DNA from: Paramesorhizobium deserti | Lineage (GTDB): Bacteria > Pseudomonadota > Alphaproteobacteria > Rhizobiales > Rhizobiaceae | Direction of reading: 5' to 3' | Assembly (NCBI RefSeq): GCF_001558695.1 | Contig: NZ_LNTU01000001.1 | Coordinates: forward strand, 744,001-808,000 | DNA length: 64,000 nt | In this document: positions 1 through 64,000 of the stretch, in pieces | Layout of the letters: each line of letters begins with the position of its first letter | How positions within the stretch are numbered: position 1 is the first letter of the stretch | Program-made: the position numbers and the translations under genes | Notes under the pieces: model-generated | Seen by the model: only the letters and a program-made list of their open reading frames with translations | Told to the model about the DNA's origin: nothing | Database searches by the model: none

Positions 1-674
1 TCGCCCTTCACATTCTCCGCGATCTCGGAAAGGGCGGCAGCCTCGAGCCGCAGATCCATCTCGATGCGCGTGGTCTGGGCAAGCGTTTCAGCGACCTCGA
101 CCGGGCGCAGGCGGCGGGCGCCAGGCATATAACGCTCCTGCAGGCGCGCCAGCATGAAGAAGCTTTCGAGATCGCGGGCGAAGCGCTGGCGAACACCGGG
201 GCGGATCACCTTGACCGCGACCTTGTGCGGCACGCCGTCACGCATGACTTCCGCCGGATGGACCTGGGCGATGGAGGCTGCGGCAATGGGCGGGCCGAAA
301 GAGACGAAGAGATCGTCGATCGGGCGACCGAGCGAGCCCTCCACAGCCTTGATCGCGGCACCTTGCGGAAAATGGTCGAGACGGTCCTGCAAAAGCGCCA
401 GATCGAGCGCCACGTCGCGCCCGACGATATCGGGACGCGTCGCCAGGAACTGGCCGAGCTTGACATAGGACGGCCCCAGCCGGTTCATCGCCCGCGACAT
501 GCGCTCAGAACGCTTGGTCGAGCGCACGCGGCGGCGCGCCAGCAGGCCGGCAATGCGGTGGCCGAAGGCGGGCAGGCCCGACAGCCCCTCGGCCGGCAGC
601 GCGGTGATGACGCCCTCGCGCGTCATGATCCACCCGGCATGGATCAGCCGGAAGGCGGCGGCGAGACTGGTCAT
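1..674 (-). CDS. ubiB: UbiB-type protein kinase-like protein, partial (C-terminus outside window)
   Basis: The first 224 residues of an ABC1/ADCK/UbiB-family atypical kinase needed for ubiquinone biosynthesis, normally membrane-associated. Visible family features are the LGPSYVKLGQFLATRPD helix, the QDRLDHFPQGAA segment (the K/Q-rich family motif region), an alanine-rich loop AAASIAQVHPAEV in place of a normal kinase glycine loop, and the lysine strand VAVKVIRPG. The ATG at 672-674 has only a weak ribosome site. The gene lies downstream of ubiE on the same strand but is separated from it by 350 bases holding an inverted repeat. The open left end is the window edge, not a truncation. Confidence 0.93.
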   Translation of the reverse strand, partial: MTSLAAAFRLIHAGWIMTREGVITALPAEGLSGLPAFGHRIAGLLARRRVRSTKRSERMSRAMNRLGPSYVKLGQFLATRPDIVGRDVALDLALLQDRLDHFPQGAAIKAVEGSLGRPIDDLFVSFGPPIAAASIAQVHPAEVMRDGVPHKVAVKVIRPGVRQRFARDLESFFMLARLQERYMPGARRLRPVEVAETLAQTTRIEMDLRLEAAALSEIAENVKG

Positions 675-767
675 GCGATGGGGCTCGTGCTTATGGGAAT
701 GAAAAGCGTCGGCGCGTAATCAGTCACCCCCCTCTGCCCGGCTAGGCATCTCTCGCCCCTCCCCTCC

Positions 768-946
768 TCATCCTCGGGCTTGACCCGAGGATCCACGGCT
801 AGAGGGCATTGATCTTGCCATGGCGCCGAGGCATTCCAGTGAGCGCTTATGGTCGATATCAGGGCCGATGGCTCACGATCCCGTCCCGAATGATAACACC
901 GCTTCCGCCCCCTTGCCGTGGATCCTCGGGTCAAGCCCGAGGATGA
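768..946. repeat. Perfect 32-bp inverted repeat in the ubiE-ubiB gap
   Basis: Arms at 768-799 and 915-946 are exact reverse complements over 32 bases, separated by 115 bases. Each arm itself contains a short inner palindrome (CCTCGGGCTTGACCCGAGG). Just outside, at 725-755, is the left half of the CACCCCCCTCTGCCC repeat family also seen near 48965 and 58554, so the gap is a composite of two repeat families. This fills the 675-1024 gap, where I see no gene. It resembles the interspersed palindromic elements of rhizobial chromosomes; its mobility is inferred, not seen. Confidence 0.85.
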
Positions 947-1024
947 CGACAGAGAGGGGAGGAGACGGTTCGCAAGCGACGGTGGGTTGTTTTGCAGGGA
1001 CAAGACGGCCTTCATTTCCATTAA

Positions 1025-1816
1025 CTACAACTTCCATCCGGAATGGAGCGCGGCGATGCCGCCGGAATAATTGCGCCAGGTCACGCGCTCGAAGCCGGCA
1101 GCCTTAATCATCGCGGCAAAATCCGCCTGCTTGGGGAATTTCCGGATGGATTCCACGAGATAGCGATAGGAATCGGCATCGCCGGCAACTATCTGCCCGA
1201 TCCGGGGAATAGCGTTGAACGACCAGCCGTCATAGACGCGGTCGAGCACCGGCATTTCGACCTCGGAAAATTCCAGGCAAAGAAAGCGCCCGCCCGGCTT
1301 CAGCACGCGATAGGCCTCCGACAGCGCGCGGTCGATATGCGGCACGTTGCGGATGCCGAAGGCGATCGTATAGGCATCAAAGCGGCTATCCGCGAAGGGC
1401 AGCTCCTCGGCATTGGCCTCGACGAATTCGACATTGTCGGCCAAACCCTTCTTGACCGCCCGGTCATGGCCGACGGCGAGCATCGAGCCGTTGATGTCGA
1501 GAACGGTGGCATGGGCCTTGCGATTGGATGCCTCCAGAATGCGGAAGGCGATGTCGCCGGTGCCGCCCGCCACGTCGAGCACCTGCCAGTCCTCGCGCTT
1601 TGGCGGGGAAAGCCAGCTTACCATCGCGTCCTTCCAGACCCGGTGCATGCCGGCAGACATAAGATCGTTCATGAGGTCGTAGCGGCCGGCGACGCGATGG
1701 AACACCTCGTTGACCAGCCCCTGCTTCTCGTCCTCGCCGACCTTGCGGAAGCCGAAGGATTTCTCCATGCCGCCCTTGGCGCCGACGCGGTCCGAACTGC
1801 CATGTTGCTGGCTCAT
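1025..1816 (-). CDS. ubiE: Demethylmenaquinone/ubiquinone C-methyltransferase
   Basis: A 263-aa class I SAM-dependent methyltransferase that C-methylates the quinone ring in ubiquinone biosynthesis. The MENG-family signature [17 protein letters not shown] lies near residues 46-62, and the SAM-binding motif LDVAGGTGD near 80-88. The C-terminal part carries IAFGIRNV and [14 protein letters not shown], both typical of UbiE. I chose the ATG at 1814-1816 because an AGGTGA ribosome site lies just upstream; a longer reading frame to 1993 has an unrelated N-terminus. The gene is divergent from add, and the shared region carries an 18-bp direct repeat. Confidence 0.97.
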
Positions 1817-1894
1817 ATCGTCACCTGCCTTTTCCCGATGAATCCGGCTCGAACCGCCATCATGCATTCTTTGTTTCAACGCATGGTCTTTTCC

Positions 1895-1934
1895 GAAAAG
1901 TCTGTCAACTTCCGGGGAAAAGTCTGTCAACTTC
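1895..1934 (-). promoter_or_regulatory. Tandem 18-bp direct repeat with duplicated TTGACA boxes, ubiE/add region
   Basis: GAAAAGTCTGTCAACTTC occurs at 1895-1912 and again, identically, at 1917-1934, a 22-bp period or about two helical turns. Read on the minus strand, each copy contains TTGACA, a perfect -35 box facing ubiE. It could be two overlapping promoters or a pair of protein-binding sites. No good -10 box follows either copy by eye, so the promoter reading is tentative. Confidence 0.45.
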
Positions 1935-1979
1935 ACCGACCATACATGATGGCACCGATATAGAGCGAGATGAGGGCGG

Positions 1980-2972
1980 ATGGAAAGAGGCATGGTCGCA
2001 AAAGCCGAACTGCATTGCCATATCGAGGGTACCGCAAGCCCGGCGCTGGCGCGCGAAAAAGCCGCGCTTTACGGCGTGGATATTTCAGCTTTCGTGCGCG
2101 ACGACGCCTATATCTGGCACGATTTCACCAGCTTCCTCGTCGCCTATGACGCGATATCAATGCTCTTTCGCACGGCAGAAGACTATGCCGATCTCGCCGA
2201 GCGCTATCTCACTAGGCTTGCCCGCGACGGCGCGATCTATTCGGAATTCTTCATCTCGACCGATCATGCGGTGAGCGCCGGGCTAGATCCGCAGGCCTAT
2301 ATCGAGGGGCTGGCGGAAGGCATCCGGCGCGCCAGGAATGCCACTGGCATCGAATGCCGGATGATCGCCACAGGTCTTCGCCATATAGGGCCGGAGGCGG
2401 TGGAGCATGCGGCCCGCTTCGTGACGGCGAACCCGCATCCGCTCATCACCGGCTTCGGCATGGCCGGCGACGAACGGATGCATCATGCGGCGGATTTCAG
2501 GCGCGCCTTCGATATCGCGCGCGATGCAGGGCTGGGACTGACGGTCCATGCCGGCGAATTTGCCGGTGCCACGAGCGTGCGCGATGCCCTCGACGCGCTC
2601 AAGCCCTCGCGCATCGGCCATGGCGTGCGGGCGATCGAGGACCGCGATCTGGTGAAACGGCTGGCGGAGGAAGGCATCGTGCTCGAATGCTGTCCGGGCT
2701 CCAATATCGCGCTCGGCGTCTACGACAGTTTCGAAGATCATCCCTTCAAGGCGCTCAGCGATGCCGGCGTCAAAGTGACGCTCAACTCCGACGATCCACC
2801 CTTCTTCCACACCGATCTCGGGCGCGAATACGATATCGCGTGTGACGTCTTTAGGCTTGATGACGATCCGCTGCGCGGCATCACCCGCACGGCGATCAAG
2901 GCGGCGTTCATAGACGAGGAGACCCGCGCGAAACTCCTGGCAAAGCTTCTTCCCGTAGAAAAGCCGGCATAA
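1980..2972 (+). CDS. add: Adenosine deaminase
   Basis: A 330-aa amidohydrolase converting adenosine or deoxyadenosine to inosine or deoxyinosine. Zinc ligands appear in the N-terminal AELHCHIEG motif (His12, His14), then [10 protein letters not shown] (substrate and zinc His, catalytic Glu), SRIGHGVRA and the NSDDPPFF metal/aspartate motif near the end. Two starts are possible: ATG 1980 or ATG 1992 ([10 protein letters not shown]); the second is closer to the conserved start of the family but has a cramped ribosome site. It is followed 94 bases later by upp, making a + strand salvage pair facing the deo genes. Confidence 0.95.
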
Positions 2973-3066
2973 AACTGTGCGTGCGGTGCAGCCAAGCGTT
3001 TCCATGTCCGCCACCTGCCGCTAAGGTCGCGGAAAATCAGCTTTGTAACAGAGAGTAACAGCCACC

Positions 3067-3693
3067 ATGGGCGTCACAGTCGTCGATCATCCGCTTGTCC
3101 AGCACAAGCTCACCATCATGCGCAAGAAAGAGACCTCGACAGCAAGCTTCCGGCGGCTGCTCAAGGAGATCTCGCTACTGCTCTGCTACGAGGTGACGCG
3201 CGATCTGGAACTGACGACGATGCGGATCGAAACGCCGATGACCGCGATGGACGCGCCGACGCTGGAAGGCAAGAAGCTGGTCTTCGCCTCTATCCTGCGC
3301 GCCGGCAATGGCCTTCTCGAAGGCATGCTCGACCTGGTGCCGGCGGCTCGCGTCGCCCATATCGGGCTCTACCGCGACCACGATACGCTGCAGCCGATCG
3401 AATATTATTTCAAGGCGCCGGAGGACATCGTCAACCGGTTGATCATCGTGGTCGACCCGATGCTCGCCACCGCCAATTCTGCGATCGCGGCGATCGACAA
3501 GCTGAAGGAGCGTGGCGCGAGCAATATCCGCTTCCTCTGCCTTCTCGCGGCACCGGAGGGTATCGAGCGCTTCACCAAGGCGCATCCCGACGTTCCCGTC
3601 TTCACCGCCGCTATCGACAGCCATCTGAACGAGAAGGGCTATATCGTGCCGGGGCTGGGGGATGCGGGCGACCGCATGTACGGGACGAAATAA
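3067..3693 (+). CDS. upp: Uracil phosphoribosyltransferase
   Basis: A 208-aa type I phosphoribosyltransferase making UMP from uracil and PRPP. Family features are [18 protein letters not shown] at the N-terminus, [15 protein letters not shown], the PRPP-loop strand [12 protein letters not shown] and the C-terminal [16 protein letters not shown] uracil-binding motif. In the PRPP loop the position after Thr is usually Gly (ATGxS); here it reads ATANS. The gene ends three bases from the end of deoA, so the two are tightly convergent. Confidence 0.96.
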
Positions 3694-3696
3694 GCC

Positions 3697-5010
3697 TCAC
3701 TCCGCAACCCGGCGCTTGACCGGGCGGATGGCGCGGGGTCTGAGCGGAACGAAGCCATAGGCGGCCTGAACTGCCTGAATTGCCGCCTCGGCCGCCGCAT
3801 CGTCACGGGCATGAACCAGCGCCAGCGGGTCGCCGCGCTCCATCTCGGCGCCGATCGGCTGCAAGGCGGTGAGACCGACCGCATGGTCGACCGCATCCTC
3901 CGGCCGGGTACGGCCGCCACCCAGCGCGACCACGGTAAGGCCCAGATCGCGGGTCTCGATCGAGCCGACGAAGCCTTTCCCCGGTGACGGCACCTCGCGG
4001 ACAATTGGAGCGGTTGGGAGATAATGCGCAGCCCGCGAGACAAAATCCTTCGGCCCGCCGAGAAGCGCTACCATGCGCCCGAAGACCTCCGCCGCCCTGC
4101 CGCTTGTCAGCGCCTCGCGCGTCTTTTCCATGGCCTCGCGCAGCGTTTCGGCCAAGCGGGCGGTGACCAGCATCTCGGCGGCGAGCGAAAGCGTCACCTC
4201 CTCGAGCCTGCCATCGCGGCGATCACCGGTGAGGAAATCGACGGCATTCCTGACCTCCACCGCGTTGCCGGCGGCGAGCGCCAGCGGCTGGTCCATGTCG
4301 GTCAGGAGTGCGGTTGTTGGCAGGCCCGCGCCATTGGCGACGGCGACCAGGCTTTCGGCGAGCGCCGTCGCATCGCGCGTCTTCGCCATGAAGGCGCCGT
4401 TGCCGGCCTTGACGTCGAGCACAAGCCCCTGCAGGCCGGCGGCAAGCTTCTTCGACAGGATGGAGGCGGTGATGAGCGGGATGGATTCTACCGTCGCCGT
4501 GACATCGCGGATGGCATAGAAGCGTTTATCCGCAGGCGCCAGATCGGCGGTCTGGCCGATGATGGCGCAGCCGGCCCCGTGCACGGTCTTCTCAAAAAGC
4601 GCCTTGTCGGGCTGGCTGACATAGCCGGGGATCGAATCCATCTTGTCGAGCGTGCCGCCGGTATGGCCGAGACCACGGCCCGAGATCATCGGCACATAGG
4701 CGCCACAGGCGGCGACGATCGGGGCCAGCATCAGCGAGACATTGTCGCCGACGCCGCCCGTCGAGTGCTTGTCGACGACGGGGCCATCGAGCGAGGACCA
4801 ATCGAGCACGTCGCCGGAATCGCGCATGGCGAGCGTCAGACCCACCGCCTCGTCGCGGCTCATGCCATTGAAGAAGACGGCCATGGCGAAGGCGGCGATC
4901 TGCCCTTCGCTGACCGCGCCGGTGGCGATGCCCCGCGCAAAAAAGGCGATTTCCTCGGATCCAAGCATCTTTCCGTCGCGCTTGGCGCGAATGATCTCCT
5001 GCGGCAGCAT
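3697..5010 (-). CDS. deoA: Thymidine phosphorylase
   Basis: A 437-aa protein splitting thymidine to thymine and deoxyribose 1-phosphate. It aligns by eye with E. coli DeoA throughout: [13 protein letters not shown] at the start, [10 protein letters not shown], the phosphate-binding [27 protein letters not shown], and [11 protein letters not shown] 5010 is preferred over a TTG six bases upstream that would overlap the deoC stop. It is the last gene of the deoC-deoA pair, so its deoxyribose 1-phosphate product can reach DeoC only through a phosphopentomutase, which is not encoded in this window. Confidence 0.96.
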
Positions 5011-5012
5011 GA

Positions 5013-5780
5013 TCAATATCCCGTCGAGGGCGCCGCTGCGCTGCCGCTCAATGCCGCGAGCACATCATCGAGAAGGCCCGAAGCGCCGAAACGGAAGGTC
5101 TCCGGCGTCGTCCATCCCTCGCCCATGATCTCATCGGCGATATCAAGATAGTGCCGTGCATCCTCAAGCGTGCTGATGCCGCCGGCGAGCTTTATTCCCG
5201 CATCGCGGCGGAACTCGCGGATCGTCTCCAGAATGATGCGCATGGCTTCAGGCGTGGCGTTGACTTCCGCCTTGCCGGTCGATGTCTTGATGAAATCCGC
5301 ACCCTCCTCCAACGCCACCTCGGAGGCGGATTCGATCAAGGCGTCGTTGTCCAGCGTGCCGGTATCGAGGATGACCTTGAGCCGGACCCTGGGACCGCAG
5401 AGCTTTTTCACCGATTTGATCATCTGCCTAGAGATGATGACGCCGTTCTCGACGAAATCGCGATGCGGCAGCACCAGGTCGATCTCGTCGGCGCCATCGG
5501 CGATCGCCTTCTCGGTATCGGCCAGAACGCCATCCATATCGGTGCCGCCATCGGGGAAATTGACGGCGGCGGCGATGCGCACGCCTGTTCCGTGCAGCAG
5601 CGATTTGGCCGTCTCGACGAAATGCGGCCAGATGCAGATGCCCGCCGTGGGACCGTGCGGCGTGATCGCCTTGGCGCTCAACGCCGCGACGGCCAGCGGC
5701 GACGAATTCTCATCCAGATCAGTCAGGTCGATCAACGGCAGCACGCGAAGCGCTGCCGATCTGCGGTCGGCTGCGTTCAT
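5013..5780 (-). CDS. deoC: Deoxyribose-phosphate aldolase
   Basis: A 255-aa class I aldolase cleaving deoxyribose 5-phosphate into glyceraldehyde 3-phosphate and acetaldehyde. The Schiff-base lysine sits in [11 protein letters not shown]; the second lysine is in IKLAGGIST. The proton-relay Asp is in DEIDLVLPH. It overlaps punA by four bases (ATGA), so translational coupling is likely, and is followed at once by deoA. Confidence 0.96.
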
Positions 5781-6574
5781 GCGATCTCTCCGATCAGATG
5801 GTGCAACATGGCTTGCAGGCGCTTGCCCCCGACCGGCGCCATGTCCTTGGTTTCCTGATGCGACAACTCGCCTCCGGACATGCCCGCGCCGAAATTGGTG
5901 ATGACAGAGCAGGCGGCGACGCGCAGGCCCAGAAAGCGGGCAAGGATGACTTCCGGCACGGTGGACATGCCCACCGCATCCGCGCCCAGCACCCGCGCCA
6001 TGCGGATTTCAGCCGGCGTCTCGAAGGAGGGGCCGGAGAACCACATATAGACGCCGCGCGGCAGCGCCTCGCCGGCCTTGATCGCGGCCTTTTCGAATGC
6101 CTGCTTGAGGTCGGCGTCATAGGCCGTGGTCATGCCCACAAAGCGCGCATCCGACGGCTCGCTGATCAGCGGGTTGAGGCCGGAATAATTGATATGGTCG
6201 TCGATCATCATGACGCTGCCGGGGGCGAGGTCCTCGCGCACCGAGCCTGCAGCATTGGTGAGGATCAGCGTCTCGACGCCGAGTGCTTTCAGCGTCTCCA
6301 GCGCAGGCCGCATGGCGGCGGGATTGCCATGCTCGTAATAATGGGCCCTGCCCGAAAGCACGAGCACCGGCTTGCCGGAAAGCCGCCCCGCCACCAGTTC
6401 GCCCGCATGGCCGGTGACGCCGCTTGCCGGAAAGCCCGGCAGTTCCGCATAGGAGAAGCGCACCGCATCCTCAAGCTTCTCGACGAGACCGCCGAGGCCG
6501 GACCCCAGCACCAGAGCCAGCTTCGGCATCGGCCCCTTCAGCCTCGCTTCTATGCGGTTGGCGGCTTCGTTCAT
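5777..6574 (-). CDS. punA: Purine nucleoside phosphorylase (trimeric, PNP/MTAP class)
   Basis: A 265-aa phosphorylase of the trimeric class, releasing purine base and (deoxy)ribose 1-phosphate. Evidence is the N-terminal LVLGSGLGGL phosphate loop, the LSGRAHYYEHG motif, LTNAAGSV, and the substrate-binding MWFSGPSFETPAEIRM stretch, with the ADAVGMSTVPEVI signature. It is not the hexameric DeoD type. It abuts cdd (stop at 6575) and overlaps deoC by four bases, within the cdd-punA-deoC-deoA series. Confidence 0.93.
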   Translation of the reverse strand: MNEAANRIEARLKGPMPKLALVLGSGLGGLVEKLEDAVRFSYAELPGFPASGVTGHAGELVAGRLSGKPVLVLSGRAHYYEHGNPAAMRPALETLKALGVETLILTNAAGSVREDLAPGSVMMIDDHINYSGLNPLISEPSDARFVGMTTAYDADLKQAFEKAAIKAGEALPRGVYMWFSGPSFETPAEIRMARVLGADAVGMSTVPEVILARFLGLRVAACSVITNFGAGMSGGELSHQETKDMAPVGGKRLQAMLHHLIGEIA

Positions 6575-6970
6575 CTATCCTCCGATCACATCCGTCTTGA
6601 AACCATGGGGCAGCAGGTCCCCCAGCCGTACGGTTTCCACCACCCCGTCATTGTTGCACAGGTGCAGCGGCGTTTCTGCTCCGGCGAACTCGGCCAGGCG
6701 CTGGCGGCAACCGCCGCAGGGCGGACACTTTTCGAGCTTCTCGGCGACGACGAGGATCTCGGATATCTCGCCGCCACCTCCCATGACGAAATGCGAGAGC
6801 GCGGTCGTCTCCGCGCACCAGCCTTCAGGGAATGAAATCACTTCGACGTTGCAACCAGAATAGATGCGTCCATCCCGGGTGCGCAACGCAGCGCCTACCG
6901 GAAATTTCGAATAGGGCGCATGGCATTTCTGCATTGCGGCGTGGGCCGCGTCAAATAAATCCTGTGACAT
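6575..6970 (-). CDS. cdd: Cytidine deaminase
   Basis: A 131-aa zinc deaminase turning cytidine or deoxycytidine into uridine or deoxyuridine. The zinc site is complete: CAETTA (Cys and catalytic Glu) and PCGGCRQ. The ATG at 6968-6970 has an AGAGGA ribosome site five bases upstream; an in-frame start at 6994 would add eight unconserved residues. It lies 85 bases after the transporter permease and leads into punA, linking imported pyrimidine nucleosides to salvage. Confidence 0.95.
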   Translation of the reverse strand: MSQDLFDAAHAAMQKCHAPYSKFPVGAALRTRDGRIYSGCNVEVISFPEGWCAETTALSHFVMGGGGEISEILVVAEKLEKCPPCGGCRQRLAEFAGAETPLHLCNNDGVVETVRLGDLLPHGFKTDVIGG

Positions 6971-7001
6971 GGGATCCTCTTTGCTCTGGCGCATGATCTT
7001 A

Positions 7002-7048
7002 TCCCAAATTCGACCGACGCCTCCCGGAAATGATGCGAATTTCGGATT
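7002..7048. repeat. Imperfect inverted repeat between permease and cdd
   Basis: Arms ATCCCAAATTCG (7002-7013) and CGAATTTCGGAT (7037-7048) pair over 12 bases with one mismatch. The preceding GCATGATC at 6993-7000 matches the outer part of two other hairpins in the window (14423 and 38597). It may form an RNA hairpin that tunes expression between the transporter and salvage genes. Confidence 0.6.
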
Positions 7049-7055
7049 CGGGACA

Positions 7056-8027
7056 CTAGCGTTCCTTCACATAAGGCACGCCGCCGGCCCTGGGCGGAAT
7101 GGCCTTGCCGATGAAGCCCGCAAGCAGGATGACCGTCAGCACATAGGGTAGCGCCTGCATGAACTGCGCCGGCACCTGGCCGATCAGCGGCAGCGGATGG
7201 CCCTGCATGCGGATCGCCAGCGCGTCGAGAAAGCCGAACAGCAGGCAGGCGAACATGGCGTTGACCGGACGCCATTTGGCGAAGATGAGTGCCGCAAGCG
7301 CGATATAGCCCTTGCCGGCCGTCATGTCCTTGACGAAGCCGGCGCCTTGCGCCTGGGCGAGATAGGCGCCGGCGAGGCCGCACAGCACGCCGCAGCAGAT
7401 CACCGCACGGTAGCGCAGCCAGGCCACGGAGATGCCTGCCGTATCGACCGCCGCCGGGTTCTCGCCGACAGCCCGGAGCCTCAGGCCGAAACGTGTGCGG
7501 TGGAGCACCCACCAGGTGAACGGCACCATAAGGAAAGCGAGATAAACCAGCACCGAATGGCCGGAGATGAGCTCGGAATAGAGATAGCCCACAACAGGCA
7601 CGTCCCTCATCGCTTCCGCCCCCGGCAATTGCAACGCACCGAAACGCGCGCTGCCAGGCAGCGACGGGGTGCGGCCCCCCTGCCGGAACCAGGCCTGGCC
7701 GAGGATGACCGTCGTTCCGGCGGCAATGAAATTGATGGCGACGCCGGAGACGATCTGGTTGCCGCGATGGGTGATCGAGGCAAAGCCATGCACCAGCCCG
7801 AGGAGCACCGAAACCAGCACGGCGGCGAGAAGGCCGATGACCGCCGAGCCGGTGATATAGGCGGCGGTGCCGGCGGCAAAGGCGCCGGCCAGCATCTTGC
7901 CCTCGAGGCCGATATCGAAAATGCCTGATCGTTCGGAGTAAAGTCCGGCAAGGCAGGCGAAAAGCAGCGGCACGGAAAGCCGGATGGTGGAATCCAGGAG
8001 CTGGACGAGCGTGACGTAACTATCCAT
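7056..8027 (-). CDS. ABC transporter permease, BMP/nucleoside family (second permease)
   Basis: A 323-aa polytopic inner-membrane protein of the branched-chain permease superfamily, typical of transporters that use a BMP-type binding protein (NupQ-like, nucleosides). It has about eight hydrophobic segments, and the ERSGIFDIGLEGKMLAGAFA and HRGNQIVSG(V)AIN stretches characteristic of this subfamily. The start overlaps the stop of the preceding permease by one base (TGATG). It ends the transporter part of the series before cdd. Confidence 0.9.
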   Translation of the reverse strand: MDSYVTLVQLLDSTIRLSVPLLFACLAGLYSERSGIFDIGLEGKMLAGAFAAGTAAYITGSAVIGLLAAVLVSVLLGLVHGFASITHRGNQIVSGVAINFIAAGTTVILGQAWFRQGGRTPSLPGSARFGALQLPGAEAMRDVPVVGYLYSELISGHSVLVYLAFLMVPFTWWVLHRTRFGLRLRAVGENPAAVDTAGISVAWLRYRAVICCGVLCGLAGAYLAQAQGAGFVKDMTAGKGYIALAALIFAKWRPVNAMFACLLFGFLDALAIRMQGHPLPLIGQVPAQFMQALPYVLTVILLAGFIGKAIPPRAGGVPYVKER

Positions 8028-9169
8028 CAGTGGCTCTCCCCGGTGGCGATGGGCGCGGCGCGCAGATCGGAACCGGCGATGCGCCCGAAGAGCCGCTGGA
8101 TCGCCGGGCGGAACATGTGTTCAAGCGCGCCGGCGAAGAGGATCACCAGCCCCTGGATGATGACGATCATGTCGCGCGAAATATTCGGCATATCGAAGGC
8201 GATTTCCGCGCCGCCCTGATAGAGCATGCCGAACAGGATGGCGGCGAGCACGATGCCCGCCGGGTGCGAGCGACCCATCAGCGCCACGGCGATGCCGACG
8301 AAGCCCGCGCCGGAGACGAAATCGAGCTGCATGCGGTGCTGCGCGCCCATGACGGGATTGAGCGCCATCATGCCGGCGAGCGCGCCGGATATCAGCATGG
8401 TAATGACGATGATCCTGGTGTGGTTGATGCCGGCATAATCGGCGGCGCGCGGGCTGAACCCCATGGTGCGGATCTCATAGCCCAAGCGCGTGCGCCAGAT
8501 CAGCACCCAGACGAGAAATGCCGCCACCAACGCCAGCAGGAAAGAGACGTTGAGCGGCGCGGAACGCACCTGCAGGCCGAAGAGCTGCAGCAGCCAGCCC
8601 AGCTGCGGCAATTGCCCGCCCGCACCGAAGACGCGGGTTTCCGGCGCTTGCGAGGCGAGCGGCTTCAACACGCCGACCAGCAGATAGACCATGACGCTGG
8701 CGGCGATAAAATTGAACATGATAGTGGTGATGACGATATGCGAGCCGCGCCGCGCCTGCAGCCAGGCCGGGATCAGCGCCCACAATCCCCCGGCAAGGGC
8801 TGCCCCCAGGATGGCGAGCGGAAAGGTCAGCCACCAAGGCAGGAAATCGCCCAGGGAAAGGCAGGCCAGCGAGACGCCAAGGCCGCCGATATAAGCCTGC
8901 CCCTCGCCGCCGATGTTGAACAGGCCGCAATGGAAGGCCACCGCCACGCAAAGCCCGGTGAAGATGAAATTCGTGGCGTAATAGAGGGTGTAGCCGATGC
9001 CCTCGCCGGAACCGAAGGCGCCCTTGACCATCAGCGCCGCGGCCTGCAGTGGGTTCTCACCGACGAGCAGCACCACCAGCCCCGCAACGAGAAAGGCGAC
9101 GGCGAGATTGACGAGCGGGATCAGCCCGTAATCTGCCCAGGCGGGCAATTTGGCGAAGGGTTGGCTCAT
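8027..9169 (-). CDS. ABC transporter permease, BMP/nucleoside family (first permease)
   Basis: A 380-aa membrane protein (NupP-like) with the family motif CGLFNIGGEGQAYIGG and roughly ten hydrophobic helices. It pairs with the next permease to form the channel. The ATG at 9167-9169 overlaps the stop of the isochorismatase-like gene by four bases (ATGA), which decides the start against a longer frame reaching 9265. Confidence 0.9.
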   Translation of the reverse strand: MSQPFAKLPAWADYGLIPLVNLAVAFLVAGLVVLLVGENPLQAAALMVKGAFGSGEGIGYTLYYATNFIFTGLCVAVAFHCGLFNIGGEGQAYIGGLGVSLACLSLGDFLPWWLTFPLAILGAALAGGLWALIPAWLQARRGSHIVITTIMFNFIAASVMVYLLVGVLKPLASQAPETRVFGAGGQLPQLGWLLQLFGLQVRSAPLNVSFLLALVAAFLVWVLIWRTRLGYEIRTMGFSPRAADYAGINHTRIIVITMLISGALAGMMALNPVMGAQHRMQLDFVSGAGFVGIAVALMGRSHPAGIVLAAILFGMLYQGGAEIAFDMPNISRDMIVIIQGLVILFAGALEHMFRPAIQRLFGRIAGSDLRAAPIATGESH

Positions 9170-9720
9170 GGCAGGGCCTCGATAATGGCTTTCGAACTGG
9201 AAATCTGGGCGTATTCGCCGTCCAGAATCGAGAGGGTCAGAGCATGGACATCTTCCGCCGTCCATGTCTTGCCGCTGCGATCCCTGCGGTCGACGCTCGC
9301 CACCGCATCCTCGGCAATGGTGACCTCGAAGCCCAGATTGGCGGCCATGCGAACGGTTGCATCAACGGAATTTTCGAGGAGAACGCCCGCGACCACGAGG
9401 CGACCTATCTGCAATTCATCGAGCACATCCATCAGGTCGGTGCCGATGAAGGCATTGTTGGTGCGCTTGTCGACGACGGGCTCGCCCATCTGCGGCGCGA
9501 CTTCCGCCTTGAAATCATTGCCGCTGGTGCCGGGACGGTAGGGCGACGCGGGGTCGGTGGAATCATGGCGGATATGGATCACCGGCAGGCGACGCTTACG
9601 CCAGGCGGCGAGCAGGTCCGCGATGGCTGCCTCCGCTCCGGGCTGGCCGCGCCTGCCCCATTTCGGATCATCGATCGCCTTCTGCACATCGATGACCACC
9701 AGTGCCTGTGTCGCCGTCAT
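9166..9720 (-). CDS. Isochorismatase-like hydrolase lacking the catalytic cysteine
   Basis: A 184-aa protein of the isochorismatase/nicotinamidase fold. Asp11 (LVVIDVQ) and Lys85 (VVDKRTNNAF) of the usual triad are present. Where cysteine hydrolases carry Cys (consensus T-E/N-x-C-V), this protein reads LENSVDAT, with Ser118. It is therefore unlikely to be a normal nicotinamidase; an isochorismatase-type or other hydrolase role is possible and the substrate is unknown. It overlaps fosX upstream and the permease downstream by four bases each, so it is made with the transporter. Confidence 0.85.
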   Translation of the reverse strand: MTATQALVVIDVQKAIDDPKWGRRGQPGAEAAIADLLAAWRKRRLPVIHIRHDSTDPASPYRPGTSGNDFKAEVAPQMGEPVVDKRTNNAFIGTDLMDVLDELQIGRLVVAGVLLENSVDATVRMAANLGFEVTIAEDAVASVDRRDRSGKTWTAEDVHALTLSILDGEYAQISSSKAIIEALP

Positions 9721-10133
9721 TCCGCTGCCTGTCCTGTCGTATAGCGCGCCAGCCGTTCCGCAAGCGTCCCGGTATGCAATTCGAACATGTGATTGTCCTC
9801 GTCATAGAAGTAGATCGATCGTCCCTCCCCTTCGACGCGAGAACGCGGCGGGCGCATATCAAGGCCGAGTGCTTTTATCTTTTCCACATAGCTGTCGAAA
9901 TCGGCCTCGGCGATTTTAAAGGCGATATGGTTGTAGCTGCGGGATGGAAGGGGCTCGCCTTCCATGATCGCGATCCAGATATCCCCGATCAGAAAGAACT
10001 TTTCCCGTGCGATGGAGAACCGCTCCTCACCACTGGAATAGATTTCCCTGGCACCGAGAACAGCCTTGAGGATTTCGGACATCCGGTCGATATCACGGAC
10101 GATGAAGGTCATATGGGAGAGGCCTTCGATCAT
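9717..10133 (-). CDS. fosX: FosX-type fosfomycin resistance hydrolase
   Basis: A 138-aa vicinal-oxygen-chelate enzyme matching the FosX group, which opens the fosfomycin epoxide with water in a Mn(II)-dependent reaction. The metal ligands fall exactly where FosX has them: His7 (GLSHMTF), His69 (YNHIAFK) and Glu118 (NHMFELHTG). The catalytic base Glu44 is present. The sequence DMRPPR-RVEGEGRSIYFYD is strongly FosX-like. ATG 10133 overlaps the ATPase stop by four bases, and the gene's own stop overlaps the next start. Its physiological role inside a nucleoside operon may differ from drug resistance. Confidence 0.9.
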   Translation of the reverse strand: MIEGLSHMTFIVRDIDRMSEILKAVLGAREIYSSGEERFSIAREKFFLIGDIWIAIMEGEPLPSRSYNHIAFKIAEADFDSYVEKIKALGLDMRPPRSRVEGEGRSIYFYDEDNHMFELHTGTLAERLARYTTGQAAE

Positions 10134-11662
10134 TCCGCTGCCGCTTTCTCTTCCACGCCCGCCATCAGCAGGCCGATTTCGCCCTCGGTCGCCTCCGGCC
10201 CACACTCGCCGACGACGCGGCCGGCGAACATCACCAGGATGCGGTCGGAGAGCGAGCGGATTTCGTCGAGCTCGACAGAGACGAGCAGAACGGCCTTGCC
10301 GGCGTCGCGCATCTCGATGATGCGGCGATGGATGAACTCGATGGCGCCGACATCGACGCCGCGTGTCGGCTGGGCGACGATCAGCACCGATGGGTCGCGC
10401 TCGATCTCACGCGCCAGAACTATTTTCTGCTGGTTGCCGCCGGAGAAATTGGCGGTCTTGAGCCGCGTATCGGCGGGGCGGATATCGTATTGGGCGATCT
10501 TTTTCTCTGCATCCGCACGGATTGCCGCAAGATCGAGGAACGGCCCTTTCAAATAGCGCGGATCGTCGTGATAGCCGAGGATGGCGTTCTCGTTTTCCTC
10601 GAAGGCGAGCACCAACCCCATGTGATGGCGGTCCTCCGGCACATGGGCAAGCCCGCGCTGCCTGAGCTCAGCCGGATTGGTCCTGCCAGTGACATCGACC
10701 GGCTGGCCATCGAGCGTCACCTTTCCCGAGAGCGCCTTGCGGATGCCGGCGATCGTCTCGATCAGTTCCGACTGGCCATTGCCCGCCACGCCGGCGATGC
10801 CGACGATCTCGCCGGCGCGCACGTTGAAGGAGACATTGTCGACGGCAGGACACCCCCTGTTGTCGCGAACGTTGAGGCTTTCGACCGTCAGCTTGACCGC
10901 GCCCGGCTTCGCCTCGCCCTTCTGGACGCGCAGGAGCACGCGCCGCCCGACCATCAGTTCGGCCAGTTCCTCGACGCTTGCCTCCGATGTCTTGAGCGTG
11001 GCGACAATCTCGCCCTGCCGCATGACGGAGACATTATCGGTCACCGCCTTGATCTCGCGCAGCTTGTGGGTGATGAGGACGATGGTTTTCCCCTGCTCCT
11101 TCAACTGCCTGAGAATACGAAAGAGATGATCGGCCTCGGCGGGTGTCAGAACGCCCGTCGGCTCATCGAGGATCAGGATATCGGCGCCGCGATAAAGCGC
11201 TTTCAGGATTTCCACGCGCTGCTGCAGGCCGATCGGCAGATCCTCGATCAGCGCATCGGGATCGACCTCGAGCCCATAATCCTTCTCAAGCCGCTTCAGC
11301 TCGGCCCGGACCTTTGCGATGCCGTTGGAGAGCAGCGGCGCGCCCTCGACGCCAAGCATGACGTTTTCGAGAACGGTGAAATTCTCCACCAGCATGAAAT
11401 GCTGATGCACCATGCCGATGCCGGCGGCAATGGCAGCGTTGGGATCGGTGATCGCAACCTTTTTGCCATTGACGCGGATCTCGCCGCGATCAGCCTGGTA
11501 GAAGCCGTAGAGGATCGACATCAGCGTCGATTTTCCCGCGCCGTTCTCGCCGATGATGCCGTGAATGGTGCCCTGCTCGATGCGCAAATGGATATCGCGG
11601 TTGGCATGGACCAACCCGAAACGCTTGTCGATGCCGACCAGTTCGATTGCAGCTTCCGCCAT
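10130..11662 (-). CDS. ABC transporter ATP-binding protein, BMP/nucleoside family
   Basis: A 510-aa protein with two nucleotide-binding domains in tandem, as in sugar and nucleoside importers (NupO, RbsA type). Domain 1: Walker A GENGAGKS (about 39-46), signature LPIGLQQRVEI, Walker B ADILILDEPT. Domain 2 has a degenerate P-loop GVAGNGQS, signature FSGGNQQK and a Walker B with Gln in place of Glu (LIVAQPTRGVD), usual for this subfamily. It heads the series ATPase-fosX-isochorismatase-permease-permease. It is divergent from the alcohol dehydrogenase gene. Confidence 0.95.
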   Translation of the reverse strand: MAEAAIELVGIDKRFGLVHANRDIHLRIEQGTIHGIIGENGAGKSTLMSILYGFYQADRGEIRVNGKKVAITDPNAAIAAGIGMVHQHFMLVENFTVLENVMLGVEGAPLLSNGIAKVRAELKRLEKDYGLEVDPDALIEDLPIGLQQRVEILKALYRGADILILDEPTGVLTPAEADHLFRILRQLKEQGKTIVLITHKLREIKAVTDNVSVMRQGEIVATLKTSEASVEELAELMVGRRVLLRVQKGEAKPGAVKLTVESLNVRDNRGCPAVDNVSFNVRAGEIVGIAGVAGNGQSELIETIAGIRKALSGKVTLDGQPVDVTGRTNPAELRQRGLAHVPEDRHHMGLVLAFEENENAILGYHDDPRYLKGPFLDLAAIRADAEKKIAQYDIRPADTRLKTANFSGGNQQKIVLAREIERDPSVLIVAQPTRGVDVGAIEFIHRRIIEMRDAGKAVLLVSVELDEIRSLSDRILVMFAGRVVGECGPEATEGEIGLLMAGVEEKAAAE

Positions 11663-11836
11663 ATCCCCATCCGCTGGTGATTTTTCTTTTCCGGATGGTC
11701 AAACCTAGCACGGGTTCCCGCGGTTGCCAGCCTATAAACGCATTCTCCAGCGGGGCAGCCGATGTCAACCTCAAACGCTGAAAAGGGGCGGAAAGAGCGG
11801 TGGATTCACGCTCCCGTCTCTGGCAATGTCCCGCCC

Positions 11837-13039
11837 ATGACCATGAACGCGACACAGGCCAACGCCATCCCTTCCTTTTCGTTCCACACCACGCCGCGCA
11901 TCGTTTTCTGCGAAGGCGCGGCGCGGGAACTCGCCCATCATCTCGGCACGACGGTACAGGACCGCCTGATGATCGTCACCGATCCCGGAATCTTAAGGCT
12001 CGGCCTGGCGGAGCCGGCAATCAGCTCCCTGAAGACGGCAGGCGCGGATGTGAGGATTTTCGGCGAAGTGGAGGCCGATCCGTCGCTTGCGACACTGGAA
12101 CGCGCGATTGCAATGGCGCTCGATTTCCGCGCCACCGGCGTAATCGGCTTCGGCGGCGGCTCGTCGCTCGACGTGGCAAAGCTTGCCGCACTCTTCGCCG
12201 GCTCTGGCCAGGCGATCGACACGGCCTGGGGCGTCAACAATGCCAGCGGGCCGCGCCTGCCGCTGGCGCTGATCCCGACGACGGCCGGAACCGGCTCCGA
12301 GGTGACACCTGTCGCCATCATCACGGTGGGAGAGGATGAGAAACGCGGCGTTTCCTCGCCGCTCAATCTCCCGGATGTGGCGATCCTCGATCCGCTGCTG
12401 ACCACCGACCTGCCGCCGCACATCACGGCGGCCACCGGCATCGACGCCATGGTGCACGCCATCGAAGCCTATGCCTCGAAGAATGCTAACAACAATCCGA
12501 TATCGCGCAATCTGGCGGTGGAGGCGCTGCGGCTTCTCGGGCGCAATATCGAGGAGGCGGTCTTTAACGGCGGGAACCTTGCGGCCCGCTCGGCCATGCT
12601 GATCGGCTCGATGCTGGCCGGCCAGGCCTTTGCCAATTCGCCCGTCGCCGCCGTGCATGCGCTTGCCTATCCCATCGGCGGGCGCTTCCACGTGCCGCAC
12701 GGGCTTTCCAACGCGCTGGTGCTGCCGCATGTGCTGCGCTTCAACGCCGCCGACGCGGAGAACGGCTCCTTCGCCCAATATGCCGCGCTCGCGCCCCATG
12801 CCTTTCCCGATCTGGACGGGCAAGGCGGCGCGCAGGCCGACTGCGCCGGCTTCATCGACCGGCTTGCCGAACTCTCGGTCAGGCTGGGGCTGAAGAGCCG
12901 GCTGCGCGATGTCGGCATTACCGAGGCGGATCTGCCGGCAATGGCAGCGGATGCCATGAAACAAACACGCCTTCTCGTCAATAATCCACGGGATGTCATG
13001 GAGGCGGATGCCTGTGCGATCTACAAGGCGGCATGGTGA
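11837..13039 (+). CDS. Iron-containing alcohol dehydrogenase
   Basis: A 400-aa group III alcohol dehydrogenase of unknown substrate. Cofactor motifs GGGSSLDVAK and IPTTAGTGSEVTP are clear, and the metal site is supplied by DAMVHAIEAY, VHALAYPIGG and HVPHGLSNA. The start is uncertain: ATG 11837 or 11843 begins near the usual family start, while a frame open back to 11762 adds an unconserved leader; none has a strong ribosome site. It lies with slyX on the + strand between the ATPase and binding-protein genes of the importer. Confidence 0.9.
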   Translation: MTMNATQANAIPSFSFHTTPRIVFCEGAARELAHHLGTTVQDRLMIVTDPGILRLGLAEPAISSLKTAGADVRIFGEVEADPSLATLERAIAMALDFRATGVIGFGGGSSLDVAKLAALFAGSGQAIDTAWGVNNASGPRLPLALIPTTAGTGSEVTPVAIITVGEDEKRGVSSPLNLPDVAILDPLLTTDLPPHITAATGIDAMVHAIEAYASKNANNNPISRNLAVEALRLLGRNIEEAVFNGGNLAARSAMLIGSMLAGQAFANSPVAAVHALAYPIGGRFHVPHGLSNALVLPHVLRFNAADAENGSFAQYAALAPHAFPDLDGQGGAQADCAGFIDRLAELSVRLGLKSRLRDVGITEADLPAMAADAMKQTRLLVNNPRDVMEADACAIYKAAW

Positions 13040-13049
13040 GGAGAAAACA

Positions 13050-13262
13050 ATGAGCGGAAGCGATGCCGAACGGATCGTCGAACTGGAAATCCGTGCCGCC
13101 GAGCAAGAAAAGACGATCGAGGAACTTTCCGGCCAGATCGCCGAACAGTGGAAGACCATCGAGGCGCTGCGCAAGAAACTTAATGCGCTGACCGACCGGT
13201 TCCTGGTGCTGGAGGAGCAGGCAGCGCCCGACATTCCGGTGACAAAGCCGCCGCATTGGTGA
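13050..13262 (+). CDS. slyX: SlyX-family coiled-coil protein
   Basis: A 70-aa protein, almost all heptad-repeat helix (VELEIRAAEQEKTIEELSG then IAEQWKTIEALRKKL) ending in PPHW, the conserved SlyX tail. The biochemical function of SlyX is not known. An AGGAG site overlaps the stop of the dehydrogenase gene ten bases upstream, so the two are probably co-expressed. I chose ATG 13050 for that site; an upstream ATG at 12993 lies inside the dehydrogenase gene. Confidence 0.85.
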   Translation: MSGSDAERIVELEIRAAEQEKTIEELSGQIAEQWKTIEALRKKLNALTDRFLVLEEQAAPDIPVTKPPHW

Positions 13263-13324
13263 GGGGACCAGCGCCCAGCGTTTAATTCCTGGCGTCACCC
13301 CTCACCAGCGCTTCTTACAAAACA

Positions 13325-13353
13325 AAACCGCCGGGCTCATCACCCGGCGGTTT
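13325..13353. terminator. Bidirectional intrinsic terminator between slyX and bmp
   Basis: AAACCGCCGGG, a 7-nt loop, then CCCGGCGGTTT form a perfect 11-bp stem flanked by A and T runs. It sits between the converging slyX and binding-protein genes and would serve both strands. Confidence 0.85.
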
Positions 13354-13381
13354 CGCATTCATCAAGCCACAAGCCATCCCA

Positions 13382-14389
13382 TCAATAGGGGCACTTGTTG
13401 TCCGTCATATAGTCATGGACGGTGATCTTGCCGGCGATGATGTCGGCCTTGGCGGCCTCGACAGCCTGCTTCATTTCCGGGCTGATCAGCTTTTCGTTGT
13501 TCTCGTCCATGGCATAGTCGACGCCGTCCTCCTTGAGGCCGAGCACCTGGATGCCGGCGGTGAACTTGTCGTCGGCCACGTCCTTGAAGGCATTGTAGAC
13601 GGCGGTGTCGACGCGCTTGACCATCGAGGTCAGCACATGGCCGGGATGCAGGCCGTTCTGGTTGGAATCGACGCCGATGCCGAGCTTGCCGGCGTCGGCA
13701 GCCGCCTGGAGCACGCCGATGCCGGTGCCGCCGGCCGCGTGATAGATCACGTCAGCGCCCTGATCCATCTGCGATTTGGCGATCTCGCCGCCCTTGGCCG
13801 GATCGTTCCAGGCCGAAGGCGTGTCGCCAGTCATGTTCTGGATGACCTTGGCATCCTTGTTGGTGGCCTTGACGCCCGCGACATAGCCGCAGGCGAACTT
13901 GCGGATCAGCGGCACGTCCATGCCGCCGACGAAGCCGACCGATCCGGTCTTGGAGGCCATAACCGCCAGCAGGCCGACGAGATAGGAGCCTTCCTCTTCC
14001 TTGAAGACCACCGAACGCACGTTCGGCTTATCGACGACGGCATCGATGATGACGAATTTGGTATCGGGGAACTCGCCGGCCACCTTTTCGATCGCCGCAG
14101 CCGCAGAGAAGCCGGGGATGACGATGGGCGAGTTGCCATCCTGCGCGAATTTACGCAGCGCCTGCTCGCGCTGCGCCTCGTTCTGGATCTCGAACTCGCG
14201 ATAGGCAATGCCGGTGTCGGCCTTGTATTTCTCGGCGCCGTCATAGGCCGCCTCGTTGAAGGATTTGTCGAATTTGCCGCCGAGATCATAGACGACAGCC
14301 GGCTTTTCGTCGGCGGCATAAGCGCGTGCCGACATGCCGGCCACGGACAGGGCGGTCGCGGCCATCAGGCTGAGGACAAGATGTTTCAT
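13382..14389 (-). CDS. BMP-family ABC transporter substrate-binding protein (nucleoside type)
   Basis: A 335-aa periplasmic protein of the basic membrane protein (Bmp/NupA) family that delivers nucleosides to the ABC channel. The signal peptide runs to about residue 25 (cleavage after AYA). Family motifs are VYDLGGKFDKSFNEAAYDG, GFVGGMDVPLIRKFACGY and the C-terminal cysteine pattern in TDNKCPY. A ribosome site AGAGGG lies upstream of ATG 14389. Unusually, the ATPase and permease genes are not directly downstream: adh-slyX on the opposite strand and a strong terminator intervene, so bmp has its own transcript. Confidence 0.95.
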   Translation of the reverse strand: MKHLVLSLMAATALSVAGMSARAYAADEKPAVVYDLGGKFDKSFNEAAYDGAEKYKADTGIAYREFEIQNEAQREQALRKFAQDGNSPIVIPGFSAAAAIEKVAGEFPDTKFVIIDAVVDKPNVRSVVFKEEEGSYLVGLLAVMASKTGSVGFVGGMDVPLIRKFACGYVAGVKATNKDAKVIQNMTGDTPSAWNDPAKGGEIAKSQMDQGADVIYHAAGGTGIGVLQAAADAGKLGIGVDSNQNGLHPGHVLTSMVKRVDTAVYNAFKDVADDKFTAGIQVLGLKEDGVDYAMDENNEKLISPEMKQAVEAAKADIIAGKITVHDYMTDNKCPY

Positions 14390-14422
14390 TTTTTAGAACC
14401 CTCTGGATCACTAACAAGTTGG

Positions 14423-14469
14423 AGCATGACATCATCCGGAAAGCGCTTCGCACTCTTCGGCATCATGCT
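14423..14469. repeat. Interspersed hairpin element upstream of bmp
   Basis: AGCATGA (14423-14429) pairs perfectly with TCATGCT (14463-14469); between them CATCATCCGGAAAGCG and CACTCTTCGGCATC pair in part. The same outline (GCATGATC, ATCCGAAAA, TTTTCGGAT, GATCATGC) recurs at 6993-7048 and 38597-38629. It is probably a small interspersed repeat; it may also shape the bmp leader. Confidence 0.6.
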
Positions 14470-14582
14470 ACTCGCGCGCAGAACCCACCCGCACACTTGC
14501 CCGCAATCTGGCATGCCGGGGAATAAATTTCACGCGGAATCTTGACCGGTTGGAAAAGTTTTGCGCCGTTTCCACGAGGAAA

Positions 14583-14600
14583 GCGGGCCGGTCGGCCCGC
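14583..14600 (-). terminator. Terminator hairpin after msrA
   Basis: On the minus strand, GCGGGCC and GGCCCGC form a strong hairpin followed by TTTCC, starting 14 bases after the msrA stop. Confidence 0.6.
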
Positions 14601-14613
14601 CCATGATCCGATG

Positions 14614-15276
14614 TCAGGCGGTCGCCGGCCGCGGCACGACGCAGGCGACGCCGGTGCCCCTCAGGCCGCAATAGCCGTTCGGGTTCTTGGCCAGATATTG
14701 CTGGTGGTAGTCCTCGGCATAATAGAATTCCGGCGCATCCAGAATTTCGGTGGTGATCCGGCCGAGGCCCTTGGCGTCGAGCGCCTTCTGATAGGCCTCG
14801 CGGCTTTCCTCGGCGATCCGCCTGTCCGCGGGCGAGAAGGCATAGATGCCGGAGCGATAGGTCGTGCCGATGTCGTTGCCCTGACGCATGCCCTGCGTCG
14901 GGTCATGCTCCTCCCAGAATATCTTCAGGAGATCGGCGAGGCTGACGACGTCAGGATCATAGACCACCAGCACCACCTCGTTGTGGCCGGTGCGGCCCGT
15001 GCAGGTCTCCTCATAGGTCGGGTTGGGCGTGATGCCACCGGCATAGCCCGCCGCCGTCGCGTAGACGCCCGGCACCTGCCAGAACAGGCGCTCCACGCCC
15101 CAGAAGCAGCCCATGCCGAACATGATCTTCTTCATATTGTCCGGCCAAGGACCCTTGAGCGCCCTACCGGTGACGAAATGCGTCGCCGCGGTCGGGATCG
15201 GCCCGGGGCGGCCCGGCAGCGCCTCCTCAGGGGTCGGCATCTGCAGTTTCTTGCTGAGCTTTTCGATCAGGGACAT
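14614..15276 (-). CDS. msrA: Peptide methionine-S-sulfoxide reductase A
   Basis: A 220-aa MsrA reducing methionine S-sulfoxide in proteins. The catalytic [13 protein letters not shown] motif is near residue 56, followed by GYAGG, GHNEVV and the [21 protein letters not shown] block. The C-terminal resolving cysteines are in [13 protein letters not shown]. The N-terminal 45 residues ([20 protein letters not shown]) are an extension common in alphaproteobacterial MsrA. It follows the small membrane protein gene by 30 bases on the same strand. Confidence 0.97.
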
Positions 15277-15306
15277 TAAATTTCTCCTCGGCTCCAGAGG
15301 GAGCCT

Positions 15307-15630
15307 TCAATTGGCCGCGAACCGGCCGAAACCGCGCTCGCGGCGGTGACCTACGGCATAGAAGATAAGCGCCAGGACGCCGAGGATCAGCCAGGCGGGC
15401 CAATCCAGCATCCAGACCAGCACCGGGTCCCACGCCAGAGCGCTTATATAATGCGTCGTCAGCGCTTTCGCATCGGCCAAGGTCTGCGGCGAGGCAGACG
15501 TCCATATGTCGACAAACGGCGTTGCGATGAATTTCGACGCGCCGATGGACCGCGCCGCATCCAGTACGGCAAAGATGACGGCGAGAGCCAGAGCTGCGAC
15601 GGCAAGCGCGCGAAACATGAAACGGACCAT
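15307..15630 (-). CDS. Small membrane protein of unknown function
   Basis: A 107-aa protein with two membrane helices: one near residues 5-25 (FRALAVAALALAVIFAVL) and one near 80-98 (PAWLILGVLALIFYAVG), with a basic C-terminus (RRERGFG). The DPVLVWMLDWPAW loop before the second helix looks conserved in rhizobial relatives, from memory. ATG 15630 is chosen because GGAGA lies nine bases upstream; a GTG at 15645 is the alternative. It may be co-transcribed with msrA. I do not recognise a function. Confidence 0.7.
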   Translation of the reverse strand: MVRFMFRALAVAALALAVIFAVLDAARSIGASKFIATPFVDIWTSASPQTLADAKALTTHYISALAWDPVLVWMLDWPAWLILGVLALIFYAVGHRRERGFGRFAAN

Positions 15631-15817
15631 GGCGTTTGTCTCCACTCTTCATATCATCCGGGACGTTCGCGCTTCTGCGAGCGCTTCGGGATGGCCGCCC
15701 CGGCTGCATCTCTCAATTCCTGCCGATCAGTTCCGGCTCCCGCCCAAAACGACGGCTTTCCGCGGACCGGATGCTCCCATAGAATTAGGGGCTGGCAGCG
15801 CGATAGGCAATTCCCAT

Positions 15818-15849
15818 CGCATGAATCAGATTGTTTTCAATTTCATGCG
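15818..15849. repeat. Perfect 8-bp inverted repeat upstream of tRNA-Ser promoter
   Basis: CGCATGAA (15818-15825) and TTCATGCG (15842-15849) are exact reverse complements with a 16-base T-rich loop, ending ten bases before the tRNA promoter -35 box. Apart from this and the promoter, the gene-free stretch 15631-15982 shows nothing I recognise. Confidence 0.5.
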
Positions 15850-15858
15850 AAATAGCGG

Positions 15859-15886
15859 TTGAACCCACGGCTTTTCTGACTATAGT
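15859..15886 (+). promoter_or_regulatory. Probable sigma-70 promoter for tRNA-Ser
   Basis: TTGAAC (15859-15864) and TATAGT (15881-15886) are spaced by 16 bases and followed by GCGCGCC, a GC-rich discriminator as expected for stable RNA promoters. It would give a leader of about 90 nt before the tRNA. Confidence 0.6.
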
Positions 15887-15982
15887 GCGCGCCGCACCGG
15901 ATGGTAGGCGCCCGACCAGCGCTATCGATTCCCCGGTGCATTTATTTATCCGTTCCCCGCCGCATGGCCGCGGGAGCTGAAC

Positions 15983-16072
15983 GGTGAGGTGGCCGAGTGG
16001 TTGAAGGCGCACGCCTGGAACGCGTGTATACGGGAAACCGTATCGAGGGTTCGAATCCCTCTCTCACCGCCA
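15983..16072 (+). tRNA. tRNA-Ser (anticodon GGA)
   Basis: A 90-base class II tRNA with a long variable arm. The acceptor stem pairs GGTGAGG with TCTCACC, the D arm reads GGCCGAGTGG, the anticodon stem CACGC/GCGTG encloses loop CTGGAAC with GGA at 16017-16019, the variable arm is TATACGGGAAACCGTAT-like, and the T arm is GAGGGTTCGAATCCCTC. CCA is encoded at 16070-16072. Confidence 0.97.
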
Positions 16073-16273
16073 TTGGCCACGGTTGCCGCACAAGTTCATC
16101 CATTCTCTTTGATTATCCATCGTAGTGTGACGCGCGGATTTGCGATTTTGACAGCAGGTTTTGCAACAGCACGATTTCTCTCAGAGAGTATTTGAGGTGC
16201 GCGCAAAGAGCCGTTCGTTCATGCGCACTTCAAAAACCAATTGTGCTCCAAAATCAGTCGATCTACTTTACAA

Positions 16274-16294
16274 CTGATTGCATAACGCAATCAG
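16274..16294. promoter_or_regulatory. Perfect inverted repeat upstream of DHFR-like gene (candidate operator)
   Basis: CTGATTGC (16274-16281), ATAAC spacer, GCAATCAG (16287-16294) form a perfect 8-bp dyad 39 bases before the start codon. The surrounding 16080-16330 stretch is visibly richer in A and T than the flanking genes. Its size and position suit a regulator binding site; which regulator is unknown. Confidence 0.45.
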
Positions 16295-16332
16295 ACCTGC
16301 GCGGATGTGCCGTTTAGGGAAAGGAAGTGGTG

Positions 16333-16863
16333 ATGGCCAAGCTCGTGTTCGGAATGAACCAGTCCCTGGACGGCTATGTCGATCATATGGCGTTTGCACC
16401 AGGCCCCACACTCTTCCGCCACTTCATCGAGGAGGCTCAGGGGCAGGCGGGTAGTGTGTACGGTCGTCAAATGTATGAGATCATGCGTTACTGGGACGAC
16501 GATCATCCTGAATGGGATGCAGAGGAACATGCCTTCGCGGAGGCATGGCGAAGGCAGCCTAAATGGGTCGTCTCCCGAACGTTGAAGTCGGTCGGCCCCA
16601 ACGCCACGCTTGTCGGCGACGATCTCGAGGGCGCGATCCGTGAGCTGAAGGCCGAACGCGCTGGAGAGATCGAAGTTGCTGGCCCAGTCCTGGCGCAAAG
16701 CCTCACCGAACTCGGCTTGATCGATGAGTATCGGATCTACCTGCATCCCGTCGTGCTTGGCCATGGCAAGCCGTATTTTGCCGGGCCCCGGCCGCCGCTC
16801 CGCCTTATGACTCATGATCGGATTGGCGAGGACGTGATCAGGTTGACCTACGTTCCTGCTTGA
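16333..16863 (+). CDS. Dihydrofolate reductase-family protein (RibD C-terminal domain type)
   Basis: A 176-aa protein of the YwjB/RibD-C branch of the DHFR superfamily, which often acts on unknown pterin-like or other NADPH-dependent substrates. It starts KLVFGMNQSLDGYVD, has GRQMYEIMRYW, the VSRTLKSVGPNATLV strand, EIEVAGPVLAQSL, and DEYRIYLHPVVLGHGKPYF near the end, all typical. ATG 16333 follows AAGGAA by six bases; two in-frame GTG codons lie just upstream. Confidence 0.85.
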   Translation: MAKLVFGMNQSLDGYVDHMAFAPGPTLFRHFIEEAQGQAGSVYGRQMYEIMRYWDDDHPEWDAEEHAFAEAWRRQPKWVVSRTLKSVGPNATLVGDDLEGAIRELKAERAGEIEVAGPVLAQSLTELGLIDEYRIYLHPVVLGHGKPYFAGPRPPLRLMTHDRIGEDVIRLTYVPA

Positions 16864-17033
16864 TCTCGTGATCAGTCGGATGAAAATCGCCGCCAAAGTC
16901 TGTTTGGGTTGTAGCGCTACAGCGTAGGAAGCGACCGACATCAGCCCCACCGCGCAAGAGGTTCCTTGCGACGGCCCATGCGCCAGGACAAGAGATACTC
17001 CTCGCAGCCGGTACCAATGTTGGAAACGAACCA

Positions 17034-17477
17034 TCAGGCAACGCGCGCGTCAGGCGCGTGGTCCAGGACGAGATTGGGCTCAATGCCATGCTCAAGGTAG
17101 AACTTCATGGCTGCCAGGAGATTTGTGAACCCTTCGGTCGAATTGATCGCCTCCTCCACGCCGCCGGCAAAGCCCCAGTTTCTGACTGTGACGAAGGTCT
17201 CACCATCACCTTTGGTCTCAAACGTCCACTCGACAAGACTCGGGTTCTCAGGCCCGTTCCACTCGATCAGGATGCGCTTGTTCCGCTCGATCTCCTTCAC
17301 ATCGGCGATCGTGTGCACGCCGTACATCCCCCAATCCCATCGGATCTTTTTTCCAACCTCCAACGGAGCGGCACCTTTGGAGAACCAGAAATGGGATGTG
17401 ATCGCGGGATCGATCAGCGAATGGAAAACCTCTGTGACGGGCTTGCGGATCATCATTTGTGCCTTGGCGACCGGCAT
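17034..17477 (-). CDS. SRPBCC/AHSA1-family protein
   Basis: A 147-aa START-like protein (activator of Hsp90 ATPase homolog type). The order is MMIRKPVTEVFHSLIDPAIT, HFWFSKGAAPLEVGKKIRWDW, ILIEWNGP, VEWTFETKGDGETFV, and a final amphipathic helix. Such proteins bind small hydrophobic ligands; the ligand is unknown. A strong AGGAGGG site precedes ATG 17477. A perfect 12-bp palindrome, TGTAGCGCTACA at 16910-16921, lies beyond its 3' end. Confidence 0.85.
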   Translation of the reverse strand: MPVAKAQMMIRKPVTEVFHSLIDPAITSHFWFSKGAAPLEVGKKIRWDWGMYGVHTIADVKEIERNKRILIEWNGPENPSLVEWTFETKGDGETFVTVRNWGFAGGVEEAINSTEGFTNLLAAMKFYLEHGIEPNLVLDHAPDARVA

Positions 17478-17739
17478 CCGAATTCCCTCCTGTCATAATT
17501 CGTGCGACCTGCATGCCGAACACATATCGTCGAGAAGCGTTCCATCAGAGCGTGGGACGGCATATGCCGGATTTGTGCGTCCGCAACCACTCCGTCGCGG
17601 CGCGTCATTCAGGCGAGCTCTGGACGGCTATGATGCCTTGAACGGCGCAGGCGGCGATATCCCGCAACTGCCGGCCTTTCCGCAACGAATACAGAAGCAT
17701 TGCGTTTGAATCCGCAAACGAGACGGATGGAGATTTGCC

Positions 17740-17952
17740 ATGGCAAACGCAACAGCCAGGGAAGAGTGGATCAAGCGGCGTGCCCGCAAACTGTGGGAGC
17801 GCGAAGGGCTCCGTCCCGACCAGGAGCAAGAATGCTGGGACAAGGCGGTACAGGAGTTCGAGGCGGCAAGCTCGGAGGAGAACCGCGGCCCGGCGCATCC
17901 TGATCCGGCGGTCGGCTCGACATCGGATCCCACGAAGCTCAAGCACCCGTGA
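17740..17952 (+). CDS. DUF2934 domain protein
   Basis: A 70-aa acidic-basic helical protein with the DUF2934 pattern REEWIKRRARKLWEREGLRPDQEQECWDKA, followed by an Ala/Ser/Pro-rich tail. Function is unknown; in rhizobia such proteins are common small stress-associated accessory proteins, as far as I recall. It ends in a terminator three bases after the stop. Confidence 0.8.
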   Translation: MANATAREEWIKRRARKLWEREGLRPDQEQECWDKAVQEFEAASSEENRGPAHPDPAVGSTSDPTKLKHP

Positions 17953-17954
17953 GA

Positions 17955-17981
17955 AAGGGCGCCCAGCCTATGGGCGCCCTT
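17955..17981 (+). terminator. Terminator after DUF2934 gene
   Basis: AAGGGCGCCCA, loop GCCTA, TGGGCGCCCTT: a perfect 11-bp stem starting two bases after the stop codon, followed by a weak T tract (TTGATTCC). Confidence 0.75.
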
Positions 17982-18005
17982 GATTCCAATATGGAAAACC
18001 CTGTT

Positions 18006-18025
18006 GCCCGTTCGGGCGGGTTTTT
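18006..18025. terminator. Hairpin with T run at the 3' end of the autotransporter gene
   Basis: GCCCG TT CGGGC followed by GGGTTTTT on the + strand, backing up the DUF2934 terminator. On the minus strand the same hairpin lies directly after the autotransporter stop but without a T run. Confidence 0.5.
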
Positions 18026-20921
18026 AAAACTTCACGCTCAGCCGGGCGCCGAAGCCATGATCCTGTGCGTCCTCAGCCAGGCGTCCGGTATAGGAGATAT
18101 CGAGGCTTGCGGCCGCTGAAAGATCGATGTCGAAACCGGCTTTCAGGAGTGCGGTGTCCCCGGCGATCGGCACGCCCTCGACTATGAACCCGCTGCCGCC
18201 CGCGAAAGCGGCTCGGGCCGTCGGCGTCAGGTCGCCGAAAGCGTGCTGCCAGCCGAGCGTGCCGTGCAGATGGGCGGCCATGCCGCCGAGGTCGAGCGCC
18301 GTCGCGGCGCGCAGGCCGAGCGTCGTATAGGTGACATCAGTCGTATCGCTCGCAAAGCCGAGGCCGGCGCTGCCGCTCTCGGAGAAGCCATCCGTATGCA
18401 GGTTCACATAGGCAAGCCCGGCGAAGGGCTCAAAGCTCGCCCGGCCATGGCGGATCGTATAACCGGCCTCGCCGAAGAGTTGCGCGGTGCGCGCGTCGTA
18501 GGATGCCTCGGCTTGATCGGCAAAGCCGGCAAAGCCGATCGTCCGGCTCGTGTCGACGTCGTGCCAGCTATGCGCCGCGCCGAAGCGCAGGCCGAGCGCG
18601 CCGATCTCGGCACCGGCATAGGCGGCGATCGTGTAGGTGTCGGCATCCGCCGAGGAGGCGCGGTCATCGATATCGAAGGAGGATCGCCCGTAACCGCCGG
18701 CAAGGCCGGCGCGCCATATATCGTTGAGCGCGATATCGCCGCCGACGAAGAAGCCGCCCGAAGAGCGGTCCATATCCGCGCTGCTACCGTTGCCGTCGCT
18801 CTCACCCCAGGCACCATAGCCCTCGGTCCAGAAGACAAGGCCTTCGGTCGCGGCAGGCGATGCGGCAGTCGCCGCGCGCAGCCGTTCGTTGATGGCGTCG
18901 CGCACGAAGCGGCTGTCCTCGATGAGCCCGCTCTTCGTGCTGGCCTGGATCTCGCCGGAAAGACTGTCGAAGGCGATTTGCGCGGAAGCGGCATCGGGGA
19001 GCGCCGCGATCGCCTCATAGAGCGCGTTGCCGGAGCCGAGGCTTTCAAGCCCAGTCGCGGTCTGGCGCTGGTTCTCCGTCACCGTGACATCGGCATAGGC
19101 GACGGCGCTGCGGGTGACGTCGAGATAAACATTGGCCGGATCATAGGCGAGCGCGAAATCGACAAACAACGTGGAAGGCGAGGACAACGTGTCATAGCTG
19201 CCCGAAACGCCACCGGCGGCGGAGAGGATGGTGTAGCGCGTGCCCGTCTTGTAGGTGCCGGCGGCCGGCGTCACCGCCACCGTGCCGGCAAGCGTCGCCG
19301 TGCCCGTGACGTCGACCAGGTCGGACTGTCCCTCTGCATTCACCTCGACCGCATAGGTCGAGCCGGCGGTCTGCGCATAATCGCCGTTGACGGTGAGCGT
19401 GCCTATGGAGCGGCCGGGTGCAATCGTGCCTGCGATCGTGACGGAGCCGATCGTGCCTGTCCCGTCGAGCACCGAGCCCGCACCAACAGCCAGAACGCCG
19501 CCGAGCGTGCCATCGACGCTCAGCCTGCCGGCCCTGATATTGATGCCGCCCGAATAGTCCTGCGCACCTGTCAGCGTCCAGCTTCCGCCTTCGACATTCA
19601 GATATTCGAAATTGCTGCCGCCCCCGAAGGTGCCGGTGCCGTCGAGCGAGATCGTGTCCGTGCCCTCGCCGCCATCGACGAGCCCGATGAACTGCGCACC
19701 GGTGCGCACGTTCAGCGTGTCGTCGCCGCCGCCGAGGTCGACCGCCAGCCCGTCCGCGCCCTCGATCAGGCCGGAATTGGTGAGCGTGTCGTTCTGGTCG
19801 CCAATGATCTTGATGCCGAAACCGTTTTCGCCGCGAATTGTGCCGGCATTGTTTATAGTCGTCGCCGCGAAGGCTCCGCCGCCGCTGCTGTCATCGATCA
19901 GGATGGCATTGTCCGCGCCGCTGATGACGGCATCGGCCGACGCATTGTCGATCGACCCGCCGCCCATCGCGATACCTTCGCTTTGGTTCGGCGTGTCACC
20001 CGGCTTGGTGCCGGTGGCGCCGGTTCCGCGGATGGTGCCGTAATTCACGATCGTGCCAGCAAGATCGATATCGATGCCATCTCCGTCGCTCAGTTCAGAA
20101 ACGCCGTCGGCATCGCCCGAGATGAGGCCGTAATTGACGACAGTGCCCGTTCCGTCGGAGCCGACGCCGGAACCGTTGCGGCCGATGATCGACGCGCCGG
20201 CCTGGTTATAGACCGTCACATCGACATCGCTGGTGATGCCGTGCCGCGCACCGGAGATGACGCCGCCCGCATAATTGTTCACCGTCGCGGCGTGATCCTG
20301 CATGTCGACGCCGTCGTTCTTCTGATCGGCTTTGGGGGGATTGGCGATGATGGTGCCGTAATTGTTGACGACGCCGCCCTCCCCCGGACGGATTGCATCC
20401 GCATCCTCGGCACGGATTTCGCCCGTGGCGAGATTGTTGATCGTCACCTTGGCCTGGCCGGAAGAGATAGAGTCGAAATCGATCGCCTGGCCGCCTTCAG
20501 AGACGATCTCTCCGGCATTCTCCACCGTGACCACGCCCTCGCTGACATCTGCATTGATGCGGAAGGCATCGTCATCGGTCGCGATCTTCGCGCCCTCATT
20601 GTTGATCAGGGTGATGAAGCGGGGATTATCGTCACCCTTGGTATCGATGCCGCGCTTCGTGCTGCTGATCGTGCCGTTGTTGACGATCGTCACGCCGGGC
20701 GCCGGCGAGGCGCCGTCCCAGGTGATCGCCGTTCCATCGACATCGAGCGTCGCTTCGCGCTCGACCGTCAACGTATCCGTTCCCGAAACGGTCTTCTTCG
20801 CGTTGTCCGTCGTTCCGCCTGCCACCAGTTGATCCGCCGCCCACGCCGCCTGCGGCGCAACCGACGACATGAGTGCAGCAACCAGCGTGGCATGAGCCGC
20901 GCGCCCGACCAATCCTGTCAT
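18024..20921 (-). CDS. Autotransporter (type Va), beta-helix passenger and barrel
   Basis: A 965-aa secreted or surface protein. A signal peptide covers about residues 1-28 (cleavage after AWA). The passenger, about 30-600, is a run of NNxGxI/V-type strands (VNNYGTI, VYNQAGASIIG, INNAGTIRG, LTNSGLIEG) consistent with a right-handed beta-helix, followed by the TIAPGRSIGTLTVNGDYAQ segment that usually closes autotransporter passengers. The last 270 residues form the outer-membrane barrel and end in Phe (LSVKF), as BAM substrates do. No protease or lipase motif is visible, so an adhesin-like role is only an inference. Confidence 0.92.
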   Translation of the reverse strand: MTGLVGRAAHATLVAALMSSVAPQAAWAADQLVAGGTTDNAKKTVSGTDTLTVEREATLDVDGTAITWDGASPAPGVTIVNNGTISSTKRGIDTKGDDNPRFITLINNEGAKIATDDDAFRINADVSEGVVTVENAGEIVSEGGQAIDFDSISSGQAKVTINNLATGEIRAEDADAIRPGEGGVVNNYGTIIANPPKADQKNDGVDMQDHAATVNNYAGGVISGARHGITSDVDVTVYNQAGASIIGRNGSGVGSDGTGTVVNYGLISGDADGVSELSDGDGIDIDLAGTIVNYGTIRGTGATGTKPGDTPNQSEGIAMGGGSIDNASADAVISGADNAILIDDSSGGGAFAATTINNAGTIRGENGFGIKIIGDQNDTLTNSGLIEGADGLAVDLGGGDDTLNVRTGAQFIGLVDGGEGTDTISLDGTGTFGGGSNFEYLNVEGGSWTLTGAQDYSGGINIRAGRLSVDGTLGGVLAVGAGSVLDGTGTIGSVTIAGTIAPGRSIGTLTVNGDYAQTAGSTYAVEVNAEGQSDLVDVTGTATLAGTVAVTPAAGTYKTGTRYTILSAAGGVSGSYDTLSSPSTLFVDFALAYDPANVYLDVTRSAVAYADVTVTENQRQTATGLESLGSGNALYEAIAALPDAASAQIAFDSLSGEIQASTKSGLIEDSRFVRDAINERLRAATAASPAATEGLVFWTEGYGAWGESDGNGSSADMDRSSGGFFVGGDIALNDIWRAGLAGGYGRSSFDIDDRASSADADTYTIAAYAGAEIGALGLRFGAAHSWHDVDTSRTIGFAGFADQAEASYDARTAQLFGEAGYTIRHGRASFEPFAGLAYVNLHTDGFSESGSAGLGFASDTTDVTYTTLGLRAATALDLGGMAAHLHGTLGWQHAFGDLTPTARAAFAGGSGFIVEGVPIAGDTALLKAGFDIDLSAAASLDISYTGRLAEDAQDHGFGARLSVKF

Positions 20922-21098
20922 GATGAAAGCCCCCTAAATCTTGGTGTCGGGGCTCTCTACCGACGCTTCATGACAGAGGGGTGACAGCGGGCGGAAAAGT
21001 GGGACGAGAGCCGGTACACACCGGTCAGTCTTTATCCATGCATCTCAACTTCCCCAATAGGCTCCGGATATTGTATGCTGGTCTTTTTCAGCAGGTAA

Positions 21099-21509
21099 AT
21101 GATTTCAATGAAACAATTTCTTCGATTTCTCTCTTTCACCCCGTCGCTGGCCGGAATTCTGCTGCAGGGATATATCTCCTTCGTCCTTCCTGAAGGGCGC
21201 TTCGACGTCTCATTCGTCTGGCTGTTCCTCTATTCCTGCCTGCCCTATGCGATCTGCTGCGCAGTCGCGGCCAAGGCGAATTCTCCGGCTGGATTTTTCG
21301 GTGCGCTCGCCGCGCTGATCAACGACGCCGTCACATTCCACGACGTATTCATAGCGCCCACTCATTCAACCGCGCCGATCGGACTGCTCCTTGCCCCCTT
21401 GGCCAATCTGATCCTGTTCATGCCCGTCGGCCTTATCGTCGGATGGGTGACAGATCATGCGGTTCACGCCTATCGCGCACGCGACAAGACGCCTGCGATG
21501 AAGTCGTGA
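21099..21509 (+). CDS. Small integral membrane protein, unknown function
   Basis: A 136-aa protein with four likely membrane helices (near 10-30, 38-58, 64-84 and 100-122) and a short basic tail. No family recognised. Starts at ATG 21099 or 21108; GCAGG upstream is slightly too close for the first and a little far for the second. It is divergent from the autotransporter and convergent with the LysR gene, whose stop is 20 bases away. Confidence 0.65.
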   Translation: MISMKQFLRFLSFTPSLAGILLQGYISFVLPEGRFDVSFVWLFLYSCLPYAICCAVAAKANSPAGFFGALAALINDAVTFHDVFIAPTHSTAPIGLLLAPLANLILFMPVGLIVGWVTDHAVHAYRARDKTPAMKS

Positions 21510-21528
21510 AAGAAAGCGGGCGCAGCTA

Positions 21529-22410
21529 TTACGGATAGAGCGACATCGGGCGGAAGGCCTCGCGGATCATCTCCGCCATTCCCTCGACTGCCGGGCTTGA
21601 ATGATAGGGGTTGCGCCTCAGCACGACGCGCGAGGAATCGACCATCGGGAAACCATCCTCAGCCGTGAGCTCCCGGCAATCGGCCGGGATGTTGCTGCGC
21701 GACAGGGCGGCGATGGCGAGGCCGGACGAGACTGCGATCTTCAGCCCGCCGCTGGTATCGCAGGTGAAGGCGATGCGGTAGCCAAGCCCGTGCTGCTCCA
21801 GCGAGCGGATGGCGAACTCGGTGCACCATTCCGAATTGCCGTAGACGGCGATCGGCAAGGGCGCGCGCTCATGCAGCCGGTGGGTCAGCGAGGTCACCCA
21901 TACGGTCGGGTCGATGAGCAGGACTTCGCCGGCGGCCCGCTCGTGCCAGTCGAACACCACGGCGAGATCCAGCTCGTCATTTTCCAGCGCAGCAATCTGA
22001 TGAACCGAATAATCGCACCTGACCGTCACCTCCACCGCGGGATGCCGCTCGGAAAAGGCGGCGAGCGCCCGCGGCAGCACGGTCTGGCTGTATTCCTCGG
22101 GGATGCCGATGCGCACCGGCCCGTCGAGCGGCTTGACGCGCATGGCCGCGGCCGTCTCATCGAGAAGACCGACGATGCGATGCGCATAGGGCACGAGCTG
22201 CTCGCCCCGCCGCGTCAGGGCAACGCCGCGTGGGCCGCGCTCGAACAGCGCCTCGCCGAGACTTTCCTCAAGCCGCTTGATCTGCATGCTGACGGCCGAC
22301 TGGGTGCGCCCCACATCATCCGCCGCCCTGGTGAAATTGCCGGTTTCGGCGACGGCGAGAAAAGTGCGCAGGAGATCGCTTTCAAGAGGCGCATACATGG
22401 TTTCAGCCAT
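21529..22410 (-). CDS. LysR-family transcriptional regulator
   Basis: A 293-aa regulator with an N-terminal winged helix: LLRTFLAVAETGNFTRAADDVGRTQSAVSMQIKRLE spans the recognition helix. The C-terminal substrate-binding domain begins near residue 95 (VRIGIPEEYSQTVLP). ATG 22410 is used; ATG 22398 (MYAPLESDL) is possible. The 94-bp divergent gap to the DUF1127 gene contains ATGGCTGCCAT (22422-22432), a LysR-like dyad that may be its operator. Confidence 0.92.
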   Translation of the reverse strand: MAETMYAPLESDLLRTFLAVAETGNFTRAADDVGRTQSAVSMQIKRLEESLGEALFERGPRGVALTRRGEQLVPYAHRIVGLLDETAAAMRVKPLDGPVRIGIPEEYSQTVLPRALAAFSERHPAVEVTVRCDYSVHQIAALENDELDLAVVFDWHERAAGEVLLIDPTVWVTSLTHRLHERAPLPIAVYGNSEWCTEFAIRSLEQHGLGYRIAFTCDTSGGLKIAVSSGLAIAALSRSNIPADCRELTAEDGFPMVDSSRVVLRRNPYHSSPAVEGMAEMIREAFRPMSLYP

Positions 22411-22504
22411 TTGAATTTCTAATGGCTGCCATTGTCACTATTCGTTTGTGTGATGTCAAATTTCCCGGATCATGCCAGCCATCGGGCTTTAACGGGAGAG
22501 CGAC

Positions 22505-22735
22505 ATGGACGCGCAAAAACGGCACCGCGGCACTGTTCTACCGAAACGGCTGAGGGCTTTCCTGACCTTTTCCCGTGAAGAAGCGGCAAGGCGGCGCATG
22601 CTGGCCGACATCCTCGACAAGCATGACGACCATTGGCTCAACGATGTTGGATTGAGCCGCGATGAGGCGCGCCGCATCCTGAAGAGATCCTTTATCCGGC
22701 GGCTGATGGAATGGTGGAGGACAAATAGAAAGTGA
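22505..22735 (+). CDS. DUF1127 domain protein
   Basis: A 76-aa basic protein with the C-terminal DUF1127 pattern: EAARRRMLADILDKHDDHWLNDVGLSRDEARR. Small DUF1127 proteins in rhizobia bind RNA or affect phosphate and carbon physiology in the few studied cases. GGGAGAG lies six bases before the ATG. The LysR gene divergent from it suggests control by that regulator. Confidence 0.85.
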   Translation: MDAQKRHRGTVLPKRLRAFLTFSREEAARRRMLADILDKHDDHWLNDVGLSRDEARRILKRSFIRRLMEWWRTNRK

Positions 22736-22748
22736 GTGCGCGGATCAG

Positions 22749-22773
22749 GGAACGATATGTCCGGGCAGCCGTT
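22749..22773 (+). promoter_or_regulatory. EcfG-type (general stress) promoter candidate for DUF72 gene
   Basis: GGAAC at 22749-22753, a 16-base spacer, then CGTT at 22770-22773. This matches the alphaproteobacterial general-stress sigma consensus GGAAC-N16/17-CGTT and lies 42 bases before the DUF72 start codon. Confidence 0.5.
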
Positions 22774-22814
22774 CCCCGCCTATCGTTCCCCGGTTCAACA
22801 GGCAGGCGAAATCA

Positions 22815-23723
22815 ATGGCGACGGCAGGCACGATCCGCATCGGCATATCTGGGTGGACCTATGCGCGCTGGCGCGGGGTGTTCTATCCGAAAGGGCTGCC
22901 GCAGCGGCTGGAGCTGACCTATGCGTCGGAACAGTTCCCCTCGATCGAGATCAACGGCACGTTCTACGGGCTGCAGCGGCCGGAGAGCTTCACCCGCTGG
23001 AACGAGGCCACGCCTGATGATTTCGTCTTCGCCATCAAGGGTTCGCGCTACATCACCCATCTCAGGCGGCTGCGGGACGTGAAGACGCCGCTTGCCAATT
23101 TCATGGCTTCGGGCCTTTTGCGGCTCGGACCCAAACTCGGGCCGATCCTCTGGCAGTTTCCGCCGCGTATGGCCTTCGATCCGGATTTGTTCGAAAATTT
23201 TCTCGCCATGCTGCCGCACGATACCGAAGAGGCCGCGGTGCTGGCGCGGCGGCACGATGCCCGCCTTGAAGGGCGCGCATTCACGACGAGCGATGCGAAA
23301 CGGCCGCTGCGCCACGCCGTCGAGATCCGCCATGACAGTTTCCGCTCACCTGATTTCATCAAAATGCTGCGGCGCCACCGGGTGACGCTGGTCTGCGCCG
23401 ATACGGTGGAATGGCCGCTCCTGATGGATCTGACCACCGACTTCGTCTATTGCCGCCTGCACGGTTCGGAGGAGCTCTATACCAGCGGCTATGACGGGAA
23501 ATCGCTCGACCGCTGGGCCGAACGCGTGCGCGCCTGGGCCCATGGCCGCGAGCCGCGAGACGCCGAGCGGGTGATGGAGCCGACCAGGCCGCGCCAGACG
23601 GGGCGGGACGTCTATGTCTATTTCGACAATGACGCGAAGGTGCGCGCGCCGGCCGATGCCCTGTCACTCGCCAAGCGCCTCGGCGTCGCATGGGAGCCGG
23701 AAGACCAGAAGATCGCCTCCTGA
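22815..23723 (+). CDS. DUF72 (YecE-like) protein
   Basis: A 302-aa TIM-barrel-like protein of the DUF72 family, of unknown biochemical role. Typical elements are IGISGWTYARWRGVFYPKGL at the N-terminus, FPSIEINGTFYGLQ, FAIKGSRYITH, LGPILWQFPP, the VEIRHDSF strand and FVYCRLHG. A possible general-stress promoter lies directly upstream. It is tightly convergent with the TRAP transporter genes (5-base gap). Confidence 0.9.
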   Translation: MATAGTIRIGISGWTYARWRGVFYPKGLPQRLELTYASEQFPSIEINGTFYGLQRPESFTRWNEATPDDFVFAIKGSRYITHLRRLRDVKTPLANFMASGLLRLGPKLGPILWQFPPRMAFDPDLFENFLAMLPHDTEEAAVLARRHDARLEGRAFTTSDAKRPLRHAVEIRHDSFRSPDFIKMLRRHRVTLVCADTVEWPLLMDLTTDFVYCRLHGSEELYTSGYDGKSLDRWAERVRAWAHGREPRDAERVMEPTRPRQTGRDVYVYFDNDAKVRAPADALSLAKRLGVAWEPEDQKIAS

Positions 23724-23728
23724 CGACC

Positions 23729-25021
23729 TCACTGATAGCCGAAGAGGCGCGGCAGGAAGAGCACCGTTTCCGGGAAGACGATCATGACCAGCAGCGCTGC
23801 GAGCAGGATCACCAGGAAAGGCCATATCTCCCGGATGATCTTGCCAAGCGGTATGCCCGTCACCGCATTGATGACAAAGAGCAGCACGCCGTAGGGCGGC
23901 GTCACCAGCCCGATCATGATGTTGACGACGAGAACCACGCCAAGATGGACGGGATCGATGCCCAGCTGGCGCGCGGCTGGCAGGAAGAGCGGCACGACGA
24001 CGAGCAGCAGCGTCGCCGCATCAAACAGGCAGCCGAGCAGCAGAAAAATGATGTTGACGCCGATCAGGAACAGGATAGGCGATATCTCCAGGCCGTTCAG
24101 CTTTTCGGCGACGAGGCCGGGGATGTTCTCGCTGGCGACGACATAGTTCAGCACCAGCGCCGAGGCGATGATCATGCCGACGACCGATGTGGAGCGCGCC
24201 GAATCGAGCACCATGCGGTAGAACTCACGCAGACTCAGCGAGCGGTAGAAGAACGTCGCGAGGAGGAGTGCATAGGCGGCGGCGATTGCCGCCGCTTCCG
24301 TCGGCGTGGTGGCGCCGCCATAGATGCCGGCGAGCAGGATCACCGGCATCAGGAGCGCCGGGAAAGCACGGGCCGTGGTCTTCGGCATCGCCTTGAGCGG
24401 CACCACCTCGTCGGCAGGGAAGCCACGCTTCACCGCCATATACCAGTTGATCGCCATCAGGCAGGCGGCGATGATCAAACCCGGGATGATGCCGCCGAGG
24501 AAGAGATAGCCGACCGACGAGCCTGAGATCAGCGCATAGAGAACCATGGGGATCGAAGGCGGGACGATCGGGCCGATGACGGCTGATGCCGCCGTGAGCG
24601 CGGCCGCATAGCCGGCGGGATAGCGATCGTTCTTGCGCATCATGTCGATGATGACCCGGCCGATGCCTGCGGCGTCCGCAATCGCCGAGCCGGACATGCC
24701 GGAGAAGATGAGGCTCGCCACCACATTGACCTGGCCGAGACCGCCGTGAAAGCGGCCGACCAGCGCCACGCAGAAAGCAAGCAGCCGGTCGCTGATGCTG
24801 CCGGCATTCATGAAATTTGCAGCGAGGATGAACAGCGGCACGGACAGGAGCACGAAGGAATCGAAAAGCCCGTTGAGGCTCTGCTCGGCGACCAGCGCCA
24901 CGTCCTGGCCGGTGGCGAAGAGATAGGCGATCGCCGCCGCGAACATGGCGAAGGCGATCGGCACATTGGCGCCGGCGAGGATGAAGAAGCCCGCGAGCGC
25001 AACGAGAAAGGCGGTGCTCAT
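23729..25021 (-). CDS. TRAP transporter large permease (DctM family)
   Basis: A 430-aa integral membrane protein with about 12 hydrophobic helices, the channel subunit of a tripartite ATP-independent periplasmic importer. Typical segments are SGMSGSAIADAAGIG, GPIVPPSIPMVLYA, GVATPTEAAAIAA-like GATTPTEAAAIAA, and GLVTPPYGVLLF. Overlaps the small permease gene by four bases and is the last gene of the dctP-dctQ-dctM set. Confidence 0.95.
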   Translation of the reverse strand: MSTAFLVALAGFFILAGANVPIAFAMFAAAIAYLFATGQDVALVAEQSLNGLFDSFVLLSVPLFILAANFMNAGSISDRLLAFCVALVGRFHGGLGQVNVVASLIFSGMSGSAIADAAGIGRVIIDMMRKNDRYPAGYAAALTAASAVIGPIVPPSIPMVLYALISGSSVGYLFLGGIIPGLIIAACLMAINWYMAVKRGFPADEVVPLKAMPKTTARAFPALLMPVILLAGIYGGATTPTEAAAIAAAYALLLATFFYRSLSLREFYRMVLDSARSTSVVGMIIASALVLNYVVASENIPGLVAEKLNGLEISPILFLIGVNIIFLLLGCLFDAATLLLVVVPLFLPAARQLGIDPVHLGVVLVVNIMIGLVTPPYGVLLFVINAVTGIPLGKIIREIWPFLVILLAALLVMIVFPETVLFLPRLFGYQ

Positions 25022-25509
25022 AAGGCCTCCGGGGTATGCGACGGGCTTTCGTCCCGGCCGCGGACGGCGCGATAAAGCGCCAGCACCGAACGGATGACGA
25101 CGGCGGCGGCAAAAACCGGGAAAATGGAATAGACGAGATCGAAGCGGATGCGTGTCACCGGCGTTGAATCGATCTTCATGAAGCTGACATAGTCGACGAT
25201 CGCCGGAAGCGCGCTGGCAAAGGCCAGCCCCAATATGACGTGGCCGATGATGGTGAGCACACGGCGCGCACCCGGACTTACCGCATCGCTTAACATCGAG
25301 AAGCTGACATGTTCGCTTTCATCGAGAAGAAAGGCGGATGTCCAGAAGACGGTCCAGATATAGAGAATGACGCATGCCTCGGACGTCCAGCCGAGCGGCT
25401 GGTTGACGATATAGCGCATGAATATCTGGAGAAGGAAGGCGACGAACATGGCCGTGAGCAGCGCCACGGCCACGATTTCGGCGAGCTTGCGCGCCCTGGA
25501 CAGCATCAT
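25018..25509 (-). CDS. TRAP transporter small permease (DctQ family)
   Basis: A 163-aa four-helix membrane subunit. Helices lie near 12-32, 43-65, 88-110 and 128-148, with the family motif RYIVNQPLGWTSEACVILYIWTVF (split here: RYIVNQPLGW, then TSEAC). It links the binding protein and the large permease. It lies six bases after dctP. Confidence 0.92.
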   Translation of the reverse strand: MMLSRARKLAEIVAVALLTAMFVAFLLQIFMRYIVNQPLGWTSEACVILYIWTVFWTSAFLLDESEHVSFSMLSDAVSPGARRVLTIIGHVILGLAFASALPAIVDYVSFMKIDSTPVTRIRFDLVYSIFPVFAAAVVIRSVLALYRAVRGRDESPSHTPEAL

Positions 25510-25515
25510 CCCGCC

Positions 25516-26511
25516 TTATTTGACGGCGTTGATCTTGTCGACGATGCCCTCAGGCCAGCTCTTGGCGAACTCGGAGCCCTGATAGGCCTTCTGCACCCGC
25601 TCACGGAAGGCCTCGCGGTTCGGGTCGTAGACCGAGAGCCCCTGCCCCTTGAAGAATTCGACCAGCTCCGCCTCGTCCTTGATCCGGTTCTCGTCATTAT
25701 AGGCGATCGCCTTCTGTGCCGCCTCGGTTACCTTCGTCTTCTGGTCGTCGGAGAGCTTGTCCCAGGTCTTCTCCGACATCGACAGGAAGACGGCGTCGAC
25801 CAGATGGTTGGTCATGACGATCTGCTTGGTGACCTCATAGAACTTGGCCGCCTTGTCGGTCGGCAGCGGATTATCCTGGCCGTCGGCGACGCCAGTCTGC
25901 AGCGCGGTGTAGATCTCGCCGAAGGCGATCGAAACGGGGCTCGCACCCAACGCGGAGCCGAGGAACTGCCAGGCATCGGAGCCCGGCATGCGCAGCTTGA
26001 CGCCGCTCAGATCATCCGGAGTCTCGATCTTCTTGTCGCCACGCAGATTGAGCTGCCGCGTGCCGAGATAGCCGACATCGAGAATCTTGATGCCCATCTG
26101 ATCCTCGACCATGCCATAGAATTCCTTGCCGATCTCGCCACGGAACACGTTTTTCTGATGTTCGGGATCGCGGATCAGGTAACCGGCGGTGAAGACCGAC
26201 CATGCGGGGATCTGCTTGGCGATGTCCTGCGCGGAGATCATCGCCATGTCGAGATTGCCGCGCTGCATGGCGGTCGGCTCGGTGCCCTGCTTGAAGAGCG
26301 TCGCATTCAGGTGGATTTCGACATCGAACTGGCCCGGCGCCAGCTTTTCCAGCTCGTCCTTGAAGACCGGCAGCATCTTGGCATGCCAGTCGGACTCGAC
26401 TGCGGGCGTGGAGATGCGCAGCTTGATCGCATCGGCGGCAAAGGCGGGCACGGCGCCAGCCATGAATGCGCCCGCTGCGGCGATCAGCGCAGTGCGTCTG
26501 GTTATCTTCAT
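25516..26511 (-). CDS. TRAP transporter substrate-binding protein (DctP family)
   Basis: A 331-aa periplasmic binding protein, signal peptide to about residue 26 (RRTALIAAAGAFMAGA, cleavage after AFA). Family signatures are LRMPGSDAW, with the arginine that binds the carboxylate group, ALQTGVADGQDNPLPT and KFYEVTKQIVMTNH. The ligand is therefore probably an organic acid, unspecified. ATG 26511 is preferred to the adjacent ATG 26514 because GGGAGGAA sits at better spacing. It is divergent from the DapA-like gene. Confidence 0.93.
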   Translation of the reverse strand: MKITRRTALIAAAGAFMAGAVPAFAADAIKLRISTPAVESDWHAKMLPVFKDELEKLAPGQFDVEIHLNATLFKQGTEPTAMQRGNLDMAMISAQDIAKQIPAWSVFTAGYLIRDPEHQKNVFRGEIGKEFYGMVEDQMGIKILDVGYLGTRQLNLRGDKKIETPDDLSGVKLRMPGSDAWQFLGSALGASPVSIAFGEIYTALQTGVADGQDNPLPTDKAAKFYEVTKQIVMTNHLVDAVFLSMSEKTWDKLSDDQKTKVTEAAQKAIAYNDENRIKDEAELVEFFKGQGLSVYDPNREAFRERVQKAYQGSEFAKSWPEGIVDKINAVK

Positions 26512-26616
26512 CATTTCCTCCCTGAACGTTTCCCAATCCATATACAGAACCGGCAAAGGGTCTCCCACCCGAGATGTCGGCCATCCAATAATTTATGTTA
26601 CACGGCATTCGCCCTC

Positions 26617-26648
26617 TTGCAACATAAAAAACACGCAGTAACATGTTA
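26617..26648 (+). promoter_or_regulatory. Promoter of DapA-like gene with overlapping palindromic operator
   Basis: TTGCAA (26617-26622), 16-base spacer, TAACAT (26639-26644). The -10 box lies within the perfect 10-bp palindrome TAACATGTTA (26639-26648), and an inverted half site ATGTTA occurs at 26595-26600. This is where the GntR-type regulator two genes downstream would be expected to bind, controlling both the TRAP and the aldolase transcripts. Confidence 0.5.
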
Positions 26649-26673
26649 GTTCTAAATCAACAGGAAACGCAAC

Positions 26674-27561
26674 GTGACTGCACTTGAGAGATTCGGCCTT
26701 TCCGCCGCACTGGCAACCCCCTTCAACCGCGATGGGAGCATCGATCTGGCAAGGCTCGGCGACCACGCCGCCGCCAGTATCGAGGGTGGCTGCGACAGCA
26801 TCACGGTGTTCGGCACCACCGGTGAAGGCGCATCGATCAGTGCGGGCGAGCGCGGCCAGGTGCTCGACCAACTCGGACGGACCGCGGTAAAGCCCGATCA
26901 GGTCGTCACCTGCATCGCCGCGACGGCGGTGGACGATGCGGTGCGCCAATGCCGTGCGGCGCTCGATTTCGGCTGCAAGGCGCTGCTCCTGCCGCCGCCC
27001 TTCTATTTCAAGAGCGTGAGCGACGACGGCGTGTTCGGCTGGTATGCCGGTCTCCTGGAAAGGATCGGGCCGGATGCGCGCGACGCCATTCTCTACAACA
27101 TCCCTTCCGTCACCTCGGTGACGGTCTCGCACGATGTGCTGGCGCGGCTGCGTGCGGCTTTCGGCGGCGTGATCACGGGCGTGAAGGATTCCGGCGGCGA
27201 CTGGAGTTATACGGAAAAGCTGCTCGATGCGCATGGCGATATCGCCATCCTGGTGGGCGACGAGCGTCATCTCGCCGCTGCCGTCCGGCGCGGCGGCCAG
27301 GGCGCGATCTCCGGCATCGCCAATCTCTTCCCGGCGGAAGTGCGCGGCCTTGCCGTAGACGGCCGTGACGACCCGCGCATCAACGCGCTCGTCGAACTGG
27401 TCTTGCGCTATCCCGTCGTTCCGGCCATCAAGGTGCTGATGGCGCATATGTCGGGTCATGCGGGTTGGTCGAAAGTGCGGGCGCCGCTGGTCGATGCCAA
27501 TGGCGCGGCCGACTCGCTGGTGAAAAGCCTGCGGGCCATCATGACACGAAACGCGGCCTGA
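26674..27561 (+). CDS. DapA-family aldolase/dehydratase
   Basis: A 295-aa TIM-barrel class I lyase of the dihydrodipicolinate synthase/N-acetylneuraminate lyase superfamily. GTTGEGASIS is the substrate loop, YNIPS carries the catalytic Tyr and GVKDSGGD the Schiff-base Lys. The substrate cannot be read from sequence; its place beside an organic-acid TRAP importer and an FCD regulator argues for catabolism of a sugar acid or related 2-keto acid rather than lysine synthesis. GTG start with AGGAAA upstream. Confidence 0.88.
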   Translation: MTALERFGLSAALATPFNRDGSIDLARLGDHAAASIEGGCDSITVFGTTGEGASISAGERGQVLDQLGRTAVKPDQVVTCIAATAVDDAVRQCRAALDFGCKALLLPPPFYFKSVSDDGVFGWYAGLLERIGPDARDAILYNIPSVTSVTVSHDVLARLRAAFGGVITGVKDSGGDWSYTEKLLDAHGDIAILVGDERHLAAAVRRGGQGAISGIANLFPAEVRGLAVDGRDDPRINALVELVLRYPVVPAIKVLMAHMSGHAGWSKVRAPLVDANGAADSLVKSLRAIMTRNAA

Positions 27562-27580
27562 AACGAAATGGGGAATTGAG

Positions 27581-28246
27581 ATGCGCAGCGACGACGGCGG
27601 GTCCACCAAACAGCGCGATCAGGCTTACCGTTCGTTCACGCGCCATCTCCTGGCAAGCGACATCCGTCCCGGCCAGTTCGTCTCCCAGCGCGAGCTCGTC
27701 GCACTGACGCAGATGCCGCTCGGCGCGATCCGGGAACTCGTGCCGCGGCTCGAGGCGGAAGGGCTGATCACCACCATTCCGCAGCGCGGCATGCAGATCG
27801 CGCCGATCGACTACAGCCTGGTGCGCGACGCCTATCAGTTCCGCCTGATCCTGGAGAAGGAAGCCATCCGGCATTTCACCACGACGGCGAGCGACGAAGC
27901 CATTGCCGCGATCCGGGACAGCCACGAGGCCATTCTCAAGCGGGTCGAAGCGGAAGGCACGACGGCGGATATCGTCAACGACGCCCAGGGCGTCGATTGG
28001 GGCTTCCACGACCTGTTGATCGAATCACTCGGCAACGAGATCGTCACCAGCACCTACCGGGTGAACTCGCTGAAGATCCGCCTCATCCGCCAGGAGCTGA
28101 TCCGGATCGACGGCCATGTCGTCCCTGTCATGCACGAGCATCTTGGCATTATCGCCGAGATCGAAAAGCGCGACGCGGATGCCGGGGCGGCGGCACTGGA
28201 GCGCCACATCATCGGCGCGCGGCAACGCGCCCTCGGCATGCCCTGA
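27581..28246 (+). CDS. GntR-family (FCD) transcriptional regulator
   Basis: A 221-aa regulator with an N-terminal winged helix (DIRPGQFVSQRELVALTQMPLGAIRELVPRLEAEGLI; the recognition helix is near 45-60) and a C-terminal all-helical FCD ligand domain with the metal-binding His pattern around WGFHDLLI and VMHEHLGII. It follows the DapA-like gene by 19 bases and probably controls it and the divergent TRAP genes. Confidence 0.9.
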   Translation: MRSDDGGSTKQRDQAYRSFTRHLLASDIRPGQFVSQRELVALTQMPLGAIRELVPRLEAEGLITTIPQRGMQIAPIDYSLVRDAYQFRLILEKEAIRHFTTTASDEAIAAIRDSHEAILKRVEAEGTTADIVNDAQGVDWGFHDLLIESLGNEIVTSTYRVNSLKIRLIRQELIRIDGHVVPVMHEHLGIIAEIEKRDADAGAAALERHIIGARQRALGMP

Positions 28247-28338
28247 CCTTTCCAGCCCCAGGCTGCCAGACCGCATTTGCTCCGGTTCCCTACGGGCGAA
28301 AATCCGATCCCTTTTCTCCCCTGCCCGGCTTCGGGGCT

Positions 28339-28416
28339 GTTGCACATATGCAACTTCTGGGCGATATAAGCAGATATCCAGAATTAAAAGTTCTACCAGC
28401 GCTGCCTGAATTCTGG
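28339..28416. promoter_or_regulatory. Cluster of three palindromes upstream of the large autotransporter
   Basis: Three dyads lie in 78 bases: GTTGCA-N4-TGCAAC (28339-28354), GATAT-N6-ATATC (about 28363-28378), and CCAGAATT (28378-28385) with AATTCTGG (28409-28416). They fall 170-245 bases before the start of the autotransporter gene in an otherwise gene-free, AT-richer stretch (28247-28582). They look like regulator sites; no regulator is assigned. Confidence 0.45.
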
Positions 28417-28582
28417 AAATTCCATCGTTTCCGGAAAGACACAGGGCCACATTTCCCCCATTTAATCAACATGTTCCGTGCTTCAGCCGAATCGCCACCC
28501 AAGCATATGGCGTGATCGGCACACCATTTCCAGTTGTTCTCCGCGTTTTTTGAACCCGAATCCAGCATCGTCGGAGGCTGCC

Positions 28583-31500
28583 TTGATTTCCCGTTATCTG
28601 TTCAACAAGAAAAAATTATTGTCGTCAGTTTCAGCCGTATCGGTCATCGGTGCAGCGGTTCTCCTGCCGACGCCGTCGCAGGCAAACTGCATCACGTCTG
28701 GCCTGACGACGAGCTGCGATACCTCTGCGCCCAATCCCTATACCCAAACGATAGGTGTCGGCGGCGCGACAGAAGACAACCGGATCGTCATCGTCGAGTC
28801 CGGCTCGCAGATCAATGTCAGCGAATACAACGCCATCTCGCTCGGCAACAACGTAAACATCATAGTGAAGAGTGGTGCAACCGTCAGCAGCACTACAAAC
28901 ACACAGGGAATATTCGGCCCCAACTCCTTGGGCACCAACACTATCGATTTCCTCAGCAACGGAACGATTACGATAGAGGAAGGTGCGGCGGTCGAGAATC
29001 TTGGGACCGCGGGGAATGCGGAAGCGATCAACTATACCGGTGAAGGAACCACAATCATCAACAATGGCCGAATCTATTCCGCTTACACAGCAGCCATCTT
29101 TTTTGAGAACTCCACGGCCGGGCTCAATACCATCATCAATAACGAGACTGGTGTGATAAGTACCGGAGTGTCTGGAGGGCCAACCGGGGGCAACGTGATT
29201 GGCACCAGCGGAAGTGGCCGCACGGAATTCATCAACAAGGGCCGGATCGAAGGCAATCTGCTCTTTGCAGGCGGCGATGATATCCTGCACCTTTTCGCCG
29301 GCTCCATCATCACCGGCAGCATGGATGGCAGCGGCGGGACAGACCAGATCTTCTTGGAAGGGGATGGCGACGATGTCATGGCCGGCAATCTCGACGGCTT
29401 CGAGGAGTTCACCAAGCAGGGCACCGGCACCTGGACGCTGAGCGGCTCGATTGCCGGTCTCACCAAGGTCGACATCAAGGAAGGCACGCTGGTGCTGACC
29501 GGAAACAATTCCAGCGCCGCGGGCATCATCACCGTGGATCCCGGCGCGACCCTGGCGGCGCGCGCCCAGAGCCTGCCGTCACAGGTGCACAACGACAATG
29601 GCTCGGTGCAGTTCCTGCAGACCGACAACGGTGCCTATGGTGGCGTCGTCTCGGGCGGCGGCGGGATTATCAAGAAGGATGCCGGCACGCTGACGCTGAC
29701 GGGGATCAACACCTATACGGGCGGAACAGTCGTGAAGGAAGGACTCGTCAACGTCTCCTCCGACGCCAATCTGGGCGATCTGTCGGGCGGCGTGACGCTC
29801 GACGGCGGGGGGCTGCAATTCGGCGCGGCCTTCGCCATGAAGCACAATATTACGCTCGCCGCCGGCAACGGCACGATCGACACCATGGCCTATCAGAGCG
29901 GCATAGACGGCATCATCGACGGCGCCGGCGGCTTGACGAAGACCGGCTCTGGCGCACTGACCCTGACGGGAAAGAACACCTACAAGGGCGAGACCAAGGT
30001 CAGCGCCGGCAGCCTGATCATCGACGGCAACCAGTTGGCGGCGACGGGGCGCGTGAGCGTCGACAACGGCGCGATGCTTTCCGGCAAAGGCGTGGTCGGC
30101 GGTGATGTCGCGATTGGCGACGGCGGCATCCTGCAGGTCTCCAGCGATGCCGGCGGCGCGCGGGCGCTGACGATCAAGGGCGATCTCTCGCTGCAGCAGA
30201 CCTCCACGATCAACTATTCCTATGGCCAGGCAGCCGGCGGCGCGCCGGCCAACGTGCTGGCGGTCAATGTCGGCGGCGACCTGACGCTCGACGGCACCAT
30301 CAACATCAACAACAGCTCCGGCGCCAACTTCCCCGTGCCCGGTCTCTACCGGCTGATCAACTATGCCGGCACGCTGACCGACAACGGCGTCACGCTCGGC
30401 ACCCGTCCGTCAGGCGATTATTTCATCCAGACCTCGGTCGACCACCAGGTCAACCTGATCAGCTATGTCGGTGCCAGCGCCAATTTCTGGGACGGGGCGG
30501 GCGGGGCGCGCAACAATGGCAAGATCGAGGGCGGCGACGGCGTCTGGCAGGCCGACGGCGGCAACGACAACTGGACCGAGAAGACGGGCCGGGTCAACGT
30601 GCCCTACACTGACAACAATTTCGCTATCTTCACCGGCAAGGCCGGCACGGTGACCGTCGACAACAGCAAAGGCAATGTGCGCTCCGGCGGCATGCAGTTC
30701 GCCGTGGACGGCTATGTCGTCAAGGGCGGCGACATCGCGCTGGGTGAGGACCCGGCGACGATCCGGGTCGGCGACGGCACCACGGCCGGGGCCAATTACG
30801 ACGCCACCATCGCGTCCCGCCTCACCGGCACGGCGAAGCTCGTCAAGGCCGATCTCGGCAGGCTGGTGCTGACCGGCGAGAACAGCTACAGCGGCGGCAC
30901 CTCCGTCGAGGGCGGTGTGCTGCAGCTCGGCGACGGCGGCACATCGGGCAGCATCGCCGGCGCGGTGGCGCTTGCCGGCGGCACCAGCCTCGTCGCCAAC
31001 CGCTCCAACAGCCTGACGCTCGGCGCCGCCATCTCCGGCGACGGCAAGGTGGTGCAGGCCGGAACAGGCACGACCATGCTGCGGGGCGCCAACAGCTATA
31101 AGGGCGGCACCGAGATCAACGCTGGCATTCTCAATGTCGCCTCCGCCGCCAATCTCGGCGACGCCACGAGTCATGTGACGTTGAATGGCGGCACATTGCA
31201 ATCAGGCGCGTCCTTCGAGACGGCTCACGCCATCACGCTGGCGGCGGCCGAGAACACCATAGACACACAGGGTTTCAACACCACGCTCACCGGCAGCATC
31301 GACGGGCCGGGCGCGCTGATCAAAACCGGCACGGGGCGGCTCAGCCTGGCGGCAGCGGAGAGCTATGCCGGCAGGAGCATCATCAGCCAAGGCACACTGG
31401 CGCTCACCGGCGCCGGCGACATCGGCGCGTCAAGCGGGGTGACGGCGGACGGCAGCTTCGACATATCCGGCATCGCCACCGACACCACCGCGATCAAGGC

Positions 31501-33427
31501 CCTGTCCGGCGGGCGCGACGGCCGCGTCCATCTGGGGGACAAGGGGCTCGTCATCACCGCTGCGCAAAATGACGACTTCGAAGGCGTCATCGACAGCGCC
31601 GGCGGGCTTGCCGTCACCGGCGGCAGGCAGATATTCTCGGGCGACAACGAATATACCGGCGGCACGCAAATCGCCAAGGGCAGCGCATTGCAGCTCGGCA
31701 GCGGCGGCACATCAGGCAGCGTCAAAGGGGGCATCGCGATCGACGGGCTGCTCGCCTTCAACCGCTCCGACATCTTCACCGCCGACAATATCCTCACCGG
31801 TCCTGGCACGCTAGAGCAGATCGGCAGGGGCACCACCATTCTGACGGCCGAAAATGCTGGCTTCACCGGCACCACCAATATCCACGCTGGCGTGCTGCAG
31901 GTCGACCGCGGGCTCGGCGGGATGATGAACGTGCTTGCCGGCGGCATGCTGCAGGGCGAGGGCATGGTCGGCTCCACCGTCAATGCCGGCACCATCGCCC
32001 CCGGCAATGGCGGCAAGGATCTGGGCACCCTCACCATCCAGGGCGACTATGCCGGCAATGACGGCGTCGTCAGGCTCAACACCGTGCTCGGCGACGACGC
32101 CTCGCAAACCGACTTGCTGGTCATCACCGGCAACACCTCCGGCGCCTCGAAGGTCCGGGTGCTCAACCGCGGCGGGCTCGGCGCCCAGACCGAGGACGGC
32201 ATCAAGATCATCGATGTCGGCGGCCAGTCGGACGGCACCTTCGCACTCATCGGCGACTACACCACCAAGGACGGCAAGAGCGCCGTCGTCGGCGGCGCCT
32301 ATGCCTACACGCTGCACAAGAACGGCCTCGCCTCCCCCACCTCCCGCGACGGCGACTGGTACCTGCGCAGCGAATATATCTTCCAGCCCGGCGCACCCCT
32401 CTACGAGGTCTACGGCCAGGTGCTCAACCACCTCAACACGCTGCCCACCCTCGCCGAGCGCACCGGCAACCGCTACTGGGCCGGGGCCGGCCACATGCCC
32501 ATCCCGCAGGGCGACGGCCCGGGCATCCCCGACGAAGCCGTTCCCTACCCGCCCGAGAGCGGACCGGCCCAGGCCTTCCTCGAGACCGGCGTCCTGATCT
32601 GGAACCGCATCGAGGCCGCCCATGCCCATCACCGGCCCGACACATCTACCACCGGGGCCGAATACGACATCGACCTGTGGAAGGGGCAGATCGGCATCGA
32701 CGGCCAGTTCCACGAGGACGAGCGCGGCAGGCTGATCGGCAGCATCTGGGTCAGCTATGGCAATGCCTCGGCCGATATCGAGGCCTTCTATGGCGACGGC
32801 AAGATCGAAACCAGCGGCTACGGCCTGGGCGGCGCGCTCACCTGGTATGACGACAGCGGCTATTATCTCGACGGCCAGACCCAGATCACCTGGTTCGACA
32901 GCGATCTCAACTCCTCAACCCTCGGCCGCACCCTCCTCGACGGCGACAAGGCCCTGGGCTATGCGCTCTCCAGCGAAACCGGCCTGCGCTACAGCCTCAC
33001 CGACAGCTGGACGCTGACCCCCCAGGCCCAGCTCACCTATGTCCAGGCCATGCTCGACGACTTCACCGATCCCTATGGCGCGCGGGTGGCCTTCGACCGC
33101 AACGCCAAGCTGACCGCCCGCCTCGGCCTGGCGGCCAACTACCAGACGGCCTGGCAGGACGCAGAGGGCTATGGGCGGCGCGCCGATCTCTACGGCATCG
33201 CCAATCTCCATCAGGAGTTCCTCGACGAGATCAAGGTGAAAATCTCGGGCCATCCGCTCGAGAACAGCGAGGAGAAGACCTGGGCCGAGATCGGCGCCGG
33301 CGGCACCTATAACTGGAACGACGACCGCTATGTGCTGTTCGGCACCCTCAGCGCGAGAACGGGCCTCACCCATCCTGGCGACAGCTATAAATTCGCCGGC
33401 AATGCGGGGTTCAAGGTCAAGTGGTAG
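28583..33427 (+). CDS. Large autotransporter with PATR repeats
   Basis: A 1614-aa secreted or surface protein. The TTG start at 28583 is chosen because GGAGG lies five bases upstream and the next residues (LISRYLFNKKKLLSS, then a hydrophobic core to ...PSQA) make a complete signal peptide. About eight passenger-associated strand repeats (PATR; TGTWTLSG, AGTLTLTGINTYTGGT, SGALTLTGKNTYKGET, LGRLVLTGENSYSGGT and similar) build a long beta-helix between residues 270 and 1160. The last 280 residues form a barrel ending GFKVKW, with a C-terminal aromatic. Two long modules are duplicated inside the passenger. No catalytic motif is visible; adhesion is a guess. Confidence 0.92.
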   Translation: MISRYLFNKKKLLSSVSAVSVIGAAVLLPTPSQANCITSGLTTSCDTSAPNPYTQTIGVGGATEDNRIVIVESGSQINVSEYNAISLGNNVNIIVKSGATVSSTTNTQGIFGPNSLGTNTIDFLSNGTITIEEGAAVENLGTAGNAEAINYTGEGTTIINNGRIYSAYTAAIFFENSTAGLNTIINNETGVISTGVSGGPTGGNVIGTSGSGRTEFINKGRIEGNLLFAGGDDILHLFAGSIITGSMDGSGGTDQIFLEGDGDDVMAGNLDGFEEFTKQGTGTWTLSGSIAGLTKVDIKEGTLVLTGNNSSAAGIITVDPGATLAARAQSLPSQVHNDNGSVQFLQTDNGAYGGVVSGGGGIIKKDAGTLTLTGINTYTGGTVVKEGLVNVSSDANLGDLSGGVTLDGGGLQFGAAFAMKHNITLAAGNGTIDTMAYQSGIDGIIDGAGGLTKTGSGALTLTGKNTYKGETKVSAGSLIIDGNQLAATGRVSVDNGAMLSGKGVVGGDVAIGDGGILQVSSDAGGARALTIKGDLSLQQTSTINYSYGQAAGGAPANVLAVNVGGDLTLDGTININNSSGANFPVPGLYRLINYAGTLTDNGVTLGTRPSGDYFIQTSVDHQVNLISYVGASANFWDGAGGARNNGKIEGGDGVWQADGGNDNWTEKTGRVNVPYTDNNFAIFTGKAGTVTVDNSKGNVRSGGMQFAVDGYVVKGGDIALGEDPATIRVGDGTTAGANYDATIASRLTGTAKLVKADLGRLVLTGENSYSGGTSVEGGVLQLGDGGTSGSIAGAVALAGGTSLVANRSNSLTLGAAISGDGKVVQAGTGTTMLRGANSYKGGTEINAGILNVASAANLGDATSHVTLNGGTLQSGASFETAHAITLAAAENTIDTQGFNTTLTGSIDGPGALIKTGTGRLSLAAAESYAGRSIISQGTLALTGAGDIGASSGVTADGSFDISGIATDTTAIKALSGGRDGRVHLGDKGLVITAAQNDDFEGVIDSAGGLAVTGGRQIFSGDNEYTGGTQIAKGSALQLGSGGTSGSVKGGIAIDGLLAFNRSDIFTADNILTGPGTLEQIGRGTTILTAENAGFTGTTNIHAGVLQVDRGLGGMMNVLAGGMLQGEGMVGSTVNAGTIAPGNGGKDLGTLTIQGDYAGNDGVVRLNTVLGDDASQTDLLVITGNTSGASKVRVLNRGGLGAQTEDGIKIIDVGGQSDGTFALIGDYTTKDGKSAVVGGAYAYTLHKNGLASPTSRDGDWYLRSEYIFQPGAPLYEVYGQVLNHLNTLPTLAERTGNRYWAGAGHMPIPQGDGPGIPDEAVPYPPESGPAQAFLETGVLIWNRIEAAHAHHRPDTSTTGAEYDIDLWKGQIGIDGQFHEDERGRLIGSIWVSYGNASADIEAFYGDGKIETSGYGLGGALTWYDDSGYYLDGQTQITWFDSDLNSSTLGRTLLDGDKALGYALSSETGLRYSLTDSWTLTPQAQLTYVQAMLDDFTDPYGARVAFDRNAKLTARLGLAANYQTAWQDAEGYGRRADLYGIANLHQEFLDEIKVKISGHPLENSEEKTWAEIGAGGTYNWNDDRYVLFGTLSARTGLTHPGDSYKFAGNAGFKVKW

Positions 33428-33445
33428 AAACTCCGGGCGGGAAAC

Positions 33446-33480
33446 GGATGAAGGCGGTCTCACGACCGCCTTCATCCTTG
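33446..33480 (+). terminator. Terminator after the large autotransporter gene
   Basis: GGATGAAGGCGGTC, loop TCAC, GACCGCCTTCATCC: a perfect 14-bp stem beginning 18 bases after the stop codon, followed by a weak TTGG tract. Confidence 0.75.
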
Positions 33481-33539
33481 GTCCGTTCGTCTTGGGAGAC
33501 TTGGAAGCAGTTCCGGGACGCGGAACCGGATCGATGGGC

Positions 33540-33872
33540 CTACCGGCCTGCCACGATCGAGGCGACTACGCCGCTGGCGATGCTGATCAGGATATAATCG
33601 TTGTCCACCCGCACCCACTGGTGGCCGCGCGGCGGCCGGCGCAGATGGTAACGCCCATAATCGCGGACCACATGGCTGCGATAGCTGCGCGGCAGCTGCT
33701 TGCCTCGCGTCCAGTGCTGGCGCCGGTCGTTATGACGGCGGAAATCGCGGCGGTCGTCATGGCGCTTCTTGACGATCTGATGCTCGTAGCCATGCTTCGG
33801 CTGCGGCTGGGCGAAGGCTGTCGCGGGAGCCAGAATGGACAGCGCAGTGATAGCGATTACAAGACGTTTCAT
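33540..33872 (-). CDS. RcnB-family periplasmic protein
   Basis: A 110-aa protein with a signal peptide (cleavage after AFA, about residue 21), a very basic Arg/His/Asp-rich middle (KKRHDDRRDFRRHNDRR) and the RcnB core: LPRSYRSHVVRDYGRYHLRRPPRGHQWVRVDNDYILIS. RcnB of E. coli modulates nickel and cobalt homeostasis; most rhizobial members are uncharacterised. AAAGGA precedes the ATG. Confidence 0.85.
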   Translation of the reverse strand: MKRLVIAITALSILAPATAFAQPQPKHGYEHQIVKKRHDDRRDFRRHNDRRQHWTRGKQLPRSYRSHVVRDYGRYHLRRPPRGHQWVRVDNDYILISIASGVVASIVAGR

Positions 33873-34021
33873 CCTGATTTTCCTTTGTGGGTGTCACGAA
33901 TTTGACGCGCCCAACATGGCTCTCACGCCATGAATGAAACATGAATAGTAGGATTAAATATTGGTAATGCGGCGGGTGCGCGCTTCATGAAATCGCGGAA
34001 GCGGGAGCAGTCGAACTTCCT

Positions 34022-34053
34022 CCGTCATACTCGGTCTGTTCCGAGAATGACGG
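34022..34053. terminator. Imperfect inverted repeat after metH, probable terminator
   Basis: CCGTCATACTCGG (34022-34034) and CCGAGAATGACGG (34041-34053) pair over 13 bases with one mismatch, 15 bases beyond the metH stop. It resembles the core of the ubiE-ubiB inverted repeat (TCATCCTCGGG...), so it may be a repeat element reused as a terminator. There is no T run. Confidence 0.55.
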
Positions 34054-34068
34054 CAGAGAGTGCATGCT

Positions 34069-37000
34069 CTATTCCGCCGCTTCCACCGATGTGGCCCGCT
34101 CGCCGGGGACATAATTGAGAATCGGCCCGAGCCAGCGTTCCACCTCACTCACGGCCATCTTCTTGCGGGCGGCGTAGTCTTCCACCTGGTCGCGCTCGAC
34201 CTTGGCGACGCCGAAATAATAGCTTTCGGGATGGGCGAGGTAGAGGCCCGAGACGGAGGAGCCCGGCCACATCGAATAGCCTTCGGTCAAGCTCACGCCC
34301 GCCGCCCTTTCCGCGTCGAGCAGGCGGAAGAGCGTCGCCTTCTCGGTATGGTCCGGCTGCGCGGGATAACCCGGAGCGGGGCGGATGCCTTCATAGCCCT
34401 CGGCGATCAGCTCGTCGCCGGTCAGGCTTTCATCCGGCGCATAACCCCAGAACTCCTTGCGCACGCGCTCATGCATCAATTCGGCGAAAGCTTCCGCGAA
34501 GCGGTCGGCCAGCGCCTTGACGAGGATCGAGGAATAATCGTCATTGGCGCGCTCGAAGCGCTCGGCAATCGCCACCTCCTCGATACCCGCCGTCACGACG
34601 AAGCCGCCGAGATAGTCCGGCTTCATCCCGAGCGGCGCGACGAAATCGGAGAGCGCCACATTCGGCTTGTCGCCGCGCCGGGAAAGCTGCTGGCGGAGGG
34701 TGAAGAAGGTAGCGAGGTCTTGCTTGCGGCTCTCATCGGTGAAGAGCCGGATGTCGTCGCCGACGCTGTTGGCCGGCCAGAAGCCGATGACTGCGCGCGG
34801 ACGGAACCATTTTTCGTCGATGATCTTCTTCAGCATCGCCTTCGCATCCGCATAAAGCTGGCGCGCGGCTTCGCCCTGCTTCTCGTCATCGAGAATGGCG
34901 GGGAAGCGGCCCTTCAGCTCCCAGGTCTGGAAGAAGGGCGTCCAGTCGATATAGCGGGACAACTCCTCCAGATCCCAGTTCTCGAAGGCGCGGGTTCCGA
35001 GGAAGCTGGGCTTCGGCGGGGTGTAGGCGTCCCAATCGATCAGTAACGCGTTGGCCCTGGCGCGGGCGAGCGGCAGGCGGAGCTTTTCCGCCTCGTTGCG
35101 CGCATGGGCGGCGGCAACCTTGGCATATTCGTCGCGGACCGACTGGATGTAATTTTCCCGCATGTCCGGCGACAAAAGATTGGAGACGACGCCGACGGCG
35201 CGGCTGGCATCCACCACATAGACCGTCTGGCCCTTCTCATAGCGCGGATGGATCTTGACCGCCGTATGCACGCGGCTGGTGGTCGCGCCGCCGATCAGCA
35301 GCGGGATGTCGAAGCCCTCGCGCTCCATCTCGGCGGCGACATGCGCCATCTCATCGAGCGACGGTGTGATCAGCCCGGAGAGGCCGATGATATCGACCTT
35401 TTCCTCGCGCGCCACCTGAAGGATCTTCTGCGCCGGCACCATGACGCCGAGATCGATGATCTCGTAATTGTTGCAGGCGAGCACAACGCCGACAATGTTC
35501 TTGCCGATGTCATGCACATCGCCCTTGACGGTCGCCATCAGCACCTTGCCGGCGCTCTGGCGCTCGCCGCTGCCGCCGTTCAGGCGCTTTTCCTCTTCCA
35601 TGTAGGGCAGCAACACCGCCACCGCCTGCTTCATGACGCGCGCGGATTTCACCACTTGCGGCAGGAACATCTTGCCGGAGCCGAACAGATCGCCCACCAC
35701 ATTCATCCCTGCCATCAGCGGCCCTTCGATGACGTGGAGCGGACGTTCGGCCTTGAGACGCGCTTCCTCGGTGTCGGCCTCGATATATTCGGTGATGCCG
35801 TTGACGAGCGCGTGCTCCAGACGCTTTTCGACAGGCCATTCGCGCCAGGAAAGGTCGCGCTCCCGAGCCTCCTTGCCGGCGCCGCCCTTGAAGCGCTCGG
35901 CGAGTTCCAGGAGGCGCTCCGTCGCATCAAGGCGGCGGTTGAGCACCACATCCTCGCAGGCCTCGCGCAATTCCGGCTCGATCGATTCATAGACCGCCAG
36001 CTGCCCGGCATTGACGATGCCCATATCCATGCCCGCCTGAATGGCGTGGTACAGAAAAACGGCGTGCATCGCCTCGCGCACCGGCTCGTTGCCGCGGAAG
36101 GAGAAGGAGAGGTTCGACACACCGCCGGAGACATGGACATGCGGCAAGGTTTTGGTAATCGCGCGCGTGGCTTCGATGAAATCGACGCCATAATTGTTAT
36201 GCTCCTCGATGCCGGTGGCGACGGCGAAGATATTCGGATCGAAGATGATGTCTTCGGGCGGGAAGCCCACTTTTTCCGTCAGCAGCCTGTAGGCGCGGGT
36301 GCATATCTCCACCTTGCGCGCCTCGGTATCCGCCTGTCCCTGCTCATCGAAGGCCATGACGACCACCGCGGCGCCATAGGCGCGGCAGAGCAGTGCGTGA
36401 TGCAGGAAGGCTTCCTCGCCCTCCTTCATCGAGATGGAGTTGACCACCGGCTTGCCCTGCACGCATTTGAGCCCCGCTTCGATCACCTCCCATTTGGAGG
36501 AATCGATCATGACGGGCACGCGGGCGATATCCGGCTCGGCGGCGATGAGGTTCAGGAACTCGGTCATCGCCTTCTGCGAATCGATCAGCCCCTCATCCAT
36601 GTTGACGTCGATGATTTGCGCGCCGTTCTCCACCTGGTCGCGGGCGACGTCGAGCGCGGCAGCGTAATCGCCCGCCGTGATCAGCTTGCGGAAGCGGGCC
36701 GAGCCGGTGACATTGGTGCGCTCGCCGACATTGACGAAGGGGATGTCCTTGGTCAGCGTGAACGGCTCCAGCCCGGAAAGCCGCATCAGCGGCTCAGCCT
36801 CGGGGATGGCGCGCGGTTTGTGCCGGGAAACGGCTTCGGCGATGGCGCGGATATGGTCGGGCGTCGAGCCGCAGCAGCCGCCGACGACATTGACCAGCCC
36901 CTCGCGGGCGAAGTCCTCGATCTGCGCGGCCATCGCCTCGGGGCTTTCGTCATACTGGCCGAACTCGTTGGGCAGCCCGGCATTGGGATAAGCACAGACG

Positions 37001-37848
37001 AAGGTATCGGCGATGCCCGATAGCTCCGCCAGATGGGCGCGCATGGCGTTTGCGCCGAGCGCGCAGTTGAGCCCGATGGTGAAGGGCCGGGCATGGCGCA
37101 GCGAATACCAGAAGGCCGTCGGCGTCTGGCCGGAAAGCGTGCGGCCCGAGAGATCGGTGATTGTGCCTGATATCATGACAGGCAGGCGGACGCCCTTTTC
37201 CGCGAAGATTTCTTCCGTGGCAAAGACCGCCGCCTTGGCGTTCAGCGTATCGAAGATGGTCTCGATCAGGATGATGTCGGCCCCGCCATCGATGAGGCCC
37301 CTCACTTGCTCCGCATAAGCGAGTTTGAGATCATCGAAGGTGACGGCGCGGAAGCCCGGATTGTTGACGTCGGGCGAGATGGAGGCGGTGCGGTTGGTGG
37401 GTCCCAGCGCGCCGGCGACGAAGCGGCGGCGGCCATCGGTCTGTTCCGCCCGAAGCGCGGCGCGGCGGGCCAGCCGCGCGCCGTCGCGGTTCAGCTCATA
37501 GACCATATCCTCCATGCCGTAATCGGCCTGGGCGATAGAGGTGGAGGAAAAGGTGTTGGTTTCGAGGATATCGGCGCCGGCCATGGCATAGGCGTAATGG
37601 ATTTCCTCGATCGCCGCCGGCTGGGTCAGCGTCAGAAGATCATTGTTGCCCTGCAGATGGCATTCGCAGGCGGCGAAGCGCTCGCCGCGGAAATGCTCCT
37701 CATGGAAGCCGAGCCCCTGGATCTGCGTCCCCATCGCTCCATCGAGGATAAGGATACGCTCCCGCGCGGCCTTGGTCAGCGCCGCCAGCACTTCCGAACC
37801 GTCCGGCTTTGGCGCTTCCGGGCCAAAGAGATCATCGATGGAACTCAT
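34069..37848 (-). CDS. metH: Cobalamin-dependent methionine synthase
   Basis: A 1259-aa four-domain enzyme transferring the methyl group of methyl-tetrahydrofolate to homocysteine through methylcobalamin. Homocysteine domain (about 25-345) with zinc cysteines in GLNCALGA and GGCCGSTP; pterin-binding domain (about 360-620) with [16 protein letters not shown]; cobalamin domain (about 650-890) with the lower-ligand His in [11 protein letters not shown]-terminal SAM/reactivation domain (about 910-1240) ending LNYVPGE. Full length. A palindrome spans its promoter, and a cobalamin riboswitch lies further upstream beyond a small gene. Confidence 0.97.
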
Positions 37849-37895
37849 TGCAATTGACTACCTGCTCTGCCTGCCAACCGGATAGGTGAGTGGAT

Positions 37896-37924
37896 TTAAT
37901 GACATAAAGATATGTTTATGTCAA
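37896..37924 (-). promoter_or_regulatory. metH promoter with overlapping 22-bp palindrome (SahR-type operator candidate)
   Basis: On the minus strand, TTGACA (37919-37924), 17-base spacer, CATTAA (37896-37901). The perfect dyad GACATAAA-N6-TTTATGTC at 37901-37922 fills the space between the two boxes. Its shape and sequence (ATAAAGATAT core) resemble, from memory, the ArsR-type SahR operators predicted before methionine-cycle genes in alphaproteobacteria. Repression of metH by such a protein, relieved by S-adenosylhomocysteine, is the inference. Confidence 0.6.
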
Positions 37925-38021
37925 ATTAAGCGCACCGGATTTTGGGCATGACAAAGCGGCCCCGCGCCCTACCGGGAAGGGGGTGACGACATCTGAGGAT
38001 AGCTTCTTTTCTGGGCTGGCT

Positions 38022-38270
38022 TTAATTCCGCAGCCTGGCCGGCCCCGCCAGCGAAGCGATCAGTGCAACGAACATCTCCCGCAATCGATGGGGCCCGGCC
38101 AGATTGCCGCGGTAGAGATCGAGCTTGCGCACCTCTTGCGCCGCGGCGGCGGCCATATCGGCCTCCTTCGGCAGCCATATAAGCCAGGCGAGGAAGATCT
38201 CCTCCGGCGATTTCTGTGCGATATTGCGACGTTCGGCGGTCGTCTTGGCTTGCAGTTCGGCAGTCGGCAT
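38022..38270 (-). CDS. Hypothetical 82-aa protein downstream of a cobalamin riboswitch
   Basis: No family recognised. The protein starts MPTAELQAKTTAERRNIAQK, then has SPEEIFLAWLIWLPKEADMA, an acidic-amphipathic helix, and ends AGPHRLREMFVALIASL. It is mostly helical with no signal peptide or metal motif. ATG 38270 has GGGGA five bases upstream; that ribosome site forms the 3' arm of a CCCCG/CGGGG hairpin (38275-38293 region), so translation could be gated. It is the only gene between the riboswitch and metH. Confidence 0.55.
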   Translation of the reverse strand: MPTAELQAKTTAERRNIAQKSPEEIFLAWLIWLPKEADMAAAAAQEVRKLDLYRGNLAGPHRLREMFVALIASLAGPARLRN

Positions 38271-38404
38271 CAAAATCCCCGATGATGTGGCGGGGACATT
38301 CAGGTGCACACATGCCGGACGGGTGATGGTCTGAAACCATCCGGGCAAGCGATACACCGGGACACCCCGCCCGTTGACCTCTAGCGGACGCTTCCGCGTC
38401 CCTT

Positions 38405-38582
38405 ATCGGGGCAGGTCTCCTGGCTCACGGGTCATCACTGCTGTCCGGCCTTCCCGATCCACGAAAGATCAGTGGCGTGATGAAACGACAACAGCTCGCC
38501 GCATACAGTTGCGGGGGCAGCGCCGGCCTTGCACTCCGAATAAGAGCACGCACCGGCTTCCCTCTTAGCCTTCTCGCCGTTT
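38405..38582 (-). ncRNA. Cobalamin (adenosylcobalamin) riboswitch
   Basis: Reading the minus strand, all conserved blocks occur in order: GGGAA with CGGTG (38541-38552 region), GCTGCCCCCGCAACTGTA, GCCACTG, CGGGAAGGCC, and the closing GAGCCAGGAGACCTGCC ending near 38410. This is the standard B12 aptamer. The expression platform probably lies between 38404 and the 82-aa gene at 38270, where a CCCCG/CGGGG hairpin covers that gene's ribosome site and is followed by ATTTT. Confidence 0.95.
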
Positions 38583-38596
38583 TAGCGCCTGTTCTT

Positions 38597-38624
38597 ATCC
38601 GAAAAGTCGCAGACTTTTCTGGAT
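38597..38624. repeat. Interspersed hairpin element 5' of the riboswitch
   Basis: ATCC GAAAAGTC GCA GACTTTTC T GGAT, followed by CATGCTC: a near-perfect 12-bp hairpin of the same family as the elements at 7002 and 14423. Confidence 0.6.
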
Positions 38625-38910
38625 CATGCTCAGCCCGACTCGAAGGAACCTCGATCGCTCCATTAGCACCGCGCGCTTTGATCCTGTCAACAAGAAGCGG
38701 CGGGCGACGGGACAAATGGCAGCGGAAAATTCAACCATCTGTGAAGCATCGGCGCAAAATGTGACCCAAAATCACGGGTTTATGCTGTCAATCCATCACC
38801 GCTGCGCCATAATTCTCTGCAAATGAGGATTGAAAGGGACATGTTTCCTGCGAATTGCCACCTGTGCTCCGATTGAGGGTATGGCACGGCAAGGCGCAGA
38901 AGGAGGTAAT
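38625..38910 (+). other. Leader region of the BA14K gene, no gene seen
   Basis: This stretch contains no convincing coding frame. It ends with AGGAGG at 38901-38906, the ribosome site of the BA14K gene. Riboswitch transcription runs the other way, so the promoter for BA14K should be here; TTGAAA near 38830 is one possible -35 box but no matching -10 box stands out. Confidence 0.4.
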
Positions 38911-39372
38911 ATGAGAACGCATATTTCGGCGGTCCTCACCGTCCTGATGGCATTGGCCATGGGGCTTCCCAGCGCGATCGGAACGGCGAATGCCGCCCCG
39001 CTTTCGGTTGCCAACCCGCAACCGGCCGCCACTTCCGGACCGGTCGAGATGGTCCGGCACCGCGAATACCGGCATCGTGATTATCGGCACAGGCCGCGCT
39101 GGCATCACCGCCGCCATTGGGGCCACCATCCGCGCTGGGACCGGCGCTGGCATCATCGCCGCCACTGGCATCACCGCCGGCATTACCGCCCCTATTATGG
39201 CGGGGGCTGGTACACTCCGCGCTACCGGCCGCGGTACTATAACCGCCGTCCGGCGGCGGGCAATGCGCATACGCGCTGGTGCTATAACCGCTACCGCTCC
39301 TACAGGGCTTACGACAATACCTATCAGCCCTATAACGGCCCACGCCGCCAGTGCTACTCGCCCTATATCTAA
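38911..39372 (+). CDS. BA14K-family secreted protein
   Basis: A 153-aa protein with a signal peptide (cleavage near TANA-AP, residue 28), a long His/Arg/Tyr/Trp-rich repeat region ([19 protein letters not shown] and following), and the C-terminal BA14K pattern [29 protein letters not shown]. The Brucella homolog is an immunoreactive protein with lectin-like activity. AGGAGG precedes the ATG by four bases. Confidence 0.9.
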
Positions 39373-39396
39373 ATAGGGAATGATCTCCCAATTAAG

Positions 39397-39422
39397 AGCC
39401 CCGGTTTTTCCGGGGCTTTTTC
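39397..39422 (+). terminator. Intrinsic terminator after BA14K gene
   Basis: AGCCCCGG, loop TTTTT, CCGGGGCT, then TTTTT: a classic 8-bp GC stem with a T run, 24 bases after the stop codon. Confidence 0.9.
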
Positions 39423-39476
39423 GTTCGTGCCCAATAGGGTTAGGTTAAACCGGACCCTGTTTCACGGGAGGGATGA

Positions 39477-39737
39477 ATGAGCGGACCAAGTACGGAACAA
39501 ACTGCCCTCGGCATGATGGAGATCGCCATCTGCCTTGCGCAAATCCTGCACGAGGCGGACTCGAGCGTCGCCCGGCGCATGAACTACGCGGCGGGCAAGA
39601 TTTATAACCGCCTCAAGGGCCAGGGGAATGATGGCGCGGCCGAACTCGTCTACGCATTCGGGCGCACCCTGCTCGACCGGGAGCTTTTCCCGACGGACGA
39701 CGATTTACCGGAGGATGCGGAGATTCACGTGACGTAG
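39477..39737 (+). CDS. Hypothetical 86-aa protein
   Basis: A small soluble helical protein (EQTALGMMEIAICLAQILHEADSS..., then NYAAGKIYNRLKGQG) with an acidic tail (DDDLPEDAEI). GGGAGGG before the ATG supports translation. The helix-turn arrangement does not match a known DNA-binding motif by eye. Its last 13 bases overlap the opposing gene at 39725. Confidence 0.6.
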   Translation: MSGPSTEQTALGMMEIAICLAQILHEADSSVARRMNYAAGKIYNRLKGQGNDGAAELVYAFGRTLLDRELFPTDDDLPEDAEIHVT

Positions 39738-39970
39738 GCGCCAATAGAGGCCCCGACGAGCGCGATCGCGAGCGCGATCATGATTCCATAGAGACGCGGC
39801 CGGTCGAACAGCACCGCGAAAGCCGAAAACCACGCCACGATGGCCGCGCCAAGGGCAAAGAGGAAGCCCGGCTTGTCGCCGACCGTAATGTTGACGGCCA
39901 TTAGCCCACCGATAATGAGCGCACCGAACACGATCAGCAGCCCTGTGGCATATCTTTCGTAATCGTCCAT
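39725..39970 (-). CDS. Small membrane protein, three helices
   Basis: An 81-aa protein beginning MDDYERYATG with hydrophobic segments near 10-28, 38-56 and 60-78. ATG 39970 has GAGGA six bases upstream; a TTG two codons earlier is the alternative. No family recognised. Convergent with and overlapping the 86-aa gene by 13 bases. Confidence 0.6.
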   Translation of the reverse strand: MDDYERYATGLLIVFGALIIGGLMAVNITVGDKPGFLFALGAAIVAWFSAFAVLFDRPRLYGIMIALAIALVGASIGAYVT

Positions 39971-40157
39971 TTCCAATCCTCAATTCACAAGCCGGCACGC
40001 GACTCGAAAGCTTTTCCGCTTCCGTGGTTATTTCTAGGCGGAAGCCGCAAAAATGTCTCGCCTTATCAGCCCGATCACCGACCCTTTTGCCCAGACAAAC
40101 ATTATTCCTGTCCGGCTTCAACAACATCATTTGGCGAAACATGTTAAGATCGACACC

Positions 40158-40730
40158 ATGGAATCGCTTGGAATAACCAGTTTCGAGACGGCTATAGGCC
40201 CCTGCGCCATCGCCTGGGGCGGAAAGGGTATTGTCGGCGTGCAACTGCCGGAGGCGACCGCCGCGGCAACGCGTGCTAGGCTGCTGAAGCGGTTCCCGCT
40301 GGCGCAGGAGCGGACAGCGCCTGCCTCCATTCTGGATGTGATCGACCGCATCGTCGCGCTGCTGGAAGGCGAGAGGGTGGATTTGTCCGAGGCTCCGCTC
40401 GACATGGAAGGATTGCCGGCGCTTCACCGGCAGGTCTATGAAATTGCGCTCGAAATACCGCCAGGCGAGACCATGACCTACGGGGCGATCGCCCGGCGAA
40501 TCGGCGATGTCAGCCTTTCGCAGGCTGTGGGACAAGCGCTGGGCAAGAACCCCTTCCCCGTCGTCGTGCCCTGCCATCGCGTGCTCGGCTCCGGCGGCAA
40601 GACGGGCGGCTTCTCGGCCAATGGCGGCGCCGAGACGAAGCTGCGGATATTGACCATAGAAAGAGCGAAGACCAGCGACGAACCCGATCTCTTCGGCAAT
40701 CTGCCGCTCGCGATGAAGCCACGCGAATAA
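40158..40730 (+). CDS. ogt: Methylated-DNA-[protein]-cysteine S-methyltransferase
   Basis: A 190-aa O6-alkylguanine DNA alkyltransferase, a suicide repair protein. The acceptor Cys is in VVPCHRVLGSGGKTGGFS, preceded by the DNA-binding helix TYGAIARRIGDVSLSQAVGQALGKNP; the N-terminal domain is the usual short alpha/beta piece. ATG 40158 (MESLGITSFET) matches the family start; an ATG at 40053 would add 35 unconserved residues. Not fused to an Ada regulator domain. Confidence 0.93.
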   Translation: MESLGITSFETAIGPCAIAWGGKGIVGVQLPEATAAATRARLLKRFPLAQERTAPASILDVIDRIVALLEGERVDLSEAPLDMEGLPALHRQVYEIALEIPPGETMTYGAIARRIGDVSLSQAVGQALGKNPFPVVVPCHRVLGSGGKTGGFSANGGAETKLRILTIERAKTSDEPDLFGNLPLAMKPRE

Positions 40731-40742
40731 TTCTGACTCGAT

Positions 40743-41036
40743 TTAGCGAGCTTTCGACACCACATCCGCCGAGTAGCGCAATTCGCGCATCGGGCGCACA
40801 TACTTGGTGGTCTCGCTGTAGACGGGGTGAGCCTTGAAGGCCGCCAATGCCGCGTCGTCGGCAAATTCGGCGTAGACGACGAGATCGATCCTGTCGCAAA
40901 GCGGGTCGACCTTGGTGTTCTCCAGGACCTCGAACAGATCGGAATGGGGGATGGTCCCAAGTTGCTCCAGCCCGGCACGCATTTCCTCGAGATCCTGCCC
41001 TTCCCTGGCGCTGAAAAAAACAATGTGCCGGATCAA
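40743..41036 (-). CDS. Dabb (stress-responsive A/B barrel) family protein
   Basis: A 97-aa dimeric alpha-beta barrel protein. MIRHIVFFSAREGQDLEEM at the start, VVYAEFADDAALAAFKAHPVY in the middle and the final MRELRYSADV strand are typical of Dabb proteins such as plant HS1 homologs. Function unknown in bacteria. It is convergent with ogt, 12 bases away. Confidence 0.88.
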   Translation of the reverse strand: MIRHIVFFSAREGQDLEEMRAGLEQLGTIPHSDLFEVLENTKVDPLCDRIDLVVYAEFADDAALAAFKAHPVYSETTKYVRPMRELRYSADVVSKAR

Positions 41037-41217
41037 GACCGCTTCCTTTCCACTGAATGCTTCTGCACCGTTCCGGGCGATCTGCAGAGCGCTGCCCGTG
41101 GGGTGCGGACATGCTCTACCCCATCTCGGACGGAAACGGAATCATTCGTGGAAAAGATTTGAACAGAGGTAAGGGAGTAAGGAAATTTGATTCCTCCGAG
41201 GAGGTCCACCCTATTCC

Positions 41218-41562
41218 CTATGCAGCGGCGCGGCCCGATCCCGTGCCGGGCGCCAATGTCACCTCAAGTCCGTTCAGGTCCGGCGTCATGATCAGTTGGC
41301 AGGACAGGCGGGAATTCTCCTCGACATGGAAGGTCTGGTCGAGCTGGTCCTGCTCCTCATCGAGCGGCTCGTAGAGCTTCGGCAGCCAGTTCTCATCCAC
41401 ATAGACATGGCAGGTGCCGCAGGCGCAGGCGCCGCCGCACTCGGCCTTGATGTCAATCCCCCAGTCGCGGATGATCTCCATCACGCGGAAGCCTTCGAGC
41501 GCCTCCAGCGTGTGGCGCTCGCCGTTCTGGTCGATAACGTGGATGAAAAGCGTATCGGACAC
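41218..41562 (-). CDS. 2Fe-2S ferredoxin (adrenodoxin type)
   Basis: A 114-aa electron carrier. The cluster ligands follow the adrenodoxin pattern C-x5-C-x2-C (Cys42, Cys48, Cys51) plus a distal Cys88 in SRLSCQL. It lies five bases downstream of the ferredoxin reductase gene in the cys series, so it likely passes electrons from that reductase; sulfite reductase is the obvious local acceptor. Confidence 0.93.
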   Translation of the reverse strand: MSDTLFIHVIDQNGERHTLEALEGFRVMEIIRDWGIDIKAECGGACACGTCHVYVDENWLPKLYEPLDEEQDQLDQTFHVEENSRLSCQLIMTPDLNGLEVTLAPGTGSGRAAA

Positions 41563-41567
41563 TGTGA

Positions 41568-43200
<1,633 letters not shown>

Positions 43201-43204
<4 letters not shown>

Positions 43205-43971
43205 AAATTCGATTCCGTCAGCGAAATGTTGGCCAGCGTGTCGGTCAGGCCCGTCAGGTGAATGCCGCATTCGGTCTTGTCGGTGCCGGCCCAGCGCCCG
43301 GCGCGCTGGTCTTCGCCATCCTCGACCGGCTTGGTGCAGGGCATGCAGCCGATCGAGCGATAGCCCTTTTCGACAAGGGGATGGGCAGGCAGGTCATGCG
43401 CCGTCATATAGGCCTGCAGATCCGCCGTTTGCCAGCGGGCCAGCGGGTTGATGCGGATGCGCGAACCCACCGCCTCGAAAACGGGGAGTGCGGCGCGGGT
43501 CGACGCCTGGAACTGCTTGCGACCGGTCATCCAGGCGCGATAGGGCGCCACCGCGCGCGCCATCGGCTCGACCTTGCGGATATAGCAGCAGCGATCCTTG
43601 TCGGTCATGGACAGCGCCCCGAAGGGGTCTTCCCGCTTCAGCGAACTCTGGAGGGGATAGACATTCTGCACGTCGGTCAGGCCCAATTCCTCAATCAGGC
43701 GATCGCGATGGGCAAGCGTCGCGCTGAAATGCTTTCCGGTCTCGAGGAAGATGATCGGCGTCGAATGGTCGACCTCGGAGATCAGATGCAGAAGCACCGC
43801 GGATTCGGCACCGAAGGACGAAACCACGGCGATCTCCTCATTGAAGAGATGGTCGATCGCGAGCTCGATGATGAGCCGCGAATCGAGACCGCCATAGCGC
43901 GCCTCCAGTGCGCGGGCCTCATCGGCCACAGACTTTTCGTCAGTATCAGGCAGCACGGCTGACAGGGCCAT
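43201..43971 (-). CDS. cysH: Adenylyl-sulfate (APS) reductase, CysH family
   Basis: A 256-aa reductase forming sulfite from activated sulfate with thioredoxin. The FGAESAVLLHL PP-loop and FLETGKHFSATL are present. Two cysteine pairs (KDRCCYIRKVEPM and IGCMPCTKP) supply a 4Fe-4S cluster, which marks the APS rather than PAPS branch. The catalytic Cys is in TECGIHLTG at the C-terminus. ATG 43971 lies inside the end of cysI (26-base overlap); a longer frame to 44238 is only open by chance inside cysI. Confidence 0.95.
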
Positions 43972-45616
43972 AGAGCGCCTCCTTGAACGGTGCGGCCCCG
44001 ACGCGCCTGTATGCTGCAAGGAAGTTCTCCTCCTTGCTGGTGCGCAGACCCAGATAGGTGTCGACGATCTTTTCGATGGCATCGACCACTTCCTCCGAGG
44101 AGAAGCCTCGGCCGGTGATCTCGCCCACCGTGGTGATCTCGTCGGCCGAGCCGCCCAGCGTGATCTGATAGAGCTCCTCACCCTTCTTCTCGACACCGAG
44201 AATGCCGATATGGCCGACATGATGATGGCCGCAGGCATTGATGCAGCCGGAGATCTTGATCTTCAATTCGCCGATCTCCGCTTGGCGCTCGGCCGCGCCG
44301 AAACGCTCGGAAATGCGCTGGGCCACCGGAATGGAGCGGGCATTGGCAAGCGCGCAGTAATCAAGACCCGGGCAGGCGATGATGTCGGTGATCAGCCCTG
44401 CATTGGCGGTGGCGAGCCCATCGGCCAGAAGCAGTTCATAGACCGCGTGCAGATCGGCAAGCGCCACATGCGGCAGAACCAGGTTCTGCTCGTGGCTGAC
44501 GCGGATTTCGTCCTGCGAATATTTCTCGGCGATATCGGCGACGAGTTCCATCTGCTCGGCGCTGGCGTCGCCCGGAATGCCGCCGATGGGTTTGAGCGAG
44601 ATGGTGACGACGCCGTAATCGGGGTTCTTGTGCGGCGTCACGTTCTGATCGACCCAGGCGGCGAAACCGGCATCGGCCTTCTTGGCGGCAGCAAGCGCGC
44701 CCCAGCCTTCCGGCCGCTCGGGCAGAACAGGCGGGCGGAAATAGGTCATGATGGCGTCGATATCCCCTTGCGGCAGCTTGAGGTCGCTCTCCTTCAGCGC
44801 CTGCCATTCTGCCTCGATCTGGCGGGTCAGCTCCTCCACACCCGTCTCATGGACGAGGATCTTGATGCGCGCCTTGTACTTGTTGTCACGGCGACCATGG
44901 AGGTTGTAAACGCGGACGATGGCCGTGGTGTAGGACAGCAGATCCTCGGCTGGCAGGAAATCGCGGATTTTCTTGGCGACCATCGGCGTGCGGCCCTGAC
45001 CGCCGCCGACATAGACGGCGAAGCCCAGCTCGCCCGCCTCGTTCTTTTTCAGGTGCAGACCGATGTCATGTGTCTGGATCGCCGCGCGGTCATGTTCGGC
45101 GCCGGTGACGGCAATCTTGAACTTGCGCGGCAGATAAGAGAATTCCGGATGCAGCGACGACCATTGCCTGAGAATCTCGGCAAAAGGCCTGGGATCGGCC
45201 ACCTCGTCGGCGGCGACGCCTGAGAAATGATCGGCGGTGACATTGCGGATGCAGTTACCCGACGTCTGCATGGCATGCATCTCGACTTCCGCCAGCTCGT
45301 CCAGGATCTTCGGAATATCGGCAAGCGCCGGCCAGTTGTACTGGATGTTCTGGCGCGTGGTGAAATGGCCATAGCCGCGATCATAGGTGCGGGCGATGTG
45401 GCCGAGCTTGCGCATCTGGCGGCCGGACAGCGTACCGTAGGGGACGGCGACGCGCAGCATATAGGCGTGAAGCTGGAGATAGACGCCGTTCATCAGGCGC
45501 AGCGGCTTGAACTGGTCCTCCGTCAGCTCGCCAGACAGGCGGCGCTCGACCTGGTCCTTGAACTGTTCGACGCGGGCGGCGACAAAGGCGTGGTCGAACT
45601 CATCGTAACGATACAT
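43946..45616 (-). CDS. cysI: Sulfite reductase hemoprotein
   Basis: A 556-aa siroheme enzyme reducing sulfite to sulfide by six electrons. It has the siroheme-binding SGNCIRNVTADHFSG near 120-135 and the cluster cysteines in ACPGLDYCALANARS (C-x5-C) and SGCINACGHHHVG (C-x3-C). No flavoprotein subunit (CysJ) is encoded nearby; the adjacent FNR-ferredoxin pair is the likely electron source. Third gene of the series cysG-DUF2849-cysI-cysH-DUF934. Confidence 0.95.
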   Translation of the reverse strand: MYRYDEFDHAFVAARVEQFKDQVERRLSGELTEDQFKPLRLMNGVYLQLHAYMLRVAVPYGTLSGRQMRKLGHIARTYDRGYGHFTTRQNIQYNWPALADIPKILDELAEVEMHAMQTSGNCIRNVTADHFSGVAADEVADPRPFAEILRQWSSLHPEFSYLPRKFKIAVTGAEHDRAAIQTHDIGLHLKKNEAGELGFAVYVGGGQGRTPMVAKKIRDFLPAEDLLSYTTAIVRVYNLHGRRDNKYKARIKILVHETGVEELTRQIEAEWQALKESDLKLPQGDIDAIMTYFRPPVLPERPEGWGALAAAKKADAGFAAWVDQNVTPHKNPDYGVVTISLKPIGGIPGDASAEQMELVADIAEKYSQDEIRVSHEQNLVLPHVALADLHAVYELLLADGLATANAGLITDIIACPGLDYCALANARSIPVAQRISERFGAAERQAEIGELKIKISGCINACGHHHVGHIGILGVEKKGEELYQITLGGSADEITTVGEITGRGFSSEEVVDAIEKIVDTYLGLRTSKEENFLAAYRRVGAAPFKEALYGPVSRAA

Positions 45617-45663
45617 GGCTCAAATGTTTCCTGATGCGTTTGGCTGTCTGGCTGTTCATCTGG

Positions 45664-45969
45664 TCAGGCGGCGGAAGCGGCCGGCTTCCTGCGTGGTTCG
45701 AAATCGATCGTGGGCCCGGAGATGCGGATGCGCTCGCGCAGGCGCAGCGGATAGAGCTCGCCGCCGCGGTCCTCGACATCGATCAGATTGGCATCGACTA
45801 CGAGATTGGCGCCCATCGCGGCCTTTCCAGCTGCTTCGAGCTCTGCTGCCGCCTCCTGATCACGGGCGATCGACACGCCTTCGATAGTCTCGCGCCACTG
45901 GCCGTCGGCTCCGTACCAGACGACTTCGCCGTCGGTCAGGCGGTTGGCGGTCAGAACCTTGATCGTCAT
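45664..45969 (-). CDS. DUF2849 domain protein
   Basis: A 101-aa protein of the family that sits between cysG and cysI in alphaproteobacteria. It reads TIKVLTANRLTDGEVVWYG, a helical middle and PLRLRERIRISGPTIDF. Function unknown; the constant position suggests a part in siroheme insertion or sulfite reductase assembly, which is inference. ATG 45969 is chosen over a TTG one codon before it. Confidence 0.88.
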   Translation of the reverse strand: MTIKVLTANRLTDGEVVWYGADGQWRETIEGVSIARDQEAAAELEAAGKAAMGANLVVDANLIDVEDRGGELYPLRLRERIRISGPTIDFEPRRKPAASAA

Positions 45970-45985
45970 CAATCTCGTCCTTCAA

Positions 45986-47410
45986 TCAGGCTGCAACTTC
46001 ATGCCGGCGGAATGCCAGCGCTTCTGCTTTGTGGATGGCCGCGCCGGCAACGGCGTCGCCGATCACGACCATGACCGGGCCTGCGAGATCGTCGCGCTTC
46101 TCCAGCGCGGGCAGATCCTTCAGAAGGCCATGGAACATACGGCGATCCGGGCGGCTGGCATTCTCGACGACGGCGACCGCCGTGTCCTGATGGAGACCGG
46201 CGCTCATCAGCCGGGCGGCGACCGAGGCGGCGACGGAGCTGCCCATATAGACGGCGATGGTGGCGCCCGAAAGGGCAAGCCGCGCCCAATCCGGCAGGAT
46301 CTCGCCCGCCATATCGTGGCCGGTGGTGAAGACCAGCGAGGAGGCGACACCGCGCAACGTCAGCGGCAGCTCCATGTCGGCAGCGGCCGCGAAAGCCGAA
46401 GTGATGCCCGGCACGATCTCGAAGCCGATGCCGGCATCGCGGAGAGCGGCCATCTCCTCCCCTGCCCGGCCATAGACCAGGGGATCACCGGATTTGAGCC
46501 GCGCCACGCGCTTGCCCTCACCGGCGAGCTCCACGAGCAGCGCGTTGATCTCGTCCTGGCTCTTCGAGTGGCAGCCCTTGCGCTTGCCGACGGGGATGCG
46601 CTCGGCATCGCGGCGGCCCATGGCGATGATGGCTTCCGGAACCAGCGCGTCATGAACGATGACGTCGGCCTCCATCAGCACGCGATGGGCGCGAAGCGTC
46701 AGCAGGTCCTCAGCGCCGGGGCCGGCACCGACCAGCCAGACATAACCCTGCGGCGCGTGCTTCTCCTGAAGCAGTTTCTGCGCGGCGGCATGGGCAGTAG
46801 CCTGATCGCCGCGATCGACGCTGCGGGCCACTTCGCCGGAAAAGAACGAGCGCCAGAAGAGCCGGCGCGCCACGCCCCTGGGCAGGAATTTCTCGACGGC
46901 GGGACGATAGGCGTTGGCGAGCCGCGCGAGATCGCCGAGACGCGGCGAAAGCGCGGCATCGATGCTAGCGCGGATCATCTGGGTCAGCACCGGGCCAGTG
47001 CCTTCGGAACCAATGGCGATGGCGAGCGGGGCGCGATTGACGATAGCCGGGGTAAAGAAATCGCAAAGCACCGGGCGGTCGACGACATTGACGGGGATGC
47101 GCTGGCGGCGCGCCTCGGCGGCGATCGCCGTATCCGCCTCTTCCTCGCCGGTCGCCACGAAAACGAGTTTGGCGCTGGAGAGATGGGCTGGCGCAAAATC
47201 CTCGGCCACATGCTCCAGTCCCTGCTCGGCAATATATTTCGCCAGCGCCGGCTCCGGGCTCGGCGATACGACACGGATCACCGCGCTGGTCTGGCCCAGT
47301 AGACGCGCCTTGTTGAGCGCTTCCTCGCCATTGCCGACGACCACCGCCACTTCGTTCCGGATACGGAAGAAAGCGGGAAAAACCGACAGTGAGGCTGGAC
47401 CAAAAGCCAA
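45986..47410 (-). CDS. cysG: Siroheme synthase (fused dehydrogenase/ferrochelatase and methyltransferase)
   Basis: A 474-aa fusion making siroheme for CysI. N-terminal part (about 1-205): FRIRNEVAVVVGNGEEALNKARLL and NRAPLAIAIGSEGTGPVLT, the CysG/Met8 dehydrogenase-ferrochelatase. C-terminal part (about 215-470): uroporphyrinogen methyltransferase with VWLVGAGPGAEDLLTLRA, VARLKSGDPLVYGR and VYMGS. The start is a TTG at 47408-47410 with AAGGA nine bases before it; no ATG suits. Confidence 0.94.
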   Translation of the reverse strand: MAFGPASLSVFPAFFRIRNEVAVVVGNGEEALNKARLLGQTSAVIRVVSPSPEPALAKYIAEQGLEHVAEDFAPAHLSSAKLVFVATGEEEADTAIAAEARRQRIPVNVVDRPVLCDFFTPAIVNRAPLAIAIGSEGTGPVLTQMIRASIDAALSPRLGDLARLANAYRPAVEKFLPRGVARRLFWRSFFSGEVARSVDRGDQATAHAAAQKLLQEKHAPQGYVWLVGAGPGAEDLLTLRAHRVLMEADVIVHDALVPEAIIAMGRRDAERIPVGKRKGCHSKSQDEINALLVELAGEGKRVARLKSGDPLVYGRAGEEMAALRDAGIGFEIVPGITSAFAAAADMELPLTLRGVASSLVFTTGHDMAGEILPDWARLALSGATIAVYMGSSVAASVAARLMSAGLHQDTAVAVVENASRPDRRMFHGLLKDLPALEKRDDLAGPVMVVIGDAVAGAAIHKAEALAFRRHEVAA

Positions 47411-47555
47411 GGGACGATATCCTTTTCGATAGCGGTCCCGGATTATCAGGTATTTATCAAGGATTTATAAGGAACAGACTTGCGCCGGAACTTGCTCCGG
47501 AGCATCGTTTTTCCCAAAACGGCAAAAAGCAGGAACTTTCGTTCCCGATCAACCC

Positions 47556-47572
47556 GGTCAAAAGCTTTGACC
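47556..47572. promoter_or_regulatory. Palindrome in the cysG leader (candidate operator)
   Basis: GGTCAAA-AGC-TTTGACC: a perfect 7-bp dyad about 150 bases before the cysG start. On the minus strand it also supplies TTTGACC and TTGGCAAGG, possible -35 boxes. Two small hairpins follow toward cysG (GGAAC-TTTC-GTTCC at 47532-47545 and CCGGA-N6-TCCGG near 47488). A sulfur-responsive regulator is possible but not shown. Confidence 0.4.
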
Positions 47573-47645
47573 TTGCCAATCCCGCCTATGCGATGGATTG
47601 TTTATTCCACAAATCTTATAGGATTTAAGCTTCGATGCAAGTCTT

Positions 47646-48017
47646 TTATCGGAATGCCGTGAAGGCGGCGGGCACGTGCAGCGGCCAGCGCCACGGCAGG
47701 ACCGCGACGATATCGAAGCGCAGGGACAGTCCCGCCCGGTCGGGCTGGCGCGCCAGCCAGAGATCGGCGGCAGCCTCGATCCGGCGCATGGAGGCGTGGT
47801 TGACCGCCTCCATGGCGGCCTCCAGAGACGAGCGGGCCTTGACCTCGACGATGAGGATCAGATCACCACGCCGGGCGATCAGATCGATCTCGCCGAGCCG
47901 CGTCTTGTAGCGGCGCGCGACGATGCGGAAGCCTTTCAGCATCAGGGCGAACGAGGCCAGCCGCTCCGCCGAATGGCCGCGAAAGAACGCCTTGCGCCTC
48001 TTCTCAAGCGCTGTCAT
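47646..48017 (-). CDS. yraN: YraN family (UPF0102) nuclease-like protein
   Basis: A 123-aa protein with a restriction-endonuclease-like fold. The catalytic-type motif [21 protein letters not shown] (Asp, Glu-x-Lys) near residues 42-62 is intact. Function not established. It overlaps rsmI by four bases, the standard arrangement. Confidence 0.92.
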
Positions 48018-48922
48018 CCCCGCCCGGCCTTGAGCTCGATTAGGCGCTGGTAGAGCGCGCCCTTCTGTCCACCGGTCATGCGTGCGGCCTCGCCCGCCGC
48101 CTTCGACGGCGACATCTCGGCTGAAAGCGACAGGAGCAATTGGTCTATATCGTCGGCGCTCGTTGGGGCCTGCGCCTCTTGCGGAGGGCCGACGAGGAGA
48201 ACCACCTCGCCGCGCAGCCGGTCCTCGCCGTCGAACTGGCTGGCCAGCTCCCCGAGCGACGCGGTCACCACCGTCTCATAGGCCTTGGTCAGCTCGCGGC
48301 AGAGCGCGCCCTGGCGGCTCTCGCCGAAGACCGCCGCCATCTCGGCGAGCGTCGCGGCGGTGCGATTGGGGGATTCGAAGAAGACGAGCGTTGCGTCAAT
48401 CCGGGCCAGCGTCTCAAGCCTCGTACGGCGCTGCCCCTGTTTCGACGGCAGGAAGCCTGCGAAGAGAAAACTATCGGTCGGCAGGCCCGATGCGGTCAAC
48501 GCCGCCAGCACGGCGGAAGCGCCCGGAACGGGTATGACGCGGATGCCCGCCGCCCTCGCCTCGCCCACCAGCCGGTAGCCCGGATCGGATACGAGCGGCG
48601 TTCCCGCATCAGAGACGAGCGCGACGCTCCTGCCCTCTTTCAACGCCGCGATCAGCTTCGGCCCCGCCTCCGCCGCATTGTGCTCGTGATAGGCTACGGG
48701 CCGCCTGGCGATGCCGAAACGGTCGAGCAGGACGCGGGTGACGCGCGTATCCTCGCAGGCAAGGATATCGGCGCCAGCCAGGATTTCGAGGCCGCGGATG
48801 GTCATGTCGCCGAGATTGCCGATCGGCGTGGCGACAATATAGAGCGCGGGCTCGAGCGGACGGGCATGGAACCGCGCCTGGCCGATGATGTATTCTCGCG
48901 ATGAGGCGTCGGGGGTGGTCAA
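48014..48922 (-). CDS. rsmI: 16S rRNA (cytidine-1402-2'-O)-methyltransferase
   Basis: A 302-aa SAM-dependent enzyme of the tetrapyrrole-methylase fold that methylates C1402 of 16S rRNA. Motifs: [56 protein letters not shown]. The start is TTG 48922: there is an in-frame stop four codons upstream, AGGAA is nine bases away, and the next Met is inside the conserved core. Confidence 0.95.
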
Positions 48923-48964
48923 AGAGAGCGGTTCCTACCGGTTCTTGTTTAAGTGCTGTTGCAA

Positions 48965-49124
48965 CACCCCCCTCTGGCCTGCCTGATATCTCCCCCACAA
49001 GGGGGAGATTACGCCCTCATAACGTTCGGCACCCAACCGCAAGCGTTGCAGAACGAGCACCGAAGGTTGTGTCAGCCAATCTCCCCCCTTGTGGGGGAGA
49101 TGCCCGGCAGGGCAGAGGGGGGTG
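48965..49124. repeat. GC-rich inverted repeat element, copy A
   Basis: About 45-base arms at 48965-49010 and 49078-49124: CACCCCCCTCTGGCCTGCC with ATCTCCCCCACAAGGGGGAGAT, and its inverse. Each arm has an inner hairpin. A close relative is at 58554-58712, and half an arm is at 725-755. The centre (49011-49077) differs between copies. Confidence 0.85.
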
Positions 49125-49171
49125 AGCGACGTTTGCTACCCTATGCTGCAAACTGTCCGCTGCAAAGTAAC

Positions 49172-50362
49172 TCACGCCGCCAAATCCGCAACCACCGCAT
49201 CCAGCAGCAATGCCCCATCCGGCGTGGCGCGGATACGGGCACCGCCCATCGGCTCGATCAGACGCTGGCCGATCAGGCTTTCGAGCCTGCCATGGTCAAT
49301 ATCGTGACCGGTCAGGCGGCGATAGCGGGCGAGATCGATACCTTCGGTAAGCCGCAGGCCCATCATCAGGAACTCGTCGCCTTCCTGTTCACCCGTCAGA
49401 TATTCCTCATCAACGACGCCATGCCCCTGCCGCTCAGCCTTCTCCAGCCAGGTTTCGGGGTGGCGCTCGGTCATGGTGACGGTGCGGACGCCGTTTTCGA
49501 CGAAACGGCCATGTGCGCCCGGCCCGATGCCGACATATTCGCCATAGCGCCAGTAGACGAGATTGTGCCTGGATTCCGCGCCCGGCGCGGCGTGATTGGA
49601 TATCTCATAGGCCGGAAGGCCGTGGCTTCCCGTCACATTCTGCGTCTCTTTATAAAGCGCGGCGGCATGGTCCCCATCCGGCGTGACGAGCTTGCCTGCC
49701 TTCCAGAGATTATAGAATGGCGTGCCTTCCTCAATGGTGAGTTGGTAGAGCGACAGGTGGTCGGCGGCGAGCGCGATGGCCTGTTCCAGCTCCGCACGCC
49801 ATTCAGCTATCGACTGGTCCGGGCGGGCATAGATCAAATCGAAGGAAAGACGGGGGAAGATCTCCCGCGCCAGCCCGATCGCCCTCAGCGCCTCCTCGAC
49901 ATTGTGCAGCCGCCCGAGCCTTTTCAGGTCCCGGTCGTTCAATGCCTGCACGCCGAGCGAGACGCGGTTGACGCCCGCCGCGCGATAGCCGCGGAAGCGC
50001 TCCGCCTCGACGCTCGACGGGTTGGCTTCCAGCGTTATCTCCACGCCTTCGGCGACGCTCCAGTTGGCGGCAATCTCGTCGAGCAGCCGCTCAACGGTAG
50101 CAGGCTGCATCAGCGACGGCGTGCCGCCGCCCAAAAAGATGCTGGTGACGACGCGGGGACCTGTTCGCTGCCGTATCGTGCGCATCTCCTGCGCGAAAGC
50201 CTCGGCAAAGCGCGCCTGGTCGACCGGTTGATGGCGGACATGGCTGTTGAAATCGCAATAGGGGCACTTGGCTGCGCAAAACGGCCAATGGACATAGACG
50301 CCGAAAGCGTTCTCGCCTTCAGCCGCGCCATGAACCCTTAGTGGCCGCGTCACATATCCCAT
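49172..50362 (-). CDS. hemW: HemW-type radical SAM protein (heme chaperone)
   Basis: A 396-aa radical SAM enzyme related to oxygen-independent coproporphyrinogen oxidase. The cluster motif is CAAKCPYCDF (C-x3-C-x2-C) near residues 29-38, then SIFLGGGTPSL, EITLEANPSS, RVSLGVQ and FDLIYARPDQ. The N-terminal extra Cys that marks true HemN is not evident and the C-terminal domain is of the HemW sort. Six bases after rdgB. Confidence 0.93.
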   Translation of the reverse strand: MGYVTRPLRVHGAAEGENAFGVYVHWPFCAAKCPYCDFNSHVRHQPVDQARFAEAFAQEMRTIRQRTGPRVVTSIFLGGGTPSLMQPATVERLLDEIAANWSVAEGVEITLEANPSSVEAERFRGYRAAGVNRVSLGVQALNDRDLKRLGRLHNVEEALRAIGLAREIFPRLSFDLIYARPDQSIAEWRAELEQAIALAADHLSLYQLTIEEGTPFYNLWKAGKLVTPDGDHAAALYKETQNVTGSHGLPAYEISNHAAPGAESRHNLVYWRYGEYVGIGPGAHGRFVENGVRTVTMTERHPETWLEKAERQGHGVVDEEYLTGEQEGDEFLMMGLRLTEGIDLARYRRLTGHDIDHGRLESLIGQRLIEPMGGARIRATPDGALLLDAVVADLAA

Positions 50363-50368
50363 ATCAGA

Positions 50369-51016
50369 TCACTTAATGCCGAGCGCATCACGGGCAAAGA
50401 GCCGGAAAGCCCTGGCGCGGTGCGAAAGCGCCTCGTCCATACCCGGTTTCCAGCCGTGCTTTTCCTCGGCTTCCATTTCGCCGAAGGTCCTCTGATGGCC
50501 GTCGGGCAGGAAAATCGGATCGTAGCCGAAGCCCCTCTCGCCGCGCGGCGGCCAAACGATCCCGCCTTCGACCTCACCGCGATAGAAATCCGTGTGCCCA
50601 TCCGGCCAGGCGATGCAGATGACCGAGACGAAACGGGCGCCGCGCTTCTCCGCCGTCAGCGCGCCCTTCTCCTGCAAGGCATCCTCGACCTTGCGCATGC
50701 CGTGGAGGAAATCGCGCGTGCCGTCGGGCAGCTCCGCCCAGTTGGCGGTATAGACGCCCGGCGCGCCACCGAGCGCATCGACGGCGAGGCCGGAATCATC
50801 GGACAAAGCCGGCAGGCCGGTCGCCTTCGCCGCGGCCAGCGCCTTGATGGCGGCGTTCTCCTCAAAGGTCGTGCCCGTCTCGTCCGGCTCCGGCAGGCCC
50901 AGCGCGGCGGCAGACTGGATCTCGAAGCCGAACGGGCCGATCAGATCATCGATCTCACGCAACTTGCCCTTGTTGTGGGTTGCGACGATCAAGCGGCCTT
51001 TTTCGAGTTTTCTCAT
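50369..51016 (-). CDS. rdgB: dITP/XTP pyrophosphatase
   Basis: A 215-aa house-cleaning enzyme hydrolysing dITP and XTP to monophosphates. [16 protein letters not shown] at the N-terminus, [28 protein letters not shown] (metal site), and [12 protein letters not shown] with SHRARAF near the end. ATG 51016 overlaps the preceding VOC stop by four bases; longer frames run into that gene. Confidence 0.96.
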
Positions 51017-51429
51017 TCTACATTCCATAGTTTCGGTTCGGCGAATTCCAGCGAATTGCCGGAGGGATCGCGGAAATAGATCGACCGAGCGCCATTGGGC
51101 CAATCGAATTCGCTTTCGATCTCCAGGCCATGGGCTTCAAGATGCGCCTTCCACTCGGCAATCTCGGCGCGGCTGGCACGGAAGCAGAGATGGCCCGGCC
51201 CTTTGGCGCCATGGGCGGGGACAGGCAGCTTGCCAGGCGCGGCAGGCCTGATGGTCTCGTCTGCGTCAAACAGGATCACCACGCCGGGGCCGCAACGGAA
51301 GAAGGCGGCGCGATGATCGGCATGGCCCGTCGGCTCCAGCCCGAGCACGTCGCGGTAGAAGGCGACCGCGCGCGGCAGATCGGTGACGTAAAGCGCCGAT
51401 TCCAGAACGGCGATGGGCTGTAGCTTCAC
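51013..51429 (-). CDS. VOC (glyoxalase/bleomycin resistance) family protein
   Basis: A 138-aa vicinal-oxygen-chelate protein with paired modules: [22 protein letters not shown] and [23 protein letters not shown], ending [17 protein letters not shown]. The metal-ligand positions are H (GHLCF) and E (LEFAEP), while the first-module His is replaced. Substrate unknown. It is translationally coupled to rdgB. Confidence 0.88.
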
Positions 51430-51462
51430 GACCGATCCCCTTCTGCCCCGTGGTTCGACGTT

Positions 51463-52179
51463 TCAGGCAACGGCCATCTTCTGCAACGAGACCAGCCGGT
51501 TGACGCCGCCGCGCGCCAGCGCCATCAGCGAGGCGAATTCCTCTTCCGAGAAAGGCACACCCTCGGCAGTGCCTTGGATCTCGACGATGCCACCCTTGCC
51601 GGTCATGACGAAATTGGCGTCGGTGCCCGCGGTCGAGTCCTCAGCATAATCGAGGTCGATGACGGGCGTGCCCTCCCAAATGCCGCAGGAGATGGCGGCG
51701 ACATGGTCCTTCAGCACCTTGTCGAGCTTGACCATCTGGCGGGCCTCCATCCAGCGCAGGCACTCGTGCAGCGCCACCCAGCCGCCGGTGATCGCAGCGG
51801 TGCGGGTGCCGCCATCGGCCTGGATGACGTCGCAATCAACGGTGATCTGCTGCTCGCCCAGCGCCTGGAGATCGACGACGGCGCGCAAGCTACGGCCGAT
51901 CAGGCGTTGAATCTCGAGTGTACGTCCGCCCTGCTTGCCGACGGAAGCCTCGCGGCGCATGCGATCGCCGGTCGAGCGCGGCAGCATGCCATATTCCGCT
52001 GTCACCCAGCCCTTGCCCGAGTTTCGCATCCAGCCCGGCACCTTCTCCTCCAGGCTTGCGGTACACAGCACCTGCGTGTCGCCGAACTTGACCAGGCAGG
52101 AGCCCTCGGCATGTTTGGAAACGCCGCGCTCGAAGGAGACGGCGCGCATTTCGTCTGCGGCACGCTTGGATGGACGCAT
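51463..52179 (-). CDS. rph: Ribonuclease PH
   Basis: A 238-aa phosphorolytic 3'-5' exoribonuclease trimming tRNA ends. [62 protein letters not shown] and [17 protein letters not shown] are all present. GAGG lies before ATG 52179. It is divergent from hrcA across 175 bases. Confidence 0.97.
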
Positions 52180-52354
52180 GGATGAACCTCGATTCCGTTA
52201 CTTGGGCAGGCGTTTTAGGCCGCAAACGCGCAAATAGAAAGCAGATTTGACCGCTTTACCCGTGTTTGCGGGTTTCAGAGCACTTTGATCCCCGAAAAGA
52301 CCGGCATATATTCATATTCGATCCCCTCATGGGCAATGGAGTCGTGCAACTGAT

Positions 52355-53425
52355 ATGATGAAAGCAGCAGTTCCCGAAACGTTCGGCACGCTGGATCAGC
52401 GCTCGCGCGACATCTTCCGGCGCATCGTCGAAAGCTATCTCGGCGATGGTGAGCCGGTCGGGTCGCGCAATCTCTCGCGCATCCTGCCGCTGGCGCTTTC
52501 GCCAGCCACGATCCGCAATGTGATGAGCGATCTGGAGCAGCTCGGCCTGATCTATGCGCCGCATGTCTCGGCAGGCCGCCTGCCCACGCAGATGGGCCTG
52601 CGCTTCTTCGTCGACGCCTTTCTGGAAATCGGCGACCTTCCGCCGGAAGAGCGCAAATCGATCGAGGCCCAGGTGCGCGCCGCCGGCAGCGGCCATTCCG
52701 TCGAAAACGTGCTAACCGAGGCGAGCCAGATCCTTTCCGGCCTGTCGCGCGGCGCAGGGCTGGTGCTGGCCACCAAGGTGGAAGGCGCGCTGAAGCATAT
52801 CGAATTCGTGCGGCTCGAGCCGACGCGGGCGCTGGCGGTTCTGGTGACCCAGAGCGGCGATGTGGAAAACCGCGTCATCGACCTGCCGCCGGGCGTGACA
52901 GCCTCGCAGCTGATCGAAGCATCGAATTTCCTCAACGCGCATATCCAGGGGCGCACGCTTTCGGAAGCGCGCAGCGAACTGGCGCGGCTAAAGGAGGAAA
53001 CGAAGCAGGCGCTCGATCAACTGTCGCAGCATCTGGTTGAAGAGGGGCTCGCCATCTGGAGCGGCGGCGGCAACGACCAGCCGACCCGGCTGATCGTGCG
53101 CGGGCGCGCCAATCTTCTCGAAAACATCCACGCGCAGGACGACATCGAAAGGCTCCGGCATCTTTTCGACGATCTGGAGACCAAGGAAGGGATGATCCAG
53201 CTCCTGGAACTCGCCGAAGCAGGATCCGGCGTGCGCATCTTCATCGGCTCGGAAAACAAGCTTTTCTCGCTTTCCGGGTCGTCTCTCGTGGTCGCGCCTT
53301 ATCGCGATGCGGAGCAGCGTATAGTGGGTGCTTTGGGCGTCATCGGCCCGACGCGGCTCAACTATGCGCGTATCGTGCCGATGGTCGATTATACTGCGCA
53401 ACTCGTCTCCAAGCTCTTGCGGTGA
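52355..53425 (+). CDS. hrcA: Heat-inducible transcription repressor
   Basis: A 356-aa repressor that binds CIRCE elements. N-terminal winged helix: [32 protein letters not shown] and [18 protein letters not shown]; then [18 protein letters not shown], and a C-terminal GAF-like dimer domain with [10 protein letters not shown] and [21 protein letters not shown]. Two adjacent ATGs (52355, 52358) can serve. No CIRCE sequence precedes it here; the target, usually groESL, lies elsewhere. Confidence 0.97.
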
Positions 53426-53510
53426 GCAGCTTTTCCTTCACATGCACTTGATTTTCCGTGTCTAAAGCTCGATATCCGGCCCAACCCACGATTCAAGACG
53501 GAAGACGAGA

Positions 53511-54209
53511 ATGGCTGAAGAAAAAAACCCCGGCGAGACGCCCGATCTTGACCAGCGCGACATCAACAACCCCAGGGACAGGGAGGCGCTGAAGCGCGCC
53601 GCCGACGATTTCCTGAAAAGCCGCAAGGCCGAGGCGCAGGCAGAAATAGCCGAAGACGAGGGCGCCGAAGATCCCGTGGCAGCGCTTCAGTCCGAGAACG
53701 GCGAGCTAAAGGACCAGCTCCTGCGGCTTGCAGCGGAGATGGAAAACCTGCGCAAGCGCACCGCCCGCGACGTGCATGACGCCAAGACCTATTCGGTCGC
53801 CAATTTCGCGCGCGACATGCTTGCGGTCTCCGACAATCTGCGACGCGCCCTCGACGCCATCCCCGCGGATGCAGTCGAAAAGGGCGATGCCGGTCTCAAG
53901 GCGCTTGCCGAAGGCGTGGAGATGACGGAACGCGCCATGCTTTCCACGCTCGAACGCCACGGCGTGAAGAAGATCGAGCCGGAGGGCCAGAAATTCGACC
54001 CGCATTTCCATCAGGCGATGTTCGAAATCCCCAATACGGAAGTACCGAACAACACCGTGCTGCAGGTGGTGCAGGCCGGCTTCGTCATCGGCGATCGCGT
54101 TCTGCGCCCGGCGCTCGTCGGCGTATCGCGCGGCGGACCGAAGCAGCCGGCGGCGGAAGCAGCCGCAGAGCCCGGCCCGGCAAATCCACAGGCCGAAGGC
54201 GACGCCTGA
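53511..54209 (+). CDS. grpE: Nucleotide exchange factor for DnaK
   Basis: A 232-aa protein: acidic N-terminus, long coiled coil (about 60-110, [35 protein letters not shown]), then the beta domain ending [14 protein letters not shown] and [22 protein letters not shown] low-complexity Ala/Glu/Pro tail follows. It lies 85 bases after hrcA. CTTGAT and CGATAT in the gap are weak heat-shock promoter look-alikes. Confidence 0.97.
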
Positions 54210-54264
54210 TCCTTTCAGACACTGCCAAATATTCTCCAAACTAAAAAGGCCGGGGCGGAGAAGC

Positions 54265-55287
54265 TTAAAGCCCGTACCCCTCCACCCCGGCGGTTTGCAT
54301 GAGCCCGCTCTGCTCGGCAATATCGCGCAGGCTCGCTTGCGGGCGCGGGCCCATCTGCTGAATGATGATGCCGGCTGCCAGCGAACCGAGGCGGGCGCAA
54401 TCCTCGAGCGAAAAGTCATGGGTGTAGCCATAGAGGAAGCCGGAGGCGTAGAGATCTCCGGCGCCCGTGCTGTCGACCAGCTCGCGCAGTTCGATCGCCG
54501 GAACGGCAACGGTTTCCTCGCGGGTGACGATGATCGAGCCTTTTTCCGAGCGCGTGACGGCAGCGAGCCGGCAATCCTCACGGATCGCCTCAAGCCCCAC
54601 TTCCAATGATTCCGTCTGGTAGAGCGATTTCAGCTCCGCTTCGTTGGCGAAGACGATATCGACGGTGCCCGACTTCATCAGATCGAGAAACTCCTCGCGG
54701 TAGCGGTCGACGCAGAAGGGATCGGAAAGCGTCATCGCCACCTGGCGTCCATGCTCATGCGCGATCTTGGCGGAGAGCCTGATCGCCTCCTTGGCCCGCG
54801 GCGGATCCCAGAGATAGCCCTCGAAATAGACGACCTTGGCGTTCGCCACCTTGGAGCTTTCGACATCCTCAGGACCGAGCTCGATACAGGCGCCGAGATA
54901 GGTGTTCATCGAGCGCTCGCCATCGGGCGTCACGAAGATCATCGAGCGGGCGGTCGGCGCGCCATCTTCCAGCGGGCGGGTATCGAAGGCCACACCCTGG
55001 GCGCGAATGTCATGCGTGAAGATGCGGCCGAGATAATCGGCCGCCACCTTGCCGAAATAGGCGGCCTGGCCGCCGAGGCTGGCGACGCCCGCCGCCGTGT
55101 TGCCGGCGCTGCCGCCCGACATCTCCACCGCCGGCCCCATGCGCTCGTAAAGCAGCTCCGCACGCTCGGCATCGATCAGGTTCATCGCTCCCTTGATGAT
55201 GGCATTGTTCACCAGAAAGGCATCATCGGTGCGTGCAAGGATATCGACAATCGCATTGCCAATGCACAGTACATCGAATTTTGTCAT
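54265..55287 (-). CDS. PfkB-family kinase, probable adenosine kinase
   Basis: A 340-aa ribokinase-fold kinase. FDVLCIGNAIVDILAR at the N-terminus, MSGGSAGNTAAGVASLGGQAAYFGKV, NTYLGACIEL, and the anion-hole motif DSTGAGDLYASGFLYG. It is most like bacterial adenosine kinase-type PfkB members, but the sugar or nucleoside accepted is not certain. ATG 55287 is at the family start; no strong ribosome site is seen. Convergent with grpE. Confidence 0.88.
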   Translation of the reverse strand: MTKFDVLCIGNAIVDILARTDDAFLVNNAIIKGAMNLIDAERAELLYERMGPAVEMSGGSAGNTAAGVASLGGQAAYFGKVAADYLGRIFTHDIRAQGVAFDTRPLEDGAPTARSMIFVTPDGERSMNTYLGACIELGPEDVESSKVANAKVVYFEGYLWDPPRAKEAIRLSAKIAHEHGRQVAMTLSDPFCVDRYREEFLDLMKSGTVDIVFANEAELKSLYQTESLEVGLEAIREDCRLAAVTRSEKGSIIVTREETVAVPAIELRELVDSTGAGDLYASGFLYGYTHDFSLEDCARLGSLAAGIIIQQMGPRPQASLRDIAEQSGLMQTAGVEGYGL

Positions 55288-55499
55288 GGAGGATTCAGCA
55301 ACCTTGAATAGTTGACGATAGCGACATGAGCCCCGGCACAACCCGAAAGGACATTGCACTATCGGGTGTAACGTTTTGCGGCGTTCTTGGCTAGCCGGGT
55401 CATGGCCTAATCCTATGTTGCGGCCCTTGACCTTTTGCAATCTATCCGGACTTCCTATGTCTTGAGGCGCGATATGCGCACCGCGAGAAAGGAACACCG

Positions 55500-56222
55500 A
55501 TGATCTTCGATGCCGCCAGGGCCGCCCTGCAGCGCCTGTTCACACCGGAATTCCGATCGGTGCTGTGGAAATCGCTCGGCGCGACGCTTCTCGTCCTGGT
55601 CATCCTGTGGGTGGCCCTGCGCAAGCTCTTCATGACAATGGCCTGGCCCTATCTCGACCAGATGCTGCCGGGCCTGCCGCAATGGGCGGGCTGGCTCGGA
55701 ACCGTGGCGGCAATCTTCGCCAGTCTCGGGCTGGCGCTGGGGCTGGCACTGCTGATCGCGCCTGTCACGGCCGTTATCGCGGGTCTTTTCCTCGACGACG
55801 CGGCGGAAGTCATCGAGCGGGAGGATTATCCTGCCGACCCGTCGGGCAAGGCGCTGCCGATCATGCGGTCGCTCATCCTTTCGCTGAAATTTCTCGGCGT
55901 CGTGATCCTCGGCAACATTATCGCGCTGTTCCTGCTCCTGGTGCCCGGCATCAATCTCATCGCCTTCTTCGTGGTGAACGGCTATCTGCTCGGGCGGGAA
56001 TATTTCGAGTTCGCCGCCATGCGCTTCCGCCCGGAAGAGGATGCGAAATTGCTGCGCTCCAAGCACGCCGTCACGGTGTTCCTGGCGGGGCTGGTGATCG
56101 CGGCGTTCCTCGCCATTCCCATTGTCAACCTGCTGACCCCGCTTTTCGCCGCCGCGATGATGGTGCATCTGCACAAGGCGATCAGCCGGAAGGACCCGGT
56201 TCCAGCATCCGCAGCAGCATGA
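55500..56222 (+). CDS. CysZ/EI24-family membrane protein
   Basis: A 240-aa protein with four to six membrane helices (near 25-42, 66-96, 130-160 and 196-222) and the EI24/CysZ loop NGYLLGREYFEFAAMRF. E. coli CysZ conducts sulfate; here that role is plausible but unproven. AAGGA precedes the ATG. Convergent with nth (four bases between stops). Confidence 0.87.
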   Translation: MIFDAARAALQRLFTPEFRSVLWKSLGATLLVLVILWVALRKLFMTMAWPYLDQMLPGLPQWAGWLGTVAAIFASLGLALGLALLIAPVTAVIAGLFLDDAAEVIEREDYPADPSGKALPIMRSLILSLKFLGVVILGNIIALFLLLVPGINLIAFFVVNGYLLGREYFEFAAMRFRPEEDAKLLRSKHAVTVFLAGLVIAAFLAIPIVNLLTPLFAAAMMVHLHKAISRKDPVPASAAA

Positions 56223-56226
56223 TCCG

Positions 56227-56964
56227 TCAGGCGGCGAGCGGCACCAGGGGCGCGGGGATATCGCATGTCTTGACCGCCGCCTTGCAGAGATCGGCGATGA
56301 CGCATTTCTCGCATTCGGGCTTGCGCGCCTTGCAGACGTAGCGCCCATGCAGGATCAGCCAGTGATGCGCATGCAGGAGATATTCATCCGGCACGACACG
56401 CAGCAGCATCTTTTCCACCTGGTCGGGCGTCTTGCCGGGCGCCAGGCCGATGCGGTTGCCGATGCGGAGGATATGGGTGTCGACCGCCATGGTCGGCTGG
56501 CCAAAAGCCATGTTGAGCACGACGTTGGCCGTCTTGCGGCCGACGCCCGGCAATTTCACCAGCGCATCACGATCACCCGGAACGACGCCGCCATGGTCGC
56601 GGATCAGCGCTTCTGACAGCGCGATAACGTTCTTCGCCTTGTTGCGCCACAGGCCGATGGTCCGGATATATCCCCCCAGCGTCTCCTCGCCGAGCGCCAG
56701 CATCTTCTCCGGCGTATCGGCGATCTTGAAGAGGGTGCGCGTCGCCTTGTTGACGCCGGCATCCGTCGCCTGGGCGGAAAGCACCACCGCGACGAGCAGC
56801 GTGAAGGCATTCACATGTTCGAGCTCCCCCTTCGGCTCCGGGCGCTGAACGGAGAAACGCCTGAAGATTTCGTGAATCTCCTGCTTGGTATAGAGCGTTC
56901 CTGCGACACGGGCAGGGTGTTTGCGGGCGACGGCTTCCGACAATTTGACTTTGGCGTTTTTCAT
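56227..56964 (-). CDS. nth: Endonuclease III
   Basis: A 245-aa base-excision repair DNA glycosylase/lyase. The helix-hairpin-helix LVKLPGVGRKTANVVLN contains the catalytic Lys, followed by the catalytic Asp in TMAVDTHILRIGNR. The 4Fe-4S ligands at the C-terminus are C-x6-C-x2-C-x5-C (CKARKPECEKCVIADLC). ATG 56964 (MKNAKVKLSEAV) is used; the frame stays open upstream only over the divergent DUF2244 gene. Confidence 0.96.
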   Translation of the reverse strand: MKNAKVKLSEAVARKHPARVAGTLYTKQEIHEIFRRFSVQRPEPKGELEHVNAFTLLVAVVLSAQATDAGVNKATRTLFKIADTPEKMLALGEETLGGYIRTIGLWRNKAKNVIALSEALIRDHGGVVPGDRDALVKLPGVGRKTANVVLNMAFGQPTMAVDTHILRIGNRIGLAPGKTPDQVEKMLLRVVPDEYLLHAHHWLILHGRYVCKARKPECEKCVIADLCKAAVKTCDIPAPLVPLAA

Positions 56965-57020
56965 TCGATCTCTATACTCATCCTGCCTGCCGCATGACAA
57001 CTGGCGAGGAGTCCGACGAA

Positions 57021-57521
57021 ATGAGCCATCCATATGGAGCACAGCCGGAGGCAAGCGAGACACCCTTTTTCCGTGCCCTGCTGGTGCCGCACCGCTCGCT
57101 CGGGCGCACCGGATTTCTCGTGCTGATGGCGACGCTTCTAGCGGGATGGATGTTCTGCGGCATCCTGTTTCTGTCGATCGGCGCATGGCCGGTCTTCGGC
57201 TTCTTCGGTCTCGACGTTCTCCTCGTCTATCTCGCCTTCCGGCTGAATTATCGGGCAGGCCGGGCACGCGAAGAGATATCCGTCTCGCGCACCGCGCTCG
57301 ATATCAGGCAGATCGCGCCGTCCGGGCGGACGCGCGAGCATCGCTTCAACCCGTTCTGGACGCGCTTCCGCATCTCACGGCATGACGAGATCGGCATTAC
57401 GGCGATGAATGTCGAAGGCGAAGGACGGCGGGTCGCGGTCGGGTCCTTCCTCAACCCCGATGATCGCGAGAGCTTCGCCACCGCCTTCAGCCGCGCGCTT
57501 GCGACGGCGAAAGGACGGTAG
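57021..57521 (+). CDS. DUF2244 membrane protein
   Basis: A 166-aa protein with two adjacent helices near 33-52 and 57-77, RNARRAGRAREEISVSRTALDIR-like strand, and the C-terminal FNPFWTRF, GRRVAVGSFLNPDDRESFATAFSRAL that typifies DUF2244. Function unknown. GAGGAG lies nine bases before ATG 57021. Divergent from nth with 56 bases between starts. Confidence 0.88.
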   Translation: MSHPYGAQPEASETPFFRALLVPHRSLGRTGFLVLMATLLAGWMFCGILFLSIGAWPVFGFFGLDVLLVYLAFRLNYRAGRAREEISVSRTALDIRQIAPSGRTREHRFNPFWTRFRISRHDEIGITAMNVEGEGRRVAVGSFLNPDDRESFATAFSRALATAKGR

Positions 57522-57637
57522 GGGAGCCGGGTGGTGGGTTTCATCCCCCTCTGGCCCGCCAGTCTAAAACAACCACTCTGGCCATCCGCCGCCGATACCC
57601 TGTATATGCGTCTTTCTGACCATACCGCAGGACTTCC

Positions 57638-58522
57638 ATGATCACCATTATCGGCTCCATAAATCTCGATCTCATCGCCAGGACCGCGCAGCTTCCCAAA
57701 CCGGGTGAAACCGTATCGGGCTCCGATTTCCAGACTGCGCCGGGCGGCAAGGGCGCTAACCAGGCGCTGGCGGCAGCGCGGGCGGGCGCCGAAGTCCGCA
57801 TGGTGGGCGCCGTCGGCAATGACGCTTTTGCGGCCGAAGCGCTGGCGCTCCTCGCCCAAGGCGGCGTCGATCTCGCCCGCGTGCGCAAGGCGGATGTTGC
57901 GACGGGGATCGCGCTGATCACCGTCGAGACATCGGGCGAGAACGTCATCGTCGTCGTGCCGGGGGCGAACGGAACAGTCTCGAAGAGCGATGTAGAGGCG
58001 GCGGGCCTTGCCGGCGGCCATTTGCTGCTGCAGCACGAAATCCCGCTCGAGACCGTCAGGACGGCGCTTGCGGCGGCGCGCGCGAGCGGCACCATCTCCA
58101 TCCTCAATATCGCGCCATGGCGGGACGAGGCGGCGGACCTGCTGCCGCTCGCCGATATCGTCATCGCCAATGAAACGGAGTTCGACCTTGCAGCGGAGAG
58201 GCTGAAGCTTGAAGGCTCCGACCGCGACGAGCGCATGGCGGACTTCGCGGGAAAGACGGGCCGCGCGGTCATCGTGACGCTCGGCGCGGAGGGCCTGCGC
58301 GTCGCCACGCCGCAGACGCGCTTTACCGTCGCCGCCTATCCGGTCACGCCGGTCGACACGACGGGCGCGGGCGATACGTTCTGCGGCTATCTGGCCGCCG
58401 GGCTCGATATGGGGCTTGGCCTGAAGGACGCCTGCAACCGGGCGGCGACAGCCGCCTCGCTCGCCTGCCTGAAGCAGGGCGCGCAGCCGGCCATTCCGTT
58501 TGCGGATGAGTTGCCAGTCTAG
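57638..58522 (+). CDS. rbsK: Ribokinase
   Basis: A 294-aa PfkB kinase phosphorylating ribose. ITIIGSINLDLIAR, PGETVSGSDFQTAPGGKGANQALAAAR, GAVGNDAFAAEAL, EIPLETV and VDTTGAGDTFCGYLAA are the classic ribokinase motifs. It is convergent with a nucleoside hydrolase gene, with only an interspersed repeat between them; hydrolase plus ribokinase would recover ribose from nucleosides. Confidence 0.94.
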   Translation: MITIIGSINLDLIARTAQLPKPGETVSGSDFQTAPGGKGANQALAAARAGAEVRMVGAVGNDAFAAEALALLAQGGVDLARVRKADVATGIALITVETSGENVIVVVPGANGTVSKSDVEAAGLAGGHLLLQHEIPLETVRTALAAARASGTISILNIAPWRDEAADLLPLADIVIANETEFDLAAERLKLEGSDRDERMADFAGKTGRAVIVTLGAEGLRVATPQTRFTVAAYPVTPVDTTGAGDTFCGYLAAGLDMGLGLKDACNRAATAASLACLKQGAQPAIPFADELPV

Positions 58523-58553
58523 CGTTTTTCAGATGAAAGGCGTTTGCTCAAAG

Positions 58554-58712
58554 CACCCCCCTCTGCCCTGCCTGGCATCTCCCCCACAAGGGGGGAGATT
58601 AGGCTAAGAATTCCGCTTTTGCTAATCTTCAACGCTGAAGGTGGTGTGTCGTCATCAATGACAGCCCATCTCCCCCCTTGTGGGGGAGATGGCCGGCAGG
58701 CCAGAGGGGGTG
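58554..58712. repeat. GC-rich inverted repeat element, copy B
   Basis: Arms at 58554-58600 and about 58665-58712: CACCCCCCTCTGCCCTGCC with ATCTCCCCCACAAGG and the inverse (TGGGGGAGAT, GGCCAGAGGGGGTG). Same family as 48965-49124, with a different central 60 bases. It fills the convergent gap between rbsK and the hydrolase and may end both transcripts. Confidence 0.85.
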
Positions 58713-58729
58713 TTATAAGCGCCGAGGTC

Positions 58730-59665
58730 TCAAAGCCGCCCAATCCGCTCCGCCAGAAGCTCGAAAAAGCCATCATGGTCGACGTCGCGCATGACCAGCG
58801 CATTCTTCGGCCGGTCGGTGACGCCCCACCAGTCGATGACGGTCATGCCTAGCGTGAGCTCCGACTGCGTCTCGATCTCGACATTGCAATAGCGGCCCGA
58901 ATAGAGTTCCGGCTTCAGGAGATAGGCGATGACGTTGGGGTCATGCAGCGGGCCGCCGTCGCTGCCATATTTCTCCTCGTCGAAGCGCTCGAAGAATTCG
59001 AGCAGCGCCACACAGGCATCACCCGCCCTGGTGCCCATCGCACGGAAGCAGTCGATGCGGTCGGCTTTTGTCAGCGCCCGATGGGTGACATCGAGCGGCA
59101 TGACGACGATGGGAATGCCGGAGGCGAAGACGACTTTCGCGGCCTCGGGATCGACATAGATGTTGAACTCGGCGGCGGGCGTGATGTTGCCGCCCTCGAA
59201 GAAGCCGCCGCCCATCAGCACGATCTCGCGAATCCGCGGCGCGATTTCCGGAGCGCGGATCAGCGCCAGCGCGATGTTGGTGAGCGGGCCGATGGGGCAG
59301 AGCGTGATGCTGCCCGCTTCCTCGCGCAGGATGGTCTCGACGATGAAATCGACTGCGTGCTGAGGCTGCAGCGGCATTTCCGGCTCCGGCAGGTCCGGGC
59401 CGTCGAGCCCGGTGCGGCCGTGCACATGCTCGGCCGTGACCAGCTTGCGCATCAGCGGCCGCGAGGCGCCGGCATAGACTTTCGTCTCCGGCTTGCCCGC
59501 CAGTTCGCAGATCTTGCGCGCATTCTTCTCCGTCAGCGCGAGCGGCACGTTACCGGCAACGGCGGTGATGCCGACGACCTCGAGTTCGGGGCTCGCCAGC
59601 GCCAGCAGGATCGCCAGCGCGTCGTCCTGCCCCGGATCGGTATCGATGATGATCTTGCGCGCCAT
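58730..59665 (-). CDS. Inosine-uridine preferring nucleoside hydrolase
   Basis: A 311-aa calcium-dependent hydrolase splitting nucleosides to base and ribose. The calcium-binding N-terminal IIIDTDPGQDDALAILLAL is intact, then GITAVAGNVPL, CPIGPLTNIALAL, MGGGFFEGGNITPAAEFNIYVDPEA and HDPNVIAYLL. ATG 59665 has GAAGGACAGGA upstream; the frame open to 60268 crosses the hsp20 gene and is not real. Confidence 0.93.
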   Translation of the reverse strand: MARKIIIDTDPGQDDALAILLALASPELEVVGITAVAGNVPLALTEKNARKICELAGKPETKVYAGASRPLMRKLVTAEHVHGRTGLDGPDLPEPEMPLQPQHAVDFIVETILREEAGSITLCPIGPLTNIALALIRAPEIAPRIREIVLMGGGFFEGGNITPAAEFNIYVDPEAAKVVFASGIPIVVMPLDVTHRALTKADRIDCFRAMGTRAGDACVALLEFFERFDEEKYGSDGGPLHDPNVIAYLLKPELYSGRYCNVEIETQSELTLGMTVIDWWGVTDRPKNALVMRDVDHDGFFELLAERIGRL

Positions 59666-59723
59666 GCCGTCCTGTCCTTCCATATGCCTGATATCCGCTG
59701 ACTGTGGCGAATGCGATTCGGCT

Positions 59724-59754
59724 CTTGAAGTCACGGATTTCACGGACCATATCT
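59724..59754 (+). promoter_or_regulatory. Weak RpoH-like promoter for hsp20
   Basis: CTTGAAG (59724-59730) and CATATCT (59748-59754) resemble the alphaproteobacterial heat-shock sigma consensus CTTG-N17/18-CYTATNT, but the spacing is two bases long and one -10 base is off. Confidence 0.3.
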
Positions 59755-59800
59755 CAAGGCAAGGAAGAAATGCCGAAACGGGTTCTTCCAAGTTTCTCAC

Positions 59801-59873
59801 GCAAGTCCGGACGGAAAACGCTTCATACTTTTCCTGGACTTGCTGGGTACGGTCGCTTTGACGAGGACTGCAC
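59801..59873 (+). promoter_or_regulatory. ROSE-like RNA thermometer in the hsp20 5' UTR
   Basis: Two hairpins. The first: GCAAGTCC (59801-59808) pairs with GGACTTGC (59836-59843), with GGAAAA/TTTTCC pairing inside. The second, next to the start codon: GTCGCT (59852-59857), loop TTGACG, AGGAC (59864-59868), where AGGA is the ribosome site. The UCGCU/AGGA pairing with one unpaired G is the hallmark of ROSE elements, which melt on heating and free the ribosome site of rhizobial small heat-shock genes. Confidence 0.7.
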
Positions 59874-60296
59874 ATGACACGCATGACACCGTTCTCGAGC
59901 CCGCTTCTGCTCGGGTTCGATACAATGGAAAAGACACTGGAGCGTATCGCCAAATCCGGAGACGGATACCCGCCATACAATATCGAGCGTCTGCGCACCA
60001 AATCCGGACCGGAACGGCTGAGAATCACGTTGGCCGTCGCGGGTTTCTCGGACAGCGATCTCGAGGTGACGACGGAAGACAACCAACTCGTCATTCGCGG
60101 TCGACAGACGGACGAAGAGGAACGCGAATATCTGCATCGCGGCATTGCCGCACGCCAGTTCCAGCGCGTCTTCGTGCTGGCGGATGGAATGCGCGTCGTT
60201 GCCGCGGAGTTGAAAAACGGGCTGCTTTCGATTGATCTCGACCGCCCGGAACCGGAACGGCTCGTCAAACGTATTGATATAAATGTGAAGGACTGA
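59874..60296 (+). CDS. Small heat-shock protein (Hsp20/IbpA family)
   Basis: A 140-aa chaperone holding unfolded proteins. Alpha-crystallin domain about residues 35-125: LRITLAVAGFSDSDLEVTTEDNQLVIRGRQ, REYLHRGIAARQFQRVFVLADGMRV, AELKNGLLSIDL. The N-terminus MTPFSSPLLLGFDTMEKTLER is of the IbpA class. The C-terminal IxI motif appears as the IDIN tail. Preceded by a ROSE-like leader. Confidence 0.95.
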   Translation: MTRMTPFSSPLLLGFDTMEKTLERIAKSGDGYPPYNIERLRTKSGPERLRITLAVAGFSDSDLEVTTEDNQLVIRGRQTDEEEREYLHRGIAARQFQRVFVLADGMRVVAAELKNGLLSIDLDRPEPERLVKRIDINVKD

Positions 60297-60372
60297 GCCC
60301 CGCCCCGGCGGATCGCCGTAACCAGCTCTTGGAGACAAGGTCATTCACGACTTGTCCAGAACGGAGGCTTCA

Positions 60373-60624
60373 ATGACCAACGACAAACACATTTTCACCG
60401 AAACCGAATTCGCGCATCTGGGCGCCGGCGAAATCGCCTATATGCGCAAGATGCTGACCGACGACCTGGCGCGCAGCTTCCCGGCCTTGCCGCCGATGGC
60501 CCCCGGCCTGGAGCTCTGGGCCCTGTTCGGCGCCGATGGCGCACCGATCGTGCTTTCCGATGCGCGCGACAACATCCTCGCCGGGGCACAGGAACACGAA
60601 CTGCGCACGGTGATGCTGCAGTGA
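60373..60624 (+). CDS. DUF1150 domain protein
   Basis: An 83-aa protein: FTETEFAHLGAGEIAYMRKM, a proline-rich centre and LELWALFGADGAPIVLSDAR. GGAGG precedes ATG 60373 by five bases. DUF1150 genes sit after hsp20 in many alphaproteobacteria, so a role with the small heat-shock protein is likely but untested. It ends in a terminator. Confidence 0.9.
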   Translation: MTNDKHIFTETEFAHLGAGEIAYMRKMLTDDLARSFPALPPMAPGLELWALFGADGAPIVLSDARDNILAGAQEHELRTVMLQ

Positions 60625-60647
60625 TCCTTCCGGTGCTTTGATTAAGC

Positions 60648-60675
60648 AAAAGGGCTGCCGAACGCAGCCCTTTTT
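60648..60675 (+). terminator. Terminator after DUF1150
   Basis: AAAAGGGCTGC, loop CGAAC, GCAGCCCTTTTT: a 7-bp GC-rich stem extended by A/T pairs with a T run, 24 bases after the stop. Confidence 0.9.
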
Positions 60676-60785
60676 CGTTGGCGCCACATCTTCGGGCGGC
60701 GGCCGCAGCAAGCTTTATCCAGCGCTGGCAGCTTGCTTTCTGGCAATCTCGAAAGCGAGCCGCCAGCAAGCGCCAATATAGAGGC

Positions 60786-61250
60786 TCAGGCGGCGTTGGA
60801 GGCCGGCTGGGTCGTCAGGAAAGAGTAAAGCGCCTGCGCGTCGTGCGTGCCGCGAAGCTTGGTCACCATGTCAGGATCACGCAGCAGGCGCGCGATACGC
60901 GACAGCGCCTTGAGATGATCAGCGCCAGCGTTCTCAGGCGCAAGCAGCAGGAAGACGATATCCACCGGCTGGTCATCCAGCGCCTCGAAATCCACCGGAT
61001 TTTCGAGGCGGGCGAAGATGCCGGTTATGCGCTTGATGCTGTTGAGCTTGCCATGGGGGATGGCGATGCCGTTCCCCACGCCGGTCGAGCCGAGCCGCTC
61101 ACGCTGCAGGATGGTATCGAACACTTCGCGCTCGGTAAGACCCGTCAGTTCCGCGGCCTTCTCGGCCATGATCTGTAGCAGTTGTTTCTTGGAGCTTGCT
61201 TTCAGCGCTGGGATAATCGCCGCGGGCTGAATCAGATCGCTAAGATCCAT
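60786..61250 (-). CDS. ptsN: Nitrogen PTS IIA protein
   Basis: A 154-aa IIA-Ntr domain, the phosphoryl acceptor of the regulatory PTS. The phosphorylated His66 is in GNGIAIPHGKL; FETLEREREVFD-like EREVFDTILQRERLGSTGV and ADHLKALSRIARLLRD fit. ATG 61250 (MDLSDLIQ) is preferred; ATG 61259 is three codons earlier. It follows hpf by 92 bases in the conserved rpoN-hpf-ptsN order. Confidence 0.96.
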   Translation of the reverse strand: MDLSDLIQPAAIIPALKASSKKQLLQIMAEKAAELTGLTEREVFDTILQRERLGSTGVGNGIAIPHGKLNSIKRITGIFARLENPVDFEALDDQPVDIVFLLLAPENAGADHLKALSRIARLLRDPDMVTKLRGTHDAQALYSFLTTQPASNAA

Positions 61251-61342
61251 TCTCTCCATTCCTTCTTTATGCGGGATCAGGCGATCCCGACTCTATAGAC
61301 TTCCACGTACCCCAAACGACGTGGAGGCCCTCAAGGTTGCTC

Positions 61343-61936
61343 TCAGGAGCGGGATACTTTCTCGCCCGTCACCGTCGAGGGATCGATCCAACCTATGTTG
61401 CCGTCGGCCCGACGATACACGATGTTGACTTCGTTGTTACCCGCATTGCGGAACACGAGAACCGGACTATCTTTGAGATCGAGCTCCACGACCGCGGAAG
61501 CGACACTCATGGTACGCAACGATACCGAGGTTTCGGCGACGACCGTCGGAGCATAATCCTCCGGCATGGCTTCGTCGTCCTCGGGAGCCGGAGACATCAC
61601 ACGGTAGACCACGTCATCATAGGCGGAATTGTTGTTGGCGACCTGATGCGACTTCAGCCTGCGCTTGTAGCGCCGCAGGCGTGTTTCGATCTTGTCCGCA
61701 GCCGCATCGAATGCCAGCTGCGGGTCCTGTGCCTCACCTGTGGTCTGCAGGGTCGCACCGGTATCAAGATGCAGCATGCAGTCTGCCGAAAAGCGGGAGG
61801 AGGACTTCACGACCGTGACATGGCCGGAATATCCGCCATCGAAATATTTGCCGATCGCTTCGCTGATCCGATCCTCGATCCGGATGCGGAATGCATCGCC
61901 GATATCCATATGCTTTCCAGATACACGCAGACTCAT
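61343..61936 (-). CDS. hpf: Ribosome hibernation promoting factor, long form
   Basis: A 197-aa protein. The N-terminal S30AE domain (about 1-100: LRVSGKHMDIGDAFRIRIEDRISEAIGKYF) binds the 30S decoding region; the C-terminal domain (about 140-195: VVELDLKDSPVLVFRNAGNNEVNIVYRR) mediates dimerisation of ribosomes into 100S. GAGG lies nine bases before ATG 61936. Confidence 0.95.
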   Translation of the reverse strand: MSLRVSGKHMDIGDAFRIRIEDRISEAIGKYFDGGYSGHVTVVKSSSRFSADCMLHLDTGATLQTTGEAQDPQLAFDAAADKIETRLRRYKRRLKSHQVANNNSAYDDVVYRVMSPAPEDDEAMPEDYAPTVVAETSVSLRTMSVASAVVELDLKDSPVLVFRNAGNNEVNIVYRRADGNIGWIDPSTVTGEKVSRS

Positions 61937-62240
61937 GTGGTTATACCTCGTTTGCGTTTTTCCCTTGCGACCCAATCTAACCACAAGGCGCGGTGTGAGC
62001 AAAGCGATCCGGCACGTTGCGCACGGATCATACGACCAACTTTCCCATTCCGGTTAACCACTTGCTGCCGCGCATCCCTCACTTGTTGGCCATTACCCGG
62101 CCATGCAGCTTCGGACAGCCCGCGCATCATCGCGCGAGCGGGCTTCTATTGAGTGACGTTGCGAAAGTCAATTCAAACTTAAGAAGTCCTTAACGGACTC
62201 CTTCCCTCGTTGTGTCGCCCCACACGACATAGGTCACGGT
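61937..62240 (-). other. hpf-rpoN spacer with a GC hairpin
   Basis: A gene-free stretch of 304 bases. It holds the hairpin GCCCGC (62118-62123) with GCGGGC (62138-62143), a probable rpoN terminator about 97 bases past its stop. The hpf promoter should lie at 61937-62060; TTGTTGG and TTAACC motifs are present but no convincing pair. Confidence 0.45.
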
Positions 62241-63821
62241 CTAGCGCCCAAACGCGGCAATCGCCTTCTTTTCCCGCCGCCGCTGGATCGATGATGGAAT
62301 GTTCATCGATTCCCGGTATTTGGCGACGGTCCGCCGTGCGATATCCACGCCATCCCGGTTGAGAATATCGACAATGGCATCATCGGACAATATCGAATCG
62401 GGACTTTCTCGGTCTATCAACTGCCGTATCTGATGACGCACCGCCTCTGAGGAGTGCGCGTCTCCCCCTTCGGCGGATGCGATCGCGGCATTGAAGAAAT
62501 AACGCAATTCGAACACACCGCGCGGCGTCAGCATGTATTTGTTGGCGGTGACGCGGCTTACCGTCGATTCATGCATGCCGATGGCGTCGGCGACCATCCG
62601 CAGATTGAGCGGCTTCAGATGCGAAACGCCGTTGACGAGGAAGCCGTCCTGCTGGCGCACGATCTCGCGAGCCACCTTCAGGATGGTGCGAGCCCGCTGA
62701 TCGAGGCTGCGTGTCAGCCAATTGGCGTTCTGCAGGCATTCCGACAGGAAATCCTTCTCCTGCGGGCCGGCGCCACGTGCAACGGCGGTGTAATAATCAT
62801 GGTTGACCAGCACCCGCGGCAGGGCGGCGGAATTGAGCTCGATCTCCCAGCCGCCACCATGGGCGGGCACGACATTGACATCCGGCACGATGGCGTCGGC
62901 CACGCCGACGGCGAAGAGCGCACCGGGTTTGGGATCGAGCAGGCGGATCTCCGCCAGCATGTCGAGAAGGTCCGCCTGGTCGACGCCGCAGAGCCGCTTC
63001 AGGGTCTGGAAATCCCGCTTCGCCAGGAGTTCGAGATTGGCGAGGAGCGCCTGCATCGCCGGATCGAAGCGATCCTTCTGCCGGAGCTGGATGGCGAGGC
63101 ATTCGGCGAGATCGCGGGCGAACAGCCCGGCCGGCTCGAATGTCTGCAGGGTGGCGAGCACATCCTCGACCACCGGCAAATCCGCTCCAAGGCGTCCGGC
63201 GATCTCGGCAAGGTCGGCGCGAAGATAGCCCATATCGTCGAGATGATCGGCGAGTTCGGCGGCGATAAGCCTTTGAGCCGGGTCGCTGAAGGCGAAGAGT
63301 ATCTGTTCGTCGACATGGTCACGCAGCGAGACGCGATGTGCCGTTACCTGCTCGATATCGAACCCATCGCCGCCACCGCAGACATAGCCGTCCCCGCTGG
63401 AGGATTTCCATTGCGAGGCGAGATCCGGCGCGATCTGCTCGTAACGGCCGGGATCGTCGGGAAAGACATTCTCCATCGAACTGTCGAAGGTCTCGGAAAT
63501 GGCGCCTGAATCGGGTGCGCTGCCGTCCAGCCAGTCGATGCCCTCCTCACCCTGCCCGCCGGCAAGAGGCGTGGCGTCGAAGGCGGAATCGTCGGCATCG
63601 CCCATCATATCCGAACGCTCGGGCGACGAACGGGCATCGGACGCGATATCGTCATTGGCCGGCTCGATGCGTTCCAGGAGCGGGTTCTTCTCGATCTCCA
63701 GATCGATAAAATGTTCAAGCTCGATATGGGTCATCTGCAGCAGCCTGATGGACTGCATCAGCTGCGGCGTCATGACGAGCGATTGCGACTGGCGCAAATC
63801 GAGCTTTGGCGAAAGTGCCAT
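62241..63821 (-). CDS. rpoN: RNA polymerase sigma-54 factor
   Basis: A 526-aa sigma factor needing AAA+ activators. N-terminal region I is glutamine-rich (LDLRQSQSLVMTPQLMQSIRLLQM), region II is acidic (about 60-160), and the C-terminal DNA-binding part carries the helix-turn-helix MVADAIGMHESTVSRVTANKYM and the RpoN box ARRTVAKYRE. A short basic tail follows. Upstream genes in relatives are lipopolysaccharide export genes, off this window. Confidence 0.97.
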   Translation of the reverse strand: MALSPKLDLRQSQSLVMTPQLMQSIRLLQMTHIELEHFIDLEIEKNPLLERIEPANDDIASDARSSPERSDMMGDADDSAFDATPLAGGQGEEGIDWLDGSAPDSGAISETFDSSMENVFPDDPGRYEQIAPDLASQWKSSSGDGYVCGGGDGFDIEQVTAHRVSLRDHVDEQILFAFSDPAQRLIAAELADHLDDMGYLRADLAEIAGRLGADLPVVEDVLATLQTFEPAGLFARDLAECLAIQLRQKDRFDPAMQALLANLELLAKRDFQTLKRLCGVDQADLLDMLAEIRLLDPKPGALFAVGVADAIVPDVNVVPAHGGGWEIELNSAALPRVLVNHDYYTAVARGAGPQEKDFLSECLQNANWLTRSLDQRARTILKVAREIVRQQDGFLVNGVSHLKPLNLRMVADAIGMHESTVSRVTANKYMLTPRGVFELRYFFNAAIASAEGGDAHSSEAVRHQIRQLIDRESPDSILSDDAIVDILNRDGVDIARRTVAKYRESMNIPSSIQRRREKKAIAAFGR

Positions 63822-63880
63822 GGCCTACGCTTTACTCCCCCTACCCTTACATCACCCTGGCGCACCTCTCTTTACAAAAC

Positions 63881-63896
63881 TGGTACAAACCTTGCT
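63881..63896 (+). promoter_or_regulatory. Sigma-54 (-24/-12) promoter match pointing out of the window
   Basis: TGGTAC-N5-TTGCT: GG at 63882-63883 and GC at 63894-63895, with ten bases between them as required. It lies 60 bases from the rpoN start on the opposite strand. No coding gene follows within the last 104 bases. Confidence 0.45.
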
Positions 63897-64000
63897 TGTC
63901 AATTCAGAATGTGCGGTTTTGGGCGCTTCTGACGCCGAAAAACGGGCAGAATCGCACTTTTCTGATTCTTTTTTTTGGCAAAAGGCGGAACGGAAAAGGA

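Follow-up and report, generated by a model that had tools for sequence, protein, structure and literature searches.

Which gene does a cobalamin riboswitch control when it stands upstream of metH, whose product itself depends on B12? Cobalamin riboswitches are typically OFF switches, and one placed before a B12-dependent enzyme is an old puzzle. The case studied here lies in a 64,000-nt stretch of the Paramesorhizobium deserti genome (contig NZ_LNTU01000001.1, positions 744,001–808,000; hereafter the window), in which an 82-amino-acid gene separates the riboswitch from metH. Our results argue that the switch is there for this small gene, which is probably a real part of coping with B12 shortage.

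A riboswitch, a small gene without a family model and metH

The initial annotation had read the locus as a B12 aptamer on the minus strand, followed by a small gene of no known family and by B12-dependent metH, and all three elements were borne out (Table 1). The aptamer, an ordinary RF00174 member, scored 101.7 bits against a gathering score of 31.5 and matched model positions 19–172 of 189. The outer portion of the model was unmatched, apparently because of an insert in P2 that is present in the window and in two close relatives (L001 and L004) and missing from two others (L002 and L003) in the alignment. Its inverted repeat we take to resemble the intergenic repeats known from this bacterial group. 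Alignment to L003, whose switch fits the whole model, suggests that the full aptamer would span approximately 38660–38393. The probable promoter of the switch transcript has identical hexamers and spacing in aligned L002 and L003. Our consensus promoter scan, which requires the second hexamer to have an A in position 2 and therefore does not list this promoter, returned a single match, on the plus strand.

Table 1 Features of the riboswitch–metH locus, in window coordinates and in order of transcription
Feature	Position	Strand	Evidence
Probable promoter of the switch transcript, TTGACA-17 nt-GCTAAT	38662..38690	-	by eye
Insert of ~44–52 nt with small inverted repeat, P2 part of the aptamer	38583..38635	-	alignment of relatives
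Cobalamin riboswitch aptamer, RF00174	38410..38589	-	Rfam match, 101.7 bits, E 2.6e-24
Hairpin CCCCG/CGGGG covering the small-gene ribosome site (putative expression platform)	38277..38295	-	
82-aa small gene, family without existing model, ATG start	38022..38270	-	dN/dS, homologs
SahR-like 20-bp operator of metH, ACATAAACATATCTTTATGT	37902..37921	-	near-palindrome, shared among relatives
metH, B12-dependent methionine synthase	34069..37848	-	TIGR02082 1749.1 bits, NF007024 2195.3 bits, five Pfam domains

The order switch–small frame–metH is common to the window and four close relatives: Mesorhizobium sp. RMAD-H1 (L001), Phyllobacterium phragmitis (L002), Phyllobacterium salinisoli (L003) and a genome recorded as Brucella endophytica (L004, the same place as G050). 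All four retain the switch and all four keep the frame, with 73–89% protein identity to the window; loss of the frame from relatives with the switch, which would have refuted the initial reading, was thus not seen among them. Codon comparison points to a gene under purifying selection, with dN/dS of 0.09–0.31 in all ten pairs of five sequences (first 74 codons; Nei–Gojobori method, experimental Biopython module). Together with homologs at long range, these ratios exclude a non-coding or chance frame.

The encoded protein matched nothing in Pfam at E up to 1 and nothing in the PDB, and its one NCBIfam match was meaningless (12.4 bits vs a cut-off of 650); across the three databases it reached neither a curated cut-off nor E < 1e-3. 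Pfam searches with 39 family members gave single-member matches only (best E 0.036), and a profile of the family matched none of the PDB chains up to an E of 1. The window protein scores 102.8 bits against this profile, which includes it, and thus combines the two marks of the family, a profile match and an upstream cobalamin switch. Where public annotation covers the protein (L105, L161 and L162) it is called hypothetical, and the literature that we searched, a body from which subscription journals are mostly absent, held no paper describing the family. New here is a so far undescribed protein that turns up under a known regulator in operons of several types.

The riboswitch is linked to the small gene rather than to metH

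One account of the locus holds that the switch serves metH by read-through, with the small frame as a mere bystander. The small gene and metH are adjacent and run in the same direction, and a terminator scan between them (173 nt in the window, 65–318 nt in relatives) found none, so read-through into metH is possible. For a selection of 33 family genomes we inspected the 1.5 kb preceding metH, using the first 120 MetH residues as query and detecting switches by motif rather than by Rfam. A match was obtained in 23 genomes and the other 10 were dropped; two of the matches (L159 and L160) are frames of ~360 amino acids, not full MetH. The sole metH region with a small gene (G050) has a switch, and none of the 22 regions without the small gene showed one. 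G142, from the window's own genus and with a MetH 94.5% identical over the compared part, has neither small gene nor switch.

The switch is therefore tied to the presence of the small gene rather than of metH, and the count of 0 of 22 led us to reject metH as its target. Read-through as the purpose of the arrangement is strongly disfavoured, given this count, the presence of a switch at every small-gene place (see below) and the purifying selection on the supposedly incidental frame. This agrees with the initial annotation, which had named the small gene as the likely direct target, and it explains a B12 switch before a B12-dependent enzyme: metH is not what the switch is for. We likewise rejected a link to MetH itself. 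Full-length MetH above the cut-off was missing from 8 of 25 examined genomes, among them G350, which is 74% complete, and all 8 have a match to the small-protein family. The small gene is connected with B12 regulation as a whole and not specifically with metH.

The separate control of metH that had been proposed found a probable counterpart in the SahR-like near-palindrome upstream of the gene. The genome of the window holds two such sites at up to two mismatches, and a reversed-pattern control gave 0. One lies before metH and the other before a gene combining an ArsR-type HTH with a methyltransferase, so that metH and a candidate sahR gene have the operator in common by sequence; the latter gene fits a self-regulated SahR. 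Allowing up to three substitutions, the site was found in 22 of 23 metH upstream regions (missing in L160). Under a stricter rule it was present at 15 of 21 other metH starts (missing in L036, L047, L101, L102, L103 and L106). Beyond metH, the window encodes a 1,649-amino-acid frame with autotransporter-like repeats (28478–33427).

The small gene recurs under riboswitches in several operon types

Protein similarity searches in the family and the order yielded 46 distinct small-gene places, the window included; these are not 46 independent events, as several come from close relatives (L162 and L037 have near-identical neighbours). The searches were blind to the switch, which was never a criterion. 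A cobalamin switch lies upstream on the same strand in all 46, 43 of them by Rfam and three (two Phyllobacterium plasmids and G298:C89) by a two-part motif that recovers 53 of 55 known switches. By our chance estimate, based on six switches in 5.48 Mb, approximately 0.3% of positions lie within 5 kb downstream of a switch on the right strand.

Four arrangements account for these places: switch–small gene (18), switch–Rieske oxygenase–reductase–small gene (18), switch–nrdA–nrdB–small gene (7) and switch–btu genes–small gene (3). In 12 of the 18 places of the first type, metH comes next (the window, L001–L004, L038, L039, L040, L042, L044, L045 and L106). The NrdAB partner is a B12-independent ribonucleotide reductase, and two loci extend this type to switch–nrdA–nrdB–small–cobF–metH (L161 and L162); the small gene overlaps or abuts cobF in several genomes. 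In one of the Rieske places (L098), a gap of 1.5 kb separates the reductase gene from the small gene. By sequence, the switches before Rieske operons stand apart from those of the metH, nrd and lone types, which suggests recruitment of the small gene on more than one occasion, under switches of different lineages.

Individual loci showed further features. On a transposase-rich Sinorhizobium meliloti plasmid (L104:5320-6243), the small gene persists together with a switch and the terminal part of nrdB, as if a switch–nrdA–nrdB–small operon had lost its middle. In one switch–Rieske–reductase–small operon, the small gene is followed after 21 nt by a homocysteine S-methyltransferase-like gene (L050:8216-9277), and the region downstream of another switch–Rieske–small operon holds a match to the fluoride riboswitch (36.9 bits vs a cut-off of 34; L051:11324-11382).

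The small gene was found in at least 26 of 151 family genomes, a lower bound in that the family search scores only part of the candidates, and on this count most of the family can do without it. Searches at order and class level found it in 9 of 397 and 12 of 385 genomes, respectively, with the window's own genome in both and 13–14 candidates scored per genome. The class-level profile search of 385 genomes added 11 weak matches (E between 1.6e-13 and 7e-4). In five of these (L128, L131, L134, L135 and L137) a cobalamin switch lies 44–166 nt before the matched stretch, and the small gene stands alone under it with unrelated genes around. No cobalamin switch was found in stretches of 4.6–12 kb around the other six (L127, L129, L130, L132, L133 and L136), which include the best-scoring of the 11 (L127), a seemingly spurious frame (L133) and a match on a 4.6-kb contig (L132). 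Whether homologs always follow a B12 riboswitch, as the initial annotation had asked, thus receives a divided answer: they do at all 46 places in family and order, and no switch was seen in the stretches around 6 of the 11 distant matches. The distant relatives without a switch possibly form a broader superfamily; either the switch link is common and not universal in the wider class, or the profile catches such a superfamily there. Several of L127, L129, L130, L132 and L136 have basic tails. At L128:8253-8412, a manganese riboswitch (RF00080) lies close behind the cobalamin switch and small gene.

This distribution bears on whether the small gene is a leader or upstream frame, whose switch-set translation would tune metH by coupling or reinitiation. 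The lack of a terminator-like site before metH fits such a role, and B12 switches with regulatory upstream frames have been described in Mycobacterium tuberculosis (PMC11260477, in the part available to us). A leader would always stand directly before the gene that it regulates, however, and here the small gene comes after at least two large genes in 28 of 46 places, which makes such a role decidedly unlikely. In the five distant genomes with a switch, neither a metH nor a B12-pathway gene follows the small gene; its protein sequence is kept over long distances; and metH retains an operator of its own whether or not the small gene precedes it. A leader-only role was rejected, as homologs stand late or last in other switch operons or alone under a switch. 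The earlier suggestion of a new B12-related function rather than a mere leader therefore stands as far as the leader is concerned, and does not extend to which function it is.

A hairpin may place the small gene under riboswitch control

The ribosome site of the small gene, GGGG, lies inside the CCCCG/CGGGG hairpin, and the same stem occurs in L001–L004. Five further sequences (L038, L039, L040, L045 and L106) carry CCCCAAT/ATTGGGG in its place, a compensated change of a G–C to an A–T pair that also lengthens the stem. L042 and L044 can form a different stem and L035 a variant one; no clear equivalent was seen in L047, L052, L093, L094 and L104. The folding energy of the stretch is unexceptional (z −0.73 in the window, +0.28 to −2.46 over 18 sequences), and for this reason we regard sequestration of the ribosome site as a plausible rather than proven control mechanism.

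Partner enzymes and the nature of the protein

The commonest multi-gene partner of the small gene, at 18 of 46 places, is the Rieske pair, and the small protein could be an accessory subunit or maturation factor of this switch-controlled, GbcA/GbcB-like oxygenase and reductase that has moved to other switches elsewhere. Across 151 family genomes (oxygenase counted at ≥56% identity), the oxygenase occurs in 20 of 26 genomes with the small gene vs 36 of 125 without (Fisher p 6.8e-6, a value that ignores phylogeny). The window's own genome has the pair under its own switch with no small gene beside it (L111:3507-5872). Against such a role, the oxygenase is missing from 6 of the 26 family genomes that carry the small gene, as it is from G286 and from G641 and G869, which carry the lone form; and in the 36 genomes with the oxygenase counted above the small gene was not found. 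We consider a dedicated Rieske partner rather unlikely.

The genome of the window sets this in context with six cobalamin switches in 5.48 Mb. One precedes a btuB-like receptor and corrinoid protein, the second the Rieske pair, the third a periplasmic binding protein and permease, the fourth a nitroreductase-fold gene that, judging by its sequence, looks like bluB, the fifth the small gene at the present locus and the sixth cbtA with cob genes.

Among 39 members, the family shares the core motif PExxFLxWLxxxPxxxDxxxAAxxE, with one A kept in 39, W in 38, L in 37 and E in 35. The highest 19-residue hydropathy is 1.44, with no signal peptide-like or membrane stretch, and no His or Cys column is conserved (at most 14 of 39 members). 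Low hydropathy is a rule-of-thumb sign of a soluble protein, and on these two features we infer a soluble protein that does not bind metal; it is probably helical. A metal or cobalamin ligand provided by His or Cys was ruled out by the lack of a conserved column. A basic tail is present in 7 of 39 members and not in that of the window.

These features also weigh on the idea that the small protein serves the uptake, trafficking or synthesis of B12, for instance by acting as a chaperone. Such a service would suit the three genomes in which the small gene follows btu uptake genes, as well as the overlaps with cobF; it is harder to match with a protein that has neither a membrane or signal stretch nor a conserved His or Cys, and we judge it unlikely.

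A proposed trans-acting protein of the B12-shortage response

We favour, at a probability of roughly 60%, a B12-repressed small protein with a trans-acting role in the response to B12 shortage, with an adaptor for backup enzymes as our best guess at its activity. The small gene is coding, it is associated with the switch and its control is separate from that of metH. The remaining steps are proposed. Switch and small gene would be a single module transcribed from a promoter of its own. Binding of adenosylcobalamin would let the hairpin hide the ribosome site and so keep the small protein from being made; scarcity of B12 would allow its production. This OFF direction is taken by analogy from the known switch family, and the hairpin mechanism and the action in trans are inferred. 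No single partner accompanies the small gene everywhere, and we therefore expect its product, a small, soluble and probably helical protein of the cytosol, to act in trans. Our guess is that it may serve as an adaptor supporting the B12-free or B12-sparing backup enzymes that are most often co-encoded with it. metH would meanwhile run mainly from its own SahR-controlled promoter. As to scope, the switch could act on the whole operon in most genomes. More tentatively, the small proteins may form a family of B12-shortage proteins spread across the class, with switch and small gene as a mobile module that entered various B12-repressed operons in separate lineages. Its product could then be a general effector in trans that smooths the passage from B12-dependent to B12-independent metabolism, perhaps as a binding partner of MetH, NrdAB or the Rieske pair.

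As controls of synthesis, uptake and isozymes, B12 switches generally count as well understood. A conserved protein without a model, found under these switches in unrelated operons, suggests a missing player in survival of B12 shortage. It also makes two old puzzles testable, namely the role of the Rieske pair and the presence of a B12 switch before a B12-dependent enzyme.

Comparison with known systems

The frequent operon partners of the small gene are similar to glycine betaine monooxygenase GbcA/GbcB (NF058607 and NF058606). Two scanned representatives scored below the curated cut-offs (509.5 vs 670 and 352.6 vs 500), so that no substrate assignment is implied. Such a B12-regulated pair was reportedly named ardX–frdX by Rodionov in 2003. 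In S. meliloti, a cobalamin switch precedes smc00982, a likely dioxygenase (PMC2245857 and PMC2848018, as far as the available parts go).

For metH, the available parts of PMC4239095 and PMC8877191 describe a core target of SahR in alphaproteobacteria, with a 20-bp palindrome. The present metH is alike in its predicted 20-bp site; the SahR regulon differs in that it concerns metH only, whereas the small gene stands under a B12 switch. RF00174 regulons of Alphaproteobacteria comprise genes for the synthesis and uptake of B12, for cobalt transport and for isozymes of B12-dependent enzymes (PMC3766115, available part). The small-gene loci share with them the same aptamer and the same regulon classes, and differ in a small protein of a kind that is not among the classes listed in that part. 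A formal parallel is found in M. tuberculosis, which provides an OFF-switch example and has riboswitch-associated upstream frames at metE and ppe2 (PMC11260477, available part). Both systems place a small frame beside a B12 switch; the mycobacterial frame acts in cis on the next gene, whereas here a conserved protein is encoded behind large genes or alone.
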